A stretch of 64,000 bases of DNA from Haloterrigena sp. KLK7 (GTDB lineage: Archaea > Halobacteriota > Halobacteria > Halobacteriales > Natrialbaceae), in the NCBI RefSeq assembly GCF_037914945.1, contig NZ_CP149787.1, positions 992,001 through 1,056,000 of the forward strand, written 5' to 3'. The position numbers and the translations under genes are program-made. The notes beneath the pieces are model-generated. The model did not search any database, had not been told where the DNA came from, and saw only the letters and a program-made list of their open reading frames with translations. Every line of letters starts with the position of its first letter. Position 1 is the stretch's first letter. Shown one piece after another: positions 1 to 64,000 of this stretch.

Positions 1-3000
1 CCGGCCAGTACCGTGTTCCCCCAGGGATCCTCGAGGCGCGAGGCGTTGAACTCGAAGGGGACGGCGTCGCCGTCTTCGGTCCGGACCGTCAGTTCCGCGT
101 TGAACGACCCCGTCTCGAATCCCTCCCGAACGGCGTCGAGGGCGCCCTCCAGATCGTCGTCCGTAAAGAGGTCCGTCGTGTCCATCGCGGCGATCTCCTC
201 GTCCGCGTAGCCGGTCACCTCGGTCACGCTCCGGTTCCACCGCTGCAACGAACCGTCCTCGCCGACGACGTAGAACACGTCGTCGATGGCGTCGAGGATC
301 TCGTCGATGTACTCCTTGTACTGCTCGAGGCTGCGCTCGCGCTCGCGGAGTTTCCGCTCGCGTTCCTTTCGCTCGGTGATCTCCTGGACCATGACCATCC
401 CGCCGAAGATCTCGCCCGCGTCGTCCGTGACGGGGACCGTGTACGCCATCCAGACCCGGTCGTGGTACTCCCACTCGAAGGCGCTGATCTCGCCCTCGAG
501 TGCGGCCTCGAATCGCGGTTCCAGACGCTCGGCGACGTCCGGGGGATACCGCTCCCAGAGCGTCTCGCCGATGATCTCGTCCGCGGAGACGCCGATCTCG
601 TCGAACGCGCCGCCGCCGGCGATCTGATACTCGAGGTTCTCGTCGAACAGCCCGACCGCGCCGTTGGGGAAGTGGTCGATCAGCGTCCGGTAGCGCTGCT
701 CGGACTCCTCGAGTTTGCGCTGGGACTCCCGGCGCTCGGTGATGTCGGTGACGGTGACGACGCCGCGGGTCACCTCGCCGCGCTCGTTCCGGACCGGCAT
801 TCCCTCGACTCGGACGATCCGGCGCTCGCCGTCGGCGGCTTCGATCTCGTAGATGTCGGGCTCGGTCACCGCCTCGCCGTCGAGGACGCGCGCGAGAGTC
901 ATCTCCCCCGGAGAGACGCGCTCGCCAGTGTCGGCCGACCACACCGGATACTTCTCGTACTCCGCGACGGAGTCGGTATCGAAGACGTCGCCGCCCCAGA
1001 TCTCCTCGGCGGTGTCGTTGGCCTGGAGAATCCGACCGTCGGCGTCGGCGACCACGACCCCGACGGGGAGGACGTCGAACAGCGTCTCGAGTTGCTCGTT
1101 GGTCCGTTCGAGCTGTAACTCGGCGCGTTTGCGCTCCGTGATGTCGGTGACCACGCCGGGAAATCGGACCGGATTCCCGTCCTCGTCGCACTCGACGCGG
1201 CCCCGGGCGACGACCCAGCGGAGGTCGTCGTCGGCGGTTCGGACGCGGTACTCCGCCTCGTACTCCCCGCAGGACTCGAAAGCCGCTTCCAATTTCTCCT
1301 CGACGCGCCCGAGGTCGGCAGGGTGGATCGCCTCGAAAAACCGCTCGCTCGAGATGCCCGCGCGGGCCGCCTCGGGATCGACGTCGAAGGTCTCGGCGAA
1401 CGTCTCGCCGGCGACGATCTCGTCCTCCGGAATGTGCCACTCCCACGTCCCGACCGCGCCCGCCTCGGTCGCGGCCTCGAGTTGCGCCGTCGTCTCCCGG
1501 AGGTATCGCTCGTGTTTCTTGCGCTCGGTGATGTCCTGGGCCATCGTCATCCCCGCGAAGACGTCGCCGCGCTCGTCCGTGATGGGGGCTACCCGCAGGA
1601 CCCACTCGCGACCGCTGTACTCGAGTTCGATCGACTGCGCCTCGCCGTCCAGCGCGGCCTCGAACACCGGCTGTAGGACGTCGGCGGTCTCGTCGTCCCA
1701 GACCTCCCTGACGTGGCTGCCTTCGAAGTCCGCGGGATCGACGGGAATGCGGTCGAATCCCTGTCCGGCCGCCAATTCGTACCGGAGGTCGGGGTCGAAC
1801 AACGTCACGAGTCCGTTCGGGAAGTACTCCGTGAGCGTCCGATAGCGCTGCTCGGACTCCTCGAGTTCCCGCTCGCGCTCCTTGCGCTCGGTGACGTCCT
1901 GGGACATGCCGAGCGCGGCGAACACCTCGCCGTCGTCGTCCCGAACCGGGACGACGTGGAAGTCGAAAACGCGCCCGTTAGCGGTCGCCTCGAACGAGCT
2001 CGACGCACCCTCGAGGGCGGCTTCGTAACACGAGACGAGTTCGTCGGCCAGCGGAGACGGGACGGCCTCCGCGACCGGCTCGCCCTCGATCTCCTCGGCC
2101 GTGGCGTCGGCCGTGTCCGTCGGACTCCCGCCGACGGTCCGATAGGTGAGGTCCTCGTCGACGAGGGCGACGGCGCCGTTGGGGAAGTGATCGACCAGCG
2201 TCCGGTAGCGCTGTTCGGACTCCTCTAACTGCCGTTCGCGCTCCTTGCGCTCGGTGACGTCGCGATCGGAGACGATCACCGAGATGACCTCCCCCGCGTC
2301 GTTCGTGACGGGTCTGAACGCGCCGTTCAGGGTGTATCGCTCCCCGTCCGGCCGCGTGAGATCGGCCTCGAAGTTCACGTATTCGCCGGCCGCCGCTCGC
2401 TCGGTCCACCGCCTGACGTCGTCACGGACGTCGTCGCCCTCACCCCACCACGGCGTCTCCCAGAACGGCTCGCCGGTCACGTCCTCGAGATCGGCGTCGA
2501 TGTACTCCATGGCCGTCCCGTTGATGTCGAGGACCGTCCCGTCCGGCTCGAGCAGCCCCGCGAGGATGTTCGGGTCCTCGAAAATCGCCTCGAACCGTCG
2601 CTCCGTTCGCTCGAGCTCGCGCCGCGTGCGGGCGCTCTCGACCGCCGACCCGAGGACGTCCGCGACGCGCTCGAGGAAGTCGACGTCGGCGTCGGCAAAC
2701 GCGTGTTTCTCGGTCGCGTACGCGCCCAGAACGCCCCACGGCTCTTCGGCCGGCCCGATTCGGACGGCGACGCCACTGCCGGCGCTGTGATCGGCGAGCA
2801 GTTCCGAGGTGGAAAACCGCGATTCGTCGTCGAAATCGTCGGCGACGACCGGCTCCACCGCACGAGCCGCGCGTCCGATCCACGTGGACCGGTCGGCGGA
2901 CACGGCGGTCGATCCGACGGAATCGGCGGACCAGCCGGCGCCGGCCCGCAACGCGGCCGTCGTTCGATCGGGTCGGAGTTCGAAGACGGTACAGTACTCG

Positions 3001-3149
3001 ATACCGAGCGTCTCCGCGACGGCCCGCGCCGCGTCCGCCAGCACTCCGTCGAGTTCCCCCGTCTCGAGGGCCTGCTGGCTGAGGTCGGCGACGACCTCCT
3101 GCCGGTGAAGCTGCGCGCGGTGATCCGCGTCAGTGGACGACGATCCCAT
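1..3149 (-). CDS. Multi-sensor PAS/GAF protein, C-terminus cut by window edge
   Basis: Open frame of at least 1,049 residues that runs off the left edge. The ATG at 3149 is directly preceded by an in-frame TGA, so this start is secure. A GAF-like domain covers about residues 20–150. Seven PAS domains then begin near residues 186, 315, 436, 556, 686, 820 and 946, most closed by a PAC-type ending such as DITERK. Three of them share a near-identical opening (EQRYRTL followed by FPNG), which points to internal duplication. The family normally ends in HisKA/HATPase domains, but that part lies outside the window, so kinase activity is inferred. No membrane segment is seen, so it is probably a soluble sensor of redox state, light or small ligands. 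The nearby single-domain response regulator (4016–4483) is a possible partner. Confidence 0.9.
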   Translation of the reverse strand, partial: MGSSSTDADHRAQLHRQEVVADLSQQALETGELDGVLADAARAVAETLGIEYCTVFELRPDRTTAALRAGAGWSADSVGSTAVSADRSTWIGRAARAVEPVVADDFDDESRFSTSELLADHSAGSGVAVRIGPAEEPWGVLGAYATEKHAFADADVDFLERVADVLGSAVESARTRRELERTERRFEAIFEDPNILAGLLEPDGTVLDINGTAMEYIDADLEDVTGEPFWETPWWGEGDDVRDDVRRWTERAAAGEYVNFEADLTRPDGERYTLNGAFRPVTNDAGEVISVIVSDRDVTERKERERQLEESEQRYRTLVDHFPNGAVALVDEDLTYRTVGGSPTDTADATAEEIEGEPVAEAVPSPLADELVSCYEAALEGASSSFEATANGRVFDFHVVPVRDDDGEVFAALGMSQDVTERKERERELEESEQRYRTLTEYFPNGLVTLFDPDLRYELAAGQGFDRIPVDPADFEGSHVREVWDDETADVLQPVFEAALDGEAQSIELEYSGREWVLRVAPITDERGDVFAGMTMAQDITERKKHERYLRETTAQLEAATEAGAVGTWEWHIPEDEIVAGETFAETFDVDPEAARAGISSERFFEAIHPADLGRVEEKLEAAFESCGEYEAEYRVRTADDDLRWVVARGRVECDEDGNPVRFPGVVTDITERKRAELQLERTNEQLETLFDVLPVGVVVADADGRILQANDTAEEIWGGDVFDTDSVAEYEKYPVWSADTGERVSPGEMTLARVLDGEAVTEPDIYEIEAADGERRIVRVEGMPVRNERGEVTRGVVTVTDITERRESQRKLEESEQRYRTLIDHFPNGAVGLFDENLEYQIAGGGAFDEIGVSADEIIGETLWERYPPDVAERLEPRFEAALEGEISAFEWEYHDRVWMAYTVPVTDDAGEIFGGMVMVQEITERKERERKLRERERSLEQYKEYIDEILDAIDDVFYVVGEDGSLQRWNRSVTEVTGYADEEIAAMDTTDLFTDDDLEGALDAVREGFETGSFNAELTVRTEDGDAVPFEFNASRLEDPWGNTVLA

Positions 3150-3278
3150 TCACCGGAATACAGTAGCGGGGGCGGTAAAACGTCTTGGTCGGCCGCTCCC
3201 GAATACCGCGTCACTCGAGGGGGCAGTGACGGCGATCCGGACGGCGATAGCCGTCAGCGACGGCTCCGCAGCGGGTCG

Positions 3279-3797
3279 TTACTCGTAGTCGACGGAGACC
3301 GACTCGAGGACGACGTCCTCCTTCGGCTGGTCGTTGGCGTCGGTGTCGACGCTCCCGATCTCGCGGACGACGTCCATCCCGTCGATCACTTTGCCGAAGA
3401 CGGAGTGGCGGTCGTCGAGATGGGGCTGGGCGTCCAGCGTGATGAAGAACTGCGAGCCGTTGGTGTCGGGCCCGGAGTTGGCCATCGAGAGGATGCCCTC
3501 GTCGTCGTGGCGAAGCTCCTCGTGGAACTCGTCGTCGAACTGGTAGCCGGGGCCGCCGCGACCGGTCTCGGTCGGGTCGCCGCCCTGGATCATGAAGCCC
3601 TCGATGACGCGGTGGAAGGCGACGTCGTCGTACAGGGGCTCGCCCTCGACCTCCTCGCCCGTCTCGGGGTCCTCCCACGTCTTCCCGCCCGTGGCCAACC
3701 CGACGAAGTTGTCGACGGTCCGCGGTGCGCGCTCGTCGTAGAGTTCGACTTCGATATCGCCGCGGTTCGTGTGCAGGGTGGCAGTAACGTCTCCCAT
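3279..3797 (-). CDS. Cyclophilin-type peptidyl-prolyl cis-trans isomerase
   Basis: 172 residues, the length of a single cyclophilin domain with no signal peptide, so cytoplasmic. Family motifs are visible in order: FHRVIEGFMIQGGDP (active-site Arg and Gln region), GPGYQFDDEF, SMANSGPDTNGSQFFIT and HSVFGKVIDGMDVV. The enzyme isomerises Xaa-Pro bonds and helps protein folding. It is rich in Asp and Glu like other haloarchaeal proteins. It lies downstream of the response regulator on the same strand, but a roughly 220-bp gap argues against a tight operon. The ATG at 3797 fits the conserved N-terminal strand (VTATLHTNRGDIEVEL). Confidence 0.95.
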   Translation of the reverse strand: MGDVTATLHTNRGDIEVELYDERAPRTVDNFVGLATGGKTWEDPETGEEVEGEPLYDDVAFHRVIEGFMIQGGDPTETGRGGPGYQFDDEFHEELRHDDEGILSMANSGPDTNGSQFFITLDAQPHLDDRHSVFGKVIDGMDVVREIGSVDTDANDQPKEDVVLESVSVDYE

Positions 3798-3938
3798 GTC
3801 CGCCGGGACGGCGGGACTACGGAAAACGGTAGTGGTCTCGACCGCTGCTCCCTCGCTTCGAGCCGTCGATATCTGTTCTCATCGCCCTCGATCCGTTCAC
3901 GGCACGTAGACACTAGTTCCAGTAAAAATACTGCTTCC

Positions 3939-3985
3939 ACACATGCGAACGGGACGACCACCTGCACACATGCGAACAGAACGAC
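3939..3985. repeat. Two-copy 20-bp direct repeat upstream of cyclophilin
   Basis: ACACATGCGAACGGGACGAC at 3939–3958 recurs with two changes at 3966–3985, a period of 27 bp. It lies between the response regulator and the cyclophilin gene. It could be a double operator or a small tandem duplication; the sequence does not decide. Confidence 0.6.
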
Positions 3986-4015
3986 TCCTGCAATGTATCG
4001 TAGCGCGAGAGAAGG

Positions 4016-4483
4016 TCACACCTCGTTGGCAGGAGGGGGGAGCCGCACGGTAGACAACCAGAAGTTCTCGAACACGCGAAGTGTCGCTTCGAGTTCGTCC
4101 GGTTCCGCTGTCTTGGTAATACAGGCGTTCGCGTTCTTCGCATACGCATCGCGGACCTCCTGTTCAGACTGCGATCCCGTCAATACGATAACGGGGATAC
4201 GACGGTGATTCGAGTCGGAGTTCAGTTCGGCTAATACGGTCCCGCCATCTATGCCGGGGAGATGCCAATCGAGGAGGATGAGGTCCGGCCGCTGGGCATC
4301 TACGTATTCTCCGCGTTGATTAACGAAATCGAGCGCCTCATCTCCCGTCGAAACGACGCGGAGTCGGTCCGCGAGTGCTGGACTGAACGCTTCCTCGATG
4401 AGCCGTGCGTCACCCGGATTATCCTCTACGAGCAAGAGCGTCTGGGAGTGGCCGCTATCCGGCGTCGCACAGCTATCGGTCAT
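4016..4483 (-). CDS. Single-domain response regulator (Rcp1-like receiver)
   Basis: The start is taken at the ATG at 4483 (MTDSCATPDSG), because the longer reading upstream runs through AT-rich non-conserved sequence. The 155 residues are almost wholly one receiver domain: acidic pair in LLLVEDNPGDARL, phospho-acceptor Asp in DLILLDWHLPG, Thr/Ser switch in VIVLTGS, and the conserved Lys in CITKTAEPDEL. There is no output domain, so it probably works by phosphorelay or protein contact, as cyanobacterial Rcp1-type regulators do. Many haloarchaea pair such proteins with PAS-rich kinases, and the GAF/PAS sensor at 1–3149 lies close by. Pairing with that sensor is inference. Confidence 0.9.
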   Translation of the reverse strand: MTDSCATPDSGHSQTLLLVEDNPGDARLIEEAFSPALADRLRVVSTGDEALDFVNQRGEYVDAQRPDLILLDWHLPGIDGGTVLAELNSDSNHRRIPVIVLTGSQSEQEVRDAYAKNANACITKTAEPDELEATLRVFENFWLSTVRLPPPANEV

Positions 4484-4706
4484 TGTCGGTTCAAATGCTG
4501 CTATCTGTATAATCGTTGTGTGAGTAATCGGGTGAAAGGGTGGTGGTCGTACAGTCGTCACCTGTACTCATCGTTGAAAATATAAATACTATAATACTAT
4601 TAGCAGTTCAGTATGCTTCTCTCAGAGCGGTTACGTTTGTAATCTCGAGCGATATCGGCAACCGGCCGGCCGCAGCTACATACCGCCGGGCGTGGAACGA
4701 CGCCGT

Positions 4707-5693
4707 ATGAGTCAGCACACCGGATACACCGGAACCCATACGGCGGAGGAGGTGACGCTCGCGACGCTCCCCTCGGGAGTCGACCTCACGACGACGATCC
4801 ACACCTACGACGGCGCCGAAGACGGACCGACGCTGTACGTACAGGCCGCCCAGCACGGCCGCGAGATCAACGGCACCGAGACGCTCCGGCGGTTTCACGA
4901 GCGGCTCCCGCTCGAGGAGCTCTCGGGAACGGTCGTCGCCGTCCCCGTCGCGAACCCGCTGACCTTCGATCTCGTCTCCTACATCACGCCCGAGGAGTTC
5001 GACAGCGTCAATCCGAACATGAACCGTATCTGGCCGGGCGACGCGGACGGGAGCCTCCACCAGCAGATGGCCGCGCGGCTCTGGACGGAGGTCAGCCGCG
5101 CCGACGCCATCGTCGACCTCCACACCGGGAGCCCCGACATGTACCCACACGTCGTCTACCGTGAGGGGGACGAGCGCTCGCGCGCGCTCGCCGAAGCCTT
5201 CGGTACCGACCTGCTGCTCTCCGAACAGGCCGACGAGGAGGCCTCCGACGAGTGGCACCGGCGCGGCTTCGCGGGGAAACTCCGCGTCGCCGCCGCCGGG
5301 GAGGGGATCCCGTCGATCACGCCCGAGCTCGCGCACAACAAGCAGATCCTCGAGGACGCCGTCGAGGAGGGCGTCGACGGCCTGCTCGACGTCTGTCGGT
5401 ATCTGGGGCTGCTCCCCGGCGATCCCGCCGAATACGACGGGACGGTCGCCCGGAACCACCTGGGACAGGTCACCGCCGACGGCTCCGGCCTCTTTCGCCC
5501 GGAACCGGAGCTCGAGGTGGGTCAGTCCATCGCCGAGGGAACGTCGCTCGGGACCGTGTACGATCCGCGGACGTACGAACCGCTCCACGAGGCGGCCGCG
5601 GATCGCGACGGGATCCTCTACGCGCTCACCCGGGAGGCGACCGTGACCGCGGGCGATCAGCTCGCGAGCGTCGCGCTGGTCCGCGAGGAGTGA
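4707..5693 (+). CDS. Succinylglutamate desuccinylase/aspartoacylase family zinc hydrolase
   Basis: 328 residues from the ATG at 4707; an upstream in-frame GTG at 4692 adds only five residues. M14-type zinc ligands are visible: His and Glu in QHGREINGTE and His in IVDLHTGSPD. NPNMNRIWPGD follows the family pattern, and the Glu in ITPELAHN is a likely general base. A C-terminal beta-rich module (about residues 245–328) resembles the barrel of this family. It should hydrolyse an N-acyl amino acid or related amide; the substrate cannot be read from sequence. A convergent membrane gene ends 4 nt away on the other strand. Confidence 0.85.
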   Translation: MSQHTGYTGTHTAEEVTLATLPSGVDLTTTIHTYDGAEDGPTLYVQAAQHGREINGTETLRRFHERLPLEELSGTVVAVPVANPLTFDLVSYITPEEFDSVNPNMNRIWPGDADGSLHQQMAARLWTEVSRADAIVDLHTGSPDMYPHVVYREGDERSRALAEAFGTDLLLSEQADEEASDEWHRRGFAGKLRVAAAGEGIPSITPELAHNKQILEDAVEEGVDGLLDVCRYLGLLPGDPAEYDGTVARNHLGQVTADGSGLFRPEPELEVGQSIAEGTSLGTVYDPRTYEPLHEAAADRDGILYALTREATVTAGDQLASVALVREE

Positions 5694-5697
5694 CCGC

Positions 5698-6198
5698 TCA
5701 GGGGAGCCCGAGCAGCGAGAGCCCGACGGTCGAACCGCCGACGAGAACGACCGTCCAGGCCGCGAGTCCGACCGTGAGCCAGCCGGCGGTCAGCCGCGCG
5801 TCTTCGCCGACGACCACCGCCAGCAGCGCCGTGAGGTGGATTCCGGCGAGTATCGGGCCGGCGAGCGAGAGCCCGACGATCCCGTAGCGCTTCCAGACTC
5901 GTCGCGCGCGGCCGTATCGGTCGCTCGAGTCGAGTTCGTCGCCGCCCCGCCGGCGAGCCCACCAGTCGGTCAGTCGCTCGTGGGCGACGACGATCAGCCC
6001 GACCGCGGTGACGCTGCCGGCGAAGGCGGCTCCGCCGGTGGCGACCGGATCGAATCCGAGCCCGATCGCGACCGGGATGACGATGAACGGTTCGATCGCG
6101 GGAATCATCGCGAGGGCGAACACGAGGAGGTATCGACCGGCGCCGGTCGCCTCCTCGAGCGCGCTGCCGACGTCGACGAGTGCTGGAGCGAGTGTCAT
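5698..6198 (-). CDS. Small multi-spanning membrane protein (PF06695-like)
   Basis: 166 residues with about four hydrophobic segments. The segment AMIPAIEPFIVIPVAIGLG matches the P-x-x-E and IP pattern of the putative small multidrug export family PF06695. A charged cytoplasmic loop (ERLTDWWARRRGGDELDSSDR) separates the two hydrophobic halves. Transport function in this family is poorly established, so no substrate is proposed. The ATG at 6198 immediately precedes the first hydrophobic region. It is monocistronic by appearance, between a convergent peptidase gene and a separate SDR gene. Confidence 0.75.
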   Translation of the reverse strand: MTLAPALVDVGSALEEATGAGRYLLVFALAMIPAIEPFIVIPVAIGLGFDPVATGGAAFAGSVTAVGLIVVAHERLTDWWARRRGGDELDSSDRYGRARRVWKRYGIVGLSLAGPILAGIHLTALLAVVVGEDARLTAGWLTVGLAAWTVVLVGGSTVGLSLLGLP

Positions 6199-6298
6199 GG
6201 GACCGTCGTCCGACGAGCGGACGTGTTAGTGGAGATAGAATATCGCTGTTGAAAAAACGGTTTCGGTCCGACTGCGAACGGCGTCCTCGAGCCCGGTT

Positions 6299-7057
6299 TC
6301 AGGCCGAATAGCCGCCGTCGACGACCAGTCCGTGGCCGGTGACGAACGAGGCCTCGTCGCTGGCGAGGAACAGGATCGCGTCGGCGATCTCCTCGGGTTC
6401 GGCGAGCCGCCCGAGCGGGTACTCCTCGACCATGGCCTCGCGAGCCCGCTCCGGGTCGCCCTGCTGTTCCAGATAGTCGTCGAGCAGCTGGGTCTCCGTG
6501 AAACCGGGACAGACGGCGTTGGCGCGGACGCCGTAGGGGCCGGCCTCCGCCGCGACGGTTCGGGTCAGGTTCAACACGGCGGCCTTGGTCGTCGAGTAGG
6601 CGGCCTGGTGTGGGAGCCCGAGGATACTCGCCAGCGAGCCGACGTTGACGATCGCGCCGTGGCCCTGTTCTTTCATGTGCGGGAGGGCCGCGGAACAGCC
6701 GTTCCAGACGCCGTTGATGTTGATATCGACCACGAAATCGCGGACCTCGTCGTCGAGTTCCTCGAGCGGGCCGCCGGGATGACCGGTGCCGGCGTTGTTG
6801 ATCATCACGTCGAGCCCGTAGTCCTCTGCGACGGCGTCGACGACGTCGTGGACCCGATCGCTGTCGGTGACGTCGAGTTCGGCGAACTCCGCCTCGCCGC
6901 CGGCGTCCTCGATGCGCTGGACGGTCTCCTCGCCGCCCTCGACGTCGACGTCAGTGACGATGACGCGCGCGCCCTCGTCGGCACACCGTAGTGCCGTCTC
7001 CCGACCGATTCCCGCGCCCGCACCCGTGATAACGACGGTTTTGTCTTCGAGTCGCAT
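6299..7057 (-). CDS. SDR family NAD(P)-dependent oxidoreductase
   Basis: 252 residues, typical of classical short-chain dehydrogenases. The nucleotide-binding motif TGAGAGIG is near residue 12, the NNAG motif follows (MINNAGTGHPGG), the catalytic Ser lies in VNVGSLASI, and the Tyr-x-x-x-Lys pair is YSTTK. Asp after the second strand (VIVTDVDVEGG) favours NAD over NADP. The C-terminal FVTGHGLVVDGGYSA is the standard family ending. Probable role: oxidation or reduction of a hydroxyacyl-CoA or sugar alcohol; the substrate is not determined. Confidence 0.92.
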   Translation of the reverse strand: MRLEDKTVVITGAGAGIGRETALRCADEGARVIVTDVDVEGGEETVQRIEDAGGEAEFAELDVTDSDRVHDVVDAVAEDYGLDVMINNAGTGHPGGPLEELDDEVRDFVVDININGVWNGCSAALPHMKEQGHGAIVNVGSLASILGLPHQAAYSTTKAAVLNLTRTVAAEAGPYGVRANAVCPGFTETQLLDDYLEQQGDPERAREAMVEEYPLGRLAEPEEIADAILFLASDEASFVTGHGLVVDGGYSA

Positions 7058-7266
7058 ACTGACAGTATCGGCCGCTCTTTATATAAATTCGTTCATTATT
7101 TTAGCGGGTAGCGGAACCTCTGTTCGCGAAAGTCAGCCCTTAGGGAAACAGTGGTAGTTACAGAAGGTAGTAGCCGAACGATCGGTAGTTAGAAACCGGA
7201 CTCGGGAGAAGTCGGCGCTTCGTTCGAGGACGAACGCTTATCTGACGTTCGACGCTAGTAGACCGT

Positions 7267-7515
7267 ATGGCCGCGATCGAGATCCCGGAAGCAGTGTACG
7301 ACGCGCTTCGCCTTCCGGAAGGCGAACGAGAGGGCATTATGCGCGAAGAGCTCGCGTGCTCGCTGTACGATCGAGACGTCCTGTCCTTCGGAAAGGCCCG
7401 CGAGCTTGCAGGAATGACGAAACGGGAGTTCGGTGAACTACTCGGTGAGCGCGGAATCGAGCGGCATTATACCGCGGAAGAACTGGACGAAGACCTCGAG
7501 TATGCCAGCGACTGA
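7267..7515 (+). CDS. UPF0175 family antitoxin
   Basis: 82 residues matching the UPF0175 layout: an N-terminal strand-helix (AIEIPEAVYDALRLP), then a helical segment with FGKARELAGMTKREFGELLGERGI, and an acidic tail. Members sit upstream of PIN-domain (DUF3368) proteins and act as the DNA-binding antitoxin. Here it overlaps the following PIN reading frame by 14 nt, the usual translational coupling of such pairs. The start ATG follows a TATA-like ACGCTTATCTGACG. The partner toxin is frameshifted (see 7502–8001), so the antitoxin may now be an orphan. Confidence 0.88.
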   Translation: MAAIEIPEAVYDALRLPEGEREGIMREELACSLYDRDVLSFGKARELAGMTKREFGELLGERGIERHYTAEELDEDLEYASD

Positions 7516-8001
7516 ACTCGTCGTTGCGGATACCTCTCCTCTTCTCAATTTGGCTCTGATCGACCGTCTCGAGCTTCTTCGATCGCAGTTCTCATCGATT
7601 ACAATTTCCAAACCGTCCGAACGGAACTGCTTGCTGGCGAGGCTGGCGTCGAGAGACTCGAGGCACTGCTCGATACCGAATTCGTAGCGATCGCTCACCC
7701 ACAGCGCGATGACCTCGTTCGGGAACTTCGAACCGAAATCGATGGTGGTGAAGCGACCGCGATCGCACTGGCGATCGAACGTGATGCGGATCGCGTACTG
7801 ATCGACGAGCGGGACGGCCGTCAGGTCGCGCGCCGTCACGAGATTCCCGTAACGGGAGTTGTCGGGATCCTTCTCAAGGCCGCTCGGCAAAACGATCTCG
7901 CCATCGAACCGGCGCTCGACGAACTTCGCGAAGCCGGATTCTGGATCGGTGACGATCTCTACCAGCGTGCGGTCGACGCCGTCGACGAAAGTGATACCTG
8001 A
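7502..8001 (+). pseudogene. Frameshifted DUF3368 PIN-domain toxin (VapC-like)
   Basis: Starts inside the antitoxin gene at ATG 7502 with ATELVVADTSPLLNLALID, which contains the first catalytic Asp of a PIN domain. The frame then drifts into junk and stops near 7687. From about 7611 the homologous protein resumes in another frame: VRTELLAGEAGVERLEALL, then GGEATAIALAIERD with the conserved Glu and AERD-type acidic pair, then VLIDERDGRQVARR and a normal C-terminus ending at TGA 8001. Joining the halves needs one extra base at about 7590–7612, so the sequence carries a one-base deletion. Either the toxin is dead or this is an assembly error. Confidence 0.85.
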
Positions 8002-8057
8002 ATCGGCCACACGTACTGGGCCGCAATGCGGATACTGACGAAATCGACCGCCACGTC

Positions 8058-9125
8058 TCAGAACGCCCGCAGGTCCTCGAGCACCGCCTCGGCGCTGCCG
8101 TCGGCGATGACGTCACGGGCGGTCTCGAGGCCCGTCTCGAGACTGTCGACGTCCTCGCGGGCGTACATCCGGAACGCGCCGTTGAGGGCGATAGCGTCGG
8201 CGAAGTGGCCGTCGCGCTCGCCGGCCAGCACGTCCTCGGTGATCGTCGCGGAGTCGGCGGTGACGTCGTCGACCTCGAGGTCCTCGTTTTCCATCTCCAT
8301 CCCGTACTCGGCGGTCTCGATCTCGTAGTCCTCGAGTTCGTCACCTTCGGTCCATTCGGCGACCTTCGTGTATCCGGGGCGGATGTCGTCGTAGCCTTCC
8401 ATCCCCTGGAAGAAGATGGCTCGAGAGTAGTCGAGGTGGTCGCTGTTCCGGATGAGGTCGGTCAGCTTCTTCGCGAACGCGAGGTGGTAGAACGAGCCGA
8501 GGTGAACGTCGGCGTTGGCGGGGTTACCGACGGTCTCGATCGTGTTGACGAACGTCCGGACGCCCATCTGGTCGCGCCGCTCGAGCAGGTCGTGAACGCC
8601 GGGATTGAATTCGGGCTGGTAGTAGAAGCCGAATCCGGTCTCGTCGACCATGTCGGCGCTCTCCGCGGGCTCGAGCTCGGTCCTGACGCCGAGTTCGTCG
8701 AGGACGTGTTTATACGCCGTTTCTTTCTGGGTCGGGACGCGGTCCCCGGAGTGAACGACGACCGGCGTGCCCGCGGCGGCGGCCACGAGGCCGGCGCCGA
8801 CGCCGAGGACGGCCGAACTGTGCTTGCCGTCGTAGTTGGCTCCGCAGTCGACCGGATCGGCCTCGGGCTCGGCGGTGACGACCGACTCCTCCCGCATGAC
8901 GTCGGTGTAGCCGGCCAGCTCCTCGGGGTTGTTTCGCTTCCAGCGGTTGGCCAGCCAGAACGCGCCCAGCGTCGTCGCGTCGGGCTCGCCGGCCAGAATC
9001 CGCTGGAAGGCCTCGCGGGCCTGCTCGCGGCTCATGTCGTCGGCCGACTTGGGACCGGAGCCGACGACCTCCGTCATCAGCCGTTTCAGCGGCCACTCAC
9101 CGAACTCCTGGGATGCCTGCGCCAT
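8058..9125 (-). CDS. TrpD2-like glycosyl transferase family 3 protein
   Basis: 355 residues from the ATG at 9125. The fold of anthranilate phosphoribosyltransferases is apparent: a helical N-terminal domain (WPLKRLMTEVVG, AREAFQRILAGE), a glycine-rich segment GVGAGLVAAAAGTPVVVHSG, and an FYYQPEFNPGV stretch where TrpD has its FAP/H motif. The usual KHGNR motif is altered (VVVHSGDRV), and no trp genes are nearby. It is therefore more like the TrpD2/YbiB-type proteins than tryptophan biosynthetic TrpD, and its substrate is open. The neighbours do not suggest a pathway. Confidence 0.75.
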   Translation of the reverse strand: MAQASQEFGEWPLKRLMTEVVGSGPKSADDMSREQAREAFQRILAGEPDATTLGAFWLANRWKRNNPEELAGYTDVMREESVVTAEPEADPVDCGANYDGKHSSAVLGVGAGLVAAAAGTPVVVHSGDRVPTQKETAYKHVLDELGVRTELEPAESADMVDETGFGFYYQPEFNPGVHDLLERRDQMGVRTFVNTIETVGNPANADVHLGSFYHLAFAKKLTDLIRNSDHLDYSRAIFFQGMEGYDDIRPGYTKVAEWTEGDELEDYEIETAEYGMEMENEDLEVDDVTADSATITEDVLAGERDGHFADAIALNGAFRMYAREDVDSLETGLETARDVIADGSAEAVLEDLRAF

Positions 9126-9227
9126 GAGAGTCCGTTCGGACGGCGTCCGCAAAAGGGTCCCGTTTCCGGCGACGGAAGCCAGTATGAATGCCTCGAGAAT
9201 CCGCGAGCGTAGCGAGCGGTTTGCTAC

Positions 9228-9480
9228 GAGAGAGCGTTGCTCTCTCGGCATCTCGCGGAACGAAGTTCCGCGACGACTCATCGAGGTGGCTTTGCCACCT
9301 CGAGATCACGAAAGAGCGCTCGGCGCTCTTTCGAACGACACCGCCGAAGCGGGCGAAGCCCGCGGAGGCGGCCTTTTTCATCGAAGTTTTTGCGCCTACG
9401 AGGGACGCAAGGCGTCTCTCGAGCCGTGCGAACGGGAGCGTAGCTCCCGTGAACAGAAAGCGGTTCGCCGCAGGCGAACC
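9228..9480. repeat. Array of eight perfect hairpins with three-base loops
   Basis: Perfect or nearly perfect inverted repeats follow one another at 9228–9246, 9253–9273, 9282–9302, 9309–9333, 9349–9363, 9399–9421 (one G–T), 9432–9450 and 9462–9480. Stem lengths are 6–11 bp. Every loop is exactly three bases (GTT, GAA, TTT, TCG, GAA, AAG, GTA, GCA). Stem sequences all differ, so this is not a tandem repeat of one unit. It fills the space between the 5' end of the TrpD2-like gene and the 3' end of the GNAT gene. A minus-strand frame through part of it has no recognisable protein. Confidence 0.9.
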
Positions 9481-9498
9481 CGATGCGCAAAAAGTTCG

Positions 9499-10260
9499 CT
9501 ACAGTTCGATCGCCATCATCACCTCGTCGATGTACTCGTCTTCGAGTTTGTAGTGGTCCTCTCGGACGGCCTCGATGACCCAGCCCCGATCTTCGAAGAA
9601 CTCGATGGCCGCCTCGTTGCTCGAGGGGACGCTCTGGTAGACCTTCTCGTGGCCCTGCGAGCGCGCCCACTCGAGGGCGCGGTCGAGCAGTTCGCTCCCG
9701 ATCCCCATCCCGCGGTACTCCTCCAAGACGCCGACCGTCAGTTCGGCGGTGTGGGAGAGCTTCGCCAAGTTGGGGACGTGCAAGTGGGCCCAGCCCACGA
9801 CCTCGTCGTCGACGGTCGCGACGAAGAACATCCGGGATTCGAACTCGTTGTGCCGGAGCAGGACGTTCTCGTGGTCGAGTTCGTCGGCGACGGTCTCGGC
9901 CTCGATATAGGTCATCCCCTCGACGAGCCGTCGCATCGCGCCGACGATGCCCGAGAGATCCTCCTGTCTGGCGGGTCGAATCGTGACGTCGACGTCCTCG
10001 ATCGAGAACTCCTCGCGCTCGTCCTCGACGTCGATGGCGATGCGGAGGGTTCCGTCGTCGTCCTCCTCGAGATACCCGTCCCGCTTCAGGATCGCCACGT
10101 TGTGCCGAAACGCTCGCGTATACTGGGGGTCTCCCGGCGGATCCTCCGGGAAGAGCTCCTCCCGAGCACGGACCCGAGCGACCGCGCCGTGGGTCTCGAC
10201 GTACTCGTAGATCTGCTCCCGTTCGTCGCCCTCGATCGCGATCGGTTCGGTGAGTGCCAT
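9499..10260 (-). CDS. GNAT N-acetyltransferase with N-terminal helical domain
   Basis: 253 residues. The N-terminal 80 residues look like a winged-helix domain (EYVETHGAVARVRAREEL, then FRHNVAILKRDGYLEEDDDG). Residues about 92–245 are a GNAT domain starting VTIRPARQEDLSGI, with the acetyl-CoA loop in VLEEYRGMGIGSELLDRA and the C-terminal NEAAIEFFEDRGW. The function is acyl transfer from acetyl-CoA to an unknown amine; the N-terminal module could help recognise a macromolecular target. The ATG at 10260 follows a TATA-like region shared with the divergent ahbAB gene. Confidence 0.88.
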   Translation of the reverse strand: MALTEPIAIEGDEREQIYEYVETHGAVARVRAREELFPEDPPGDPQYTRAFRHNVAILKRDGYLEEDDDGTLRIAIDVEDEREEFSIEDVDVTIRPARQEDLSGIVGAMRRLVEGMTYIEAETVADELDHENVLLRHNEFESRMFFVATVDDEVVGWAHLHVPNLAKLSHTAELTVGVLEEYRGMGIGSELLDRALEWARSQGHEKVYQSVPSSNEAAIEFFEDRGWVIEAVREDHYKLEDEYIDEVMMAIEL

Positions 10261-10402
10261 GTATAATGATAACGTTCACCACCCCCATAATCGTTTCAAT
10301 AGTCACGCGGGAGAGACTGTAATACCCACGAATACGAGCGAAAACCGTCTCTCGTCGGCCGGACCCGAAAGCAATACGGTACCCTTCTCCCTAGGGGCAC
10401 TA

Positions 10403-11497
10403 ATGAGCACCCTCTCGGGGGACTGGCGCGAGGGGATCGACGACGTCGACGCGGCCATCATCGACGGCTACCAGAGCGGTGTCCCCGTCGAGGAGCGACC
10501 CTTCCGATCGATCGGCGCTGCGCTGGGGATCGGCGAGGACGAGGCGCTCGAGCGCGTCACGCGCCTCCACGAGTCGGGGATCGTTCGGCGGTTCGGCGCC
10601 GTCCTCAACCCGCCGGTGATCGGCTCCTCGACGCTGGCCGCCGTCAAGGCGCCCGAGGATCGGTTCGACGAGGTCGCGGCCGTCATCAACGAGTACCGGC
10701 AGGTCAACCACAACTACGCCCGCGACCACGAGTGGAACATGTGGTTCGTCGTCACCGCCGGCTCGCGGGCCCGACGCGACGAGATCCTCGCCGAGATCGA
10801 GATGCGCACGGGCTGTCCCGTGCTCAACCTGCCGATGCTGACCGACTACTACATCGACCTCGAGTTCCCCGTCGTCAACGGCGATCGTTTCGCGCGGGAG
10901 AGCGCGGACCTACGGTCCGCGGAACAGGCGAACGGTGAAACCGTGAGCCGCAAATCGCTCGAGGAACGACTGGACTCCTCCGCGACTCGGATCAGCGAGG
11001 AAGCGACGGGCGATCTCTCCGCGCTCGAGGCCGAACTGTTGCTCGCGATCCAGGACGGGTTCCCGCTGTCGGCGACGCCGTACCGCGACATCGCCGCGGA
11101 GGTCGGATACGCCCTCGAGGACGTCCTCGAGGGCGTCGAGCGCCTCGTCGACGCCGGCTGTATCAAGCGGATCGGCTGCGTGGTCAACCACGTCGTCACG
11201 GGGTTCGACGCGAACTGCATGGTCGTCTGGGACGTTCCCGACGACCGCTTAGACGAGTGGGGCGAACGCGCGGGGGGACTGCCGTACGTCACGCTCTGCT
11301 ATCACCGGCCCCGCCGCCCCGAACAGGCGTGGCCGTACAACCTGTTCACGATGATTCACGGGCGCGATGCCGACGCCGTCGACGCGAAGATCGACGAACT
11401 GGCCGCTGAGTATCTCCCCGTCGAACACGAGCGCCTCTACTCGACGGAGACGCTGAAACAGACCGGGGCGCGCTACGAGGAACTGGTCGATCGCTGA
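10403..11497 (+). CDS. ahbAB: Fused siroheme decarboxylase AhbA–AhbB
   Basis: 364 residues holding two tandem Lrp/AsnC-like modules. Each has a winged helix (FRSIGAALGIGEDEALERV and YRDIAAEVGYALEDVLEGV) followed by IVRRFGAVLNP or CIKRIGCVVNH and a ferredoxin-like domain. This is the layout of AhbA and AhbB, the two subunits that convert siroheme to didecarboxysiroheme in the archaeal heme pathway; here they are one polypeptide. HNYARDHEWNMWFVV and TLCYHRPRRPEQAWPYNLF match the family's conserved His-rich strands. ATG 10403 is chosen because conservation begins there. The linker (residues about 167–181) is encoded by two small palindromes. Confidence 0.88.
   Translation: MSTLSGDWREGIDDVDAAIIDGYQSGVPVEERPFRSIGAALGIGEDEALERVTRLHESGIVRRFGAVLNPPVIGSSTLAAVKAPEDRFDEVAAVINEYRQVNHNYARDHEWNMWFVVTAGSRARRDEILAEIEMRTGCPVLNLPMLTDYYIDLEFPVVNGDRFARESADLRSAEQANGETVSRKSLEERLDSSATRISEEATGDLSALEAELLLAIQDGFPLSATPYRDIAAEVGYALEDVLEGVERLVDAGCIKRIGCVVNHVVTGFDANCMVVWDVPDDRLDEWGERAGGLPYVTLCYHRPRRPEQAWPYNLFTMIHGRDADAVDAKIDELAAEYLPVEHERLYSTETLKQTGARYEELVDR
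10903..10944. repeat. In-frame three-base-loop palindromes in the AhbA–AhbB linker
   Basis: CGCGGACC–TAC–GGTCCGCG at 10903–10921 and ACGGT–GAA–ACCGT at 10932–10944 lie back to back in the DNA encoding the low-complexity linker between the two decarboxylase halves. They have the same architecture as the intergenic array at 9228–9480. Confidence 0.75.
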
Positions 11498-11615
11498 ACC
11501 CGGTCCACGATACCGTTTTCCCGTCCCTTCCCCGTCCCCTCACCGTGGTGATACCAGCCACACCTCGAAAATCGTCTGCGTCGATCTTCGTGAGGCGAGA
11601 GAATCCCGCTGTCGG

Positions 11616-11816
11616 TCACTCATCCACGTCCGGGTGGAAGAGTTCCTCGACGGCACAGTCGAAACACCGGGCGAGCTTGAACGCCAACGTCAGCGACGGA
11701 TCGTACTTCGAGTGTTCGATCGCGTAAATCGTCTGGCGGCTCACGCCGACCTCGTCGGCCAGTTCCTGCTGGGTGAGGCCGCGTTCCTCGCGCCGTTCCC
11801 GAAGTTCGTTGTCCAT
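11616..11816 (-). CDS. XRE-family helix-turn-helix regulator
   Basis: 66 residues that are almost entirely one HTH_XRE domain: LRERREERGLTQQELADEV is helices 1–2, and GVSRQTIYAIEHSKYDPS is the recognition helix. It ends in a short acidic tail (CAVEELFHPDVDE). It starts 27 nt after the stop of the membrane protein at 11844–12497 on the same strand. This membrane protein/XRE arrangement is common in prokaryotes, where the small repressor regulates its own operon. Confidence 0.92.
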   Translation of the reverse strand: MDNELRERREERGLTQQELADEVGVSRQTIYAIEHSKYDPSLTLAFKLARCFDCAVEELFHPDVDE

Positions 11817-11843
11817 CGCTCGGTCGAATATCGGGCTCGAGCA

Positions 11844-12497
11844 TCAAATACGCTGACGGATCTCGGTCGCACCGAGGACGAGCAAGACCGTGACGACGCC
11901 GACGGCGGCGAGAACGTCGACCTCCCGCGGAACGGTGGCGTCGCCCACAACGTTCCAGCCGTAGAGACTGACCATCGTTCCGAGGAGGACTGCGCCGACG
12001 ACGGCCAGCGCGAGATCGAGGTTCCGGACGTCGCGCTCGTCGACGACGCCGCCCGCACCGCGGCGCGTCCGCCCGTAGTAACCGACGTTGAAGAGGAGGA
12101 CCAGTATCGTCGGAGACACGAGGAGGGCCCCGAGCGACGGATCGGCGGGCGCGGTCCCAGTAGCGACTTCGAACGCCGGGATAACCAGTGCCGGCACGAG
12201 AAACAGGAGCACGTTGTACTGTAGGGGGAGCAGCGACCCCGTCGACCCGTCGGCCGGGGCGGGTTCCGGTCGGTCGGCACCGAAGAATTCCTCCTCGAGG
12301 ATACCTCTGAGATCGACGGCCAAACCGACGAACGCACAGACGACTATCACGCCGACGGCCCCGAGGTAGCCCCAGACCGTGATCGTGTCGAGAACGACAT
12401 CGATCGCGACGAATCCGGACGCAATGACGAGGCCACTGGCGATCACTGCAGCGAGAACGAAGAGGGCGCCGTACGCCCTGAGCGGGTTTTCGGGCAT
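11844..12497 (-). CDS. Six-segment membrane protein, partner of XRE regulator
   Basis: 217 residues with about six hydrophobic segments. Two N-terminal helices (ALFVLAAVIASGLVIASGF, then GYLGAVGVIVVCAFVGLAV) precede an acidic loop (ILEEEFFGADRPEPAP), and four more follow. The position upstream of a co-directional XRE gene resembles the DUF2178-type pairs, but I see no diagnostic motif. A TATA-like TTTACATTTATG lies about 30 bp upstream of the ATG. The function is unknown. Confidence 0.75.
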   Translation of the reverse strand: MPENPLRAYGALFVLAAVIASGLVIASGFVAIDVVLDTITVWGYLGAVGVIVVCAFVGLAVDLRGILEEEFFGADRPEPAPADGSTGSLLPLQYNVLLFLVPALVIPAFEVATGTAPADPSLGALLVSPTILVLLFNVGYYGRTRRGAGGVVDERDVRNLDLALAVVGAVLLGTMVSLYGWNVVGDATVPREVDVLAAVGVVTVLLVLGATEIRQRI

Positions 12498-12986
12498 ACG
12501 CGATACTTGTGGCTTGTCCTACATAAATGTAAAGGTATCTTTGCATTCGGTCGGCCATCGACCGTGGAGCGGCGACTCGAGCCGGACCTCGGCCCTCGGC
12601 TCAGCGCATCGAATCGATTCGTTGAGCCGACGATCGAAGCCGGACGGCATATTCGGCGTCGACGAGTTGGAACGAGTCCGGAACTCGTCGCCGAAGACGA
12701 GATCGCCTGCGAGTCGCTCCCGCTCGTCGAGGCGGCTGAAACGGTCCCCGAGGCGACGCTGGAAGCCGAGACCGGTTCCGATCGGGGCCGACACCCGCCG
12801 TTTATCACCACCGTGATTCACGACTGCCCGAACGAGTCGAACGAGCCTTCGACTCGCCGGCGTTCGCGGCGGAGTACCGCTGATCGACCGAACTGACGAG
12901 CGACGACCGTCGCGTCCGAACGCGGTCGTCTCATCGGAGACGTTCTATCGAAGGATTGACTGGGTCCGGCCGCTATGCCTTCTCAT
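12498..12986. other. Intergenic, no supported gene
   Basis: About 490 bp between the membrane protein promoter and the repeat array. Short frames exist on both strands (for example plus 12507–12896) but none has a recognisable domain or a clear promoter. No tRNA or stable hairpin was seen. Confidence 0.6.
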
Positions 12987-13846
12987 CCGGAGTGTCGAGT
13001 GAAATCGGCCGATTTCTCGGCGAGAAGCGGTTCTCGTTACCACTCCGGAACTCGACACCCCGACTGTCGAATGAAATACGATAGCGAGGCGAACAGCCGT
13101 TCGAGCGTGACCGCCGAACCCGCGAGCCGGACCAATCCCCGAGCGACCTGTCCCGTAGCCGAGTCTCGAGTCTGGGCGGCTCCTAATACCCCGGATGTCG
13201 AGTGAAATCAGTGTGGGATCTCCACCCCAGGTGTCGAGTGAAATCGGTCGTGGACTGCTACCCTACGTGTCGAATGAAATCAGTGCGGAACCACCGCCCC
13301 AGATGCCGAATGAAACCGGTCGGGAACTACTACCCCAGGTGTCGAGTGAAATCAGTGCGGGACCACCACCCCAGGTGTCGAGTGAAACCGGGGCGATTTC
13401 CCGGTGGAACAGGTTTCTATTACACACTTAGGAATTTGACACCCCAGGTGTCGAGTGAAATCGGTCTCGAGGTTCTGGGTGCCGCGTGCCCGTCAGACTC
13501 GAGTGTACGTAAAACCCACTACCCCAGGCGTCGAGTGAAATTATTGGAAATAGTCACCCCGGGTGTCGAATGAAATGCAATCCCATGATCCGAGGCGTCG
13601 AGTACACGGGGAATCCACTACCAGAGGTGTCGAGTGGAATCAGTAACCCCAGGTGTCGAGTGAAATGTGGTATCGAGACACGTTCGTCGGGCCGCGGTCT
13701 GCGTGGACCGACTCGCCGCCGTGAACCGACTCGCCGCTCACCCCAGGTGTCGAGTGAAATCAGGTCTCGAGAGTCGAGGGTCGAGTACACGGAGACTCGA
13801 ACGTCGAGGATACGGCGGACCCGAGACCCCAGGTGTCGAGTGAATT
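12987..13846 (+). repeat. Origin-type iteron array, 15 same-direction 20-bp copies
   Basis: The consensus is CCCCAGGTGTCGAGTGAAAT. Copies start at 12987 (19 bp), 13058, 13189, 13225, 13261, 13297, 13333, 13369, 13442, 13522, 13557, 13621, 13647, 13741 and 13827, all on the plus strand. The six from 13189 to 13369 are spaced exactly 36 bp. Their 16-bp spacers alternate between two forms (CAGTGNGG… and CGGTCGNG…), making a 72-bp higher-order unit. The array ends 24 bp from the stop of orc1/cdc6. Further copies lie beyond the gene. This fits clustered Orc1/Cdc6-binding elements (ORBs). Confidence 0.92.
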
Positions 13847-13869
13847 CCGCTCGAATACGTTCCTTCCAG

Positions 13870-15129
13870 TTACTGCTGCTCGAGTTCCGAGAAGCGATCG
13901 TCGTCGTGAATAACGGCCTGCACGACGGACGGGTCCTCCAGCAGGTAGTAATAGTTCGTCACGCCGCTACTGTATCCGCGGCCGACTCGTTCGGTCCGGC
14001 CGAGGATATCCAGAAAGACCTGCTCGTCGAGTTTATCGCTCATCCGACGCTGCGAGAGCGTCTCGATCCCGAGGGCGCTGTCCGAGGTAATGGACTTGTA
14101 CATCTCGTAGATTTCGCGGGTCGCGAACTCCTCTCGATCGCTGTGTCGGTCGGCGAGTATCGACAGCGCGTACACGGACGCCTTGATCTGCGTCGGCTGC
14201 CCCTCGAGGAGCTGCGAGAAGCGGTCGATATCGGCCTTCTCTCGAGCGTTACGGACGTGGATCTCGGTCACCTCGTCGGCGTCTTCGTCCTTCGCCAGTT
14301 CGCCGGCGTTTCGGAGGATGTCCAGCGCCTTCCTCGCGTCGCCGTGTTCCTGTGCGGCGAAGGCGGCGCTCAGCGGGATGACGTCGTCGGAGAGGACGTC
14401 CTCTCTGAACGCGTCCTCTCGATTGGACATGATTTCGCGGAGCTGATTCGCATCGTACGGCGGGAAGACGAATTCGCGGTCCTGGAGGCTGCTGAGGATC
14501 CGCTCGTCGAGCGTTTCCTTGAACGAGATCTTGTTACTGATCGCGATGATCCCGACCTTACAGGCGTCCAACTTCCCGGCTTCCCCCGCCCGCGATAGCT
14601 GCATGAGGATCTCGTTGTCCTGGAGCTTGTCGATCTCGTCGAGAATGATGATCGCGACGTCGTAGAGTTGATCCAGGATCGACCAGAAGCGCTCGTAATA
14701 GACGTCGGTCGAGAGCCCGGTGACGGGAATACTGATGCCGGTCTCTTCCGGCTCGTTCAGCTCTTGAGCCAGATTAATCACGACGCGGGTCTCGGTCTTC
14801 GTCTGGGTGCAATCGATGTACGCGCGCCCCATCTCCGTCCCGTTTTCGACCGAATACTGCTGGGCACTTCTGGTAACGTGTTTCGCGACGAGCGATTTGC
14901 CGGTTCCCGTTTTCCCGTAGATGAGCGTGTTTCGGGGCGATTGGCCCTTCACTGCGGGGTGAATGCTCGAGGCGACGTTCTGAATTTCGCTGTCCCTGCC
15001 GATGATCCGGTCCTCGTTCGGAACGAGGTCGATATCGAGGAGTTCCTTGCGGTTAAAGATCGGGTCCTCCGTCGCCCAGAAATCCTCAAGAGATCCGTCT
15101 TCGTGACCGGAGCCGTCGTCCATACTCAT
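13870..15129 (-). CDS. Orc1/Cdc6 family replication initiation protein
   Basis: 419 residues from ATG 15129; GTG 15132 and ATG 15123 are alternatives. It is an AAA+ ATPase with Walker A GKTGTGKS near residue 70, Walker B IIILDEIDKL near residue 158, and sensor-like IAISN. A C-terminal winged helix (about residues 310–400) contains ATREIYEMYKSI and SQRRMSDKLDEQVFLDILG. It should bind origin repeats and load MCM. It is flanked on both sides by copies of the same 20-bp motif, so this is probably the cognate initiator. A TATA-like CCTATATGTAA about 25 bp upstream of 15129 supports a leaderless start. Confidence 0.93.
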   Translation of the reverse strand: MSMDDGSGHEDGSLEDFWATEDPIFNRKELLDIDLVPNEDRIIGRDSEIQNVASSIHPAVKGQSPRNTLIYGKTGTGKSLVAKHVTRSAQQYSVENGTEMGRAYIDCTQTKTETRVVINLAQELNEPEETGISIPVTGLSTDVYYERFWSILDQLYDVAIIILDEIDKLQDNEILMQLSRAGEAGKLDACKVGIIAISNKISFKETLDERILSSLQDREFVFPPYDANQLREIMSNREDAFREDVLSDDVIPLSAAFAAQEHGDARKALDILRNAGELAKDEDADEVTEIHVRNAREKADIDRFSQLLEGQPTQIKASVYALSILADRHSDREEFATREIYEMYKSITSDSALGIETLSQRRMSDKLDEQVFLDILGRTERVGRGYSSGVTNYYYLLEDPSVVQAVIHDDDRFSELEQQ

Positions 15130-15146
15130 CACCTACCGATGAGGGT

Positions 15147-15158
15147 TACATATAGGCT
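15147..15158 (-). promoter_or_regulatory. TATA box of orc1/cdc6
   Basis: On the minus strand CCTATATGTAAC sits about 20–30 bp before ATG 15129, the spacing expected for a leaderless haloarchaeal transcript. Confidence 0.6.
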
Positions 15159-15246
15159 AGTGATTGAGAGCCACCGAGTGTCGTATGTAGACCCTAGAAA
15201 TTAGCAGCCCTATCCCATCTATTGCAGAGATGGTGCGCATACCGAT

Positions 15247-15266
15247 CATCCTCGTGTCGAGTGAAA
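15247..15266 (+). repeat. ORB-like copy upstream of orc1/cdc6
   Basis: ATCCTCGTGTCGAGTGAAAT retains GTGTCGAGTGAAAT of the array consensus. It lies about 120 bp upstream of the initiator gene. A weaker degenerate copy (CGCCTGTCGAGCGAGAA) follows near 15303–15319. Confidence 0.7.
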
Positions 15267-15381
15267 TTGAAGCGGTGAGTCGGCGAAATTCGTTCGGCGA
15301 CCCGCCTGTCGAGCGAGAACCGATCCGCCAGCCGTCCGTGAAACGATGAGCTGAAGAACGATCGCACTCGAGTGGCCCACA

Positions 15382-15401
15382 CCCCAGGTGTCGAGTGTAG
15401 A
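15382..15401 (+). repeat. Extended ORB, left flank of AT-rich core
   Basis: ACACCCCAGGTGTCGAGTGT followed by AGAT. Together with the inverted copy at 15792–15811 it shares an extended form, CACACC plus core plus GTAGAT, instead of the GAAAT ending used in the array. The pair brackets the AT-rich segment. Confidence 0.8.
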
Positions 15402-15791
15402 TTGTCGAAAACGAAAGGGGAGACGTCTAGAACGCGGTTTTAGAAATGGATGTGGTCGCGAGTGGATAGCGAAGGGGTGAGACGCGCGTAGTGAGAAGGA
15501 AGAGAACTGGCGGAGACTCCCAGCAGAGACGTTGCGCCGCCCGTTCGAACGGTCGTTCGAACTCTATCGGTCCAGTACGGTTCTGGTTTCCTCCTACTCT
15601 ACATAAATATTTCCTATTAGGATGGGTATTTGTTCTCACTATATTCCTTCTCACTATACTGATACTACTGATACTGGAGATCTCTTTCATCGACGGAGAC
15701 ATCGCTATTGGCGTCAGCCGAGCACTATACTCCGTTTGACTGCCATTTCAGTTCCACCAGTAAATCCTCTCTACCCCCGCCACACAGACAT
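15402..15791. other. Probable origin core with AT-rich unwinding region
   Basis: The span between the two inverted extended ORBs. About 15590–15735 is clearly AT-rich for this genome (runs such as ACATAAATATTTCCTATTAG and repeated CTCACTATA / TGATACTACTGATACT). No protein family is recognisable in any frame. The arrangement of AT-rich DNA between inverted ORBs beside orc1/cdc6 is the standard haloarchaeal origin layout, so replication initiation here is a strong inference. Confidence 0.75.
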
Positions 15792-15811
15792 CTACATTCG
15801 ACACCTGGGGT
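15792..15811 (-). repeat. Extended ORB, inverted, right flank of AT-rich core
   Basis: On the minus strand this reads CACCCCAGGTGTCGAATGTAGAT. It is the only clear copy in the opposite orientation and matches the left-flank copy over more than 20 bp. Confidence 0.8.
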
Positions 15812-15840
15812 GTGGGGGAGCAGAAGAGAAGTTGGAGGCT

Positions 15841-15905
15841 GAAATCGGAGGCTGAAATCAGAGATCGAAATTGGACGAAATTGTGCGTGAAATTAAACAC
15901 GAAAT
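15841..15905 (+). repeat. Phased GAAAT motifs beside the right ORB
   Basis: GAAAT begins at 15841, 15854, 15867, 15877, 15889 and 15901, spaced 13, 13, 10, 12 and 12 bp, roughly one helical turn. GAAAT is also the 3' end of the array motif. Confidence 0.6.
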
Positions 15906-15975
15906 CGAACGTGGAGGGAACGTGGGAGTGTGATCGTCTCGAAAAGAACTGGCGGTGCCGCGCCGCGAGTCGCGG

Positions 15976-18900
15976 CTACTCGAGCGCCTTCGCCACCAGT
16001 TCGATCGGCGTCGGCGGATTCTCGTCGGCGCCGGGACGGTGCTCGAGTTGCGTTCGACACGACGCACCGGGAGCGACGACGCGGTCGCCCTCGCTCGCGT
16101 CGACCTGCTCGTAGAGGATCTCGCCGATCCCGTCGCTCATCGAGGCGTGTTCGGCCTCGTAGCCGAAACTACCGGCCATCCCGCAGCAGCCCGAATCGAG
16201 CGGATCGACGGCGTAACCCGCCCGGCGCAGGACGCCGACCGCGTGGTGGTCCTTGGCGACGGCCTTCTGGTGGCAGTGGCCGTGGTACGTCAGCGCCTCG
16301 GTGGCCGCGCTCTCGTCGAACACGATTTCCTCGTCCAGCCGGAACGTATCGACGTACTCGCAGACGCCGTACGTCGCGGCCGCGACCCGTTCGGCGCGCT
16401 CGTCGGAGAGCAGATCGAGGTAGTCCAGTTGGAACATGACCGCGTCCGAGGGCTCGATGACGACGATCTCTCGGCTGTCCTCGACGAGCGGCGCGAGCTT
16501 CGAGACGTTTTCGCGGGCGGTCTCGCGGGCCTTCTCGAGGAAGCCCTTCGAGAACGCCGGCCGACCCGTATCGCCCAGTTCGTCGGGGACCGTCACGTGG
16601 ACGTTCGCGGCCTCGAGCACCCGTACCGCGGCCTTCCCCGCTTCGGGATGGCTGTAGTTGGTGTAGGTGTCTGGATAGAGGACGACGTGCCGGTCCGCTT
16701 CGGACTCGCTGACCCGCGCACGACCGCGCTGGTCGAACCAGTCGCGGAACGTCCGCACCCGAAACGTCGGGAGCGGACGATCGGACGCGATACCGACGGT
16801 CGCCTCGAGGACCTTCCGGGCGCCCGGCAGGTTCGGCAGGGCGTTCGAGAACGGGGCGAGCTTCGACCCCACTTTCGAGAGGGTGGCGACGTTGGCGAAG
16901 AGGCGATCCCGCAGCGTCGCGCCGTTGCGCTGGTGGTACTCGTGGGTGACTTCGGCCTTGAGCTTCGCCATGTCGACCTCGCTCGGACAGTCGATGGCAC
17001 AGCCCTTGCAGCCGATACACAGGCCCATCACCTCCTCGACGAACTCGTCGGAGACGGCCTCTTCGGGATCGAGATCGCCGCTCATGGCCTGTCGAAGCGC
17101 GTTCGCTCGGCCCCGGGTGGCGGTGATCTCCTCGCGGCTCGCCCGGTAGGTCGGACACATCACGCCACCGGTCGTCTCCTGCTCGCCGCGACAGCCGCCA
17201 CAGCCGTGGCAGAGTTCGACCATCCCCTGCATGCCGTTGTCGTTGTCCCACTCGAGTTCGGGCTCGAAGCCCGCCTCGAACTCGTAGTCGGGATCGAACC
17301 GGAGATGCTCGCGCAGGTCGGTCGGGTCTTCCTCCCGAAACACGACCTGGCCCGGGTTCAGAAGCCAGTCGGGATCGAAAGCGGTCTTGAGGTCCTGAAA
17401 CGTCTGCCAGAGCTCGTCGCCGTAGAGCTTGCGGTTCCACTGGGTGCGAGCGCGGCCGTCGCCGTGTTCCCCCGAGACCGAGCCACCGAGCTCGACGACG
17501 AGATCGGTCACGTCGTCCGCGATCCCGTGCAACTGCTCGAGGCCCACCTCGGTCTTCGTGTTCACGAGCGGTCGCACGTGGAGTACGCCCGGACCCGCGT
17601 GGGCGTAGAAGCTGGCGTAGGTGTCGTGGGACTCGAGGATCGACTCGAACTCCTCGACGAACGCCGGCAGGTTCTCGGGCGGGATCGCGGTGTCCTCGAT
17701 AAACGAGATGTGCTTCGCGTCGGTCGTCCGCGAGAGCAAGATTGGAAGTCCGGACTTGCGGAGTTTCCAGAGCTGGGCGCGTTCCTCCCTCTCGTAGGCC
17801 TCGAGCGCCTCGAGGGCGAGCGTCTCCGCGCCGTCGGTACGCGGCGCGTCCTCGGCCGGCTCCCCCGCGGGCGTCGCCGACGGCACGCGGTCGGTGAGCA
17901 GTCCGGCGACCTGTTCCTCGCCGTGGTCGGCGTCCTCGGCGTAGAACTCGACCAGCAAGACGGCGTTGGTTCCCTCGGGGAGCATCTCGGTGACCGGCCC
18001 GAACTCCGCGGTGTCGCGCGCGAGGTCGATCAAGACGTCGTCTAACACCTCGACGGCGGCGGGGTCGTGTGCGAGGATCGGTTCGACGTCCCGCATCGCC
18101 TCGTGGAGGTCCGGATAGCACAGCAACGCGACGGCCTTCGTCTCGGGGACGGGCTCGAGGGCCAGCGTGGCCTCGGTGACGATAGCCAGCGTCCCCTCGC
18201 TGCCGGCCAGCAGGCGCGCGAGATTGACCGTACCCGGCTCCCCCGCTTCGGCGGTTTCACCGCCTTCGCTTCGCGACGACTCCGTCGTCGCGCTCCCCTC
18301 GCCGCCGGGCAGCTCCTCGCCGCGGGCTTCGGCGACCAATCGGTCGAGGTTGTATCCCGAGACGTTCCGCTTCAGGTCGGGATACGCCTCCTCGATCAGG
18401 TCCGCCTCGTCCTCGAGGATCCGCTCGACTTCCGCGTAAATGCGCTCCTCGAGGTCGCCCTCGGGGTCGGCCCGCTCCGCGATTTCCTCGAGGGTGACTT
18501 CGCCGAAGGTCGTCACGGTGCCGTCGGCGAGGACCGCTTCGCACTCCTCGACGTACGCGTCCGTCTTCCCGTACTTCAGGGAGTGCGAGCCCGTCGAGTT
18601 GTTGCCGATCGCGCCGCCGACGGCGCTCTTGTCGCCCCAGGCGGGGTCGGGCGCGAACTTGAGGTCGTGGGGAGCGAGGGCCTCGTTCAGCGTCCCGAGG
18701 ATCGTCCCGGGCTGGACCGTCGCCGTCCGCCCGTCGGGATCGATCTCGAGGATATCGTTCATGTACCGCGTGAAGTCCAACACGACGGCGCGATTGACCG
18801 TCTGGCCGGCGAGACTCGTTCCGCCGCCGCGCGGGAGCACCGGAATCCCTCGCTCGGCGCAGTACTCGACGATCCCACCGACGTCGGCGGTCGACTCGGG

Positions 18901-19101
18901 GAAAGCGACGGCGATCGGCGTCACCTCGTAGGCGCTCGCGTCGGTCGCGTAGAGTTCCCGCGAGTAGGAGTCGGCGCGAACGTCACAGTCGACGAGTCGC
19001 TCGAGGTCGTCGACCAGCGCCGGCCGATCGACCTCGTCGCTCCGGTAGTCGTAGTTCGCACGTCCGTCGGCGGCCGGATCGGCGCTCGGCTCCAGTGACA
19101 T
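15976..19101 (-). CDS. Fused FAD-linked oxidase and Fe-S protein (D-lactate/glycolate dehydrogenase type)
   Basis: 1,041 residues joining a GlcD-like flavoprotein to a GlpC/LldE-like Fe-S protein. The FAD-binding motif LPRGGGTSLAGQ is near residue 88 and the GNNSTGSHSLKYG loop follows. Two ferredoxin-type clusters lie near residues 630 (CHGCGGCRG with a later C-P) and 694 (CIGCKGCAIDCPSEV). A CCG domain carries HGHCHQK near 940 and DSGCCGMAGSFG near 969. It should oxidise a 2-hydroxy acid and pass electrons to the membrane quinone pool; D-lactate or glycolate is the likely substrate. A low-complexity insertion at about residues 270–284 is encoded by two palindromes. It lies beside the origin and is transcribed towards it. 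Confidence 0.92.
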   Translation of the reverse strand: MSLEPSADPAADGRANYDYRSDEVDRPALVDDLERLVDCDVRADSYSRELYATDASAYEVTPIAVAFPESTADVGGIVEYCAERGIPVLPRGGGTSLAGQTVNRAVVLDFTRYMNDILEIDPDGRTATVQPGTILGTLNEALAPHDLKFAPDPAWGDKSAVGGAIGNNSTGSHSLKYGKTDAYVEECEAVLADGTVTTFGEVTLEEIAERADPEGDLEERIYAEVERILEDEADLIEEAYPDLKRNVSGYNLDRLVAEARGEELPGGEGSATTESSRSEGGETAEAGEPGTVNLARLLAGSEGTLAIVTEATLALEPVPETKAVALLCYPDLHEAMRDVEPILAHDPAAVEVLDDVLIDLARDTAEFGPVTEMLPEGTNAVLLVEFYAEDADHGEEQVAGLLTDRVPSATPAGEPAEDAPRTDGAETLALEALEAYEREERAQLWKLRKSGLPILLSRTTDAKHISFIEDTAIPPENLPAFVEEFESILESHDTYASFYAHAGPGVLHVRPLVNTKTEVGLEQLHGIADDVTDLVVELGGSVSGEHGDGRARTQWNRKLYGDELWQTFQDLKTAFDPDWLLNPGQVVFREEDPTDLREHLRFDPDYEFEAGFEPELEWDNDNGMQGMVELCHGCGGCRGEQETTGGVMCPTYRASREEITATRGRANALRQAMSGDLDPEEAVSDEFVEEVMGLCIGCKGCAIDCPSEVDMAKLKAEVTHEYHQRNGATLRDRLFANVATLSKVGSKLAPFSNALPNLPGARKVLEATVGIASDRPLPTFRVRTFRDWFDQRGRARVSESEADRHVVLYPDTYTNYSHPEAGKAAVRVLEAANVHVTVPDELGDTGRPAFSKGFLEKARETARENVSKLAPLVEDSREIVVIEPSDAVMFQLDYLDLLSDERAERVAAATYGVCEYVDTFRLDEEIVFDESAATEALTYHGHCHQKAVAKDHHAVGVLRRAGYAVDPLDSGCCGMAGSFGYEAEHASMSDGIGEILYEQVDASEGDRVVAPGASCRTQLEHRPGADENPPTPIELVAKALE
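18250..18292. repeat. In-frame three-base-loop palindromes inside the oxidase gene
   Basis: GGCGGT–TTC–ACCGCC (18250–18264) and CGCGACGAC–TCC–GTCGTCGCG (18272–18292) sit in tandem. They encode the low-complexity peptide around SATTESSRSEGGETAE, just before the conserved NLARLLAGSEG. They look like palindrome insertions tolerated in a surface loop. Confidence 0.75.
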
Positions 19102-19645
19102 AGTTGTCCCTTGTCCGGCGGTGCTTAAGTGATCATCCTTCGGGAAAGATCCCGCCCTCGGACGGTTCGTTCCGAAGCGTCCGAGATGAGCGGCGATATC
19201 CGCGGTAGTGTAACCGTTTCAAAACCGAATCGTTGGCCCGCGGTGTCGCCACGAATATTTGCGCCACGAGCAACTGCCGCTGATAACGGTGATTATCACC
19301 GTCGTCAACCCGTCGTTCGGCCGGTCACCGCCACCGAAGCGTACGAGAGCGATACGGTCCGAACGGTCGCCGCGATTCTCGTTTATGGGTTCGACAAACG
19401 GTACGCGGTTCGATCACTTCCGGTTGCTTTTCTCTACTGCAATCCAATTCAGACGCTAAGTATCTGTGTAACTGCTACAATCGAATTTAATATCAGGGAA
19501 AATATGGGCGGTAGTACCGATGACTCACTCCTCATGAGTTGCCATTACTTCGTATCAATGACACGCCGAATCCGGTCCGGCTTCAATCGGACGACGCGAG
19601 TTCGGTTTCGATCAGCGACCGCGCACGGACCGCGCACGTAATCAG
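19102..19645. other. Intergenic, no supported gene
   Basis: About 540 bp between the oxidase start and the deacetylase. AT content rises from about 19380. A 170-residue plus frame (19129–19641) has no recognisable domain and unusual composition. TATA-like ATTTAATATC occurs near 19485. Probably promoter and spacer sequence. Confidence 0.6.
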
Positions 19646-20593
19646 ATGGGATCGGTCGTTATCTCTCTCGATGCAGAAGTAGGCTGGGGATTTCACCACG
19701 ACGAATCCGTGTCGGAGACGTTTCTTCGCAACACGCACCAGAATTGGCGTCGCCTCCGGGAACTATTCGACGCGTTCGAAATTCCGGCGACATGGGCGGT
19801 CACCGGGCACCTATTCTTGCGCTCGTGTACTGACAGACACCGGAACCACCCCGCCGGCGAGCGATGCTGCCAGAAATCGATCGACGACCTTCCCGCGAGC
19901 GATATCTGGTTCGGAGCCGAACTCGTCGACGAAATCGCGACCGCCGACGTCGACCACGAAATCGGCGGTCACGGGTTCACGCACGTTCACTTCGACCACG
20001 ATCGGATGGACGAAGCGTTCGCCACTCGAGAGATCGAAAACTGCGTTCGTGCCGCGTCGCGCCGCGGCCACGACCTGTCGTCGTTCGTCTTCCCCGTCAA
20101 CAGGATCCGACACCGGGACGCACTCGCGGCACACGGTTTCGACTGTTATCGCGGGACGAACCCGCTCCGCGACTCGCAGAGTACGCTGATGCGACAGTTG
20201 ACGAAGGTATCGAGCGCGGCGGTCGGAAAACCGACGCCGCCGATCGTCGACCCGTACGTCGACGACCACGGCCTGGTCAACGTACCGGCGTCGATCTACC
20301 TGTTCAACTTCGAAGCGAAGTATAGGAAACTGTTTTCCGCGTTCGGTGAGGATCCGGTAGTCAGACAAGTGAAATCCGGGATCGACCGCGTCGCCCAAAC
20401 GGACGGCGTGTTGCACATGTGGCTTCACCCTCACAACCTCCGGACGCCGGCGCACTACCAGCGGCTTCGATCGATCGCGGGGTACATCGACCGTCGTCGA
20501 AGCACGGACGGCCTACGCGTCGAAACCATGGCCGAGGTCGCAGACAGGGTGCGAGACGAGAGTCGACCGGGAACGACATTCGAGAACAGCTAA
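19646..20593 (+). CDS. Polysaccharide deacetylase (NodB) family protein
   Basis: 315 residues. NodB-type motifs are visible: the catalytic Asp in VVISLDAEVGWGF, the TWAVTGHLFL strand, the metal-binding His pair in GGHGFTHVHFDH, and FVFPVNRIRHRD. LHMWLHPHNL near the end supplies the late conserved His. It probably removes N-acetyl groups from a cell-surface or secreted polysaccharide; no signal peptide is apparent. The next gene, an acetyltransferase, starts 9 nt after its stop, so they are co-transcribed, consistent with glycan modification. Confidence 0.85.
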   Translation: MGSVVISLDAEVGWGFHHDESVSETFLRNTHQNWRRLRELFDAFEIPATWAVTGHLFLRSCTDRHRNHPAGERCCQKSIDDLPASDIWFGAELVDEIATADVDHEIGGHGFTHVHFDHDRMDEAFATREIENCVRAASRRGHDLSSFVFPVNRIRHRDALAAHGFDCYRGTNPLRDSQSTLMRQLTKVSSAAVGKPTPPIVDPYVDDHGLVNVPASIYLFNFEAKYRKLFSAFGEDPVVRQVKSGIDRVAQTDGVLHMWLHPHNLRTPAHYQRLRSIAGYIDRRRSTDGLRVETMAEVADRVRDESRPGTTFENS

Positions 20594-20602
20594 CGTCTAT
20601 CG

Positions 20603-21700
20603 ATGACCGATTCGGACCCGTACGAGATCCGACAGTACGAACCGGCCGATAGGGACGCGTTTCTCGACCTGTTCGCCGACGTACTGGGCGGGCGAATGGG
20701 CGACGACTGGTTCACGTGGAAGTACGAACGGAATCCGTACGTCGACCACGTTCCCATTCTAGTTGCACAGCGAGACGACGAACTCGTCGGCGCGCGGGCG
20801 TTCTTCCCGCTCCGCCTCGCGGCGGGCGACGACGAGTTCAGCGCCTTCCAGCCGTGCGATTCGATGGTCCGTCCCGAGCACCAGCGTCGGGGACTCTTCA
20901 CGCGGCTGACCGAGCGGGCGATCGACAGATACGACGACGTGGATCTGTTCTTCAACTTCCCGAACCACCGCTCGCTCCCGGGGAATCTCAAACTCGGCTG
21001 GCGGGTCGCGAGCGAGCGAGAGACGTACTACCGAATCCAGAATCCGACCGCGTGGCTCCCCCGACTCGAACCGGTCGAGCCGATCGTTCGATCGCTGGCG
21101 AGCGGGTACGTCTCGCTCCGGGATCGATTCGCCGATCCGACCGATGCGGTCGAACTCTCGCGGTACGATCGCGTGCCGGCCTCGCTGCTCGCGACGCTGG
21201 CTTCGTCCGAGACGATCCCGGAATTTCACGTCGTTCGCGACGAAACGTTCTACGAGTGGCGGTTCGCGAATCCGCTCTGGACGTACCGCACGATCGTCGC
21301 GACGCGGGACGGAGCGCCCGTCGCAGCGGTCGTCTACGGTCGACGGGATCGAACGACCGGTCCGACGGTCGTCCGAATCCTCGACGTCCTCCCGCTCGCA
21401 GCGGGGACGAGTTCGTCCCCGTCCCGGCAGGCGACACTGGCTGCACTTCTCGACGCGGTGCTTCGAGAAACCGGCGATGCGGACGTCATCGCCGCTCCCG
21501 GGTCGGTGGTCCCCCGGGCGGTGTTGCGGTCGCGGGGCTTTCACAGCGACCAGCGAGCGCCCCTGAAGTGGGGCACCTCGTCGTCGACGCACGTCGTCAG
21601 ACCGGCCGGGACACCGCCGCTTGACTGGACGCGGTCCGGAACCCGGCTCGCGGACGGCGCGAACTGGCGACTCGCGTTCTGCGAGGTCGACAGCGGGTGA
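20603..21700 (+). CDS. GNAT acyltransferase (Eis-like), linked to deacetylase
   Basis: 365 residues. The N-terminal GNAT domain (YEIRQYEPADRDAFLDLFAD) carries a clear acetyl-CoA loop, CDSMVRPEHQRRGLFTRL. A second, more divergent half (from about residue 190) includes FYEWRFANPLWTYR. That two-half layout resembles GNAT proteins found in haloarchaeal exopolysaccharide clusters. The acceptor is unknown; a sugar amine is plausible given the adjacent deacetylase. It is transcribed with 19646–20593. Confidence 0.82.
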   Translation: MTDSDPYEIRQYEPADRDAFLDLFADVLGGRMGDDWFTWKYERNPYVDHVPILVAQRDDELVGARAFFPLRLAAGDDEFSAFQPCDSMVRPEHQRRGLFTRLTERAIDRYDDVDLFFNFPNHRSLPGNLKLGWRVASERETYYRIQNPTAWLPRLEPVEPIVRSLASGYVSLRDRFADPTDAVELSRYDRVPASLLATLASSETIPEFHVVRDETFYEWRFANPLWTYRTIVATRDGAPVAAVVYGRRDRTTGPTVVRILDVLPLAAGTSSSPSRQATLAALLDAVLRETGDADVIAAPGSVVPRAVLRSRGFHSDQRAPLKWGTSSSTHVVRPAGTPPLDWTRSGTRLADGANWRLAFCEVDSG

Positions 21701-21768
21701 GGAAACCTCGTTTTCGGTGACCGCGTTCGGACGCTCGATCACCGGGCGTTAGGCCGAGAACGAACCCG

Positions 21769-23523
21769 TCACCGTCCTCGTCGGAGTTCGTCGGTCAACT
21801 GCTCGATCGTCTCCTGTTGGCTCTCGAGGCGATCGCTCTGCCGTTCGATCCTGGTTTCGATCGTTTCCAGTCGCTCGCGAACGTCCGAGCTCGAGACCGC
21901 GTTGCTTTCTGCCGCCGCGTTTCGGTCTTCCGGTTGCTGTCTCTCTCCGACGGTCGACGCGTCGTCGTCCGGGTCCTCGTTGACGTCCGCTTCGCGGTCA
22001 TCGTCGACACCGTCGAACGTAGCACGGAGGGTGGAGCCGAACGAACCGATCGGGTCCGGTGCGGCCTCGAGGGGGGTGATAACCTCGTCGAGGTCGAGCG
22101 CACCGACGGCGACCGCGGCCACGAGGAAGAGCGCCGCCCCCACAGGGGGGACGACGGCCAGTGAGAGGATCGAATCCCCGAGAAATCGTGCCAGCAGACC
22201 GATCGGAATCGAAGCGATCCCGCCCGCGAAAATGACCCGCGGAATCCGCGCACCGGTGATCGGGTCGAATCCGATTCTTTTGGCGCTCCAGACGTGAAAC
22301 ACGAACATAGACCCGTAGCTGAGGCTCGTTGCGGTCGCCGCACCGTACATTCCGTACCGGGGGATCAACAGCGCGTTGAGCGCGATGTTGCCGACCGCCG
22401 CTGCACCGGTCGAGGCGATCAGCACGTGAAGATCGCCTTTTCCCTGCCCGATCGCGAGAATCGGTCGCGCCAGCGCGAACCCGACGCAGCCGGGAAGCAA
22501 CAGCAGGATCGGACCGTAGCTCGCGATGTATTCGTCACGAAATATGATCGGTAGCGCAACCGGGGCGAGCGTGCCGATGCCGACCATGAGTAGTAAGGTA
22601 AACAACAGTGTGTATCGTGTGACACGAGAGGCAAGCGAGTTGATCCGCTCGTGGTCGCGATTCGACCAGATGTTCGAGGTCGAGTGTAAGAGCACGTTCT
22701 GTAACGCCAGCGGGACGATCCAGAGGAACTCCGCGATCGTGAGGGAAATGTTGTAGTAACCGGTCTCCTGTGCCGTCGTAAACATCCTGAGCATTATGAC
22801 GTCGATTTTGTACAACGACGTCAAACAGAGGATCAAGACGATGCTGAGCGCGTTGAAGGTGAACAGTTCGCGGCGCGGAAAGTCTGTAGGCGGAATCCGG
22901 GCGAGCGCGGTTCGCAGCGACACTGTGCGGTTTATCAGTACGAGCCCGATGATCGAGGTCGTTACCGCGCCAGTCATGTGGCCGATCAGCACACCCGGGA
23001 CGCCGTGTCCGAGGAACGCGAGGCCGACGCCGACGGTGATAAACAGAATTTTATCGAGGAAGAGCAACGGCTCGGAGTAGCGCTCGAGACCGAATCCCAT
23101 GAGCGTCCGCCGCGTGTACTCGCGGAACTGGGAGGTGAACACGAGCAGCGAGAGGAGATAGAAGTACGTCCGATACGACGTCCCGAACCGGGACGTGATG
23201 ATCCCGGTCTGGGCCGCGAGCGCGAGTCCGAAACAGCCGATCGCCGCGAGCAGGATCGCCATCCGAAGGTAGAATCCGACGACGTGTTCGTCCCAGTGGG
23301 GACTGTCGCGTTCCTCCGCGACGTACTTTCGCACGCCGTCGCCGACGCCCGAACTGACGAAGATCATGTAGACCGAAAAGATCGCCATCAGACCCGCGTA
23401 GTCACCGTATCCCGACGACCCCAGAAACCGAGTCAACAGCGGTGCCGAGAAGAAATCGAGACCGATGAGGAGAAACTTGATGCTGACGATCGAGAGAAAA
23501 CCGCTCATGATGCTTCGTTTCAT
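21769..23523 (-). CDS. Oligosaccharide flippase (Wzx/MATE-like)
   Basis: 584 residues. About 12–14 hydrophobic segments cover residues 1–460, starting SGFLSIVSIKFLLIGLDFF and including RFLGSSGYGDYAGLMAIFS, typical of polysaccharide flippases that move lipid-linked glycans across the membrane. The last 120 residues are a hydrophilic acidic region (DDDREADVNEDPDDD) ending in a coiled coil (RERLETIETRIERQSDRLE). That tail is unusual for the family and may anchor partners. Its ATG overlaps the stop of a small upstream ORF (ATGA). Confidence 0.9.
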   Translation of the reverse strand: MKRSIMSGFLSIVSIKFLLIGLDFFSAPLLTRFLGSSGYGDYAGLMAIFSVYMIFVSSGVGDGVRKYVAEERDSPHWDEHVVGFYLRMAILLAAIGCFGLALAAQTGIITSRFGTSYRTYFYLLSLLVFTSQFREYTRRTLMGFGLERYSEPLLFLDKILFITVGVGLAFLGHGVPGVLIGHMTGAVTTSIIGLVLINRTVSLRTALARIPPTDFPRRELFTFNALSIVLILCLTSLYKIDVIMLRMFTTAQETGYYNISLTIAEFLWIVPLALQNVLLHSTSNIWSNRDHERINSLASRVTRYTLLFTLLLMVGIGTLAPVALPIIFRDEYIASYGPILLLLPGCVGFALARPILAIGQGKGDLHVLIASTGAAAVGNIALNALLIPRYGMYGAATATSLSYGSMFVFHVWSAKRIGFDPITGARIPRVIFAGGIASIPIGLLARFLGDSILSLAVVPPVGAALFLVAAVAVGALDLDEVITPLEAAPDPIGSFGSTLRATFDGVDDDREADVNEDPDDDASTVGERQQPEDRNAAAESNAVSSSDVRERLETIETRIERQSDRLESQQETIEQLTDELRRGR

Positions 23524-23783
23524 GTCTCGTGATGCAACCGTCGCGATAGGGTGTCATTCGCGCTACGCGTTATCAGTTCGGCCGACGTACCGAGCATCGG
23601 GGTGAACTTGACGACTCCGACTCGCGGGTCGGACGCGTCGACGGTGCAACGAAAGCGACTGGCGATGATCGGACGCGCGCAGTCGATGGAAACGGCGACG
23701 AACTCGTTCGCGTGCGCTGGAGAACGCGTCCGTACGTTCGACCGCTCGAACGGAGAGAGTGACGACCGACCGGTCAGATCCAT
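23520..23783 (-). CDS. Small hypothetical protein coupled to flippase
   Basis: 87 residues, no recognised domain. Reasons to take it as real: its TGA overlaps the flippase ATG by ATGA; a good TATA box (TGTATAATAA, 23811–23820) lies about 30 bp upstream of its ATG; and codons favour GAC, GTC, ATC and TTC with a high-GC third position. The overlapping longer frame 23563–23964 crosses that TATA box and is less likely. It could also be the remnant of a longer gene. Confidence 0.45.
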   Translation of the reverse strand: MDLTGRSSLSPFERSNVRTRSPAHANEFVAVSIDCARPIIASRFRCTVDASDPRVGVVKFTPMLGTSAELITRSANDTLSRRLHHET

Positions 23784-23810
23784 TGATCGCTCGTAGTAAC
23801 CGTTCTGGGA

Positions 23811-23820
23811 TTATTATACA
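23811..23820 (-). promoter_or_regulatory. TATA box for small ORF–flippase unit
   Basis: TGTATAATAA on the minus strand, about 28–37 bp before ATG 23783. It is the only strong TATA match upstream of the flippase. Confidence 0.55.
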
Positions 23821-23959
23821 GCGAATAAGTGGCCGGAAGCACCGATTTTCCCGAATCCGACGATAGCCACCCCGGTCGGGGAGGCGGACCGCGAGAGTCG
23901 CGTCGCGAACACCGTCCCGCGAGCGGCCGGCGTCGCTCTCGCAGTTATCCTCCGAAAAC

Positions 23960-24243
23960 ACCATAAAACATTCATATATGTCGTCTAGATATTTTCAGTG
24001 CGGCTTTCACACGTCGAAACGTCTAAAAACGAGTGAAACGTCGATATATGGCCAAATAAGGCGGTTTTACCGTCGAATTTGGCCAGCAATCAGAAGGAGT
24101 TAGATAGTTTAATTATTGGTCTAATATCGGTATTCAAGCACCCTAAACGGCGGAGATATGATGTTCTCGATCGAGATCGGTGGAACAGCGTTAAAAACAT
24201 AATAGAATAGAATAGAACGATGTCTTATAACTAATCCAGAATA
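23960..24243. other. AT-rich intergenic island
   Basis: About 280 bp of markedly low GC, with no open frame of interest, several TATA-like stretches, and a short AATAG tandem run near 24205–24218. It separates the surface-glycan block from the fatty-acid block and borders a pseudogene, as transfer or deletion boundaries often do. Confidence 0.55.
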
Positions 24244-24256
24244 TTATGCCGTCTCA

Positions 24257-24470
24257 CTACTCGCCGGTGAACTCCGGCTCGCGGCTCTCGAGGAACGCCT
24301 CGATTCCCTCGTTGTCGTCTTCGATCGCAAACGGCCGAACGGTTCGGCTCGGACTCGAACACCGTCCGCGAACGTTCCGTCATACTCGATCACGTCCGCA
24401 GCGGTAACGAACGCGCGCGAGTCCACCCGCCGGTGAAGACGTGCACGCGAATCGCGTCCGCGACGGTCCC
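24257..24470 (-). pseudogene. Decayed enoyl-CoA hydratase fragment
   Basis: Minus-strand pieces match the family in more than one frame. One reads DAIRVHVFTGG, another DSRAFVTAADVIEYDG (compare the usual RAFVAGADI segment), and a third gives the C-terminus FAIEDDNEGIEAFLESREPEF followed by TGE and stop at 24257. The central catalytic region is missing and the frame changes at least twice, so this is a deletion remnant. It lies just downstream of a 3-hydroxyacyl-CoA dehydrogenase gene on the same strand, suggesting a former beta-oxidation pair. Confidence 0.65.
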
Positions 24471-24606
24471 GCTAGTTCGGTGCGGACCCGCCAGTCGACG
24501 CCTCGGGGCGTTCGTGCGTTCGATGGCGACTGTCGTCACCGCTCGGGGTGTCCGCCAACCGGGACGAAGACCGCTTCGAGAGTAGCGTCGAGCGCGGCGA
24601 GTCCGA

Positions 24607-25494
24607 TCATTCGTCCGTACCCCAGTCGCCGCTCGTGCCGACGCGCTCGCCGTCCTCCCAGACGTAGTAGCCCTCGCCGGTCTTCTTCCCGAGCTTGCCC
24701 GCGCGGACCTTCCGGCGCAGGGACTGTGGCGGCTTGAATCGCTCGCCGAGCTCCTCGCGGAGGTGTTCGGCGATGTGCAGGCGGACGTCCAGCCCGACGT
24801 GGTCGGTCAGTTCGATCGGTCCTATCGGGTGGCCGTAGCCGAGTTCCATCCCCTCGTCGATGTCGGCCGGCTCGGCGACGCCCTGTTCGACCATCCGGAT
24901 CGCCTCGAGTCCCAGCGCGACGCCGAGTCGGGAGGTGGCGAAGCCGGCCGTGTCGCGGACGACGACGTCCGCTTTCTCGATACCCTGCACGTAGTCGACG
25001 GCGAACGCCTCGGTGCGCTCGTCGGTCTGTTCGGCGATCACGATCTCGACGAGGTCCATGATGTGGGGCGGATTGAAGAAGTGCAGCCCCACTGCGCGCT
25101 CGGGACGCTCGAGCGCGCTGGCCATCTCCGTGACCGACAGCGAGGAGGTGTTCGAGGCGATGACGGTGTCCTCGCTCGCGGCGTCCTCGACGTCCGCGAA
25201 GACGTCCTTCTTCAGGTCCATGTCCTCCGGGACCGCCTCGACGACCAGGTCGGCGTCTTCGACGGCCGCCTCGAGGTCGGTCGTCCCCTCGATGCGCTCG
25301 AGGGTCTCCTCCATCTCGTCGTCCGTGATTTTGTCCCGGTCGACGCCCCCCTGCAAGTTCTCGCGGATCCCCTCGAGGCCGTCCTCGACGAAGTCCTCCT
25401 CGATGTCCCGCAGCACGACGTCGTGGCCCGCCATCGCGGAGACCTGTGCGATTCCGTGACCCATGCTCCCGGCTCCGAGGACTGCGACGTGCAT
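24607..25494 (-). CDS. 3-hydroxyacyl-CoA dehydrogenase family protein
   Basis: 295 residues from ATG 25494, where the Rossmann motif begins (MHVAVLGAGSMGHGIAQ). Catalytic features of the family are present: SNTSSL, the His in GLHFFNPPHIMDLVE, and FATSRLGVALGLEA in the C-terminal dimer domain, with GHPIGPIELTDHVGLD. It oxidises a 3-hydroxyacyl-CoA with NAD. It is a single-function enzyme without a hydratase module. It is divergent from the thiolase gene (25742), so the two share a promoter region and probably a pathway. Confidence 0.93.
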   Translation of the reverse strand: MHVAVLGAGSMGHGIAQVSAMAGHDVVLRDIEEDFVEDGLEGIRENLQGGVDRDKITDDEMEETLERIEGTTDLEAAVEDADLVVEAVPEDMDLKKDVFADVEDAASEDTVIASNTSSLSVTEMASALERPERAVGLHFFNPPHIMDLVEIVIAEQTDERTEAFAVDYVQGIEKADVVVRDTAGFATSRLGVALGLEAIRMVEQGVAEPADIDEGMELGYGHPIGPIELTDHVGLDVRLHIAEHLREELGERFKPPQSLRRKVRAGKLGKKTGEGYYVWEDGERVGTSGDWGTDE

Positions 25495-25741
25495 GTGCGA
25501 AGCCACAGCGGAAACTATCAAAAGCGTTCCCGTTCGAACAACCCGCTCGAACCGCACGCGTACGGTACCGGTCCGAAATCAACTGCACGGCAGTCGAAAC
25601 AGTCCACGTGGCGCGACGTATTCCTCTCTACTGCCCATGACACCGGCCGAACATCCACCACTGGACGTAATGGATGAATCGTCGATCACGTAGCGGAGAA
25701 CGGAGCTACTTTGGGTTCGGAGCCCGAGTCAATCGGTACCA

Positions 25742-26878
25742 ATGAGCGACCGACAGCCAGTCATCATTGCGGCAGTCAGGACCCCGCAGGGGAAACACGG
25801 TGGCGTCTTCGCCGAAACCGGCAGCGAGGAGCTCTCGGTGCCGCTCGTCGACGAAATGCTCGAGCGAACCGGCCTCTCCGGCGACGACGTCGACGACGTC
25901 CGCTGGGGGTGTGCCAAGCAGGTCAACGAGCAGAGCAACAACATCGCCCGCGTCATCGCCCTCCTCTCGGAGCTCGGCGAGGGCGTTCCCGGCACGACCA
26001 TCGACCGCCTCTGTGCCTCCTCCGCGGAGGCGATCATGAGCGCCAGCGACGCGATCCGCGCGGGCCAGCGCGACGTGATCGTCGCCGGCGGCGTCGAGAA
26101 CATGTCTCGCAACGAGCGCCGGAAGGGGATCGACTCCTACGACGGCATCGCCGAGCAGTACGACGCCGCCGGCCTCGCGATGGGCCAGACCGCCGAAAAG
26201 GTCGCCCGCGAGTACGACATCTCCCGCGAGGAACAGGACGCATACGGCGCCCGCAGCCAGCAACGGGCCGTCGAGGCCACCGAGGCGGGGAAATTCGACG
26301 ACGAGATCGTCCCCATCGAAACCGAGGACGGCACCGTCACCGAAGACGAGGGCCTTCGTCCCGGCACCACGACAGAGAAGATCGCCGACCTCCCGCCGGC
26401 GTTCGAGGAAGACGGCACCGTCACCGCCGCCAACGCCTCGCAGGTCTCCGACGGTGCCGCGGGCGTTCTCGTCACCAGCCGCGCGTTCGCCGAGGAGAAC
26501 GACCTCGAGATCGCGGCCGAAATCGAGGACCACAACGTCGCGGGCGTCGACCCGACGATCATGGGCATCGGCCCGGTCCCCGCGGTGCGGGGCATCTGGG
26601 AGCGCAACGGCCGCTCGGCCGAGGACTACGACCTCGTCGAACTCAACGAGGCCTTCGCCAGTCAGACGATCTACTGCCGCGACGAACTCGGCTTCGACGA
26701 CGAGACGTTCAACGTCAACGGCGGTGCCATCGCTATCGGTCACCCGCTGGGTGCGTCGGGCGCCCGCCTCCCCGTTACGCTGATCCACGAACTCCGGCGC
26801 CGCGGCGGCGGTCTCGGGCTCTCGACGATGTGTGTCGGCTACGGACAGGGAGCGGCGATCGAATTTACCGTCGACTGA
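25742..26878 (+). CDS. Acetyl-CoA C-acyltransferase (thiolase)
   Basis: 378 residues with all thiolase landmarks: nucleophilic Cys in IDRLCASSAEAI, VAGGVENMSR, the NEAF motif in LVELNEAFASQ, GGAIAIGHPLGASGAR with the catalytic His, and the second Cys in STMCVGYGQGA. It cleaves 3-ketoacyl-CoA with CoA, or runs in the condensing direction. Its position opposite 3-hydroxyacyl-CoA dehydrogenase and next to acyl-CoA dehydrogenases supports beta-oxidation. Confidence 0.95.
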   Translation: MSDRQPVIIAAVRTPQGKHGGVFAETGSEELSVPLVDEMLERTGLSGDDVDDVRWGCAKQVNEQSNNIARVIALLSELGEGVPGTTIDRLCASSAEAIMSASDAIRAGQRDVIVAGGVENMSRNERRKGIDSYDGIAEQYDAAGLAMGQTAEKVAREYDISREEQDAYGARSQQRAVEATEAGKFDDEIVPIETEDGTVTEDEGLRPGTTTEKIADLPPAFEEDGTVTAANASQVSDGAAGVLVTSRAFAEENDLEIAAEIEDHNVAGVDPTIMGIGPVPAVRGIWERNGRSAEDYDLVELNEAFASQTIYCRDELGFDDETFNVNGGAIAIGHPLGASGARLPVTLIHELRRRGGGLGLSTMCVGYGQGAAIEFTVD

Positions 26879-26902
26879 GACGGTTCGGCTGGGATTGTGC
26901 GA

Positions 26903-26923
26903 GGCCGACGCTGCGCGTCGGCC
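26903..26923. terminator. Hairpin after thiolase, three-base loop
   Basis: GGCCGACGC–TGC–GCGTCGGCC, a perfect 9-bp stem about 25 bp after the thiolase stop, between convergent genes. It may act as a transcript 3' end, but there is no T-run, and its form matches the mini-palindromes described elsewhere in this window. Confidence 0.4.
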
Positions 26924-27086
26924 GAGACAAACGGTGGACGCGTCAGGACGCGACGGCCGACGATCGGCGGTAAACGGTCGGCCTCGAGCGCCGCGGCTCG
27001 TGCTGGCGAGAACGAGGGAACGACACTGACGGCTACGACGCCGTCCGACGAGGGAACCGCGGAACAAAGGCGGTGAACCGACCGAA

Positions 27087-28226
27087 TCAGAAGATCTGGT
27101 CGGCGATGATGTTCTTCTGGATCTCGCTGGTGCCCTCGTAGATCTTCGTGATGCGGGCGTCGCGGTAGTACCGTTCGGCGGGGTAGTCCGTGACGTAGCC
27201 CGAGCCGCCGTGGACCTGCACGCCCTCGTCGGCGACCTCGACGGAGATCTCGCTCGCGAACAGCTTCGCCATGCTCGAGTACTGCGCGGCGACGTCCTGG
27301 TTGTTCCGTTCGACCTGGCTGGCGGCGCGGTAGGTCAGCGAGCGGGCGGCCTCGACCTTGGTGGCCATCTCGGCGATCTTGTGCTGGATGGCCTGGAACT
27401 CCTTGATCTTCTGGTCGAACTGCTCGCGCTCGTTGGCGTACTCGACGGCGGCGTCGAGGGCCCCTTGCGCGGCGCCGACGGCCTGCGCGGCGACGCTGGT
27501 GCGACCGGAGGCGAAGAACTCCATCAGTTGGTAGAAGCCCTTGTCGACCTCGCCGATGACGTTCTCCTCGGGGACGCGGACGTCGTCGATGACGACCTCC
27601 GCGAGGTCGGAGGCGCGGATGCCCAGCTTGTTGGTGATCTTCTCGGTCTTGATGCCGTCGCGGTCCATCTCGACGAGGAACGCGGTGATACCGCGGTGGC
27701 CCTCGTCGGGACTGGTCTTGGCCATCAGGACGCCGACGTCGGCGACGGTCCCGTTGGTGATCCACATCTTGTTGCCGTTCAGGACGTACTCGTCGCCGTC
27801 TTCCTCCGCGACCGTCTCGATGCCGGCGACGTTCGAGCCGTGGGCGGGCTCGGAGATCATGGAACAGGAGGCGGTCTCCCCGTTAGCGATCTTCGGGAGC
27901 CACTCCTCTTTCATCCACTCGTCGCCGAACTCGATGATCATGTCCGAGCCGAAACCGGCGCTGCCGACGGCCGAGCCGATCCCCGGATCCGCGCGCCAGA
28001 GCTCCTCGGTGACGATCGTCGTCGAGAGCTTGTCCATCCCCGCACCGCCGTACTCGATCGGAATGTTCGGCGCGACGAAGTCGTATTCAGCGGCCTTCTC
28101 GCGAAGCTCCTCGGGATACTCGTGCTCCCGGTCGTGCTCCTCCGCGACCGGTGCCATCTCGTTTTCCCCGAACTCGCGAACGGCCTCGCGAATGGCCTCG
28201 TGTTCGTCGGACAGCGTAAATGCCAT
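27087..28226 (-). CDS. Acyl-CoA dehydrogenase
   Basis: 379 residues from ATG 28226 (MAFTLSDEHEAIREAVREF). FAD and substrate motifs include CSMISEPAHGSNVAG, KMWITNGTVADVGVL, and the catalytic Glu in KIYEGTSEIQKNIIADQIF. RTSVAAQAVGAAQGALDAA matches short/medium-chain enzymes. It catalyses the first dehydrogenation of beta-oxidation, passing electrons to ETF. It is divergent from a second acyl-CoA dehydrogenase at 28449, with about 220 bp of shared control region. Confidence 0.95.
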   Translation of the reverse strand: MAFTLSDEHEAIREAVREFGENEMAPVAEEHDREHEYPEELREKAAEYDFVAPNIPIEYGGAGMDKLSTTIVTEELWRADPGIGSAVGSAGFGSDMIIEFGDEWMKEEWLPKIANGETASCSMISEPAHGSNVAGIETVAEEDGDEYVLNGNKMWITNGTVADVGVLMAKTSPDEGHRGITAFLVEMDRDGIKTEKITNKLGIRASDLAEVVIDDVRVPEENVIGEVDKGFYQLMEFFASGRTSVAAQAVGAAQGALDAAVEYANEREQFDQKIKEFQAIQHKIAEMATKVEAARSLTYRAASQVERNNQDVAAQYSSMAKLFASEISVEVADEGVQVHGGSGYVTDYPAERYYRDARITKIYEGTSEIQKNIIADQIF

Positions 28227-28448
28227 ACCGTATCGATCGACTGCGGGAACCAAAATAGCTTCGGTATATTCAACAGATGTAAAGTGTCCTCGCCCAATCG
28301 CTAACCTTGTTAAGGATGCTCGGCGAAACGGCGAGCCGCGAGCAGAACGCTTGTTGCCCATCGGACCCACTCCGCCACGCCCCTCAAAACGTATTCGTCT
28401 GACAGAACGTACCGTAATACCTATCCGGACATTGGTAGAGTATCACGT

Positions 28449-29612
28449 ATGCTGGATTTCGTCGATCTCGAGGCGGATTTGGACCAGGAAGAGCGCATGA
28501 TCCGCGATACGGCCCGGGAGTTCGTCGCGGAACACGTCAGGCCCGCCATCGGCGAGCACTTCGAGAACGGGACGTTCCCGAAAGAGGTCATCCCGAAGAT
28601 GGGCGACCTCGGCTTCTACGCCCCCAACCTCGAGGGATACGGTTCGCCGAACGTCTCCGAAACGGCCTACGGACTCCTCATGCAGGAACTCGAGGCCTGC
28701 GACTCGGGGCTGCGGTCGATGGCGTCGGTCCAGGGTGCACTCGTCATGTATCCGATCCACGCCTACGGGAGCGAGGCCCAGAAGGAGGAGTGGCTGCCGA
28801 AACTCGGCGAGGGCGAGGCCGTCGGCTGTTTCGGGCTCACGGAACCCGAACACGGCTCGAACCCGTCGGCGATGGAGACCCGTGCAGAGGAGGACGGCGA
28901 CGGCTACGTCCTCAACGGCTCGAAGACCTGGATCACCAACTCGCCGATCGCGGACGTCGCGGTCGTCTGGGCGCGCGACCAGTCGGATCCCGACACCCCC
29001 GTCAGAGGCTTCCTCGTCGAGACGGACCGCGACGGCGTCTCGACGAACAAGATCACCGAGAAGCTCTCCCTGCGGGCCTCGATCACGGGCGAGATCGGCC
29101 TCAACGACGTCTCCGTCCCCGAGGAGAACGTCCTACCCGGCGTCTCCGGCATGAAGGGGCCGCTGTCCTGTCTCACGCAGGCCCGCTACGGCATCGCCTG
29201 GGGCGCCGTCGGCGCCGCCCGCGACTGCTTCGAGGAGGCCCGCCAGTACGCACAGGACCGCGACCAGTTCGGCGGCCCGATCGGACGCTTCCAGCTCCAG
29301 CAGCGCAAGCTCGCGGAGATGGGAACCCAGATCACGCTGGCCCAGTTGCTCGCCTACCGCCTGGCGGAACTCAAGGAGCGCGGCGAGATGCGGCCCCAAC
29401 ACGTCTCGATGGCCAAGCGCAACAACGTCCGAACGGCTCGCGACCAGGCCAGAATCGCCCGCGAGATGCTCGGCGGTAACGGCATCACGACCGACTACTC
29501 GCCGATGCGCCACATGGCCAACATGGAGACGGTCTACACGTACGAGGGCACCCACGACATCCACACGCTCGTCCTCGGCGAGGAGTTCACGGGTATCCCG
29601 GCCTACCAGTAA
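28449..29612 (+). CDS. Acyl-CoA dehydrogenase (glutaryl-CoA dehydrogenase-like)
   Basis: 387 residues. It has the signatures CFGLTEPEHGSNPSAM, KTWITNSPIADVAVVWAR and ETVYTYEGTHDIHTLVLGE, the last with the catalytic Glu. RYGIAWGAVGAARDCFE and QLQQRKLAEMGTQI resemble glutaryl-CoA dehydrogenases more than straight-chain enzymes. Action on a dicarboxylic or branched acyl-CoA is therefore possible. An IclR regulator follows on the same strand after a gap holding an inverted repeat, suggesting local control. Confidence 0.93.
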   Translation: MLDFVDLEADLDQEERMIRDTAREFVAEHVRPAIGEHFENGTFPKEVIPKMGDLGFYAPNLEGYGSPNVSETAYGLLMQELEACDSGLRSMASVQGALVMYPIHAYGSEAQKEEWLPKLGEGEAVGCFGLTEPEHGSNPSAMETRAEEDGDGYVLNGSKTWITNSPIADVAVVWARDQSDPDTPVRGFLVETDRDGVSTNKITEKLSLRASITGEIGLNDVSVPEENVLPGVSGMKGPLSCLTQARYGIAWGAVGAARDCFEEARQYAQDRDQFGGPIGRFQLQQRKLAEMGTQITLAQLLAYRLAELKERGEMRPQHVSMAKRNNVRTARDQARIAREMLGGNGITTDYSPMRHMANMETVYTYEGTHDIHTLVLGEEFTGIPAYQ

Positions 29613-29694
29613 CGACTCGAGGCGACCGTCTCGAGACGGTCCGGTACGAGAACTGCGTTACCTGCAGGAAGCGATTCGTCACTCTTGTCCCGAC

Positions 29695-29737
29695 TTCCGG
29701 AATACGTATTTCGTAATACGGGATATTGTTCCCGGAA
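29695..29737. promoter_or_regulatory. Nested inverted repeat upstream of IclR gene
   Basis: Outer arms TTCCGG (29695–29700) and CCGGAA (29732–29737) enclose GTATT–TCGT–AATAC (29706–29719). It lies about 110 bp before the IclR start and after the acyl-CoA dehydrogenase. It is a candidate IclR operator; binding is inferred. Confidence 0.45.
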
Positions 29738-29846
29738 AGCGAAAATAGTCGGGTCATCTCGCGACGGCAACGACAAGCGTTCCGCAGCTCTGCAACTGCG
29801 TTTCACTCTCCGGAACATTGAACTGGTTAGTGACGGATGTACACGT

Positions 29847-30611
29847 ATGGAGACGGACGAGGGAGACGAAACCGACGCGGGCGTCTCGACTACGCGAAAG
29901 ACGTTCGCGATCCTCGAGGCGCTCGCGGAAACGGACGGGCTCACGATCACGGAACTCACCCGCCAAACGGGACTGAGCAAGAGCACCGTCTACCGCCATC
30001 TCGCGACGCTGACCGACATGGGATACGTCGTCGAACGCGACGGCGAGCACTCCATCGGCTTCCGACTGCTCGAGATCAGCGAGCGGGCACGCAACCGAGA
30101 GGCGGGCTACGCGGCCGCGAAACGGGCGGTGTTCGAACTCGGTCAGGAGACCGGCGAGCGAGCGGTCTTCACCGTCGAAGAGCGCGGCGAGGCCGTCTAC
30201 ATTCACCGATACGGCAGCCGCTCGAACACGTTGATCGGCGAACGGCGGCCGCTGCACTCGCTAGCGTCGGGGAAGGCGATCCTCGCGGAGTGGGACGACG
30301 ACGCGGTCGCCCGGTTCGTCGACGAGAAGGGTCTCGAGGCGATCACGGACAACACCATCACCGACCCCGGTGAGCTCCGCGCCGAACTCGAGCGGATCCG
30401 AGAGCGCGGCTACGCCGTGAACGATCAGGAACACATGGACGGCCTCCGGGGCGTCGCCGTCCCCGTCTACACGCCCGACGACGACCTGCTCGGCGCGCTT
30501 AGCGTGTTCGGACCGACGAGTCGATTCAAAGACGCGACCGTCCACGAGGAACTTCCGGCCCGACTCCGAGACAGGGCCGACGAGATCCGCGTGACGCTCG
30601 CCTACGGCTGA
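29847..30611 (+). CDS. IclR family transcriptional regulator
   Basis: 254 residues from ATG 29847 (METDEGDETD); conservation begins shortly after it. The winged helix covers about residues 13–75 (TFAILEALAETDGLTITEL, then TGLSKSTVYRHLATLTDMG). The IclR effector domain follows with LHSLASGKAILAEW and the typical ending GVAVPVYTPDDDLLGALSVF. It probably senses a small acid or acyl-CoA intermediate and regulates the neighbouring acyl-CoA genes. Confidence 0.93.
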   Translation: METDEGDETDAGVSTTRKTFAILEALAETDGLTITELTRQTGLSKSTVYRHLATLTDMGYVVERDGEHSIGFRLLEISERARNREAGYAAAKRAVFELGQETGERAVFTVEERGEAVYIHRYGSRSNTLIGERRPLHSLASGKAILAEWDDDAVARFVDEKGLEAITDNTITDPGELRAELERIRERGYAVNDQEHMDGLRGVAVPVYTPDDDLLGALSVFGPTSRFKDATVHEELPARLRDRADEIRVTLAYG

Positions 30612-30844
30612 ACCGGTCGCGATCGATCCGACGGCGTCGAACGGACGTCCGACTCGTGCGTTCCCACGCTCGAGTGATCGATCCAGTAGCCGGTTCGACT
30701 CGAAACGAGAGACAGCCACCCGTTCGATTTCCCGTCCTTCGATTTCGTCTGCATATTGTTTCACCATACGGAACAGATGACTGGCGTAGCGAGAACGCTC
30801 ACTGCGGCCGCACGTTTATCAGTGATCACGCGGCCAACGGGGGT

Positions 30845-31297
30845 ATGTCGACGCGACAGCAATCGACGCGACGAACGGTACTCCGAACGATCGGCTCGCT
30901 GGGTCTGGCATCGGTCGCCACGGCGGCGACGGCCAGCGCCGACAGCGACGCCGACGAACCGACACCGCCCGCAGACGCAGGCGATGCCCGCTCGAGGTCG
31001 GCTACGGCCGGCTGCGAGCCGGCCGACGTGAACCAGTACATCGCGACCGTCGACCGGATCGTCGACGGACGATACGTCGTCCTCTTGCTCGAGGAGGACG
31101 GCGAACTCGTCGATCAGCACGTGGCTCCGCGATCGACGCTCGAGTCGGTCGATGCCGACGATATCCTGCGAGTAGTTATCAAGGACGACGACCTCCTCGT
31201 GGCACAGCGACTCCCGAGACGACCCGGCCGGAGCGCCACGGACCCGACGCCACAGGAACGATTCGACTCGCTGGCCAGCGACGACGAGCCCGCGTAG
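30845..31297 (+). CDS. Tat-exported DUF3006-like protein
   Basis: 150 residues. It begins with a twin-arginine signal (STRRTVLRTIGSLGLASVATAATASA), so it is exported folded. After an acidic linker, about residues 58–112 form a compact domain: ATVDRIVDGRYVVLLLEEDG, then LVDQHVAPRSTLESVDADDI and LRVVIKDDDLL. This strongly resembles DUF3006, a small beta domain of unknown function often found next to hydrolases. The N-terminal ATG 30845 is chosen because it gives an intact Tat signal. No partner gene is obvious. Confidence 0.8.
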   Translation: MSTRQQSTRRTVLRTIGSLGLASVATAATASADSDADEPTPPADAGDARSRSATAGCEPADVNQYIATVDRIVDGRYVVLLLEEDGELVDQHVAPRSTLESVDADDILRVVIKDDDLLVAQRLPRRPGRSATDPTPQERFDSLASDDEPA

Positions 31298-31468
31298 CCA
31301 CGGTCGTCGAAGCGGTGGGTAGCCGTCCGGAGGCGACTCCGGCAGTGGGCCAGAACCATCTGTAGCCATCGCTCTATCGGGCGTTTCCCGGTATCGGCCC
31401 GATCGAACGAGGGGCGAACTCGCCCGAGAGTCACCTCATGATTACACACATACGGGTGTAATATTCTG

Positions 31469-32245
31469 TTAGAATAGTTCCGCTTCGAGCGCCTCGATCT
31501 CGTCTCTCAGCAGGTGGCCGATCTCCTCGCTCGTCGATTCGTCGACGGCCATGCGGTACGTCGGGCCGCCGATCGAGAACGCGCCGACGACCTCGCCGTC
31601 CGGACTCGTCACCGCCGCGCCGATGGATCGATACCCCTCGATCAGTTCTTCGTTGTTGATCGCGTACCCGCGAGACCGGATCGCCTCGAGTTCGTCGAAC
31701 AGCGCCGTCTCGTCGGTGACGGTTCGATCGGTCGTGGCCGGAAGTCCCCAGCGCTCGATGATCTCCCGAACGCGCGATTCGGGCATCGACGCCAGCATGG
31801 CCTTGCCCGAGGCGCAGTTGTGCATGTAAAACCGATTACCCGCACGGAAGGGGCCCGACTCCGACAGTCCCCGGCGGCTCGACTCGCCGATGGCGTACTC
31901 GAGGGAGTACGCGCGTCCGTTTTCCTCGACGATGAAGTCGGCCTCGTTGCCCGTCTTCTCCGCGAGGGCGTAGACCCGCCGCCGGGCCGTCACGTACCGC
32001 GGATTTCGGTCGCGCGCGTGCTTACCGAACGGGAGAAACTGGAGCCCGACGTGGTAGGTGTCGCCCTCCCGAACGAGAAACCCCTCCTCGACCAGCGTGT
32101 GGAGGTGGTTGTGAACGGTACTCTTCGCCAGCTCGAGTTGGCCGGCCAGGTCGCTCAACGTGGCACCGTCGCTGTCGCGGATCGCGCGCACGAGCTCGAG
32201 CGACGTTTTCGTCGTCTTGACCGAGCGTGGACCGGTATCCGACAT
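31469..32245 (-). CDS. IclR family transcriptional regulator (second)
   Basis: 258 residues. The winged helix at the N-terminus contains DGATLSDLAGQLELAKSTVHNHLHTLVEEG. The effector domain has YMHNCASGKAMLASMPESR and ends GAFSIGGPTYRM. It is only moderately similar to the IclR protein at 29847–30611, so it is not a recent duplicate. The target is not evident; genes on either side are a DUF3006-like protein and the proline cluster. Confidence 0.93.
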   Translation of the reverse strand: MSDTGPRSVKTTKTSLELVRAIRDSDGATLSDLAGQLELAKSTVHNHLHTLVEEGFLVREGDTYHVGLQFLPFGKHARDRNPRYVTARRRVYALAEKTGNEADFIVEENGRAYSLEYAIGESSRRGLSESGPFRAGNRFYMHNCASGKAMLASMPESRVREIIERWGLPATTDRTVTDETALFDELEAIRSRGYAINNEELIEGYRSIGAAVTSPDGEVVGAFSIGGPTYRMAVDESTSEEIGHLLRDEIEALEAELF

Positions 32246-32697
32246 TGTTCAATCCGTGGTCGTCCCTCGACATAAGCGTTCGGAATGTGTGAACGGGTTT
32301 GTCGGGATGAATGATTACAATCTCAAGCCGCTACATTATTTCTAAAGATAGTTTCTGAAAAGAGCTTTATTTCATATATGAGTTAGAATTGCAGTCTGGA
32401 GCAGGTACCGACGATACGTTCCCGTCATCGACGGTCATTCGGCGAGTCGCTCTGACGGAGATATGTTCGGAAAGCGTGAACGGTCGGAAACGGGCGGTGT
32501 CCGTTCCGACCGAGTTCGGGAAACCATCGTGCGTTACTGGTCAGTATCGATATCGGTCGTTCACGCATTCGGAACACCATCGCCGAAAAGGTAGTGCACC
32601 CGCGTGTCGCCGCGTTCGGTTCGCGCGAGATTCGATTCGCGCGGACAGGACCTGATCGAGTGAACTCAGTGGAGAACAGCAACCGGGCCGATCGGCG
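32246..32697. other. Intergenic, AT-rich segment, no supported gene
   Basis: About 450 bp. 32310–32395 is AT-rich and includes TATA-like TTATTTCATATATGAG. Short frames on either strand (for example minus 32425–32682) show no domain. I see no RNA gene here. Confidence 0.55.
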
Positions 32698-32796
32698 CTA
32701 GTCGGCGCCGCAGCGTCGCATCCAACCGCAGTGCCGACACCACTCCGACGAGACGGCGGCCGGTCGACCGCAGAGCGGACAGCTCGTCTCAGTCAT
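32698..32796 (-). CDS. 32-aa zinc-finger microprotein (CxxC…CxxC)
   Basis: ATG 32796 to TAG 32698, overlapping the last 8 nt of the aldehyde dehydrogenase gene (ATGACTGA), so translation is probably coupled. The peptide MTETSCPLCGRPAAVSSEWC continues RHCGWMRRCGAD. It has two CxxC knuckles (Cys 6/9 and 20/23) plus Cys 29, the pattern of haloarchaeal small zinc-finger proteins. Function unknown; RNA, DNA or protein binding is possible. Its link to the proline cluster suggests a regulatory or accessory role. Confidence 0.7.
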   Translation of the reverse strand: MTETSCPLCGRPAAVSSEWCRHCGWMRRCGAD

Positions 32797-34324
32797 CGTC
32801 GGTCGTGATGTCAGCGGACAGCCCCTGGGCCATCTCGATGTCCTTCGAGTTGTTCAGTGTCCAGGCGGTGCGTTCGGTGACGGCTTCGATCACTTCGCGA
32901 CCGCTCGGGTAACCGTTCCCGGACTTGTTGACGCCGCCGAACGGCAGGTGCACTTCCGCACCGATGCACGGCAGGTTGCCGTACGCGAGCCCGACTTCGG
33001 CGTTATCGCGGTAGTAGTTGATCTCGCGGTAGTTCTCGGAGATGATCGCTCCCGCGAGCCCGTACTCGGTATCGTTGTGGATCTCGACGCCGTCCTCGAT
33101 GTCACCCGAGTACTTCATGAGCGCGACGTGAGGACCGAAGACCTCCTCCTGCGTGCAGCGGAGGTCCGCGTCCGGGTCGGCCTCGTAGACGAACGGTCCG
33201 ATCCAGTGGCCGTCCTCGTGGTCGTCCGGAATCTCCTCGTCGTCCAGTTCGTCGCGGTCGACGAGGACGTTCACGTCCTCGTTTCGGGCGAGTTCGTTGT
33301 ACTCGAGGACCTTCTCCTTGTGCTCGCCCTCGACGAGCGGGCCCATGAAGGTGTCCTCAGCCAGCGGATCGCCGACGGCGAGGTTCTCGGCGATCTCGAC
33401 GAATCGCTCTTTGAACTCATCGTAGACGTCCTCGTGGACGATCAGCCGTTCGCTCGAGACGCAGCGCTGGCCGGTGGTCTTGAACGAACTCATCACGGCC
33501 GAGTGGACGGCCGTGTCGAGGTCGGCCTCGTCGCTGATGACGACCGCGTTCTTGCCGCCCATCTCGCAGGCCGCGAGCTTCCCGGGCTGTTCGGCGACGG
33601 ACCGAGCGACCTCCTGGCCGACCTCGGCCGAGCCGGTGAAGAGGACGGTGTCGACGCGCGGATCGTCGACGATCGAGGCCCCGGCGTCGCCGAAGCCCTG
33701 CACCATGTTGAACACGCCGTCCGGGATGCCGCTCTCCTCGAACATCTCGGCGATGATCTGGCCGCACCACGGCGTCTGCTCGGCGGGCTTCCAGACGACC
33801 GTGTTCCCTTCGACCAGCGAGACGGCCATGTGCCAGAAGGGGATCGCGACGGGGAAGTTCCACGGCGTGATACAGCCGACGACGCCGCGGGGTTTGCGAC
33901 GCATGTAGGCGTCCTTGCTCCCGATCTCGCTCGGCACCACGTCACCGTGGGGGTGACGGGCGTTGCCGGCGGCCCACTCGACCATATGGGCGGCCTCGAC
34001 GACGTCGGCCTTGCCCTCGGAGATCTCCTTGCCGCACTCCTTGGTGACGATCTCCCCGAGTTCGTCCGTCCGCTCGCGCAGCTCGTGGTAGATGTCCCAG
34101 AGGTACTCCGCGCGGTCGATGTACGACAGGTCGCGCCACTCCTCCTGTGCTTCTTCCGCGGCCTCGAGGGCCTCGTCGACGTCGGCCTCGGTCCCGCGGT
34201 GGAAGGTCCGCAGCGTTTCGCCGGTCGCCGGGTTCTCGCTTTCGAAGGTCTCGTCGCCGTTCCCATCGGTCCACTCACCGTTGATGTAGTGCCGGTCAGG
34301 CTGGGCTGTCGTCTGCTGACTCAT
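32789..34324 (-). CDS. Aldehyde dehydrogenase, probable P5C (glutamate-semialdehyde) dehydrogenase
   Basis: 511 residues from ATG 34324; a TATA-like GGTTATTCC lies about 25–30 bp upstream. ALDH motifs: ITPWNFPVAIP with the oxyanion Asn, the general base in CEMGGKNAVVI, the catalytic Cys in TTGQRCVSSERL, and EEVFGPHVALM. It oxidises an aldehyde with NAD(P). Because proline dehydrogenase, PutP and an HTH_10 regulator are adjacent, the most likely reaction is glutamate-5-semialdehyde to glutamate, the second step of proline catabolism. Sequence alone does not exclude other semialdehydes. Confidence 0.88.
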   Translation of the reverse strand: MSQQTTAQPDRHYINGEWTDGNGDETFESENPATGETLRTFHRGTEADVDEALEAAEEAQEEWRDLSYIDRAEYLWDIYHELRERTDELGEIVTKECGKEISEGKADVVEAAHMVEWAAGNARHPHGDVVPSEIGSKDAYMRRKPRGVVGCITPWNFPVAIPFWHMAVSLVEGNTVVWKPAEQTPWCGQIIAEMFEESGIPDGVFNMVQGFGDAGASIVDDPRVDTVLFTGSAEVGQEVARSVAEQPGKLAACEMGGKNAVVISDEADLDTAVHSAVMSSFKTTGQRCVSSERLIVHEDVYDEFKERFVEIAENLAVGDPLAEDTFMGPLVEGEHKEKVLEYNELARNEDVNVLVDRDELDDEEIPDDHEDGHWIGPFVYEADPDADLRCTQEEVFGPHVALMKYSGDIEDGVEIHNDTEYGLAGAIISENYREINYYRDNAEVGLAYGNLPCIGAEVHLPFGGVNKSGNGYPSGREVIEAVTERTAWTLNNSKDIEMAQGLSADITTDDD

Positions 34325-34509
34325 ACGGTATGGATGACGGATCACCGCGGAATAACCACGGCCTCCCATGGTCGGGCGCTCCCGCGTCCATCGGTGACCG
34401 AGGAGCGGACCATCGCGCGGCGCGATTTCGAGTCGCGGTACGGACGGAACCGATACGAGCGCCGTGGAACGAGACACGAACGCTGACGAGCGGACGGGCG
34501 TTAGCGACA

Positions 34510-34523
34510 TTCAGTATGTTTAT
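34510..34523 (+). promoter_or_regulatory. Shared promoter motif of proline cluster, copy 1
   Basis: TTCAGTATGTTTAT, 36 bp before the regulator ATG 34559, containing a TATA-like GTTTAT. A near-identical 14-mer precedes the transporter unit (36331–36344). Confidence 0.55.
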
Positions 34524-34558
34524 GGTGCGCACACGGGAGTATCGAGTAGAGCCGACGC

Positions 34559-35290
34559 ATGAGCAGCACCAGTCCGACGACGACTACGACAGGGACCGCG
34601 GACGGCACACGACTCACGCTCGAGATCTGGCATCCGGATTGCTGGGGCTTGCAGGCGACCGAGGCGGTCGACGCCGGCCTGCTCGTCCACACCGTCCATC
34701 GAACCGTCGAGGATGCGGTCAAGGGTCACTTCACCGTCTACGCCGACACGACGGACCAACTCGACGAGTTCGTCGCGTTCGCAGACGAGTCACCGCTGAC
34801 GCACTCGACGGTCGAACTCGGACAGCGACCGACCGGCACGGCACCGAACCCGGGGAACGCGACCCGCGAACTGTTCGTCGAGTACGAGCCCGAACACAGC
34901 ATCAGCGACGCGCTCGTCTCCCACGGCTTCATCCACGACGCGTCGGTGCGCGTCGAAGGCGGCGTCGAACACTGGCCCGTCTTCGTCGCCGGCGACCGCG
35001 ACGAGATCCGGGCCCGACTCGAGGCCATCCGCACCGAGACCGATGCGGAGATCTCGATCAGCCGAGTCGCCACGCCCGACGGCGGCCCGTCGGAGACCGC
35101 CGACCGGACCGATCGTCTCACGCCGCGCCAGCGCGAAGCGTTCGAACTCGCCTGCGAGCGAAACTACTACGCCTGGCCCCGCGAGATCAGTACGCGCGAA
35201 CTCGCGGACGAACTCGACATCTCGAAGACCACGCTACTCGAGCACCTTCGGAAGGCGGAAGCGAAATTGCTCAATCCCGACGACGCCTGA
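34559..35290 (+). CDS. HTH_10 (bacterio-opsin activator-type) regulator of proline cluster
   Basis: 243 residues. An N-terminal sensor-like region (LTLEIWHPDCWGLQATEAVD, then VYADTTDQLDEFV) precedes a C-terminal helix-turn-helix of the HTH_10 class: LTPRQREAFELACERNYYAW, then STRELADELDISKTTLLEHL. Proteins of this build regulate nearby catabolic genes in haloarchaea. It lies between the divergent aldehyde dehydrogenase and proline dehydrogenase, so it most likely controls proline use. The ligand is unproven. Confidence 0.88.
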   Translation: MSSTSPTTTTTGTADGTRLTLEIWHPDCWGLQATEAVDAGLLVHTVHRTVEDAVKGHFTVYADTTDQLDEFVAFADESPLTHSTVELGQRPTGTAPNPGNATRELFVEYEPEHSISDALVSHGFIHDASVRVEGGVEHWPVFVAGDRDEIRARLEAIRTETDAEISISRVATPDGGPSETADRTDRLTPRQREAFELACERNYYAWPREISTRELADELDISKTTLLEHLRKAEAKLLNPDDA

Positions 35291-35378
35291 TCCGTTCTCG
35301 AGGATTTATTCTCACTCCTTCAGCCCGAATCTTTTGGTCGGGTATCGATTTAGGGGGCTTCCGTTCCAGCGATTGGGT

Positions 35379-36218
35379 ATGATTCCCCCGATCGCAAGCC
35401 GGTTCGTCGCCGGCACGTCCGCATCCGGTGCACTGGATCACGTTTCGGAGTGTAACGAAGCAGGCATGGGCGGCATCCTGAACCTGCTCGGCGAACACTA
35501 TCACGAGCCCGAACCTGCGGCCGAGGACGCCGACGAATACTGCCGTCTCGCCGCGGGTCTGGCCGACCGCAATCTGAACGGGACCATCTCGGTCAAACCC
35601 TCCCAGATCGGGATCGACGTCGGTCCGGACGTCTTCACGGAGAACTTCGAACGAATCGTCGAGGCCGCGGCGGCCGAAGACGTGTTCGTCTGGTGTGACA
35701 TGGAAGACCACACGACGACCGACACGACACTCGACGCCGTCGAAGCGACGGCCCGCGACCACCCGAACGGCGTCGGCGTCGCGATTCAGGCCAACCTCAC
35801 GCGGACGCGCGACGACCTCGAACGACTCGCCGACGTTCCCGCAGCGGTCCGTCTGGTCAAGGGCGCGTACGACGAACCGTCGTCGGTCGCTCTCGATTCG
35901 AAAGCGGCCGTCGACGAGGCCTACGAGGACCACCTCGAGTTCCTGTTCCGGGAATTCGATCAGGGTATCGCGGTCGGAAGCCACGACACGAAGATGCTCA
36001 AGACCGCAGTCGACCTCCACAAGGAGTACGGAACGCCGTTCGAGATCCAGATGCTCATGGGCGTTCGCGAGGACGCCCAGCGCGAACTCGCCGAGAAGGG
36101 CTACGAGGTCAATCAGTACGTTCCCTACGGCGACAAGTGGATGCAGTACTTCTACCGTCGCGTCCGCGAACGGAAGGAGAACGCGCTGTTCGCCCTCCGC
36201 GCCGTCGTCGGTGTGTGA
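35379..36218 (+). CDS. Proline dehydrogenase
   Basis: 279 residues from ATG 35379 (MIPPIASRFVAG). It is a PutA/PRODH-type TIM barrel with the markers ISVKPSQIGID, FVWCDMEDHTTTD, VRLVKGAYDEP and IAVGSHDTKM, and the C-terminal flavin/proline site FEIQMLMGVRED with YVPYGDKWMQYFYRRVRERK. It oxidises proline to pyrroline-5-carboxylate using FAD. The single-domain form pairs with the separate P5C dehydrogenase at 32789–34324. The frame is open further upstream, but that extension overlaps the regulator gene and is not conserved. Confidence 0.93.
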   Translation: MIPPIASRFVAGTSASGALDHVSECNEAGMGGILNLLGEHYHEPEPAAEDADEYCRLAAGLADRNLNGTISVKPSQIGIDVGPDVFTENFERIVEAAAAEDVFVWCDMEDHTTTDTTLDAVEATARDHPNGVGVAIQANLTRTRDDLERLADVPAAVRLVKGAYDEPSSVALDSKAAVDEAYEDHLEFLFREFDQGIAVGSHDTKMLKTAVDLHKEYGTPFEIQMLMGVREDAQRELAEKGYEVNQYVPYGDKWMQYFYRRVRERKENALFALRAVVGV

Positions 36219-36330
36219 CGGAGCCGGGAACAGTTCGAAACGCGACGCGATGACACAGCGATTGACTACTGGAATGTAATCCCCCTGGAATTCTTTCCGT
36301 TCCGAGATAATCCGCTATCAAGGAGGTAAA

Positions 36331-36344
36331 TTCGGTATGTTTAT
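36331..36344 (+). promoter_or_regulatory. Shared promoter motif of proline cluster, copy 2
   Basis: TTCGGTATGTTTAT, 25 bp before ATG 36370. It differs by one base from the element at 34510–34523, suggesting common control of regulator and transporter. Confidence 0.6.
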
Positions 36345-36369
36345 CTGTGGGTAGTAAGCACACGGCAGT

Positions 36370-36516
36370 ATGCTTGAGAGTGGTTCAGTCGAATTGCTGT
36401 GGTTATTCGGACCGTTCGCCGTGTATCTGGTGATGCTCGGCGTCTACTACGTCTGGGAGGGAAAGCGCGAAGAACAACTCCGAAAGCGCTACGAGGAGGC
36501 AGAGCATGGCCAGTGA
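36370..36516 (+). CDS. 48-aa single-helix membrane protein, PutP accessory
   Basis: Reads MLESGSVELLWLFGPFAVYL, then VMLGVYYVWEGKREEQLRKR, then YEEAEHGQ: one transmembrane helix (about residues 8–29) and a charged cytoplasmic tail. It overlaps the putP start by 11 nt. Small one- or two-helix partners encoded just before sodium:solute symporters are known for several SSS transporters, where they help assembly or activity. That role is inferred here. A TATA-like element 25 bp upstream supports a leaderless start. Confidence 0.8.
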   Translation: MLESGSVELLWLFGPFAVYLVMLGVYYVWEGKREEQLRKRYEEAEHGQ

Positions 36517-38194
36517 CGGACTAGCCGGCTCGGCCGGAATCTGGGTGCTCGGAACGTTCGCCGTGTATCTGCTCGTCCTCCTCGGGATCGGCCTGTACTC
36601 CTCGCGACTCATGGACTCCGTCGACGACTACGTCATCGGCGGACGGAGCGTCGGCCCGGTCGTCACGGGCTTCTCCGAACGCGCCTCCGAGATGAGCGGC
36701 TGGCTCACGCTCGGTGTCCCGAGCGACGCGTTCGGTACCGGTGTGATGGCCTTCTACAACGGGCTCGGGATGATTCCCGCCGACCTGTTCGCGTGGGCCG
36801 GAATCGCGAAACGCCTCCGGAAGTACACGGAAATCGTGAAGGCGGTCACGCTGCCGACCTTCTTCGAGACGCGTCTCCAGGACGATACCGGCTACGTCAA
36901 GGGCGTCTCCGCGTTCGTGTTGATGATCTTCGAAGGCGGATACGTGGGTGCACAGATCGTCGCCGCCGGGACGCTGCTGGAGGTCCTCACCGGTGTCTCG
37001 TCGCTGGTCGGGATCCTCGTGGGCGGCGTCATCGTCGTCGGCTACACCATGCTCGGCGGCTACTTCGCCGTTGCGTGGTCCGACTACGTGCAGGGCGCGA
37101 TCATCCTGGCCGCGTTCATCGTCCTGCCGATCATCGCCTTTACCAACTACGGGCTCCCGTTCGGCGAACTCGCGTCCGCCGGGAGTTCGTACACGAGCGT
37201 CACGGCCGGCATGACCGGCTGGGCCGCGATCTTCGGTATCATCAGCTACGCCGCGATCGGGCTCGGTATCCCCGGGAACCCGCACGTGATGGTCCGGTTC
37301 ATGGGAATCGACGAGGTCGAGAACATTCGGCTGGCGGCGCTGGTCGCCCAGCTGTTCATGTTCGTCGCCTACATCGGCGCCGGCTTCGTCGGACTGTACG
37401 CGCTGGTCGTCTTCGGTCAGGGCGGCATCAACGACCCGAACAACGTCATGCCGCTGCTCACGCTCGAGTTCTTCCCCGGTGCGATCGCGGGGATCATCCT
37501 GGCGGCCGCACTCGCCGCGATGATGTCTAGCGCGGACTCCCAGCTGCTCGTCGCGACGAGCGCGATCGTCGAGGACGTCTACCACGGCTACGTCAACCCG
37601 AACGCGAGTCAGGAGACGCTCGTCCGTTACTCCCAGTACGTCACGCTCGGGCTCGGAGCAGCGAGCGTCGCGTTCGCCTTCCTCGCGCAGAACACGCCGA
37701 TCTACACGCTCGTCCTCGACTACGCCTGGGGCGGCCTCGGCGCGGCCATCGGTCCGACGCTCATCGCGGCCGTGTGGTGGAAACGGGTCACCGCGACCGG
37801 ATCCGTCGCGAGCATGATCGTCGGAACCTCGACGATGATCCTCTGGACGCAGCTGTCGAACGTCCTCGACCTGTTCGGACTCATGGGAGCCGTCGAGGGC
37901 TCGGCGTTCCTCACGGGACTGGTCGGGGTCTACGGACTCTTCCCCGCGTTCATCCTCTCGACGGCGACGCTCATCGTCGTCTCGCTTCTGACGACGCCCC
38001 CGGAGGGCGTCGACGACCACTTCAAGTCCTTCAACAAGCCGCTCTCTGCCCTCTCGAGCAGTGACGATCCGACGGGAACCCCCGACTACGTGACCGACGG
38101 CGGTCGCGACGTCGGTCCGAAGGCCGTCACGGAAACCGATAACATCCGCGCACACGTTACGGCCAGCGAGTACTGGGACGAGGGTGACGAGTAG
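36506..38194 (+). CDS. putP: Sodium:proline symporter (SSS family)
   Basis: 562 residues with about 13 transmembrane segments. Family signatures include the first-helix GIGLYSSRLMDSVDDYVIGG, then FSERASEMSGWLTLGVP with residues of the sodium/proline site, and AALAAMMSSADSQLLVATSA. The hydrophilic C-terminus is acidic. It imports proline with sodium, fitting the adjacent catabolic genes; related substrates cannot be ruled out. The ATG lies within the end of the 48-aa gene. Confidence 0.92.
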   Translation: MASDGLAGSAGIWVLGTFAVYLLVLLGIGLYSSRLMDSVDDYVIGGRSVGPVVTGFSERASEMSGWLTLGVPSDAFGTGVMAFYNGLGMIPADLFAWAGIAKRLRKYTEIVKAVTLPTFFETRLQDDTGYVKGVSAFVLMIFEGGYVGAQIVAAGTLLEVLTGVSSLVGILVGGVIVVGYTMLGGYFAVAWSDYVQGAIILAAFIVLPIIAFTNYGLPFGELASAGSSYTSVTAGMTGWAAIFGIISYAAIGLGIPGNPHVMVRFMGIDEVENIRLAALVAQLFMFVAYIGAGFVGLYALVVFGQGGINDPNNVMPLLTLEFFPGAIAGIILAAALAAMMSSADSQLLVATSAIVEDVYHGYVNPNASQETLVRYSQYVTLGLGAASVAFAFLAQNTPIYTLVLDYAWGGLGAAIGPTLIAAVWWKRVTATGSVASMIVGTSTMILWTQLSNVLDLFGLMGAVEGSAFLTGLVGVYGLFPAFILSTATLIVVSLLTTPPEGVDDHFKSFNKPLSALSSSDDPTGTPDYVTDGGRDVGPKAVTETDNIRAHVTASEYWDEGDE

Positions 38195-38707
38195 ATGAGC
38201 GACACGCGTCGGCAGTCGGTCGAGCCCGCGCCCATCACGGGCGAGCCGCGTGACTGCGCGGACCTCACCGTCATCGAACCGACGGTGACGCGCGAGGACG
38301 TCGACTCGAGCGGTCGTGTCGGCGCTGTCGCATACCCCTATCGCATTTACGACGCCGTTGCGACGATCGAACGACCGCTGATTGCGGACCGCGACGTCGA
38401 ATACGTCGTCAGCGTCGATCGTTCCCGTCGACTCGCCGTCCGGGCCGACGTGTTTCCGGAGACCGTCGCGACGACGGTCGACGACGTGCTCGTCGTTCCG
38501 TCCGAACTCTCCGACGAACAGGTTCGCGAGAAAGCCGAAGACGCCGTGTTCACGTGGACGCTTCGGAAGGTCGCCGTCGGCTCCGCGCCGGACATCGCGT
38601 TCGAGCAGTCGGTCGACGCTCACAAGCTGTTCTGGATCGCGTCCCGACCCGACGGCGACGTCATCGTCGATAGCGTCCGCGGGACCGAGTCGCCGCTCGC
38701 CGACTGA
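38195..38707 (+). CDS. Hypothetical protein of the proline operon
   Basis: 170 residues starting directly after the putP stop (TAG then ATG), so certainly co-transcribed. There is no signal peptide or membrane helix. Predicted mixed alpha/beta segments: VGAVAYPYRIYDAVATIERP, then DVEYVVSVDRSRRLAVRADV, then HKLFWIASRPDGDVIVDSV. I do not recognise the family. The linkage suggests an accessory or regulatory role in proline transport. Confidence 0.75.
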   Translation: MSDTRRQSVEPAPITGEPRDCADLTVIEPTVTREDVDSSGRVGAVAYPYRIYDAVATIERPLIADRDVEYVVSVDRSRRLAVRADVFPETVATTVDDVLVVPSELSDEQVREKAEDAVFTWTLRKVAVGSAPDIAFEQSVDAHKLFWIASRPDGDVIVDSVRGTESPLAD

Positions 38708-38917
38708 GACTCCTCGCGTCCGCGACGCTCCCGAACCACCGTTCGGGACGTCGATTCTCTCGTCCTCGTTCGTCTCGAGCCTCGCAGTCACATCGCGAGC
38801 CGGTCGATGCAGCAGCGGCGCGAAGCTACTGCTCGTATCACGGGCTACGATTTACGGCCGTGTGCGCCCGAGAACGTCGCGAGGATCTACTTCGACCGTC
38901 CGTACTGCTATAGTGGT
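38708..38917. other. Spacer after the proline cluster
   Basis: About 210 bp between the proline operon and the transposase-like fragment. No gene or clear hairpin terminator seen. Confidence 0.4.
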
Positions 38918-39166
38918 TTAGGGAACAGTATATTCGTCGTTGTATCGGACTACCCATGTATTTGGTAGCGCGGCAGTTTCCACACCAGTCGATTTCGAGA
39001 CTGACTGTACCGGGACGGGTACCGTTCGGTTGTATTCCCTCTCGAGAAGCACAAGCGCTGCTCTGTGTTCCGTTCCACTCCTGAAAGAACGCCCGTGTCG
39101 TACCCGCTCACCGGGATCGGCAACCGAAGCGGCTCGCTGCACTCGTGAACAGCGCCGCACAGTCAA
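38918..39166 (-). pseudogene. Possible IS1341-type TnpB C-terminal remnant
   Basis: The minus frame contains HRAALVLLEREYNRTV followed by STGVETAALPNTWVV. This resembles the C-terminus of haloarchaeal OrfB/TnpB proteins, where an N-A-A-L block is followed by a PVETALP segment. The catalytic core, zinc finger and element ends are absent. Assignment rests on a short weak match, so it could be chance. Confidence 0.35.
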
Positions 39167-39472
39167 GACAACGGCTCAGCGATCCGATTACTGCTTCGTG
39201 TAGTGGCTCCGTTGACCGGCGATTGGTTTGAAAATTCACTCGAGTCGAACCTGACCACGACCCCACTTCGATCATCGATCAACGCTAACCCTCGGATTGG
39301 CGAGTAGTTTTTGAAAGCGAGGGGTGTATAGAATCGGTCTCTCCGTGGTGGGTATCATGGCTAGACTATTACGTTCGTAGCGATCGTCTCCTGAGCACTC
39401 CCCAAACGGCCGCGGGATCGCTCTCGTATTCAAGACACTCGTGGACGGCTCTGCTGTACGAGCCGTAACGCC
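39167..39472. other. Region downstream of the rRNA operon
   Basis: No gene supported. It holds a hairpin CGGCTC–TGCTGTAC–GAGCCG at about 39446–39465 that could end the rRNA transcript. Confidence 0.4.
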
Positions 39473-39503
39473 GACCGGCGGGATCGAACCGCCGCCGGAC
39501 TAC
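39473..39503 (-). ncRNA. T-arm-like element downstream of 5S
   Basis: The minus strand reads GGCGG–TTCGATC–CCGCC then GGTCGGCGTT, a T-stem/loop with acceptor-like tail. It resembles the element before 5S but there is no complete tRNA around it. It occupies the place where many haloarchaeal rRNA operons carry tRNA-Cys. Confidence 0.5.
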
Positions 39504-39540
39504 TGTCGATTCTCGAGGACTGCCTCTATAAATACGAAAC

Positions 39541-39568
39541 GCCCCACACAGCAGTGGCTGTGTGGGGC
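39541..39568 (-). terminator. 12-bp perfect hairpin after 5S rRNA
   Basis: GCCCCACACAGC and its complement flank a four-base loop, beginning about 22 bp after the 5S end. The transcript then reads GTTTCGTATTTATAG. It is either a terminator or a processing structure. Confidence 0.55.
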
Positions 39569-39590
39569 ATAATGATGGGAGTATGAGTGG

Positions 39591-39711
39591 ATGGCGGCGA
39601 ATCGGGTCTCCCAGAGGCTCGCGCACTCCAGTACTCGCCGAAACGCAGGTGGGCTTAACGTCCGTGTTCGGGATGGGTACGGGTGGCACCCCACCGCTGT
39701 GGCCGCCTCAA
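39591..39711 (-). rRNA. rrf: 5S ribosomal RNA
   Basis: About 121 nt. The minus strand begins TTGAGGCGGCCACAGCGGTG and contains the conserved CCCATCCCGAACACGG and GTTAAGCCCACCTGCG segments. Ends are estimated to within a few bases. It is last in the 16S–tRNA-Ala–23S–5S operon. Confidence 0.95.
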
Positions 39712-39750
39712 CGCCGATCGACGGAATCGAACCGTCGCAATACCAGTATC
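39712..39750 (-). ncRNA. tRNA-like processing element before 5S
   Basis: The minus strand reads GACGG–TTCGATT–CCGTC then GATCGGCG, ending at the 5S 5' end; CCGAT upstream can pair with ATCGG as an acceptor stem. In Haloferax, such t-elements direct tRNase Z to cut the 5S 5' end, so the same role is inferred here. Confidence 0.65.
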
Positions 39751-39769
39751 GGTGGCAAAACCGTGTATA

Positions 39770-39811
39770 GTACGTGTAGTCCAGTTAGCGCCTGGACCCG
39801 TTTCCGGGTCA
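39770..39811. ncRNA. 23S processing stem, 3' strand
   Basis: GTACGTGTAGTCCAG (39770–39784) and CTGGACCCGTTTCCGGGTCA (39792–39811) are complementary to 42815–42829 (15/15) and 42788–42807 (19/20), with short bulges between. This forms the bulge-helix-bulge site for release of pre-23S. Confidence 0.85.
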
Positions 39812-39834
39812 GTGTTGATCCAGATGCGATATGA

Positions 39835-42749
<2,915 letters not shown>

Positions 42750-42787
42750 TTCATCGGATCGACGTTACACGGAAGTGTAACGGATAG

Positions 42788-42829
42788 TGACCCGGGAACG
42801 GGTCCAGTGGACGCCTGGACTACACGTAC
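42788..42829. ncRNA. 23S processing stem, 5' strand
   Basis: Partner of 39770–39811; together they enclose the whole 23S gene. The unpaired TGGACGC between the two helices is opposite TTAGCGC, giving the bulge-helix-bulge geometry. Confidence 0.85.
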
Positions 42830-42972
42830 ACACGGTCTCATCTGCACACCGTAGACGCGGCATGCATTAACCCTTCCCAGCCACGTTTACACGGGCTGGT
42901 GCATCGGTTCGTTCGGATTAGATCGAAAGTCCGTCTCCCACTTAAGGGACACGATTCGATCCGCTCCGAGTA

Positions 42973-43044
42973 TGGACCCACAGGGATTCGAACCCTGGGC
43001 ATCCTCCTTGCAAAGGAGGCACTCTACCACTGAGCTATGGGCCC
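42973..43044 (-). tRNA. tRNA-Ala(UGC)
   Basis: 72 nt within the 16S–23S spacer. Acceptor GGGCCCA, D-arm GCTCAGTGGTAGAGT, anticodon stem-loop CTCCTTTGCAAGGAG with TGC, and T-arm CAGGGTTCGAATCCCTG. It lacks an encoded CCA. The position in the rRNA spacer is the archaeal norm. Confidence 0.97.
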
Positions 43045-43046
43045 AC

Positions 43047-43065
43047 GTCCGCCCGGAGGGCGGAC
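43047..43065. repeat. Three-base-loop hairpin in rRNA spacer
   Basis: GTCCGCCC–GGA–GGGCGGAC, a perfect 8-bp stem just upstream of tRNA-Ala on the transcript. Two more lie nearby: GTGGCGC–AGA–GCGCCAC (43142–43158) and CCGGGGC–AGC–GCCCCGG (43169–43185). Confidence 0.65.
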
Positions 43066-43078
43066 AGAGCGCGAAAGT

Positions 43079-43095
43079 GTTAGCCTTGGTAGTTC
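43079..43095. ncRNA. 16S processing stem, 3' strand
   Basis: GTTAGCCTTGGTAGTTC is the exact complement of 44784–44800 (17/17), with further pairing between GCCCGATCGG here and CCGATCGGGC upstream of 16S. It releases pre-16S. Confidence 0.88.
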
Positions 43096-43195
43096 AAAGG
43101 TGCCCGATCGGCCTAACGTGGGTCGATCGAACGTGAACTGCGTGGCGCAGAGCGCCACGACTTGTGGGCCGGGGCAGCGCCCCGGTCCCGGTCTG

Positions 43196-44670
<1,475 letters not shown>

Positions 44671-44783
44671 GCTATATGATCTCCCCAGTTGGGGAGGGTT
44701 TGTTGGCGGTGAATGTTAAGATACACACTCACACATGGGTCCACGTTCGGTGACCACGGATCGTCGACCGATCGGGCGTCACC

Positions 44784-44800
44784 GAACTACCAAGGCTAAC
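44784..44800. ncRNA. 16S processing stem, 5' strand
   Basis: GAACTACCAAGGCTAAC pairs with 43079–43095 around the 16S gene. Confidence 0.88.
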
Positions 44801-44871
44801 ATCAGACCCCTTCTGTACGGCGGACCGCAGGGGAAGGGTCCTCATCTTCTGCGTATTACTTTGTAACCGCT

Positions 44872-44888
44872 GGGTACTATTTAAGGCC
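44872..44888 (-). promoter_or_regulatory. Probable rRNA operon promoter
   Basis: The minus strand reads GGCCTTAAATAGTACCC about 200 bp upstream of 16S, matching the TTAAGTACCC-like haloarchaeal rRNA promoter core, with CGA-rich sequence upstream. Transcription would start about 25 bp downstream. Confidence 0.6.
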
Positions 44889-45567
44889 TCTGAATCGAAC
44901 CTTCAAAGATAGGTAGTACCATGCAACAATCAATACGAATATACTATTCCGATCCGTGTGATCAGTTCGGCTACTCGAGACCGGAACAGGAGACGAGTCA
45001 TCTTCGGATCGCCGCTCACTGAAAACGCGTACGCGATGAGTTATCCTGATCGCTCGAGTGAACCGGGGGAGCCCGTTCGAACACGAGACCGGTGGCTCGC
45101 TGTCTCGAGTAGAGGGCGACTCCCTCCGAGCGTGAACATGCGTTACCCGTGATTCCGACCCTCGTGGTACGGTGGTGCTCAGTAGACGAGTCTGTTCGTC
45201 GAGAGAGACGGATCGCTACGGATTTGGACGATCTCGAGGTGACGAGATCGCCGACCCCTTTCGCGTCGGTCGCTTCGGGCTGTGACTCGCAGAGACCCAG
45301 CTGAGGTGCCGGACCGAGGAAGACGCTCTGGAGTACTCACTCTGTCCGTTTCCGAGTACGCGATTTCCGGAGTTCCGATTCGAGTGAGTCTATACCCGCA
45401 ACTCGCGAATTTACTCGTCGAACCGTAGTGAGGCGATTCGAATTAGAAACAACCGAAGACGTTCCGGGTCGCTCACTTCGTTCGGTCCCGGGCGTGCGAC
45501 TTCCAAGGCTCAACTCCTCGTGGCTGCACGTATCTCCGACTCACGGATTTGTTCGTCGGAAAAGTAG
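44889..45567. other. Long upstream region of the rRNA operon
   Basis: About 680 bp between tRNA-Ile and the rRNA promoter, both on the minus strand. No protein gene is supported. Haloarchaeal rRNA operons often have several tandem promoters, but I could identify only the one at 44872–44888 with any confidence. Confidence 0.5.
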
Positions 45568-45641
45568 TGGGCCAACTCGGATTTGAACCGAGAGCCTCCA
45601 CCTTATCAGAGTGGCGCTCAACCTAATTGAGCTATTGGCCC
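45568..45641 (-). tRNA. tRNA-Ile(GAU)
   Basis: 74 nt. Acceptor GGGCCAA pairs with TTGGCCC, anticodon loop CTGATAA gives GAU, and the T-arm is CTCGGTTCAAATCCGAG. No intron and no encoded CCA. It lies upstream of the rRNA operon on the same strand and downstream of the FxsA gene. Confidence 0.95.
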
Positions 45642-45710
45642 GCGCTTCGCACTCAATAGTTGCGGGGTGGAACGTTTAAGCGTTTCTTTCTTCGGGCCCC
45701 GTGCGAACCG

Positions 45711-46319
45711 CTACCGGGCGGAGGGGTCGTCGTCCAGATCGTCGCCGGAATCGGACGTCCGTTCGTCGCCGAAGTCGATCGTATACGAGTCCCCGTCGCC
45801 CGTGTCGTCGACCGTGTAGTCGTCAGCACCGAGATCGTACGTCCCGCCGTCGGTCGAACCGCCGCTGCTACGCCCGTCTCGAGTCGATCCGTCGTCGGGG
45901 AAGCCGAACGTCCAGACGTTTCCACTGGCGAAGCCGCCGGTCTTCTTGTCCGCGTAGGGGACGATCACGTAGCGTTTGAGCGCGGCCCGAATCGGAATTC
46001 GGGTCAGCGGGACGGCCAACAGGAAGCCGATGGCGTCCGTGACGAGGCCGGGAGTCAGCAGGAAGGCCCCGGCCGCGATCAGGAGGGCACCGTCGAGCAG
46101 TTCGTTCGTCGGTGGCTTCCCCTCGGCCATCGTTCGCTGCATCTTCCCGATAGTTCGGCGACCCTCGGCACGGACGAGCAACATGCCGACGAGTCCGGTC
46201 AGGACGACGAGCAGCACCATCCCGACCCAGGTGAGCGCGCCGAACTGGGTGACGAGGAACCCGAGCAACACCGCATCGAGGAACGGGATGAGCAACAACG
46301 CGGCAATCCACCGGAGCAT
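45711..46319 (-). CDS. fxsA: FxsA family membrane protein
   Basis: 202 residues. The FxsA domain fills residues 1–130: LLLIPFLDAVLLGFLVTQFG, VLLVVLTGLVGMLLVRAEG, and the diagnostic LIAAGAFLLTPGLVTDAIGF followed by LLAVPLTRIPIR. An acidic, disordered C-terminus of about 70 residues (SYTIDFGDERTSDSGDDL) is a halophile extension. FxsA in bacteria affects phage exclusion; its normal role is unclear. Confidence 0.9.
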   Translation of the reverse strand: MLRWIAALLLIPFLDAVLLGFLVTQFGALTWVGMVLLVVLTGLVGMLLVRAEGRRTIGKMQRTMAEGKPPTNELLDGALLIAAGAFLLTPGLVTDAIGFLLAVPLTRIPIRAALKRYVIVPYADKKTGGFASGNVWTFGFPDDGSTRDGRSSGGSTDGGTYDLGADDYTVDDTGDGDSYTIDFGDERTSDSGDDLDDDPSAR

Positions 46320-46498
46320 GCCTCGACATAGCCGGCGGAGGGTGAAAACGCTTTACTCTCACTACACATCCGTGAAACGACCACTCCGGAGCGGCTCCGC
46401 TCGCCAGCAGGTCGATCCGGTTGATCCCGCGATCACGCCGGTTTCATCGGCGGTTCCGCAGTCGAAGGGCTTACGCCCGCGACAGCCGAGGGTCCGAT

Positions 46499-48148
46499 AT
46501 GAACGACCAGACGCGTGTCGAGTGGCGCGAGTGGGGTCAGGACGCCTTCGACGAGGCGGCGGAGGCGGACGCCCCGGTCTTGCTCTCGCTCACTGCGACG
46601 TGGTGTGATCACTGCCACGAGATGGACGCGGAGACCTACGCGGAGCCCCGCATCGCGGCGAACGTCAACGACAGTTTCGTCCCCGTTCGTGTCGACGTCG
46701 ATCGTCGCCCGCGCGTGCGTGATCGGTATAACATGGGCGGGTTTCCGTCGACGGTCTTTCTGGCCCCGGACGGGACGGTGCTGACCGGCGCGGGCTATCT
46801 CGGTCCCGACGGGATGCGACAGGTACTGGACAGCGTTCGGACCATGTGGCAGACGAAAGGCAGTGGCGCCGGTCGCGTCCCTCGCCCGCTCCGCGAGGAC
46901 AACCCGCCCGCGGGCCGACTCACGGCCGACGTCGAGTCGGCGATGCTCGGCCAGTTAACCGAGGCCTACGACGAGACCGCCGGCGGCTGGGGCGGGAGTC
47001 CGAAGTTTCCGCTGCCCGACGCCCTCGAGTTCGCGCTCAAGCGCGACCGTGAGATGGCTCTGCGGTCGTTCGACGCGGTCAGCGCGAACCTGCTTGACGA
47101 GTACGACGGGGGATTCTACCGGTTCGCGGCCGAACGCGACTGGGCCGGACTCCAACACGAGAAGCTCTTAGACTCCAACGGCGCGCTCGTGCGCGCGTTC
47201 GCCAACGCCTACCTGCTGACGGGCAGAGACGAGTACCGCGAGCCCGCCGAGCGGACCGTCGACTACCTCACGACGACGCTGTGGAACGACGACGCCGACG
47301 CCTTCGCGAACAGTCAGGCGCCCGGCGAGGACGACGCCCACACGATCGACGCGACCGACCGCGCCGCGGCCGACGAGCCGCCGGTCGACGAGGGCGTCTT
47401 CGCCGGCCCGAACGGACTGGCAATCGAAGGACTGCTCACCTACCACGCCTACACCGACGACGAGCGGGCGCGTCGGTACGCCGAACGCGCCCTCGAGACC
47501 GTCCGAGCGGACCTGCTCGAGGACGGCGTGGTCGTCCACGCGCTCGAGGGCGACGCCGAACGCGACGCGGACGGCGAGCCGATGGCGTTGCTCGCGAATC
47601 AGGCCCGCGTCCTGTCGGCGCTGACGACGACCGCGAGCGTCCTCGAGAGGGACGCGCTGGCGTCCGCGACCGCAGTCGCGGACGCGGCGATCGATCGGCT
47701 CCGCGACGGGGAGTCGTTCCTCGACGGGCCGGCGACGGGGGCCGGACTCCTCGATCGGCCGCTTCGACCGCTGGATACGAACGTCGCCCTCGCGGACGCG
47801 CTGCTGGAGCTCGCGGTCCTGACCGGCGAGACGGAGTACCGCGAGGTCGCCCGGGAGACGCTCGAGGCCTTCGCCGGCGCGAGCGACCGCTTCGGCGTCC
47901 AGATGGCCCGCTACGCGACCGCCGTCTCGCGACTGCTCGAGGGGCCGCTGGTGATCCGCATCGCGACCGAACCCGGAACCGATCTCCACCGGGCCGCCCT
48001 GCGAATGGCGGACCACGAGAAGGTCGTCGTTCCCGACGCCGACGACCTCGAGGCCGGTCTGGCGCGAGTCGAACGCGGCGAGCAGCGCTCGGACGTCGCC
48101 GAAACCCCTGCCGAGTTGAGCGAACGCGTCCAGTCGGTCCTCGAGTAA
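46499..48148 (+). CDS. DUF255 thioredoxin-fold protein with glycosidase-like domain
   Basis: 549 residues from ATG 46499. The N-terminal thioredoxin fold has SLTATWCDHCHEMDAETYAE with a C-D-H-C active site. The rest is an alpha/alpha-barrel-like region (GGWGGSPKFPLPDALEFALK, LVRAFANAYLLTGRDEYREP). This matches the COG1331 / spermatogenesis-associated protein 20 family, which usually runs about 650–750 residues; haloarchaeal members are shorter. A thiol redox function is inferred from the CxxC. Confidence 0.88.
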   Translation: MNDQTRVEWREWGQDAFDEAAEADAPVLLSLTATWCDHCHEMDAETYAEPRIAANVNDSFVPVRVDVDRRPRVRDRYNMGGFPSTVFLAPDGTVLTGAGYLGPDGMRQVLDSVRTMWQTKGSGAGRVPRPLREDNPPAGRLTADVESAMLGQLTEAYDETAGGWGGSPKFPLPDALEFALKRDREMALRSFDAVSANLLDEYDGGFYRFAAERDWAGLQHEKLLDSNGALVRAFANAYLLTGRDEYREPAERTVDYLTTTLWNDDADAFANSQAPGEDDAHTIDATDRAAADEPPVDEGVFAGPNGLAIEGLLTYHAYTDDERARRYAERALETVRADLLEDGVVVHALEGDAERDADGEPMALLANQARVLSALTTTASVLERDALASATAVADAAIDRLRDGESFLDGPATGAGLLDRPLRPLDTNVALADALLELAVLTGETEYREVARETLEAFAGASDRFGVQMARYATAVSRLLEGPLVIRIATEPGTDLHRAALRMADHEKVVVPDADDLEAGLARVERGEQRSDVAETPAELSERVQSVLE

Positions 48149-48200
48149 CGCGCGTGGCCGAGTTCGCGCGCCAGTCAGTCGTCCATCAAACGACCACAGC

Positions 48201-48211
48201 GTTTATATTCC
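48201..48211 (+). promoter_or_regulatory. TATA box of TrmB-type regulator
   Basis: GTTTATATTCC, centred about 27 bp upstream of ATG 48233, which supports that start as leaderless over the TTG at 48224. Confidence 0.6.
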
Positions 48212-48232
48212 CGCGGTTAGTTCTTGCAGACA

Positions 48233-49036
48233 ATGTCCAGTCTCAGGGATCTCGGGCTCTCGGAGTACGAGGCCCGAGCCTACCGGTCGCTGCTCAATAC
48301 CGGTCCCACAACGGCGAAAGAGTTGTCGCGTGCCAGCGACGTGCCGATGGGACGGATCTACGACGTGCTCAACAGCATCGAGCAGTACAACCTCGTCCGG
48401 AGCCAGACCGCGAGTCGGCCAAAGAAGTACGTCGCCGTCGAACCGTCGACGGCCCTCGATCGGCTGCTCGAGGACAAGAAACGCGAACTCGAGGAGAAGG
48501 CCGACCAGTACGAGTCGATCGTCGACGACCTGGCCGACGAGCTCGACGCGGCCGAGCCGGTCGAAGACCAGTTCTGGACCGCCGCGGTCGGCCCCGAGGA
48601 GACCGTCGACCTCATGCTCGAGCGACTCGCGGCCGCCGACGACCACATCGTGATGGTGTCGGCCGATCCGTCCCCGCAGTGGGACATGCAGTCGGTCAGC
48701 GAGGCGGTTACCGCGCAACTCGAGGACGCCCTCGATCGGGGCGTCTCCATCGATCTCCTGATGACGCGCGAGATGGTCGCCTCGATGTCCGAGGAGGTCG
48801 GCGAGCGCTACCGGGAGACGCTCCAGCAGCGTGACGACTTCGACGTGCGCACGAACGACGACATCTCGGGGTCGTTCAACATCATCGACGGCGTCGAAAT
48901 CTGTATCCAGGTGCCGAACCCGCTCTCCTCGGGCGACGCGTTCGGGATGATCGACCTCAAGGACCCGGAGTTCGCCGCGAACGTCCACGAGGAGTTCGTC
49001 CCCCGATGGGGGGAAGCGGAACCGCTCGAGTTCTGA
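48233..49036 (+). CDS. TrmB family transcriptional regulator
   Basis: 267 residues. The N-terminal TrmB winged helix reads LRDLGLSEYEARAYRSLLNT, then KELSRASDVPMGRIYDVLNS. A coiled coil follows (ALDRLLEDKKRELEEKADQY). The C-terminal half (about 105–260) has a phospholipase D-like effector fold seen in TrmB-like regulators (HIVMVSADPSPQWD). Such proteins respond to sugars or other metabolites; the effector is unknown. Confidence 0.9.
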   Translation: MSSLRDLGLSEYEARAYRSLLNTGPTTAKELSRASDVPMGRIYDVLNSIEQYNLVRSQTASRPKKYVAVEPSTALDRLLEDKKRELEEKADQYESIVDDLADELDAAEPVEDQFWTAAVGPEETVDLMLERLAAADDHIVMVSADPSPQWDMQSVSEAVTAQLEDALDRGVSIDLLMTREMVASMSEEVGERYRETLQQRDDFDVRTNDDISGSFNIIDGVEICIQVPNPLSSGDAFGMIDLKDPEFAANVHEEFVPRWGEAEPLEF

Positions 49037-49078
49037 CGCGCCGACTCGATCCGTCGATCGTCCCGTCCGCGTCAGCCG

Positions 49079-49828
49079 TCACGCCTCGTCGAGGACAACG
49101 GGGACCCCATTGGCCGCAACGTCGGCGGCGAACGCCCGCGAATCGGCCTCGAGGTCCGGGAACGTGTTGTAGTGGATCGGACAGACGAGGTCGGGATCGA
49201 TCGCCGCGGCGAGTTCGGCGGCCTCGGTCCGGTTCATGGTGAAGTTCTTCCCGATCGGCGGCAGGAATAGCGAGACGTCGAGATCGGCGTGACCGTCGAG
49301 AACGTCGCTGTCGCCGGTCCAGAACGCGCTCGTTCCGTCGACGACGAACCGATAGCCGCAGCCGAATCCCTCGGGGTGGATCGGCTCGCCGCTCTCGTCG
49401 ACGTTGCGGCCGTCGGGGTGGTTGTAGGCGGAAATCACCTCGAGGTCGATGTCGCCGACCGCCAGCTCGTCGCCGTATTCCACGCGGCGGACGTCGTAGG
49501 GGAGCGCGTCGAGGTCTTCGACCTCGCGCCCGCCGGCACGGATCGACGCGGCGTCGACGGCCTCGTAGGCGACGACCGTCGCGTCCTCGCGGGCGACTCG
49601 GCGGACGCCGTCGGAGTCGTAGTGGTGATCGTGGGTCACCAACACGAGATCGCCGTCGCGTTCGGTGTACTCTCGGCCCGGCGGATGGGGAACGTCCCGG
49701 TCCCACTCGCCGGTGAGCGTGCCGTATCGACCGGGGTCGATGTAGACGACGGTTCCAGTGTCGGATTCGATCCGAACGGTCGCGTAGCCGAGCCACGAGA
49801 TCGTCAGCGTGTCGTGTCGCACTGTCAC
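49079..49828 (-). CDS. MBL-fold metallo-hydrolase (UlaG-like)
   Basis: 249 residues from a GTG at 49828 (VTVRHDTLTISWLGYATVRI). A TATA-like TTTTATC about 25 bp upstream places a leaderless start there, rather than at the ATG at 49915. The family signature THDHHYDSDG provides metal ligands (HxHxxD variant), with FWTGDSDVLDGH and PIHYNTF later. It resembles UlaG-type lactonase/MBL proteins. Substrate unknown. Confidence 0.85.
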   Translation of the reverse strand: MTVRHDTLTISWLGYATVRIESDTGTVVYIDPGRYGTLTGEWDRDVPHPPGREYTERDGDLVLVTHDHHYDSDGVRRVAREDATVVAYEAVDAASIRAGGREVEDLDALPYDVRRVEYGDELAVGDIDLEVISAYNHPDGRNVDESGEPIHPEGFGCGYRFVVDGTSAFWTGDSDVLDGHADLDVSLFLPPIGKNFTMNRTEAAELAAAIDPDLVCPIHYNTFPDLEADSRAFAADVAANGVPVVLDEA

Positions 49829-49977
49829 GACCGATGGTATCCCGGTCGCGCCGATAAAAGTTGTCTCGAGTCGAGAGTCGGTGCTCGAACGTCGACCGCG
49901 GTGCTCGTCCGGCATTCCGTCGATGACCGCCGTTTCCCGATCATACCATTTATGACAGATGTGGCGAAAGTTGGGTT

Positions 49978-50754
49978 ATGGTTCATATCGCGGATAGAAC
50001 GAGCGTTTCGATCGGTGTGGCGACAGTCGTCTTGCTGGCGACGAGTCTCGGCGTCCTCGCGATGCCCGCCGCCGCAGAAGAAGCGTACGGCTCGGAGAGC
50101 ACGGAGGTTACGGTGTCCGAGAACGGTTCGGTCGAGCGGGTAGAACTGGTCTGGGGAGTGGACGAAGAGACGTACAGCGACTACGAAACGTATGCGGAGT
50201 TGGAAGGATACGACGGGGTCGAGGCCTGGTACGAGTCGCTGTACGAAGCGGATGACTGGATCGGTAACGTGTCGGTGACGACTTCGCAGGTCGCCGGTGG
50301 CTACGTCTTCTCGGTCGAACTCGTCGACGTCGATACGGGCGGACAATCAGAGGCCAACGTCACAGCGGACGGAGACACGGTCGTCTACGAGGAGTTTAAC
50401 ATCACGAATCGCGGTGCTGATCCGAACGTCTCCGAATACACGTATCGGGTGAACATGCCGGGCGAGATTACGGATTCGAACGCCCACGAGGTCCGCGATG
50501 ACGTGGCGGTGTGGCACCTCCACGAGGAACACACGAGCGAGTTGTTCGTCGAGGCGACCGTAGCCGACTCGTCCGATGACGACGCGGACGATGAGAACGA
50601 GTCCGATAACGAAGCGGAGACGTCTACCGAAGACACGGACGATGAGAACGATACCGACGACGAGGACGGCGTTCCCGGCTTCGGCAGCCCCGTCGCGCTC
50701 GTCGCCCTCTGTATCGCCGCCACGCTGGCGATCGACCGGCGAGTCGACCGGTAA
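49978..50754 (+). CDS. Secreted surface protein with PGF-CTERM anchor
   Basis: 258 residues: signal peptide (VATVVLLATSLGVLAMPAAA), an ectodomain with several N-glycosylation sequons (NVSV, NVTA, NITN, NVSE), a long Asp/Glu/Ser/Thr stalk, and the C-terminal PGFGSPVALVALCIAATLAI followed by DRRVDR. This tripartite tail is the PGF-CTERM signal cut by archaeosortase A for lipid anchoring. The ectodomain family is not recognised. Confidence 0.85.
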   Translation: MVHIADRTSVSIGVATVVLLATSLGVLAMPAAAEEAYGSESTEVTVSENGSVERVELVWGVDEETYSDYETYAELEGYDGVEAWYESLYEADDWIGNVSVTTSQVAGGYVFSVELVDVDTGGQSEANVTADGDTVVYEEFNITNRGADPNVSEYTYRVNMPGEITDSNAHEVRDDVAVWHLHEEHTSELFVEATVADSSDDDADDENESDNEAETSTEDTDDENDTDDEDGVPGFGSPVALVALCIAATLAIDRRVDR

Positions 50755-50892
50755 TCGACCCGGACGGCACGACTCGAGCGCAGTTGGGTCGAATACAGGG
50801 AGTCCTCGAGTGCGTCGACCCCGTCGAGGACGGCGGTGACGAAATCGGCAACGACGCAGATCCCGGCGGCGGCGAAATTCGCGTTTCGCGGG

Positions 50893-51831
50893 TCAGCGCT
50901 CGAGGTCGCCGTCGACTTCCTCGCGTAGCGTCTCCATCTCGACTTTCCGTTCGGCGTGGGCGTTGTGCTGGTGGATCGACTCGTCGTTAGACTGTTTCAT
51001 CGTGATCACCGCGTCGTCCGGGAGGTGATCGAACTCGTCGACGACGCCCTCGGCGAGCGCCCGCACGCAGTCCTCGACGAACTTCGCGTCGGCGTGGGCC
51101 GCGTAGGTCATGTGGTCCTCGTCCGGCCGCTTCGCGAGGTTGTAGATCCGCGCGCTCATCGCGTCGCGCGCGATGTCGATGACGTCGTTCAGGTCGACCT
51201 CGGGATCGCCGTTCGATTCGACGGTCAGCGTCGCGTGACCGCGCTGGGAGTGGCCCGGCTGTGGGACCTCCTCGAGGAACTCCGTGATCGTCCCCTCCTC
51301 GACGCCCAAGTCCTCGAGGGTCTGTTTCGCGCGCGCGGCGGACATCCCCTGCGAGCAGGGGCAGACGGTCATCCCGGTGACCTCCGCACCGATCTCCTCG
51401 CGGGTTCCCTCCTCGGTCGCGGTCGCCGAGGCGATGATGTCGACGGTGTGTTGGGTCTCGCGGTCGCTGGCGGGCGTCTGCTCGCGGCGCATGAACTCGG
51501 CCTCCATCGAGACCTTGGCCGTGGAGGTGTAGTCGTGTTTCTCGAGGAGCCGTTCGGCGGCGTCGCCGCAGACGTCCTCGACGCGGTAGGCCTCCTCGCG
51601 GGTGGCCTCCTCTAAGATCTCGTCGATGACCTCCATGTTGCGACTCATGTCCGCGCCCTTGCGCCAGGCGGGGAGGTCGACGAAGACCTCGAACTCGGCG
51701 GTGAGGACGATCGGTCGTTTCCCCTCGCGGGCGATCTTGACGAGTTTGTCGACGCCGGTGACGCCGACCTGGCTCAGACCGACGGTGACGTCGGGCGACG
51801 TTGCCTGCACGTCCGGAAGCTGATGACTCAT
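50893..51831 (-). CDS. mptA: GTP cyclohydrolase MptA (FolE2 type)
   Basis: 312 residues from ATG 51831 ([20 protein letters not shown]). The active-site Cys lies in [16 protein letters not shown], and [18 protein letters not shown] supplies the histidines of this metal-dependent class. It converts GTP to a dihydroneopterin phosphate, the first step of the archaeal pterin pathway. [20 protein letters not shown] closes the domain. An RlaP-like gene and repeat elements lie upstream, divergent. Confidence 0.93.
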
Positions 51832-51954
51832 TGTCCGCATTCAGGGCAGGCAGCGATTCAAGCTTTCGGAACGAGAAGTCGTCGGCGAACAGTTGGCCAA
51901 TTCGGACCGCAGGCGGATCTCGCGTCCGCGAATCGGCTACGGCGCCTCGCGTCG

Positions 51955-52017
51955 CTTTACGTACTTCTGGTCACAAGGTGGAGATACGACGGGAGAACGG
52001 TTCCTTCTCGAGTCACC
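51955..52017 (+). repeat. Promoter/hairpin element, copy A
   Basis: TTTACGT, then TTCTGGTCACAAGGTGGAGA, then TACGACGGGAGAACGG and CTCGAGTCAC. About 57 bp nearly match copy E. GGTGGAGA can also pair with TCTCCACC at 52021–52028. Confidence 0.8.
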
Positions 52018-52071
52018 TCGTCTCCACCAGCGGTAGCGCTCGAGTCACTGATCAGCGATCCTCGACGGTCG

Positions 52072-52120
52072 TTCTTTAAGTGGCTCTCGTCACAAGGTGA
52101 AGCTACGAAGAGCTTCTCGC
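52072..52120 (+). repeat. Promoter/hairpin element, copy B
   Basis: TTCTTTAAGTGGCTCTCG, then TCACAAGGTGAAGCTACGAA, ending in hairpin GAAGCT–ACGAAG–AGCTTC (52099–52116). It lies 36 bp before the nucleotidyltransferase ATG, so it may be that gene's promoter and leader. Confidence 0.8.
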
Positions 52121-52155
52121 GGACCGCTGTCTCGCTGGACACGAGAGCGACAGCC

Positions 52156-53109
52156 ATGTCTACCGTCCCCGACGCCGTTTTCGAGACCGTCGACGACCTG
52201 CTGGCGACGATCGAGCACGACCGCGACGTTCGCGTCGCGCTGGCGGTCGCCCGCGGGAGCCACGCCTGGGGCGCGGCGAGCCCCGAGAGCGACTACGACG
52301 TCGGCGTCGTCTTCGTCCCTGACGATCTGCGTCGCTACGCCCATCTCGAGGGACGACCGGAGACGATCCTCGAGGAGTCCGGCGACGTCGAACTACAGGG
52401 GTGGGACGTCCGCACGTTCGCGCGGCTACTGGCTGACTCAAACGACGGCGCGATCGATCTGCTCCGGAGTCCGGTCCGCTATCGCGTCGCGTACGATCCC
52501 GCGGCCCTCGCCGCCTACGTCGACCGGACGTACAATCCGATGGACCTCTATCACGCGTGGCGAGGTATCGCGACGAGCAACTACCGGAAGTACGTCTCGC
52601 ACCATCTGGTCCGCAGCGACGACGCGACGTTCCCGATCGTCGAGGTGCGCGAGGACGAGTACGTCGTCGAGACCCGAGACGAGGGAGGAGGAGACGACTC
52701 TGGCACCGGCGACGGAACGCGAACGATCCCGGCCGACGACGAGCGGTTCACCGAGACGCAGACGAAACCCACGGTGAAGCGAAACCTGACGATCGTCCGG
52801 GCGGCGATGTCGGCTCGCTACCTGAGGGCGACCGGGGAACGAGGCGACCACGAGCTCCCGGCGATCGAGTTCGACCGCTTCCTGGACGAGCAGGCGCCGT
52901 CGGTCTTCGACGCCGATCGAATCCATCGCGCCCGCGCGTTGCTCGAGCGAAAGCGGGCCGGTGAGGGGGCGGCAGTGATCGGCGACGCCGTCGGCCGCGA
53001 GTTCGCCCACCCGCCCCGCGAGATCGATCCCGCGATCCACGCGCGCAGCGGTCCCGCTCTCGGACGGCTGGACGGGTTCATCGACGAGTTGATCGACGCG
53101 GTCCGGTAG
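52156..53109 (+). CDS. RlaP-like nucleotidyltransferase domain protein (PF10127)
   Basis: 317 residues. The pol-beta-type signature is RGSHAWGAASPESDYDVGVV, with the two metal-binding Asp in SDYD. A later conserved block contains NYRKYVSHHLVRSD and, after an acidic low-complexity loop (GGGDDSGTGDG), TKPTVKRNLTIVRAAMSARY. This is the PF10127 / RlaP predicted nucleotidyltransferase family, linked in bacteria to RNA repair. No RNA ligase is adjacent. ATG 52156 is chosen because upstream sequence is repeat element B. The gene is surrounded by the six repeat elements. Confidence 0.82.
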   Translation: MSTVPDAVFETVDDLLATIEHDRDVRVALAVARGSHAWGAASPESDYDVGVVFVPDDLRRYAHLEGRPETILEESGDVELQGWDVRTFARLLADSNDGAIDLLRSPVRYRVAYDPAALAAYVDRTYNPMDLYHAWRGIATSNYRKYVSHHLVRSDDATFPIVEVREDEYVVETRDEGGGDDSGTGDGTRTIPADDERFTETQTKPTVKRNLTIVRAAMSARYLRATGERGDHELPAIEFDRFLDEQAPSVFDADRIHRARALLERKRAGEGAAVIGDAVGREFAHPPREIDPAIHARSGPALGRLDGFIDELIDAVR

Positions 53110-53137
53110 CGGTCGGACGGCGTCTCGGAGAGCGATC

Positions 53138-53196
53138 GTTCTTTAAGTGGCTCTGGTTACAAGGTGAAGATACGACGGGACGGCGTCGTTCTTCGA
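53138..53196 (+). repeat. Promoter/hairpin element, copy C
   Basis: GTTCTTTAAGTGGCTCTGGT then TACAAGGTGAAGATACGACG. Downstream, GAAGATACGAC pairs with GTCGTTCTTC (one bulge), a hairpin in the same place as in copy B but with a different stem. It begins 28 bp after the nucleotidyltransferase stop. Confidence 0.8.
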
Positions 53197-53402
53197 GGCT
53201 ATCGAAACCCGATCAGAGACCGATCTCTCGAGTGATCTCTCGTCCGTAGACGAGCGACTGAGCAACCGGGCGAACTCGAGTGCCGGTGAGCGCGGTCCAC
53301 AGAGACGGGCCGTCCGCTAACTGATCACCGCTGGACACCGCTGCCGTTACTCCGTCTCGTAGTCACAATAGCGGTTACTGGCGTGAGCGTCTGGCATCGC
53401 TG
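53197..53402. other. Intergenic between element C and the zinc-finger ORF
   Basis: About 200 bp with no open frame of interest and no clear hairpin. Confidence 0.4.
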
Positions 53403-53510
53403 ATGACGTGCGATAGTTGTGGTGAGGAGATCGAGGGAACGCGATTGTATACGGCGAACGGAGGAAGGACGAGCAACCTCGGTGTCTACCATCCGGATTG
53501 CCGCCCGTAG
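53403..53510 (+). CDS. 35-aa zinc-finger microprotein (CxxC…HxxC)
   Basis: ATG 53403 to TAG 53510: MTCDSCGEEIEGTRLYTANG, then GRTSNLGVYHPDCRP. Cys 3/6 with His 30 and Cys 33 form a treble-clef or LIM-like zinc site (CDSCG…YHPDC), which chance would rarely give in so short a frame. The gene lies inside the repeat-element cluster, between copies C and D. No obvious TATA box directly upstream. Function unknown. Confidence 0.65.
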   Translation: MTCDSCGEEIEGTRLYTANGGRTSNLGVYHPDCRP

Positions 53511-53558
53511 CCGCGTGTCCGCCACGAGCGACGTGGGGCGATCGGTCCGCGATCGCGC

Positions 53559-53612
53559 TTTCCGTATCTCTGGTTACGAGGTGGAGCGATGACGGAAACG
53601 AGGTCCTCGAGG
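53559..53612 (+). repeat. Promoter/hairpin element, copy D (degenerate)
   Basis: CTTTCCGTATCTCTGGTTAC then GAGGTGGAGCGATGACGG. The TATA part is lost, but CTCTGGTTACGAGGTGGAG keeps the conserved core. Confidence 0.6.
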
Positions 53613-53665
53613 AATAAGACGAGGGAGCGATGGGCCTCTGCAGTGATCGGCCGCCAGTGAACGAC

Positions 53666-53731
53666 GTTTCTTTAAGTAGCTCTGGTCACAAGGTAGAGAT
53701 ACGACGGGAGAACGGTTCCTTCTCGAGTCAC
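53666..53731 (+). repeat. Promoter/hairpin element, copy E
   Basis: GTTTCTTTAAGTAGCTCTGG then TCACAAGGTAGAGATACGAC, GGGAGAACGGTTCCTTCTCG and AGTCAC. The second half is identical to copy A. Confidence 0.8.
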
Positions 53732-53786
53732 AGATTCGCGGGTAGCGACATCGATCTTCGAACCGTGGCCCGAACCAACGACTGGC

Positions 53787-53839
53787 ACTTCTTTAAGTGC
53801 TTCTGATCACAAGGTGAAGCTACGAAGGGCTTTTCGCGG
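53787..53839 (+). repeat. Promoter/hairpin element, copy F
   Basis: ACTTCTTTAAGTGCTTCTGA then TCACAAGGTGAAGCTACGAA. AAGCT pairs with GGCTT through a G–T, mirroring the hairpin of copy B. It is the last copy, about 145 bp before the next gene. Confidence 0.8.
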
Positions 53840-53984
53840 CGCCGAAATCCGTCCCCAGCCACGAGAGCGGTTGCGCCGTCGGGCGGTCGTCCCGCGGATT
53901 CGTATCATCGAGCCGGTCAGTTCCCTCGAGCGACGGTTCGCCTAGGAGGTGCCTTTTTCCGTCTGCCGGTCCGAGGGAGCGGTA

Positions 53985-54764
53985 ATGAGAGACGACGGTG
54001 CTGAACCCGGTCCAGGCCTCGACGACGCCGCGGCCGTCGGCGACAGCCCGCAACTCGAGTACGAGGACGAACGCCGACTCGAAAACCGGCCCGGCTCCGG
54101 GTCGCTCTCGCGGGCGGACGTCCAGCGCGATTCGACGGTCCGCCAGTGGGGGGTCGTCACGCCGAGTGCGACCGTGATCGGCCGCGCGGAGTCGCCGGAG
54201 GGGGACCTCTCGGAGAGCGTCCGCCGACTGCACGACGAACAGCACGCGGCCACGCCGGGCTACAGCGAGCGCGCTCACCGGCTCGACCGGCTGCGGACGA
54301 CCCAGGCGCTGTGTAACGCCCTCGAGGTGACGCCGTGGCAGCGGGACCTCGCGCTGGGCGTCATGGACGAGATCGATCTCACCGAGTTCGGTAGCCAGCG
54401 CGCGATCGAGAAGGTCGCGCTGGTGGTCATCCGCCACGTCGTCGACGTCGACCGCCAGCAGTACTTCGGGCTCGACGACATCGACGCCCAGGCGCTGTCG
54501 GCCGACCGGATGGACGACCTGTTCGCCCAGTACCGGGCCCACGACATCACCGAGGAGGAGACGTTCAAGCGTCTCGCGGCCGACTACGGGCTGGACACGA
54601 CCAGCCTGAACCGGCTCCGACGGGTCCTCAAGGAGCAACTCGAGGACGAGCTCCCGGCGTACGGCCGGAACCCCTACCGAGACCCCAACCTGCCGGACGT
54701 CACCGAGGCGAACGCGGGGAGCGAGGAGGGCGTCGCCGCCGGCGACGGCGCGAACGAGGCCTGA
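53985..54764 (+). CDS. Probable haloarchaeal RNA polymerase subunit epsilon
   Basis: 259 residues from ATG 53985. After a variable acidic N-terminus, the conserved part begins RDSTVRQWGVVTPSATVIGR and continues with LHDEQHAATPGYSERAHRLD, then LRTTQALCNALEVTPWQRDL, then FGSQRAIEKVALVVIRHVVD. This layout matches proteins annotated as DNA-directed RNA polymerase subunit epsilon in haloarchaea, from memory. The helical middle resembles cyclin-like/TFB repeats. The assignment is not based on a known catalytic motif. Confidence 0.62.
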   Translation: MRDDGAEPGPGLDDAAAVGDSPQLEYEDERRLENRPGSGSLSRADVQRDSTVRQWGVVTPSATVIGRAESPEGDLSESVRRLHDEQHAATPGYSERAHRLDRLRTTQALCNALEVTPWQRDLALGVMDEIDLTEFGSQRAIEKVALVVIRHVVDVDRQQYFGLDDIDAQALSADRMDDLFAQYRAHDITEEETFKRLAADYGLDTTSLNRLRRVLKEQLEDELPAYGRNPYRDPNLPDVTEANAGSEEGVAAGDGANEA

Positions 54765-54895
54765 ATACGCCAGCGGCGCCAGCAGCGGGCGCGAGTCGGT
54801 GCCGAGCGACCGATCGATAGAGGCGTTCCCTTCCACTCCGTTTCGTTCCGTTCCGGTTGCCGGCGACTTTTCCGTCGTCGCTCCCTATCGTGGGT

Positions 54896-55546
54896 ATGTC
54901 AGATTCAGCCGATGCGGTCGACCGACTCGAACTCTACGCCGATTACGTCTGTCCCTTCTGTTACCTGGGAACGCGATCGCTCGAGCAGTACCGCGAGAAT
55001 CGGGACGCGCCGCTCGAGGTCGACTGGCAGCCGTTCGACCTCCGCAGCGGCAAGCGGAACCCGGACGGCTCCATCGATCACGAGGCCGACGACGGCAAGG
55101 ACGAGCAGTACTACGAGCAGGCCAAACAGAACGTCCGCCGGCTGCAAGAGGAGTACGGCGTCGAGATGGCCCAGATAATGGCCACCGAGGTCGACTCGCT
55201 GCCCGCCCAGCAGGCCTCGTGGTACGTCAAACAGGAGTATCCCGACCAGTGGGCGGCCTTCGACGAGGCGATCTACGAGGCGCTCTGGCAGGACGGTCGC
55301 GACATCGGCGACACCGACGTCCTCGCGGACCTCGCGGAGACCGTCGGGCTTCCGGTCGACGAGATCCGCTCGGCGATCGACGACGACGGCCTCCGAACGG
55401 AGCTCGAGGACCGGTTCCAGGCGGCCCAGCAACGGGGCGTCACCGGCGTTCCGACGTTCGTTTACGAGGACCACGTCGCCCGCGGCGCCGTCCCGCCGGC
55501 GCAGCTCGAGCGACTGCTCGAGGGAGCGGAGCAGCCCCAGCGGTAG
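54896..55546 (+). CDS. DsbA/FrnE-like thiol oxidoreductase
   Basis: 216 residues from ATG 54896. It is a thioredoxin-like fold with helical insertion: the ELYADYVCPFCYLGTRSLEQ active site (C-P-F-C), and the late cis-Pro region GVTGVPTFVYEDHVARGAVP. It lacks a signal peptide, so it acts in the cytoplasm, like FrnE/2-hydroxychromene isomerase-type proteins. The redox partner is unknown. Confidence 0.9.
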   Translation: MSDSADAVDRLELYADYVCPFCYLGTRSLEQYRENRDAPLEVDWQPFDLRSGKRNPDGSIDHEADDGKDEQYYEQAKQNVRRLQEEYGVEMAQIMATEVDSLPAQQASWYVKQEYPDQWAAFDEAIYEALWQDGRDIGDTDVLADLAETVGLPVDEIRSAIDDDGLRTELEDRFQAAQQRGVTGVPTFVYEDHVARGAVPPAQLERLLEGAEQPQR

Positions 55547-55567
55547 CTCGCGACGACGCGACGGCGT

Positions 55568-56419
55568 TCAGTCGAGTTTTTCGAGGCTGGAGACGAAGTC
55601 GCCGCGGGGGCCGACGAGCCTGATCGGCTCGTCCGCGACCGAGACGGTGACCGTCGCGGGGGGCTCGAGTCGGCGTCGGTTCCGACCGTCGCTGATCGCG
55701 TAGGCCGTGTCGGTCTCCGAGATCGTAATCGAGAGATCAGTATTCGGATCGACGACCAGCGGCGGCATCGAATCGGCGGCGGCCATCTGTGTGACGATCA
55801 ACGCGTCGGCCGTCGGGTGAACCAGCGGCCCGCCCTCGCTCAGGTTGTACGCGGTCGAGCCCGTCGGCGTCGCCACGAGGACGCCGTCGGCGTGGCTTGC
55901 GGCGTACCGCCCGCCGTCGACGCGGATCTCGACGGTCCCGCCGCCGCCGGGTCCCCGGCGCGGGCCGTGAACGACGATCTCGTTGAGCGCCGGCTCGAGG
56001 GTCCAGTCGGCGTCCTCGCCCGTCGCCTCGAGGCGGGCGAGTTCGCGCCCCTCGAAGGCGCCGGTCTCGCGGTAGTCCGCGACGAGTTCGGTGACGACGT
56101 CGACGGCGTCCTCGGGCGCGACCGCGTTGAGAAAGCCGACTTCGCCGAGGTTGACCCCGAGGATCGGCGTGGGGCCGACCTCGCGAGCGACGAACAGCAG
56201 CGTGCCGTCGCCGCCGATACTCACGACGAGATCTCGGTCGTCCATCTCGTCGACCGGACGCGCGGGCACGTCGACCGTCTCGCCGGTCGCCTCGTCGACG
56301 ACGACCGCGGTCTCCCCTCCATCGCGTCCGCGTCGCTCGAGCGTCTCCGCGAGCGACGCGGCGAGTCCCTGTGCGCGCTCGTTGCCTCGCTGGCCGACGA
56401 TTCCGACGGCGACGTCCAT
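55568..56419 (-). CDS. nadK: NAD kinase
   Basis: 283 residues. It contains the catalytic GGDGT motif (LVVSIGGDGTLLFVAREVG), the nearby GVNLGEVGFLNAV, and the diagnostic HADGVLVATPTGSTAYNLSE loop that positions NAD. It phosphorylates NAD to NADP. The length and N-terminus (MDVAVGIVGQRGNERA) are normal for haloarchaeal enzymes. Convergent with the DsbA-like gene. Confidence 0.93.
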   Translation of the reverse strand: MDVAVGIVGQRGNERAQGLAASLAETLERRGRDGGETAVVVDEATGETVDVPARPVDEMDDRDLVVSIGGDGTLLFVAREVGPTPILGVNLGEVGFLNAVAPEDAVDVVTELVADYRETGAFEGRELARLEATGEDADWTLEPALNEIVVHGPRRGPGGGGTVEIRVDGGRYAASHADGVLVATPTGSTAYNLSEGGPLVHPTADALIVTQMAAADSMPPLVVDPNTDLSITISETDTAYAISDGRNRRRLEPPATVTVSVADEPIRLVGPRGDFVSSLEKLD

Positions 56420-56667
56420 CGTCGGCGGCTACCCGCTGCGTCGTCAAAAAGCCATCCGTCACGCCGTCGGCCCGGCAACAACATTCATCGTGGTGGGGGA
56501 CACTCGAGTACGTGAACGGTCCCGCGGTCCCCGCCGTCCCAGATCCGGTATGAGAGAGGCTATCCCGCCGAGGTATCACGACCGGTCGTTGCAACCGCCG
56601 CGAGCGGACGCCCTCGGCGGCGCTCCCGGTGACGGTCGTCGCGGGGCAGCGAACGACGGTGATTCCC

Positions 56668-57699
56668 GTGCGTGACGGGTGTGACGAGTCCGACGACTGG
56701 TTCGAACGCGCGCTCGAGGACGCCGAGGACGCAGTGAGCGACGAGACCGAAGCGACGGTCGCGGACCGGCGTGAAACGGAGAACGGGACGACCGACGAAG
56801 GCGAAGGGGAAGCGGAACGGAGAGGGAAAGGGGAAGGGGAAGACGAGAGCGAATTATTCGAGGAAGACTTCGGCACCGCGCTGGGGGACGTCGACGTGCC
56901 GACCGTCGGGGGCGACGCCGCCAGGCCGGACGGCTTTTCGGACGTCGACTTCGGACTCGCGACGGCCGACGAGACCGACTTCGACGAAGCGGTCGACTCC
57001 GAACTCCCCCGACTCGAGCTCGGCATCGAGGGGCTCGATCGGATGATCCAGGGCGGCGTCCCCGAGCGCTCGCTGCTCGTCGCGATGGGCAGCGCCGGGA
57101 CCGGGAAGACGACCTTCGGCCTGCAGTTCCTCGAGCACGGCCTGGCACGGGGCGAGAACGCGGTGTTCATCACCTTAGAGGAGAGCCGCCGGCGGGTGAT
57201 CGACAGCGCGACCGAGAAGGGCTACCCCTTCGACGAGTACCTCGCCGAGGACCGACTCGCCGTCGTCGACGTCGACCCCATCGAGATGGCCAACAGCCTG
57301 CAGTCGATCAAAAACGAGCTCCCGGCGCTCATCGCGGAGTTCGACGCCGACCGACTCGTCCTCGACTCGGTGTCGCTGCTCGAGATGATGTACGAGGACC
57401 GCGCGACGCGGCGCACCGAGATCTATGACTTCACCCGGAGCCTGAAGGACGCCGGCGTCACTGCCCTGCTGACGAGCGAGGCCGCCGAAGAGACGCCCTA
57501 CGCGTCCCGGTACGGTATCGTGGAGTACCTCACGGACGCGGTCTTCGTCCTGCAGTACATCAGACCGGACGACTTCCGGGAGACGCGGCTGGCCGTCGAG
57601 ATCCAGAAGATCCGAGACGCGAATCACTCCCGGGAGAAGAAGCCCTACGAGATCACGGGCGAGGGGATTTCGGTCTACCAGCAGGCGAACCTGTTTTGA
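56668..57699 (+). CDS. KaiC-like RecA-fold ATPase
   Basis: About 343 residues from a GTG at 56668; a GTG at 56629 is the outer alternative. The first 110 residues are acidic and low in complexity (RETENGTTDEGEGEAERRGK). A single KaiC/RadA-type ATPase follows: LGIEGLDRMIQGGVPERSLL, Walker A MGSAGTGKTTFGLQF, catalytic Glu-rich VFITLEESRRR, and Walker B ADRLVLDSVSLLEMM. Haloarchaeal single-domain KaiC-like proteins are probable signalling ATPases; a clock function should not be assumed. Confidence 0.88.
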   Translation: MRDGCDESDDWFERALEDAEDAVSDETEATVADRRETENGTTDEGEGEAERRGKGEGEDESELFEEDFGTALGDVDVPTVGGDAARPDGFSDVDFGLATADETDFDEAVDSELPRLELGIEGLDRMIQGGVPERSLLVAMGSAGTGKTTFGLQFLEHGLARGENAVFITLEESRRRVIDSATEKGYPFDEYLAEDRLAVVDVDPIEMANSLQSIKNELPALIAEFDADRLVLDSVSLLEMMYEDRATRRTEIYDFTRSLKDAGVTALLTSEAAEETPYASRYGIVEYLTDAVFVLQYIRPDDFRETRLAVEIQKIRDANHSREKKPYEITGEGISVYQQANLF

Positions 57700-57914
57700 G
57701 TCAGTCTGGTGGGGCCGTCGTCGTCTCGCTCCGAGCGGAGGTCGTCTCGTTCCTCTCAGTGTCTATCTCGTCACGATCAGTGGTCGTCCCGTACCTGTTA
57801 GTACTCGTCTCGTTCCGGGTGCGATAGCGGTCAGGCCGCGTCTGGAGCAGTAACCCTCCGTTAGGAACCCGTTTGCTGCCCATACTTTTGCGGATATCGC
57901 CGCCACTAGCGCGT
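57700..57914. other. Low-complexity spacer
   Basis: About 215 bp rich in repeated GTCGTCTCG-like words. The minus frame gives a Thr/Arg-rich peptide with no domain, which I do not call a gene. Confidence 0.4.
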
Positions 57915-58154
57915 ATGGCTCAACGGACGACGGCCGACGAGAAACTTCCGCGATCGGAACTCGCAGCGTTCCTGTCGACGCTGTCCGAAGAGTTCGACGG
58001 AGACGCCGAGGAGATCGACGTCACCGTCGGCAACAAGACGGTCTCGCTGAATCCGTCCGAGGAGATCGACGTCTCGATCGACGTCATCGAACGCTCCTCG
58101 ATGATCCGGGGGAGTCGCGAGACGATCGAGATCGAACTGAACTGGAAGGCCTAA
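57915..58154 (+). CDS. Amphi-Trp domain protein
   Basis: 79 residues from ATG 57915. It shows the compact amphi-Trp layout: basic start, LPRSELAAFLSTLSEEFDGD, then beta hairpins (EEIDVTVGNKTVSLNPSEEI) and a terminal strand IEIELNWKA with the conserved Trp. Function unknown. The next gene begins 3 nt after its stop, so the two are co-transcribed. Confidence 0.85.
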   Translation: MAQRTTADEKLPRSELAAFLSTLSEEFDGDAEEIDVTVGNKTVSLNPSEEIDVSIDVIERSSMIRGSRETIEIELNWKA

Positions 58155-58157
58155 ATC

Positions 58158-58520
58158 ATGGCTGTAATCGATTCCGCCATCATCTTCGTCCTCAGTCTGC
58201 TCGTCGGAACGGTCGCGATCCTGGCCGGCGCCCGGGTCATCCTCGATCGGGACGCCAGCGCCTTCAACGCCGCGTTGACCGCCCTCATCGGCGCGGCCGT
58301 CTGGGCGCTCACGAGTTACTTCGTCGGCTGGATCCCGCTGTTGGGCGTGCTGGTGATGCTCGTCGCCTGGGTCGGCGTCATCAACTGGCGCTACCCCGGC
58401 GGCTGGGGGACTGCGGCCGCGATCGGCATCATCGCCTGGGTCGTCGCCGTCGCGATCGTGTACGCGGCTTCGATACTCGGCATCGTCACCCCGGAGGCGC
58501 TGGGCATCCCGGGCGCCTAG
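58158..58520 (+). CDS. Small four-helix membrane protein
   Basis: 120 residues with about four transmembrane segments: IIFVLSLLVGTVAILAGARV, ALTALIGAAVWALTSYFVG, IPLLGVLVMLVAWVGVI and GIIAWVVAVAIVYAASILGI. No known transporter motif. It starts 3 nt after the amphi-Trp gene. Confidence 0.75.
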   Translation: MAVIDSAIIFVLSLLVGTVAILAGARVILDRDASAFNAALTALIGAAVWALTSYFVGWIPLLGVLVMLVAWVGVINWRYPGGWGTAAAIGIIAWVVAVAIVYAASILGIVTPEALGIPGA

Positions 58521-58625
58521 GGCACACCGAAATCGGTCGCTGACCGCGGCGTCCGAGGTATTCCCACGCGAAGAGAACGACGGCAATCGCTTTTTCACCG
58601 CGGCCGAGTGTCTCGAGTACGCCCG

Positions 58626-59060
58626 ATGTACGAGACACTCCTCGTTCCGACCGACGGCAGCGATCAGGCGGCAGTCGCCGCGAGCCACGCGATCGATATC
58701 GCAGCGACGCGATCGGCGACCGTCCACGTCCTCTCGGTCGTCGACGACCGCGCGTTCCTCGTCCTCGACGAGGATCGCGTCGAGACGGTCCGCGACGACC
58801 TGCGAGCGAACGCCCGCGACGCGATCGACGACGTCGCGACGAGCGCGGCGGCCCGCGACCTCGCGGTCGAGACGGCGACCGACACGGGACATCCAGCGGA
58901 ATGCATCGTCGACTACGCGGCCGACCACGACGTCGACATGATCGTGATGGGAACCAGCGGCGACGAGTACGAGACCAACGTCGTCGGGAGCGTCTCCCAG
59001 CGGGTCGTTCGCGAGGCCCCCGCTCCCGTCCTGACCGTCGGCCCGGACGTCGAGGGCTGA
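58626..59060 (+). CDS. Universal stress protein (UspA family)
   Basis: 144 residues from ATG 58626 (MYETLLVPTDGSDQAAVAAS). It ends with the ATP-binding signature MIVMGTSGDEYETNVVGSVS followed by QRVVREAPAPVLTV. The GTSG/SV pattern is an intact nucleotide-binding UspA variant. Independent of the neighbouring genes in spacing. Confidence 0.92.
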   Translation: MYETLLVPTDGSDQAAVAASHAIDIAATRSATVHVLSVVDDRAFLVLDEDRVETVRDDLRANARDAIDDVATSAAARDLAVETATDTGHPAECIVDYAADHDVDMIVMGTSGDEYETNVVGSVSQRVVREAPAPVLTVGPDVEG

Positions 59061-59114
59061 CTCCGCTCTGAAACCACATAGATTGATGTGTAACCCGTCG
59101 CTAGTAGGGAGAAC

Positions 59115-60581
59115 ATGCGTCGCTCGCTCGTGATCGCACTCGCGTTACTCGTTCTCGCCGTGCTCTTCGTCGGCGGGCCCTCACTGCTGTTCTCTCCCTC
59201 GACCGAGTCCATCTCTTCGAACGAGACGGAGGTCTCGCCCAGAATGACCGAACTCGAGGACTCCGAGAGCAGGTTCTGGCGGTACCTGAGCCCCGACGAA
59301 CGGTTCAAGCAACGGAGTCCGATCAACGTCGTCGTTCGCGGCGACGTCGACGACGTCGAGCGGGTTCTGACCGAAGCCAGCGACGGCGAATGGACGGAGA
59401 TCAACGAGACGGAGACCGAAGCGGGGCCGAACACCTACGCGCTCATCGGCGACGGCAATAGCTCCGACGATCCGAACGACACGATAGCCAACGACACGAC
59501 AGCCAACGGGTCGATCGGCGACGCTCCGCCCGCGAACGACACCGACAACGAATCCGAGTCGGCCAACGAGACGTCGGGTCCGATCCCCGACCTCGAGTGG
59601 GGCGACGCCGACGGTGGCACTCGCTACGCCTATCTCGATCCCGGACCCAACGAGTCCGGCTACTGGACGACCGAGACGCGGCAACTCGAGGACGGCGACT
59701 ACTACGGCCAGCGCTACCACATCAGGCTCTACGAGAGCCCCAACGAGGACGACCAGTGGGTGATCATGCAGACCCACTCGGAACACTTCGACTGGTTCAC
59801 GCTCCGCCACCGAGTCCACGGCTCGCAGGACGCCCAGACGAAAGTCGAGAACGACTTCATGAAGCATCCGCGGGTCGACGTCGAGGAGGACGTCCACCGG
59901 ATGTACCTCGACAACAGGAACTCCAGCGACGCCGACGGCTGGGCGACGGTCGTCGATCTGACCGGGATGATTCTCCTGCCCGGGGCCGTCGGCCTCGTCG
60001 CGCGCAGACGCAGTCGGACGGTACGGGCCGATACCGGCGGCCGAATCGATCCCGAACGCGTCGCCAACCGGACGCCGTCGGCCATCGACGACCACCTGAC
60101 GGACGTCGACCGCCGGCGGATCGCGGCCGCGTACGCCCGGATCGAGATCGGCCACCTGCTCCTCGTCGGCGCCATCGTCGGGCTGTACTTCGCCGTGCGC
60201 TTCGGCGGCCTCGCCCTCGAGCACCGCGCCGGCTTCCTGACGCCACACCAGATCGCCGGCCTGCTGTACCCGGTGCTCGCCGTCGGGATTCCGACCGCGA
60301 CCTACCTGATCGCGGGGACGCTCACCCGGCGGCTCGACGCCGCGCTCGTCGCCGCGGGCTCGCTGGCCGCCGCGATCTGGCTCGATTACGGCTACCTCGG
60401 CGTCGATTCGCTGCCCGTCGACGTCGTCCTCCAGCGCATGCTCGTCGTCGTCGCGCTGGGACTGATCGCCGGCGGCGCGGCCAAGCGCGCGACGCGCGAG
60501 TCGCGATTCAACGATATGCTCGTCGCCGGCGTCGCGTTGTGGGTGCTCGTTCTCACCGGAACGCTGATAGGGTACTTCTGA
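59115..60581 (+). CDS. Membrane protein with LssY-C-like ectodomain
   Basis: 488 residues. An N-terminal hydrophobic anchor ([20 protein letters not shown]) is followed by an extracytoplasmic region (about 30–270) with many NDT/NES sequons. It contains [20 protein letters not shown] and RYHIRLYE…[12 protein letters not shown], reminiscent of the LssY C-terminal domain. After a short helix, four or five transmembrane segments end the protein. Function unknown; a lipid or envelope role is speculative. Confidence 0.7.
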
Positions 60582-60679
60582 AGGGGGTTCGCGGCTTTTT
60601 AGCGGTTCGGCGGTTCAGAAAAACAATCGATTTGTGGAGGGCGACACCTAAAAGCCTCGGCCGTCATTGTCTATACGAA

Positions 60680-61639
60680 ATGGCTCGCCCATCCCGCCAG
60701 CGTGAACGCGAATCAGCATCGACCGAAACCACAGACCAACGTGAACGCGAGCGGGCGTGTGACGAGTGCGCCGACGGCACGCTCGTCACGAGCGAGGATC
60801 AGGGCGAACTCGTCTGCGATCAGTGCGGACTCGTCGTCGAAGGCTCGAACATCGACCACGGCCCGGAGTGGCGCGCGTTCAACCACTCGGAGCGACAGAG
60901 CAAGTCCCGCGTCGGCGCGCCGACCACCCAGACGATGCACGACAAGGGGCTGACGACCTCCATCGACTGGAAGAACCAGGACGCCTACGGCCGCTCGATC
61001 TCCGCGGACAAGCGCAGCCAGATGCGCCGCCTGCGCAAGTGGCAGGAACGCATCCGCACCAAGGACGCCGGCGAACGCAACCTGCAGTTCGCCCTCAGCG
61101 AGATCGATCGAATGGCCTCCTCGCTGGGCATCCCGCGATCGGTCCGCGAGGTCGCCTGCGTCATCTACCGGCGCGCCCTAGACGAGGACCTTATCCGCGG
61201 CCGCTCGATCGAGGGCGTCGCCACCAGCACCCTCTACGCCGCCTGCCGCATGGAGGGCATCCCCCGCTCGCTCGAGGAGGTCGCCGCCGTCTCCCGCGTC
61301 GAGCGCAAGGAGATCGGCCGCACCTATCGGTACGTGGCGCAGGAACTGGGACTCGAGATGGAGCCCGTCGACCCGAAACAGTACACGCCGCGGTTCTGCT
61401 CGGAGCTCGACCTCTCGGAGGAGGTCCAGGCCAAGGCCACCGAGATCATCGACACGACGACCGAGAAGGGACTGCTGTCGGGTAAGTCGCCCACGGGCTA
61501 CGCCGCCGCCGCGATCTACGCCGCCTCGCTGCTCTGTAACGAGAAGAAGACCCAGCGCGAGATCGCCGAGGTCGCCCAGGTGACCGAGGTGACCATCCGG
61601 AACCGGTATCAGGAGCAGATCGAAGCGATGGGGATCTAG
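60680..61639 (+). CDS. tfb: Transcription initiation factor TFB
   Basis: 319 residues from ATG 60680. The N-terminal zinc ribbon has [20 protein letters not shown] then DQCG; the B-finger contains [20 protein letters not shown]. Two cyclin repeats follow, with [20 protein letters not shown] and [20 protein letters not shown], and the C-terminal helix-turn-helix contacting BRE ends [20 protein letters not shown]. Haloarchaea carry several TFB paralogues; which one this is cannot be told here. Confidence 0.96.
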
Positions 61640-61744
61640 CGGGCGGTTTTTGGGCGCGTTTTGTCGTCCTCGGTGACACGGACCCGGCTCTCGAGAACTC
61701 TCCGATCCAGAGGTAGATCTATCGAAGCGTAAAATTTCGAGGGA

Positions 61745-61815
61745 TGCGCCGGCCGGGAATTGAACCCGGGCCGCGAGCTTGGGAAGCTCGAGTCCTACCA
61801 CTGGACCACCGGCGC
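61745..61815 (-). tRNA. tRNA-Gly(CCC)
   Basis: 71 nt. Acceptor GCGCCGG pairs with CCGGCGC, D-arm GGTCCAGTGGTAGGACTC, anticodon stem-loop CGAGCTTCCCAAGCTCG gives CCC, and T-arm CCCGGGTTCAATTCCCGG. No intron, no encoded CCA. A 15-nt copy of its 5' end recurs about 50 bp upstream. Confidence 0.95.
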
Positions 61816-61873
61816 TCACTTTGTTCGCGCCGTAATTCGACGGACATCATCCGTCTCACCACCGGCGCTCACC
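61806..61873. repeat. Duplicated 5' end of tRNA-Gly
   Basis: ACCACCGGCGCTCAC occurs in the tRNA gene boundary (about 61806–61820) and again at 61859–61873. Possibly a partial tRNA duplication or an att-like remnant. Confidence 0.5.
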
Positions 61874-62019
61874 CAAACGTACCCGCCGACTCCACTTCAA
61901 CGTAGCGTTCCTTCTCGAGTCCACGACCACACCGACAGCCCGATCGCCGAACAGTCGTCCACTTTTCGCCGTCGAGGGGAGGCTATTAGGACGGGCCAGC
62001 CGTACAGACGCCCAGACAG

Positions 62020-62814
62020 ATGCTCGACCTTCGCTTCTCGGAGGCGGAACTGGAACGGCGACGCGAACACATCACCGAGTTCATTCGGTCGCAGGTCGAC
62101 GCCGCCGGCGCCGACGGGGCCGTATTGGGGCTTTCGGGCGGGATCGACAGCACGCTCACCGCCCATCTCGCCGTCGAGGCGCTGGGCGCCGAGAACGTCC
62201 ACGGGCTCGTCCTGCCGGCCCGCGTCAGCAGCGAGGGGAACATGAGCGACGCCGAGCGAGTCGCGAAGGACCTCGAGATCAGCTACGACGTCATCGAGGT
62301 CGAGCCGATCGTCGACGCCTTGCTCGAGGCCTACCCCGAAGCGGAGGGCGACCGCGAGGCCGTCGGCAACGCTCGAGCGCGCGCCCGTGCAGTGTTAAAC
62401 TACCTCGTCGCGAACCACGAGGAGCGGTTGGTCCTGGGCACGGGCAATCGCAGCGAGGCCGCGGTCGGCTACTTCACGAAGTACGGCGACGGCGCGGTCG
62501 ACTGCCACCCGATCGGCAACCTCTACAAGGGCCAGGTCCGCCAGCTGGCTCGTCACGTCGGCGTCCCCGAGGAACTGGCCGCGAAGACGGCCACGGCGGA
62601 GCTGTGGGCCGACCAGACCGACGAGGACGAGATGGGCGTCAGCTACGAGACGCTCGACTCGATTCTGGCGACCCACGTCGACGGCCCGCTGTCGGTCGAC
62701 GCGACCGCCCGGCTGCTCGAGGTCGACGCGGAGACCGTCGAGAAGGTTCGCGGCATGTACGACCGCAGCGAACACAAGCGGCAGGCGCCCCCGGCGCCGG
62801 AGCCGCTCGACTGA
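62020..62814 (+). CDS. nadE: NAD+ synthase (ammonia type)
   Basis: 264 residues. It has the ATP-pyrophosphatase loop LGLSGGIDSTLTAHLAVEAL, and VLGTGNRSEAAVGYFTKYGD with the NAAD site. It has no glutaminase domain, so it uses ammonia. It makes NAD from deamido-NAD and ATP. The convergent GNAT gene ends 6 nt away. Confidence 0.95.
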   Translation: MLDLRFSEAELERRREHITEFIRSQVDAAGADGAVLGLSGGIDSTLTAHLAVEALGAENVHGLVLPARVSSEGNMSDAERVAKDLEISYDVIEVEPIVDALLEAYPEAEGDREAVGNARARARAVLNYLVANHEERLVLGTGNRSEAAVGYFTKYGDGAVDCHPIGNLYKGQVRQLARHVGVPEELAAKTATAELWADQTDEDEMGVSYETLDSILATHVDGPLSVDATARLLEVDAETVEKVRGMYDRSEHKRQAPPAPEPLD

Positions 62815-62820
62815 CTGCGC

Positions 62821-63360
62821 TCAGTCGGCTCGCGAGCGCCAGTTCGCTTCGAGGAGCCCGTACCAGTACGTGTCCCGGTAGTCGCCGTCGATGAACACTT
62901 CGTCGCGGTGGATCCCCTCCTTCGTGAACCCGATCGACTCGAGCAGCCGCTGGGAGGCCTCGTTGAACTCGAACGCGCGGGCCGTGATCTTGTGCAGGCC
63001 GAGTTGGTCGAAGCCGTAGGTGACGAACCGCTCGGCCGCGTCGGTGGCGTACCCCTGCCGGTGGTGGTCGGGGGCGATCCAGTAGCCGATCTCCGCCCGG
63101 TCCGCCTCCTGATCGATATCGTTGAACGCGATCGTCCCGACCGGCGTCGAATCGGCGACGATCAGGAGGTTCACCGTGTCGTCGCCGCAGACGACGTTCT
63201 CGAAGAACTCCCGTTCCTGCTCGCGGTTGACGGGTCGCGACCGGCCGATCGGGCGCCAGACGCGCGGATCGTTGACCGCCGGGCGCAGGAACTCGAGGTC
63301 GTCTTCTTCGATCGGTCGGAGATCGACGCGGTCGCCGGAGAGGAAGGTCGGGCCGGGCAT
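62821..63360 (-). CDS. GNAT acetyltransferase (RimJ/RimL-like)
   Basis: 179 residues from ATG 63360 (MPGPTFLSGDRVDLRPIEED). The acetyl-CoA loop is IAPDHHRQGYATDAAERFVT, and the family ending NEASQRLLESIGFTKEG is present. RimJ/RimL relatives acetylate protein N-termini or small amines; the target is unknown. Confidence 0.92.
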   Translation of the reverse strand: MPGPTFLSGDRVDLRPIEEDDLEFLRPAVNDPRVWRPIGRSRPVNREQEREFFENVVCGDDTVNLLIVADSTPVGTIAFNDIDQEADRAEIGYWIAPDHHRQGYATDAAERFVTYGFDQLGLHKITARAFEFNEASQRLLESIGFTKEGIHRDEVFIDGDYRDTYWYGLLEANWRSRAD

Positions 63361-63440
63361 TAATCGTCCCTCATCGTGAAACGGGAAAAACATTTCTGGA
63401 ACTATAGTTCTCGCGGTCTCGTCGTCTCGTCCGTCGATCG

Positions 63441-63473
63441 CTACTCGAGGACGGCGGCTACTCGAGGACGGCA
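63441..63473. repeat. 15-bp tandem repeat at gene 3' end
   Basis: CTACTCGAGGACGGC at 63441–63455 and again at 63459–63473 duplicates the last codons and stop of the enoyl-CoA hydratase just beyond its stop. Confidence 0.75.
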
Positions 63474-64000
63474 TCGATATCGTCCGCGTGGGCCGCGACG
63501 AGGTCGCCGAAGGCCCGAGCCTCGCGACGTTCCTGCGTCGCGCGCTCGCTATCGTCTCGGACGCGTCGTTTGAGGGCGGCGAGCGCGTCGGGCGCGTTCC
63601 CGGCGATTTCCTCGGCGACCGTCCGCGGATTCTCGTCGATCCGCGAGATCAGGCCCATCCGCAGCGCCGCCTCGGCGTCGACGGCCCGCCCCGAGAGCGC
63701 GAACTCGAGGGCGTCGCCCTCGCCGAGCACGCGGGGCAGCCGGACGGTGCCGCCCCAGGCGCCGAACAGACCGAACGTGACCCCGGGCTCGCCGTAGGTC
63801 GAGTCGGGCGTCCCGACGCGGACGTCGCAGGCCAGCGCGAGCTCGAGGCCGCCGCCGCGGGCGGGGCCGTCGACGCCGGCGACGACGACCGACGGCGAGT
63901 CCTCGATCGTCCGGGCGACCCGCTGGCCCAGGCGGGCGAACTCGACGGCCCGCTCGCTGTCGCCGTCGAGATCGGCGACCGCCGCGAGGTCCGCGCCCGC
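63458..64000 (-). CDS. Enoyl-CoA hydratase/isomerase family protein, N-terminus cut by window edge
   Basis: At least 180 residues of the C-terminal part. The crotonase signature is clear: VVVAGVDGPARGGGLELALA, then CDVRVGTPDSTYGEPGVTFG, followed by GLISRI and a charged C-terminal helix (RRVRDDSERATQERREARAF). It hydrates enoyl-CoA or isomerises a related thioester; substrate not fixed by this sequence. The active-site acidic residues of the hydratase type are hard to place without the N-terminus. Confidence 0.88.
   Translation of the reverse strand, partial: AGADLAAVADLDGDSERAVEFARLGQRVARTIEDSPSVVVAGVDGPARGGGLELALACDVRVGTPDSTYGEPGVTFGLFGAWGGTVRLPRVLGEGDALEFALSGRAVDAEAALRMGLISRIDENPRTVAEEIAGNAPDALAALKRRVRDDSERATQERREARAFGDLVAAHADDIDAVLE

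Follow-up and report, generated by a model that had tools for sequence, protein, structure and literature searches.

A repeated promoter-like element that accompanies the gene for RNA polymerase subunit epsilon in haloarchaea

The window analysed here is a 64,000-nt stretch of DNA from Haloterrigena sp. KLK7, and all coordinates below are positions in it. Between 51951 and 53828 the window carries six copies (A to F) of a 42-nt block, all on the plus strand. The gene order is folE2 (minus strand), A, B, a gene for an RlaP-family nucleotidyltransferase, C, a 35-aa ORF, D, E, F and rpoEps. The ORF at 53985-54764 is one that we take to be rpoEps, a putative name that draws on synteny. The features are as follows.

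51951..51992, plus strand: copy A of the 42-nt block, with the variant TTTACGT; at the array's upstream margin and in divergent orientation to folE2
52070..52111, plus strand: copy B of the block, 86 nt 5′ of the RlaP ATG
52156..53109, plus strand: RlaP-family nucleotidyltransferase (PF10127), found within the array in some genomes only
53137..53178, plus strand: copy C of the block, 27 nt past the RlaP stop codon
53403..53510, plus strand: 35-aa Cys-rich ORF, zinc-finger-like, conserved in congeners
53554..53595, plus strand: copy D of the block, degenerate (TTTCCGT, ACGAGG)
53666..53707, plus strand: copy E of the block; 67 nt from its start match copy A at 91%
53787..53828, plus strand: copy F of the block, epsilon-proximal, 198 nt 5′ of the rpoEps ATG
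53940..53984, plus strand: distinct promoter-like region belonging to rpoEps, GAGGTGCCTTTTTCCG; conservation in congeners is strong
53985..54764, plus strand: presumed rpoEps, haloarchaeal DNA-directed RNA polymerase subunit epsilon

All six window copies agree at 22 of the 42 columns, and the block consensus is CTTTAAGTnnyTCTGGnnACAAGGnnnAGmTAyGA. A search for the 24-nt core with up to 3 mismatches gave 5 matches in the window against 0 expected from shuffled controls. Scoring with a block model returned the six copies only, and none in the shuffled window. Neighbours in the array are spaced by 119 nt (A to B), 112 nt (D to E) and 121 nt (E to F). A previous sequence-only reading of this DNA had noticed six same-strand copies around the nucleotidyltransferase and the 35-aa ORF; they are real, and shuffled controls came nowhere close. 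Its statement that the copies lie only around the nucleotidyltransferase is true of the window and fails for the genome as a whole. R1, a sequence-only model built from the six window blocks and used for the genome searches, found 15 copies in this genome, that is, the six in the window and 9 elsewhere. Of the latter, three precede a GNAT gene (about 120 nt apart), one precedes a PAP2 gene, one follows another gene and four are on a second replicon. A relative of the 35-aa Cys-rich ORF adjoins two elements on the second replicon (L056 2876-2968).

The element was present in 22 of the 40 relatives searched; in a larger set of 391 haloarchaeal genomes 128 had it, with 1-15 copies per genome. The commonest site of the array is between the divergent folE2 and rpoEps genes, and a second site is between AEC and GNAT/thiE. 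Copies were found before rpoEps, DsbA, GNAT and RlaP genes, and the copy number of the array varies between congeners. Our alignment comprised 150 copies from 54 loci and the window. The labels Halobacterium-type and Halococcus-type, used below for some of the compared genomes, are presumptive.

The information in the block is concentrated from just 5′ of TTTAAGT to about 12 nt beyond the expected start, and the flanks are random. The TTTAAGT box, which is at least 92% conserved, is centred 27 nt before a conserved T35|A36 (column 9 to A36). A25 and A26 are conserved at 99% and fall at -11/-10, matching the WW at -10 of the haloarchaeal basal promoter, whose consensus consists of the BRE CGAAA, the TATA box TTWT and this WW (Brenneis 2007 as cited in PMC4983044). 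The block is like that promoter in its TATA-like box and its AA. However, it has no purine-rich BRE (CGAAA) 5′ of the TATA-like box, since block columns 3-5 are the pyrimidines T/C, T/C and C, and it has about 20 more fixed positions from the TATA box to +12. The block has haloarchaeal promoter geometry, with a predicted start site at T35|A36; the predicted start for copy B is near 52105. The promoter-like character that had been read into the copies is supported by this geometry and by conservation across families. The weak-BRE promoters of TFB-RF1 in Thermococcales (PMC5937170) are similar in combining a TATA box and a weak BRE with a conserved extra element, and in serving a small regulon to which the operon of the regulator itself belongs. 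The TFB-RF1 site is a 13-nt palindrome 5′ of the BRE, whereas the extra element of the block is 3′ of the TATA box and non-palindromic, and both the clade and the protein are different.

A hairpin with compensatory change had also been proposed for the sequence directly after the block. In our test, pairing of a copy's own arms was no stronger than pairing of arms exchanged between copies, and the folding of the block and its downstream sequence showed no excess over dinucleotide shuffles (mean z about 0). Pairing in which one arm is invariant escapes the arm-swap test, but not the shuffle test. On these two tests an RNA hairpin with compensatory change was rejected as a feature of the family. 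The near-palindrome TCACAAGGTGA did not fare better: only copies B and F have it in exact form, and block columns 21-22 and 29-31, which are its outer positions, belong to the least conserved part of the block. A near-palindromic operator was rejected because the sequence is not conserved. The other exact occurrence of this 11-mer in the window, at 41470-41480 on the minus strand, is a chance match inside the 23S rRNA gene. Rfam at gathering thresholds matched only rRNA, 5S and tRNA over the window and nothing in the repeat region. A small coding ORF in the block seemed unlikely, because by eye the common AGCTATGA variant puts a TGA into the apparent GTG frame.

In many loci the motif AGY-N4-RCT, which is co-varying over only 3 bp, lies 24-41 nt 3′ of the block. 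Among 193 units it was AGC/GCT in 35, AGT/ACT in 17 and mixed in 7, so that the 52 matched cases make up about a quarter of the units, and in the control 48 matched in 2000 random 48-mers. By eye, none of the window copies has the strict form. At loci L120-L122 of genome G142, perfect hairpins such as TTCGACGC-AGTT-GCGTCGAA are found directly 3′ of the blocks, and one copy has TTCGACGT-GTTC-ACGTCGAA, a matched base-pair change. Two hairpins are followed by T-runs at these loci. Judged from these sequences, the hairpin looks real in the genus of G142 alone.

We sorted 183 units by what lies after them, using gene starts from a codon-usage gene caller made for this analysis: after 73 comes another unit, after 58 a gene start on the same strand no more than 260 nt away and after 15 the end of a convergent gene, while the other 37 have none of these. 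At L113 and L115, both Halococcus-type loci, convergent genes are about 100 nt apart and a single unit takes up the gap. In most loci and lineages rpoEps has its own promoter-like box directly before its start. Because units sit in convergent gaps and rpoEps mostly has a box of its own, the units look self-contained. Independent short transcripts may be made, since many copies have no protein gene after them. This much is left of the suggestion that the copies are short structured RNAs or controlled leaders, while its compensatory hairpin falls away.

The sequence-only reading had linked the element to PF10127 and, speculatively, to RNA repair. Among 145 genomes of the class, PF10127 was found in 39 and the element in 52; both occurred in 27, and 12 had PF10127 without the element. 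About half of the element genomes have no PF10127, and the link did not hold. RlaP is inside the array in 12 loci examined and is missing from other loci that keep the array. This distribution (27 of the 52 element genomes with PF10127) rules out RlaP as the partner of the element. It is hardly credible that the copies are structured RNAs or leaders with a link to RlaP and RNA repair. RlaP does lie within the array in many f1 genomes, and its distance from copy B (84-86 nt) is almost fixed in the genus; however, the swap and shuffle tests were negative, RlaP is absent from Halobacterium- and Halococcus-type element loci and from several f1 genera with the element, and RlaP without the element occurs in the 12 genomes mentioned.

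The real partner of the element is rpoEps, not RlaP. Among the 391 genomes, rpoEps was found in 160 and together with the element in 127, and the element without rpoEps in 1, an 87%-complete assembly (G363). Fisher's test gave p 4e-70 for this co-occurrence, a statistic that ignores phylogeny. Within the set of 145 genomes, all 52 with the element (R1) were among the 57 with a strong rpoEps match. The spread is patchy: in family f5 the element and rpoEps both occur only in genus g66, and in genus g12 genome G016 has both, whereas G094 and G124 have neither. In most of the families examined a copy is located 100-250 nt 5′ of rpoEps; this was seen in genomes of f1, f6 and f17 and of the Halobacterium and Halococcus types. 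Physical linkage accounts for part of the co-occurrence.

The model had no match in 33 of the 160 rpoEps genomes, about half of which have a weak or diverged copy. When rpoEps upstream regions missed by the model were inspected, 8 of 14 had a diverged block. Only four genomes, each of them rpoEps-positive, carried the diverged form TTTAAGTnnyTCTCGnnACAAGGGTTCGTAGTGA. No element was found near rpoEps in some rpoEps-positive genomes (f4 g59, G070 and some of f17). Block divergence tends to track epsilon divergence (Spearman 0.72, 23 hand-collated cases), and this correlation may come from shared descent; Halococcus-type genomes are an exception, keeping a near-consensus block with an epsilon only about 54% identical. 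Some rpoEps matches contain one in-frame stop codon (G012, G016, G066, G209, G258 and others). These may be true pseudogenes, or matches that run on past the end of a gene.

Since 1983 it has been known that epsilon belongs to RNA polymerase and enables the enzyme to transcribe native DNA. It is present in a subset of haloarchaea, RNA polymerase with epsilon transcribes native templates efficiently, and the role of the subunit has been called enigmatic (PMC8305020). The window protein, presumably the orthologue of Halobacterium rpoeps OE_1279R (PMC8305020), shares 69% identity with its counterpart in the genome matched to H. salinarum. In the papers searched we found none that links rpoeps to a promoter class.

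We tentatively favour, at not quite an even chance, the idea that the repeats are a promoter class coupled to epsilon, either depending on the subunit or feeding back on it. The block would be a specialised haloarchaeal promoter that extends from just 5′ of the TATA-like box to about +12, and RNA polymerase carrying epsilon would use it or be needed for it. The TCTGG-N2-ACAAGG core and the downstream AGATA may compensate for the missing BRE. Copies at rpoEps would exert feedback on epsilon, and arrays would grow by tandem duplication of units of about 120 nt, raising output. Where an rpoEps, RlaP, GNAT or PAP2 gene follows, transcripts would enter it; elsewhere the units would give short non-coding RNAs of roughly 60-80 nt. 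Several points stand against this idea: 1-15 copies per genome are few for a subunit needed generally on native templates, rpoEps mostly has its own promoter-like box, the co-occurrence statistic ignores phylogeny and is partly explained by linkage, some rpoEps-positive genomes show no element near rpoEps, the Halococcus-type block stays near consensus beside a diverged epsilon, and the comparisons of epsilon with TFB described below are weak or negative.

Archaeal repressors typically act between the TATA box and the start, where the conserved core of the block is also placed. The block may be the site of another regulator acting there on rpoEps and a small regulon, so that epsilon would be a target and not the reader. 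This is rather unlikely in our judgement, although the few copies per genome and the rpoEps, DsbA, GNAT and RlaP genes downstream of copies agree with it. The core has no conserved dyad, its conservation goes together with that of the TATA box and of the first transcribed bases, and loss and gain of such a regulator would have to match those of rpoEps almost exactly. A family of small RNA genes with products that work as RNA, perhaps on RNA polymerase containing epsilon as 6S RNA does, would explain why 52 of 110 terminal units have no close same-strand gene start after them, why many convergent gaps are just 89-114 nt and why the downstream AGY-N4-RCT co-varies. We consider such a family improbable: conservation is mostly 5′ of the expected start, neither a folding excess nor an Rfam match was found, and the co-varying motif is short and confined to about a quarter of the units.

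The tandem arrays, their differing copy number in congeners, the copies on the second replicon and inserted genes that are varied and without a common theme could also be seen as marks of an intergenic repeat, neutral or selfish, with its origin at the rpoEps locus, from which it spread and with which it hitchhikes. Against this, the block is nearly constant over several families while its flanks are random, terminal repeats and a recombinase were not found, and the element is absent from rpoEps-negative genomes, even close relatives; such a repeat is very unlikely. An integron-like or transposon cassette array was rejected, as the inserts range from a histidine kinase to ABC transporters and other genes, and recombinases are no theme among them. 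A phage origin was also rejected, there being no match in phage records.

If the repeats are a promoter class coupled to epsilon, the subunit itself may read them. Pfam and NCBIfam have no model that matches the ORF at 53985-54764, TFIIB included in the case of Pfam, and hhalign of epsilon against the TFBs of the genome gave nothing (probability below 1%). Pfam and hhalign thus do not support epsilon as a TFB homologue detectable by sequence. In two AlphaFold models of epsilon the core was well predicted and the N-terminus was not. The top Foldseek matches of these models were mostly cyclins, Brf2 and TFIIB (probability up to 0.93, E > 0.3, TM about 0.3). The cyclin/TFB likeness had been guessed before the fold was predicted, and this is a weak test of that guess. 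The models weakly resemble cyclin-box/TFIIB folds. It is conceivable, though unlikely, that epsilon is a TFB-like cyclin-fold specificity factor with its own BRE-less promoter class (TTTAAGT-N3-TCTGG-N2-ACAAGG-N3-AGATA), autoregulation at rpoEps and array-borne short RNAs. If this were true, epsilon would be an archaeal functional analogue of a bacterial alternative sigma factor. The question raised is whether an archaeal polymerase subunit chooses promoters, and a conserved element that accompanies epsilon across families would be a direct, testable handle on epsilon-requiring promoters.

Distant epsilon paralogues (about 22-30% identical) were seen in rpoEps-lacking genomes, and some rpoEps-positive genomes have second ones (L171-L178, L158). 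A TFB gene with PF00382 repeats lies at about 61076-61624 of the window, 6-7 kb 3′ of rpoEps.
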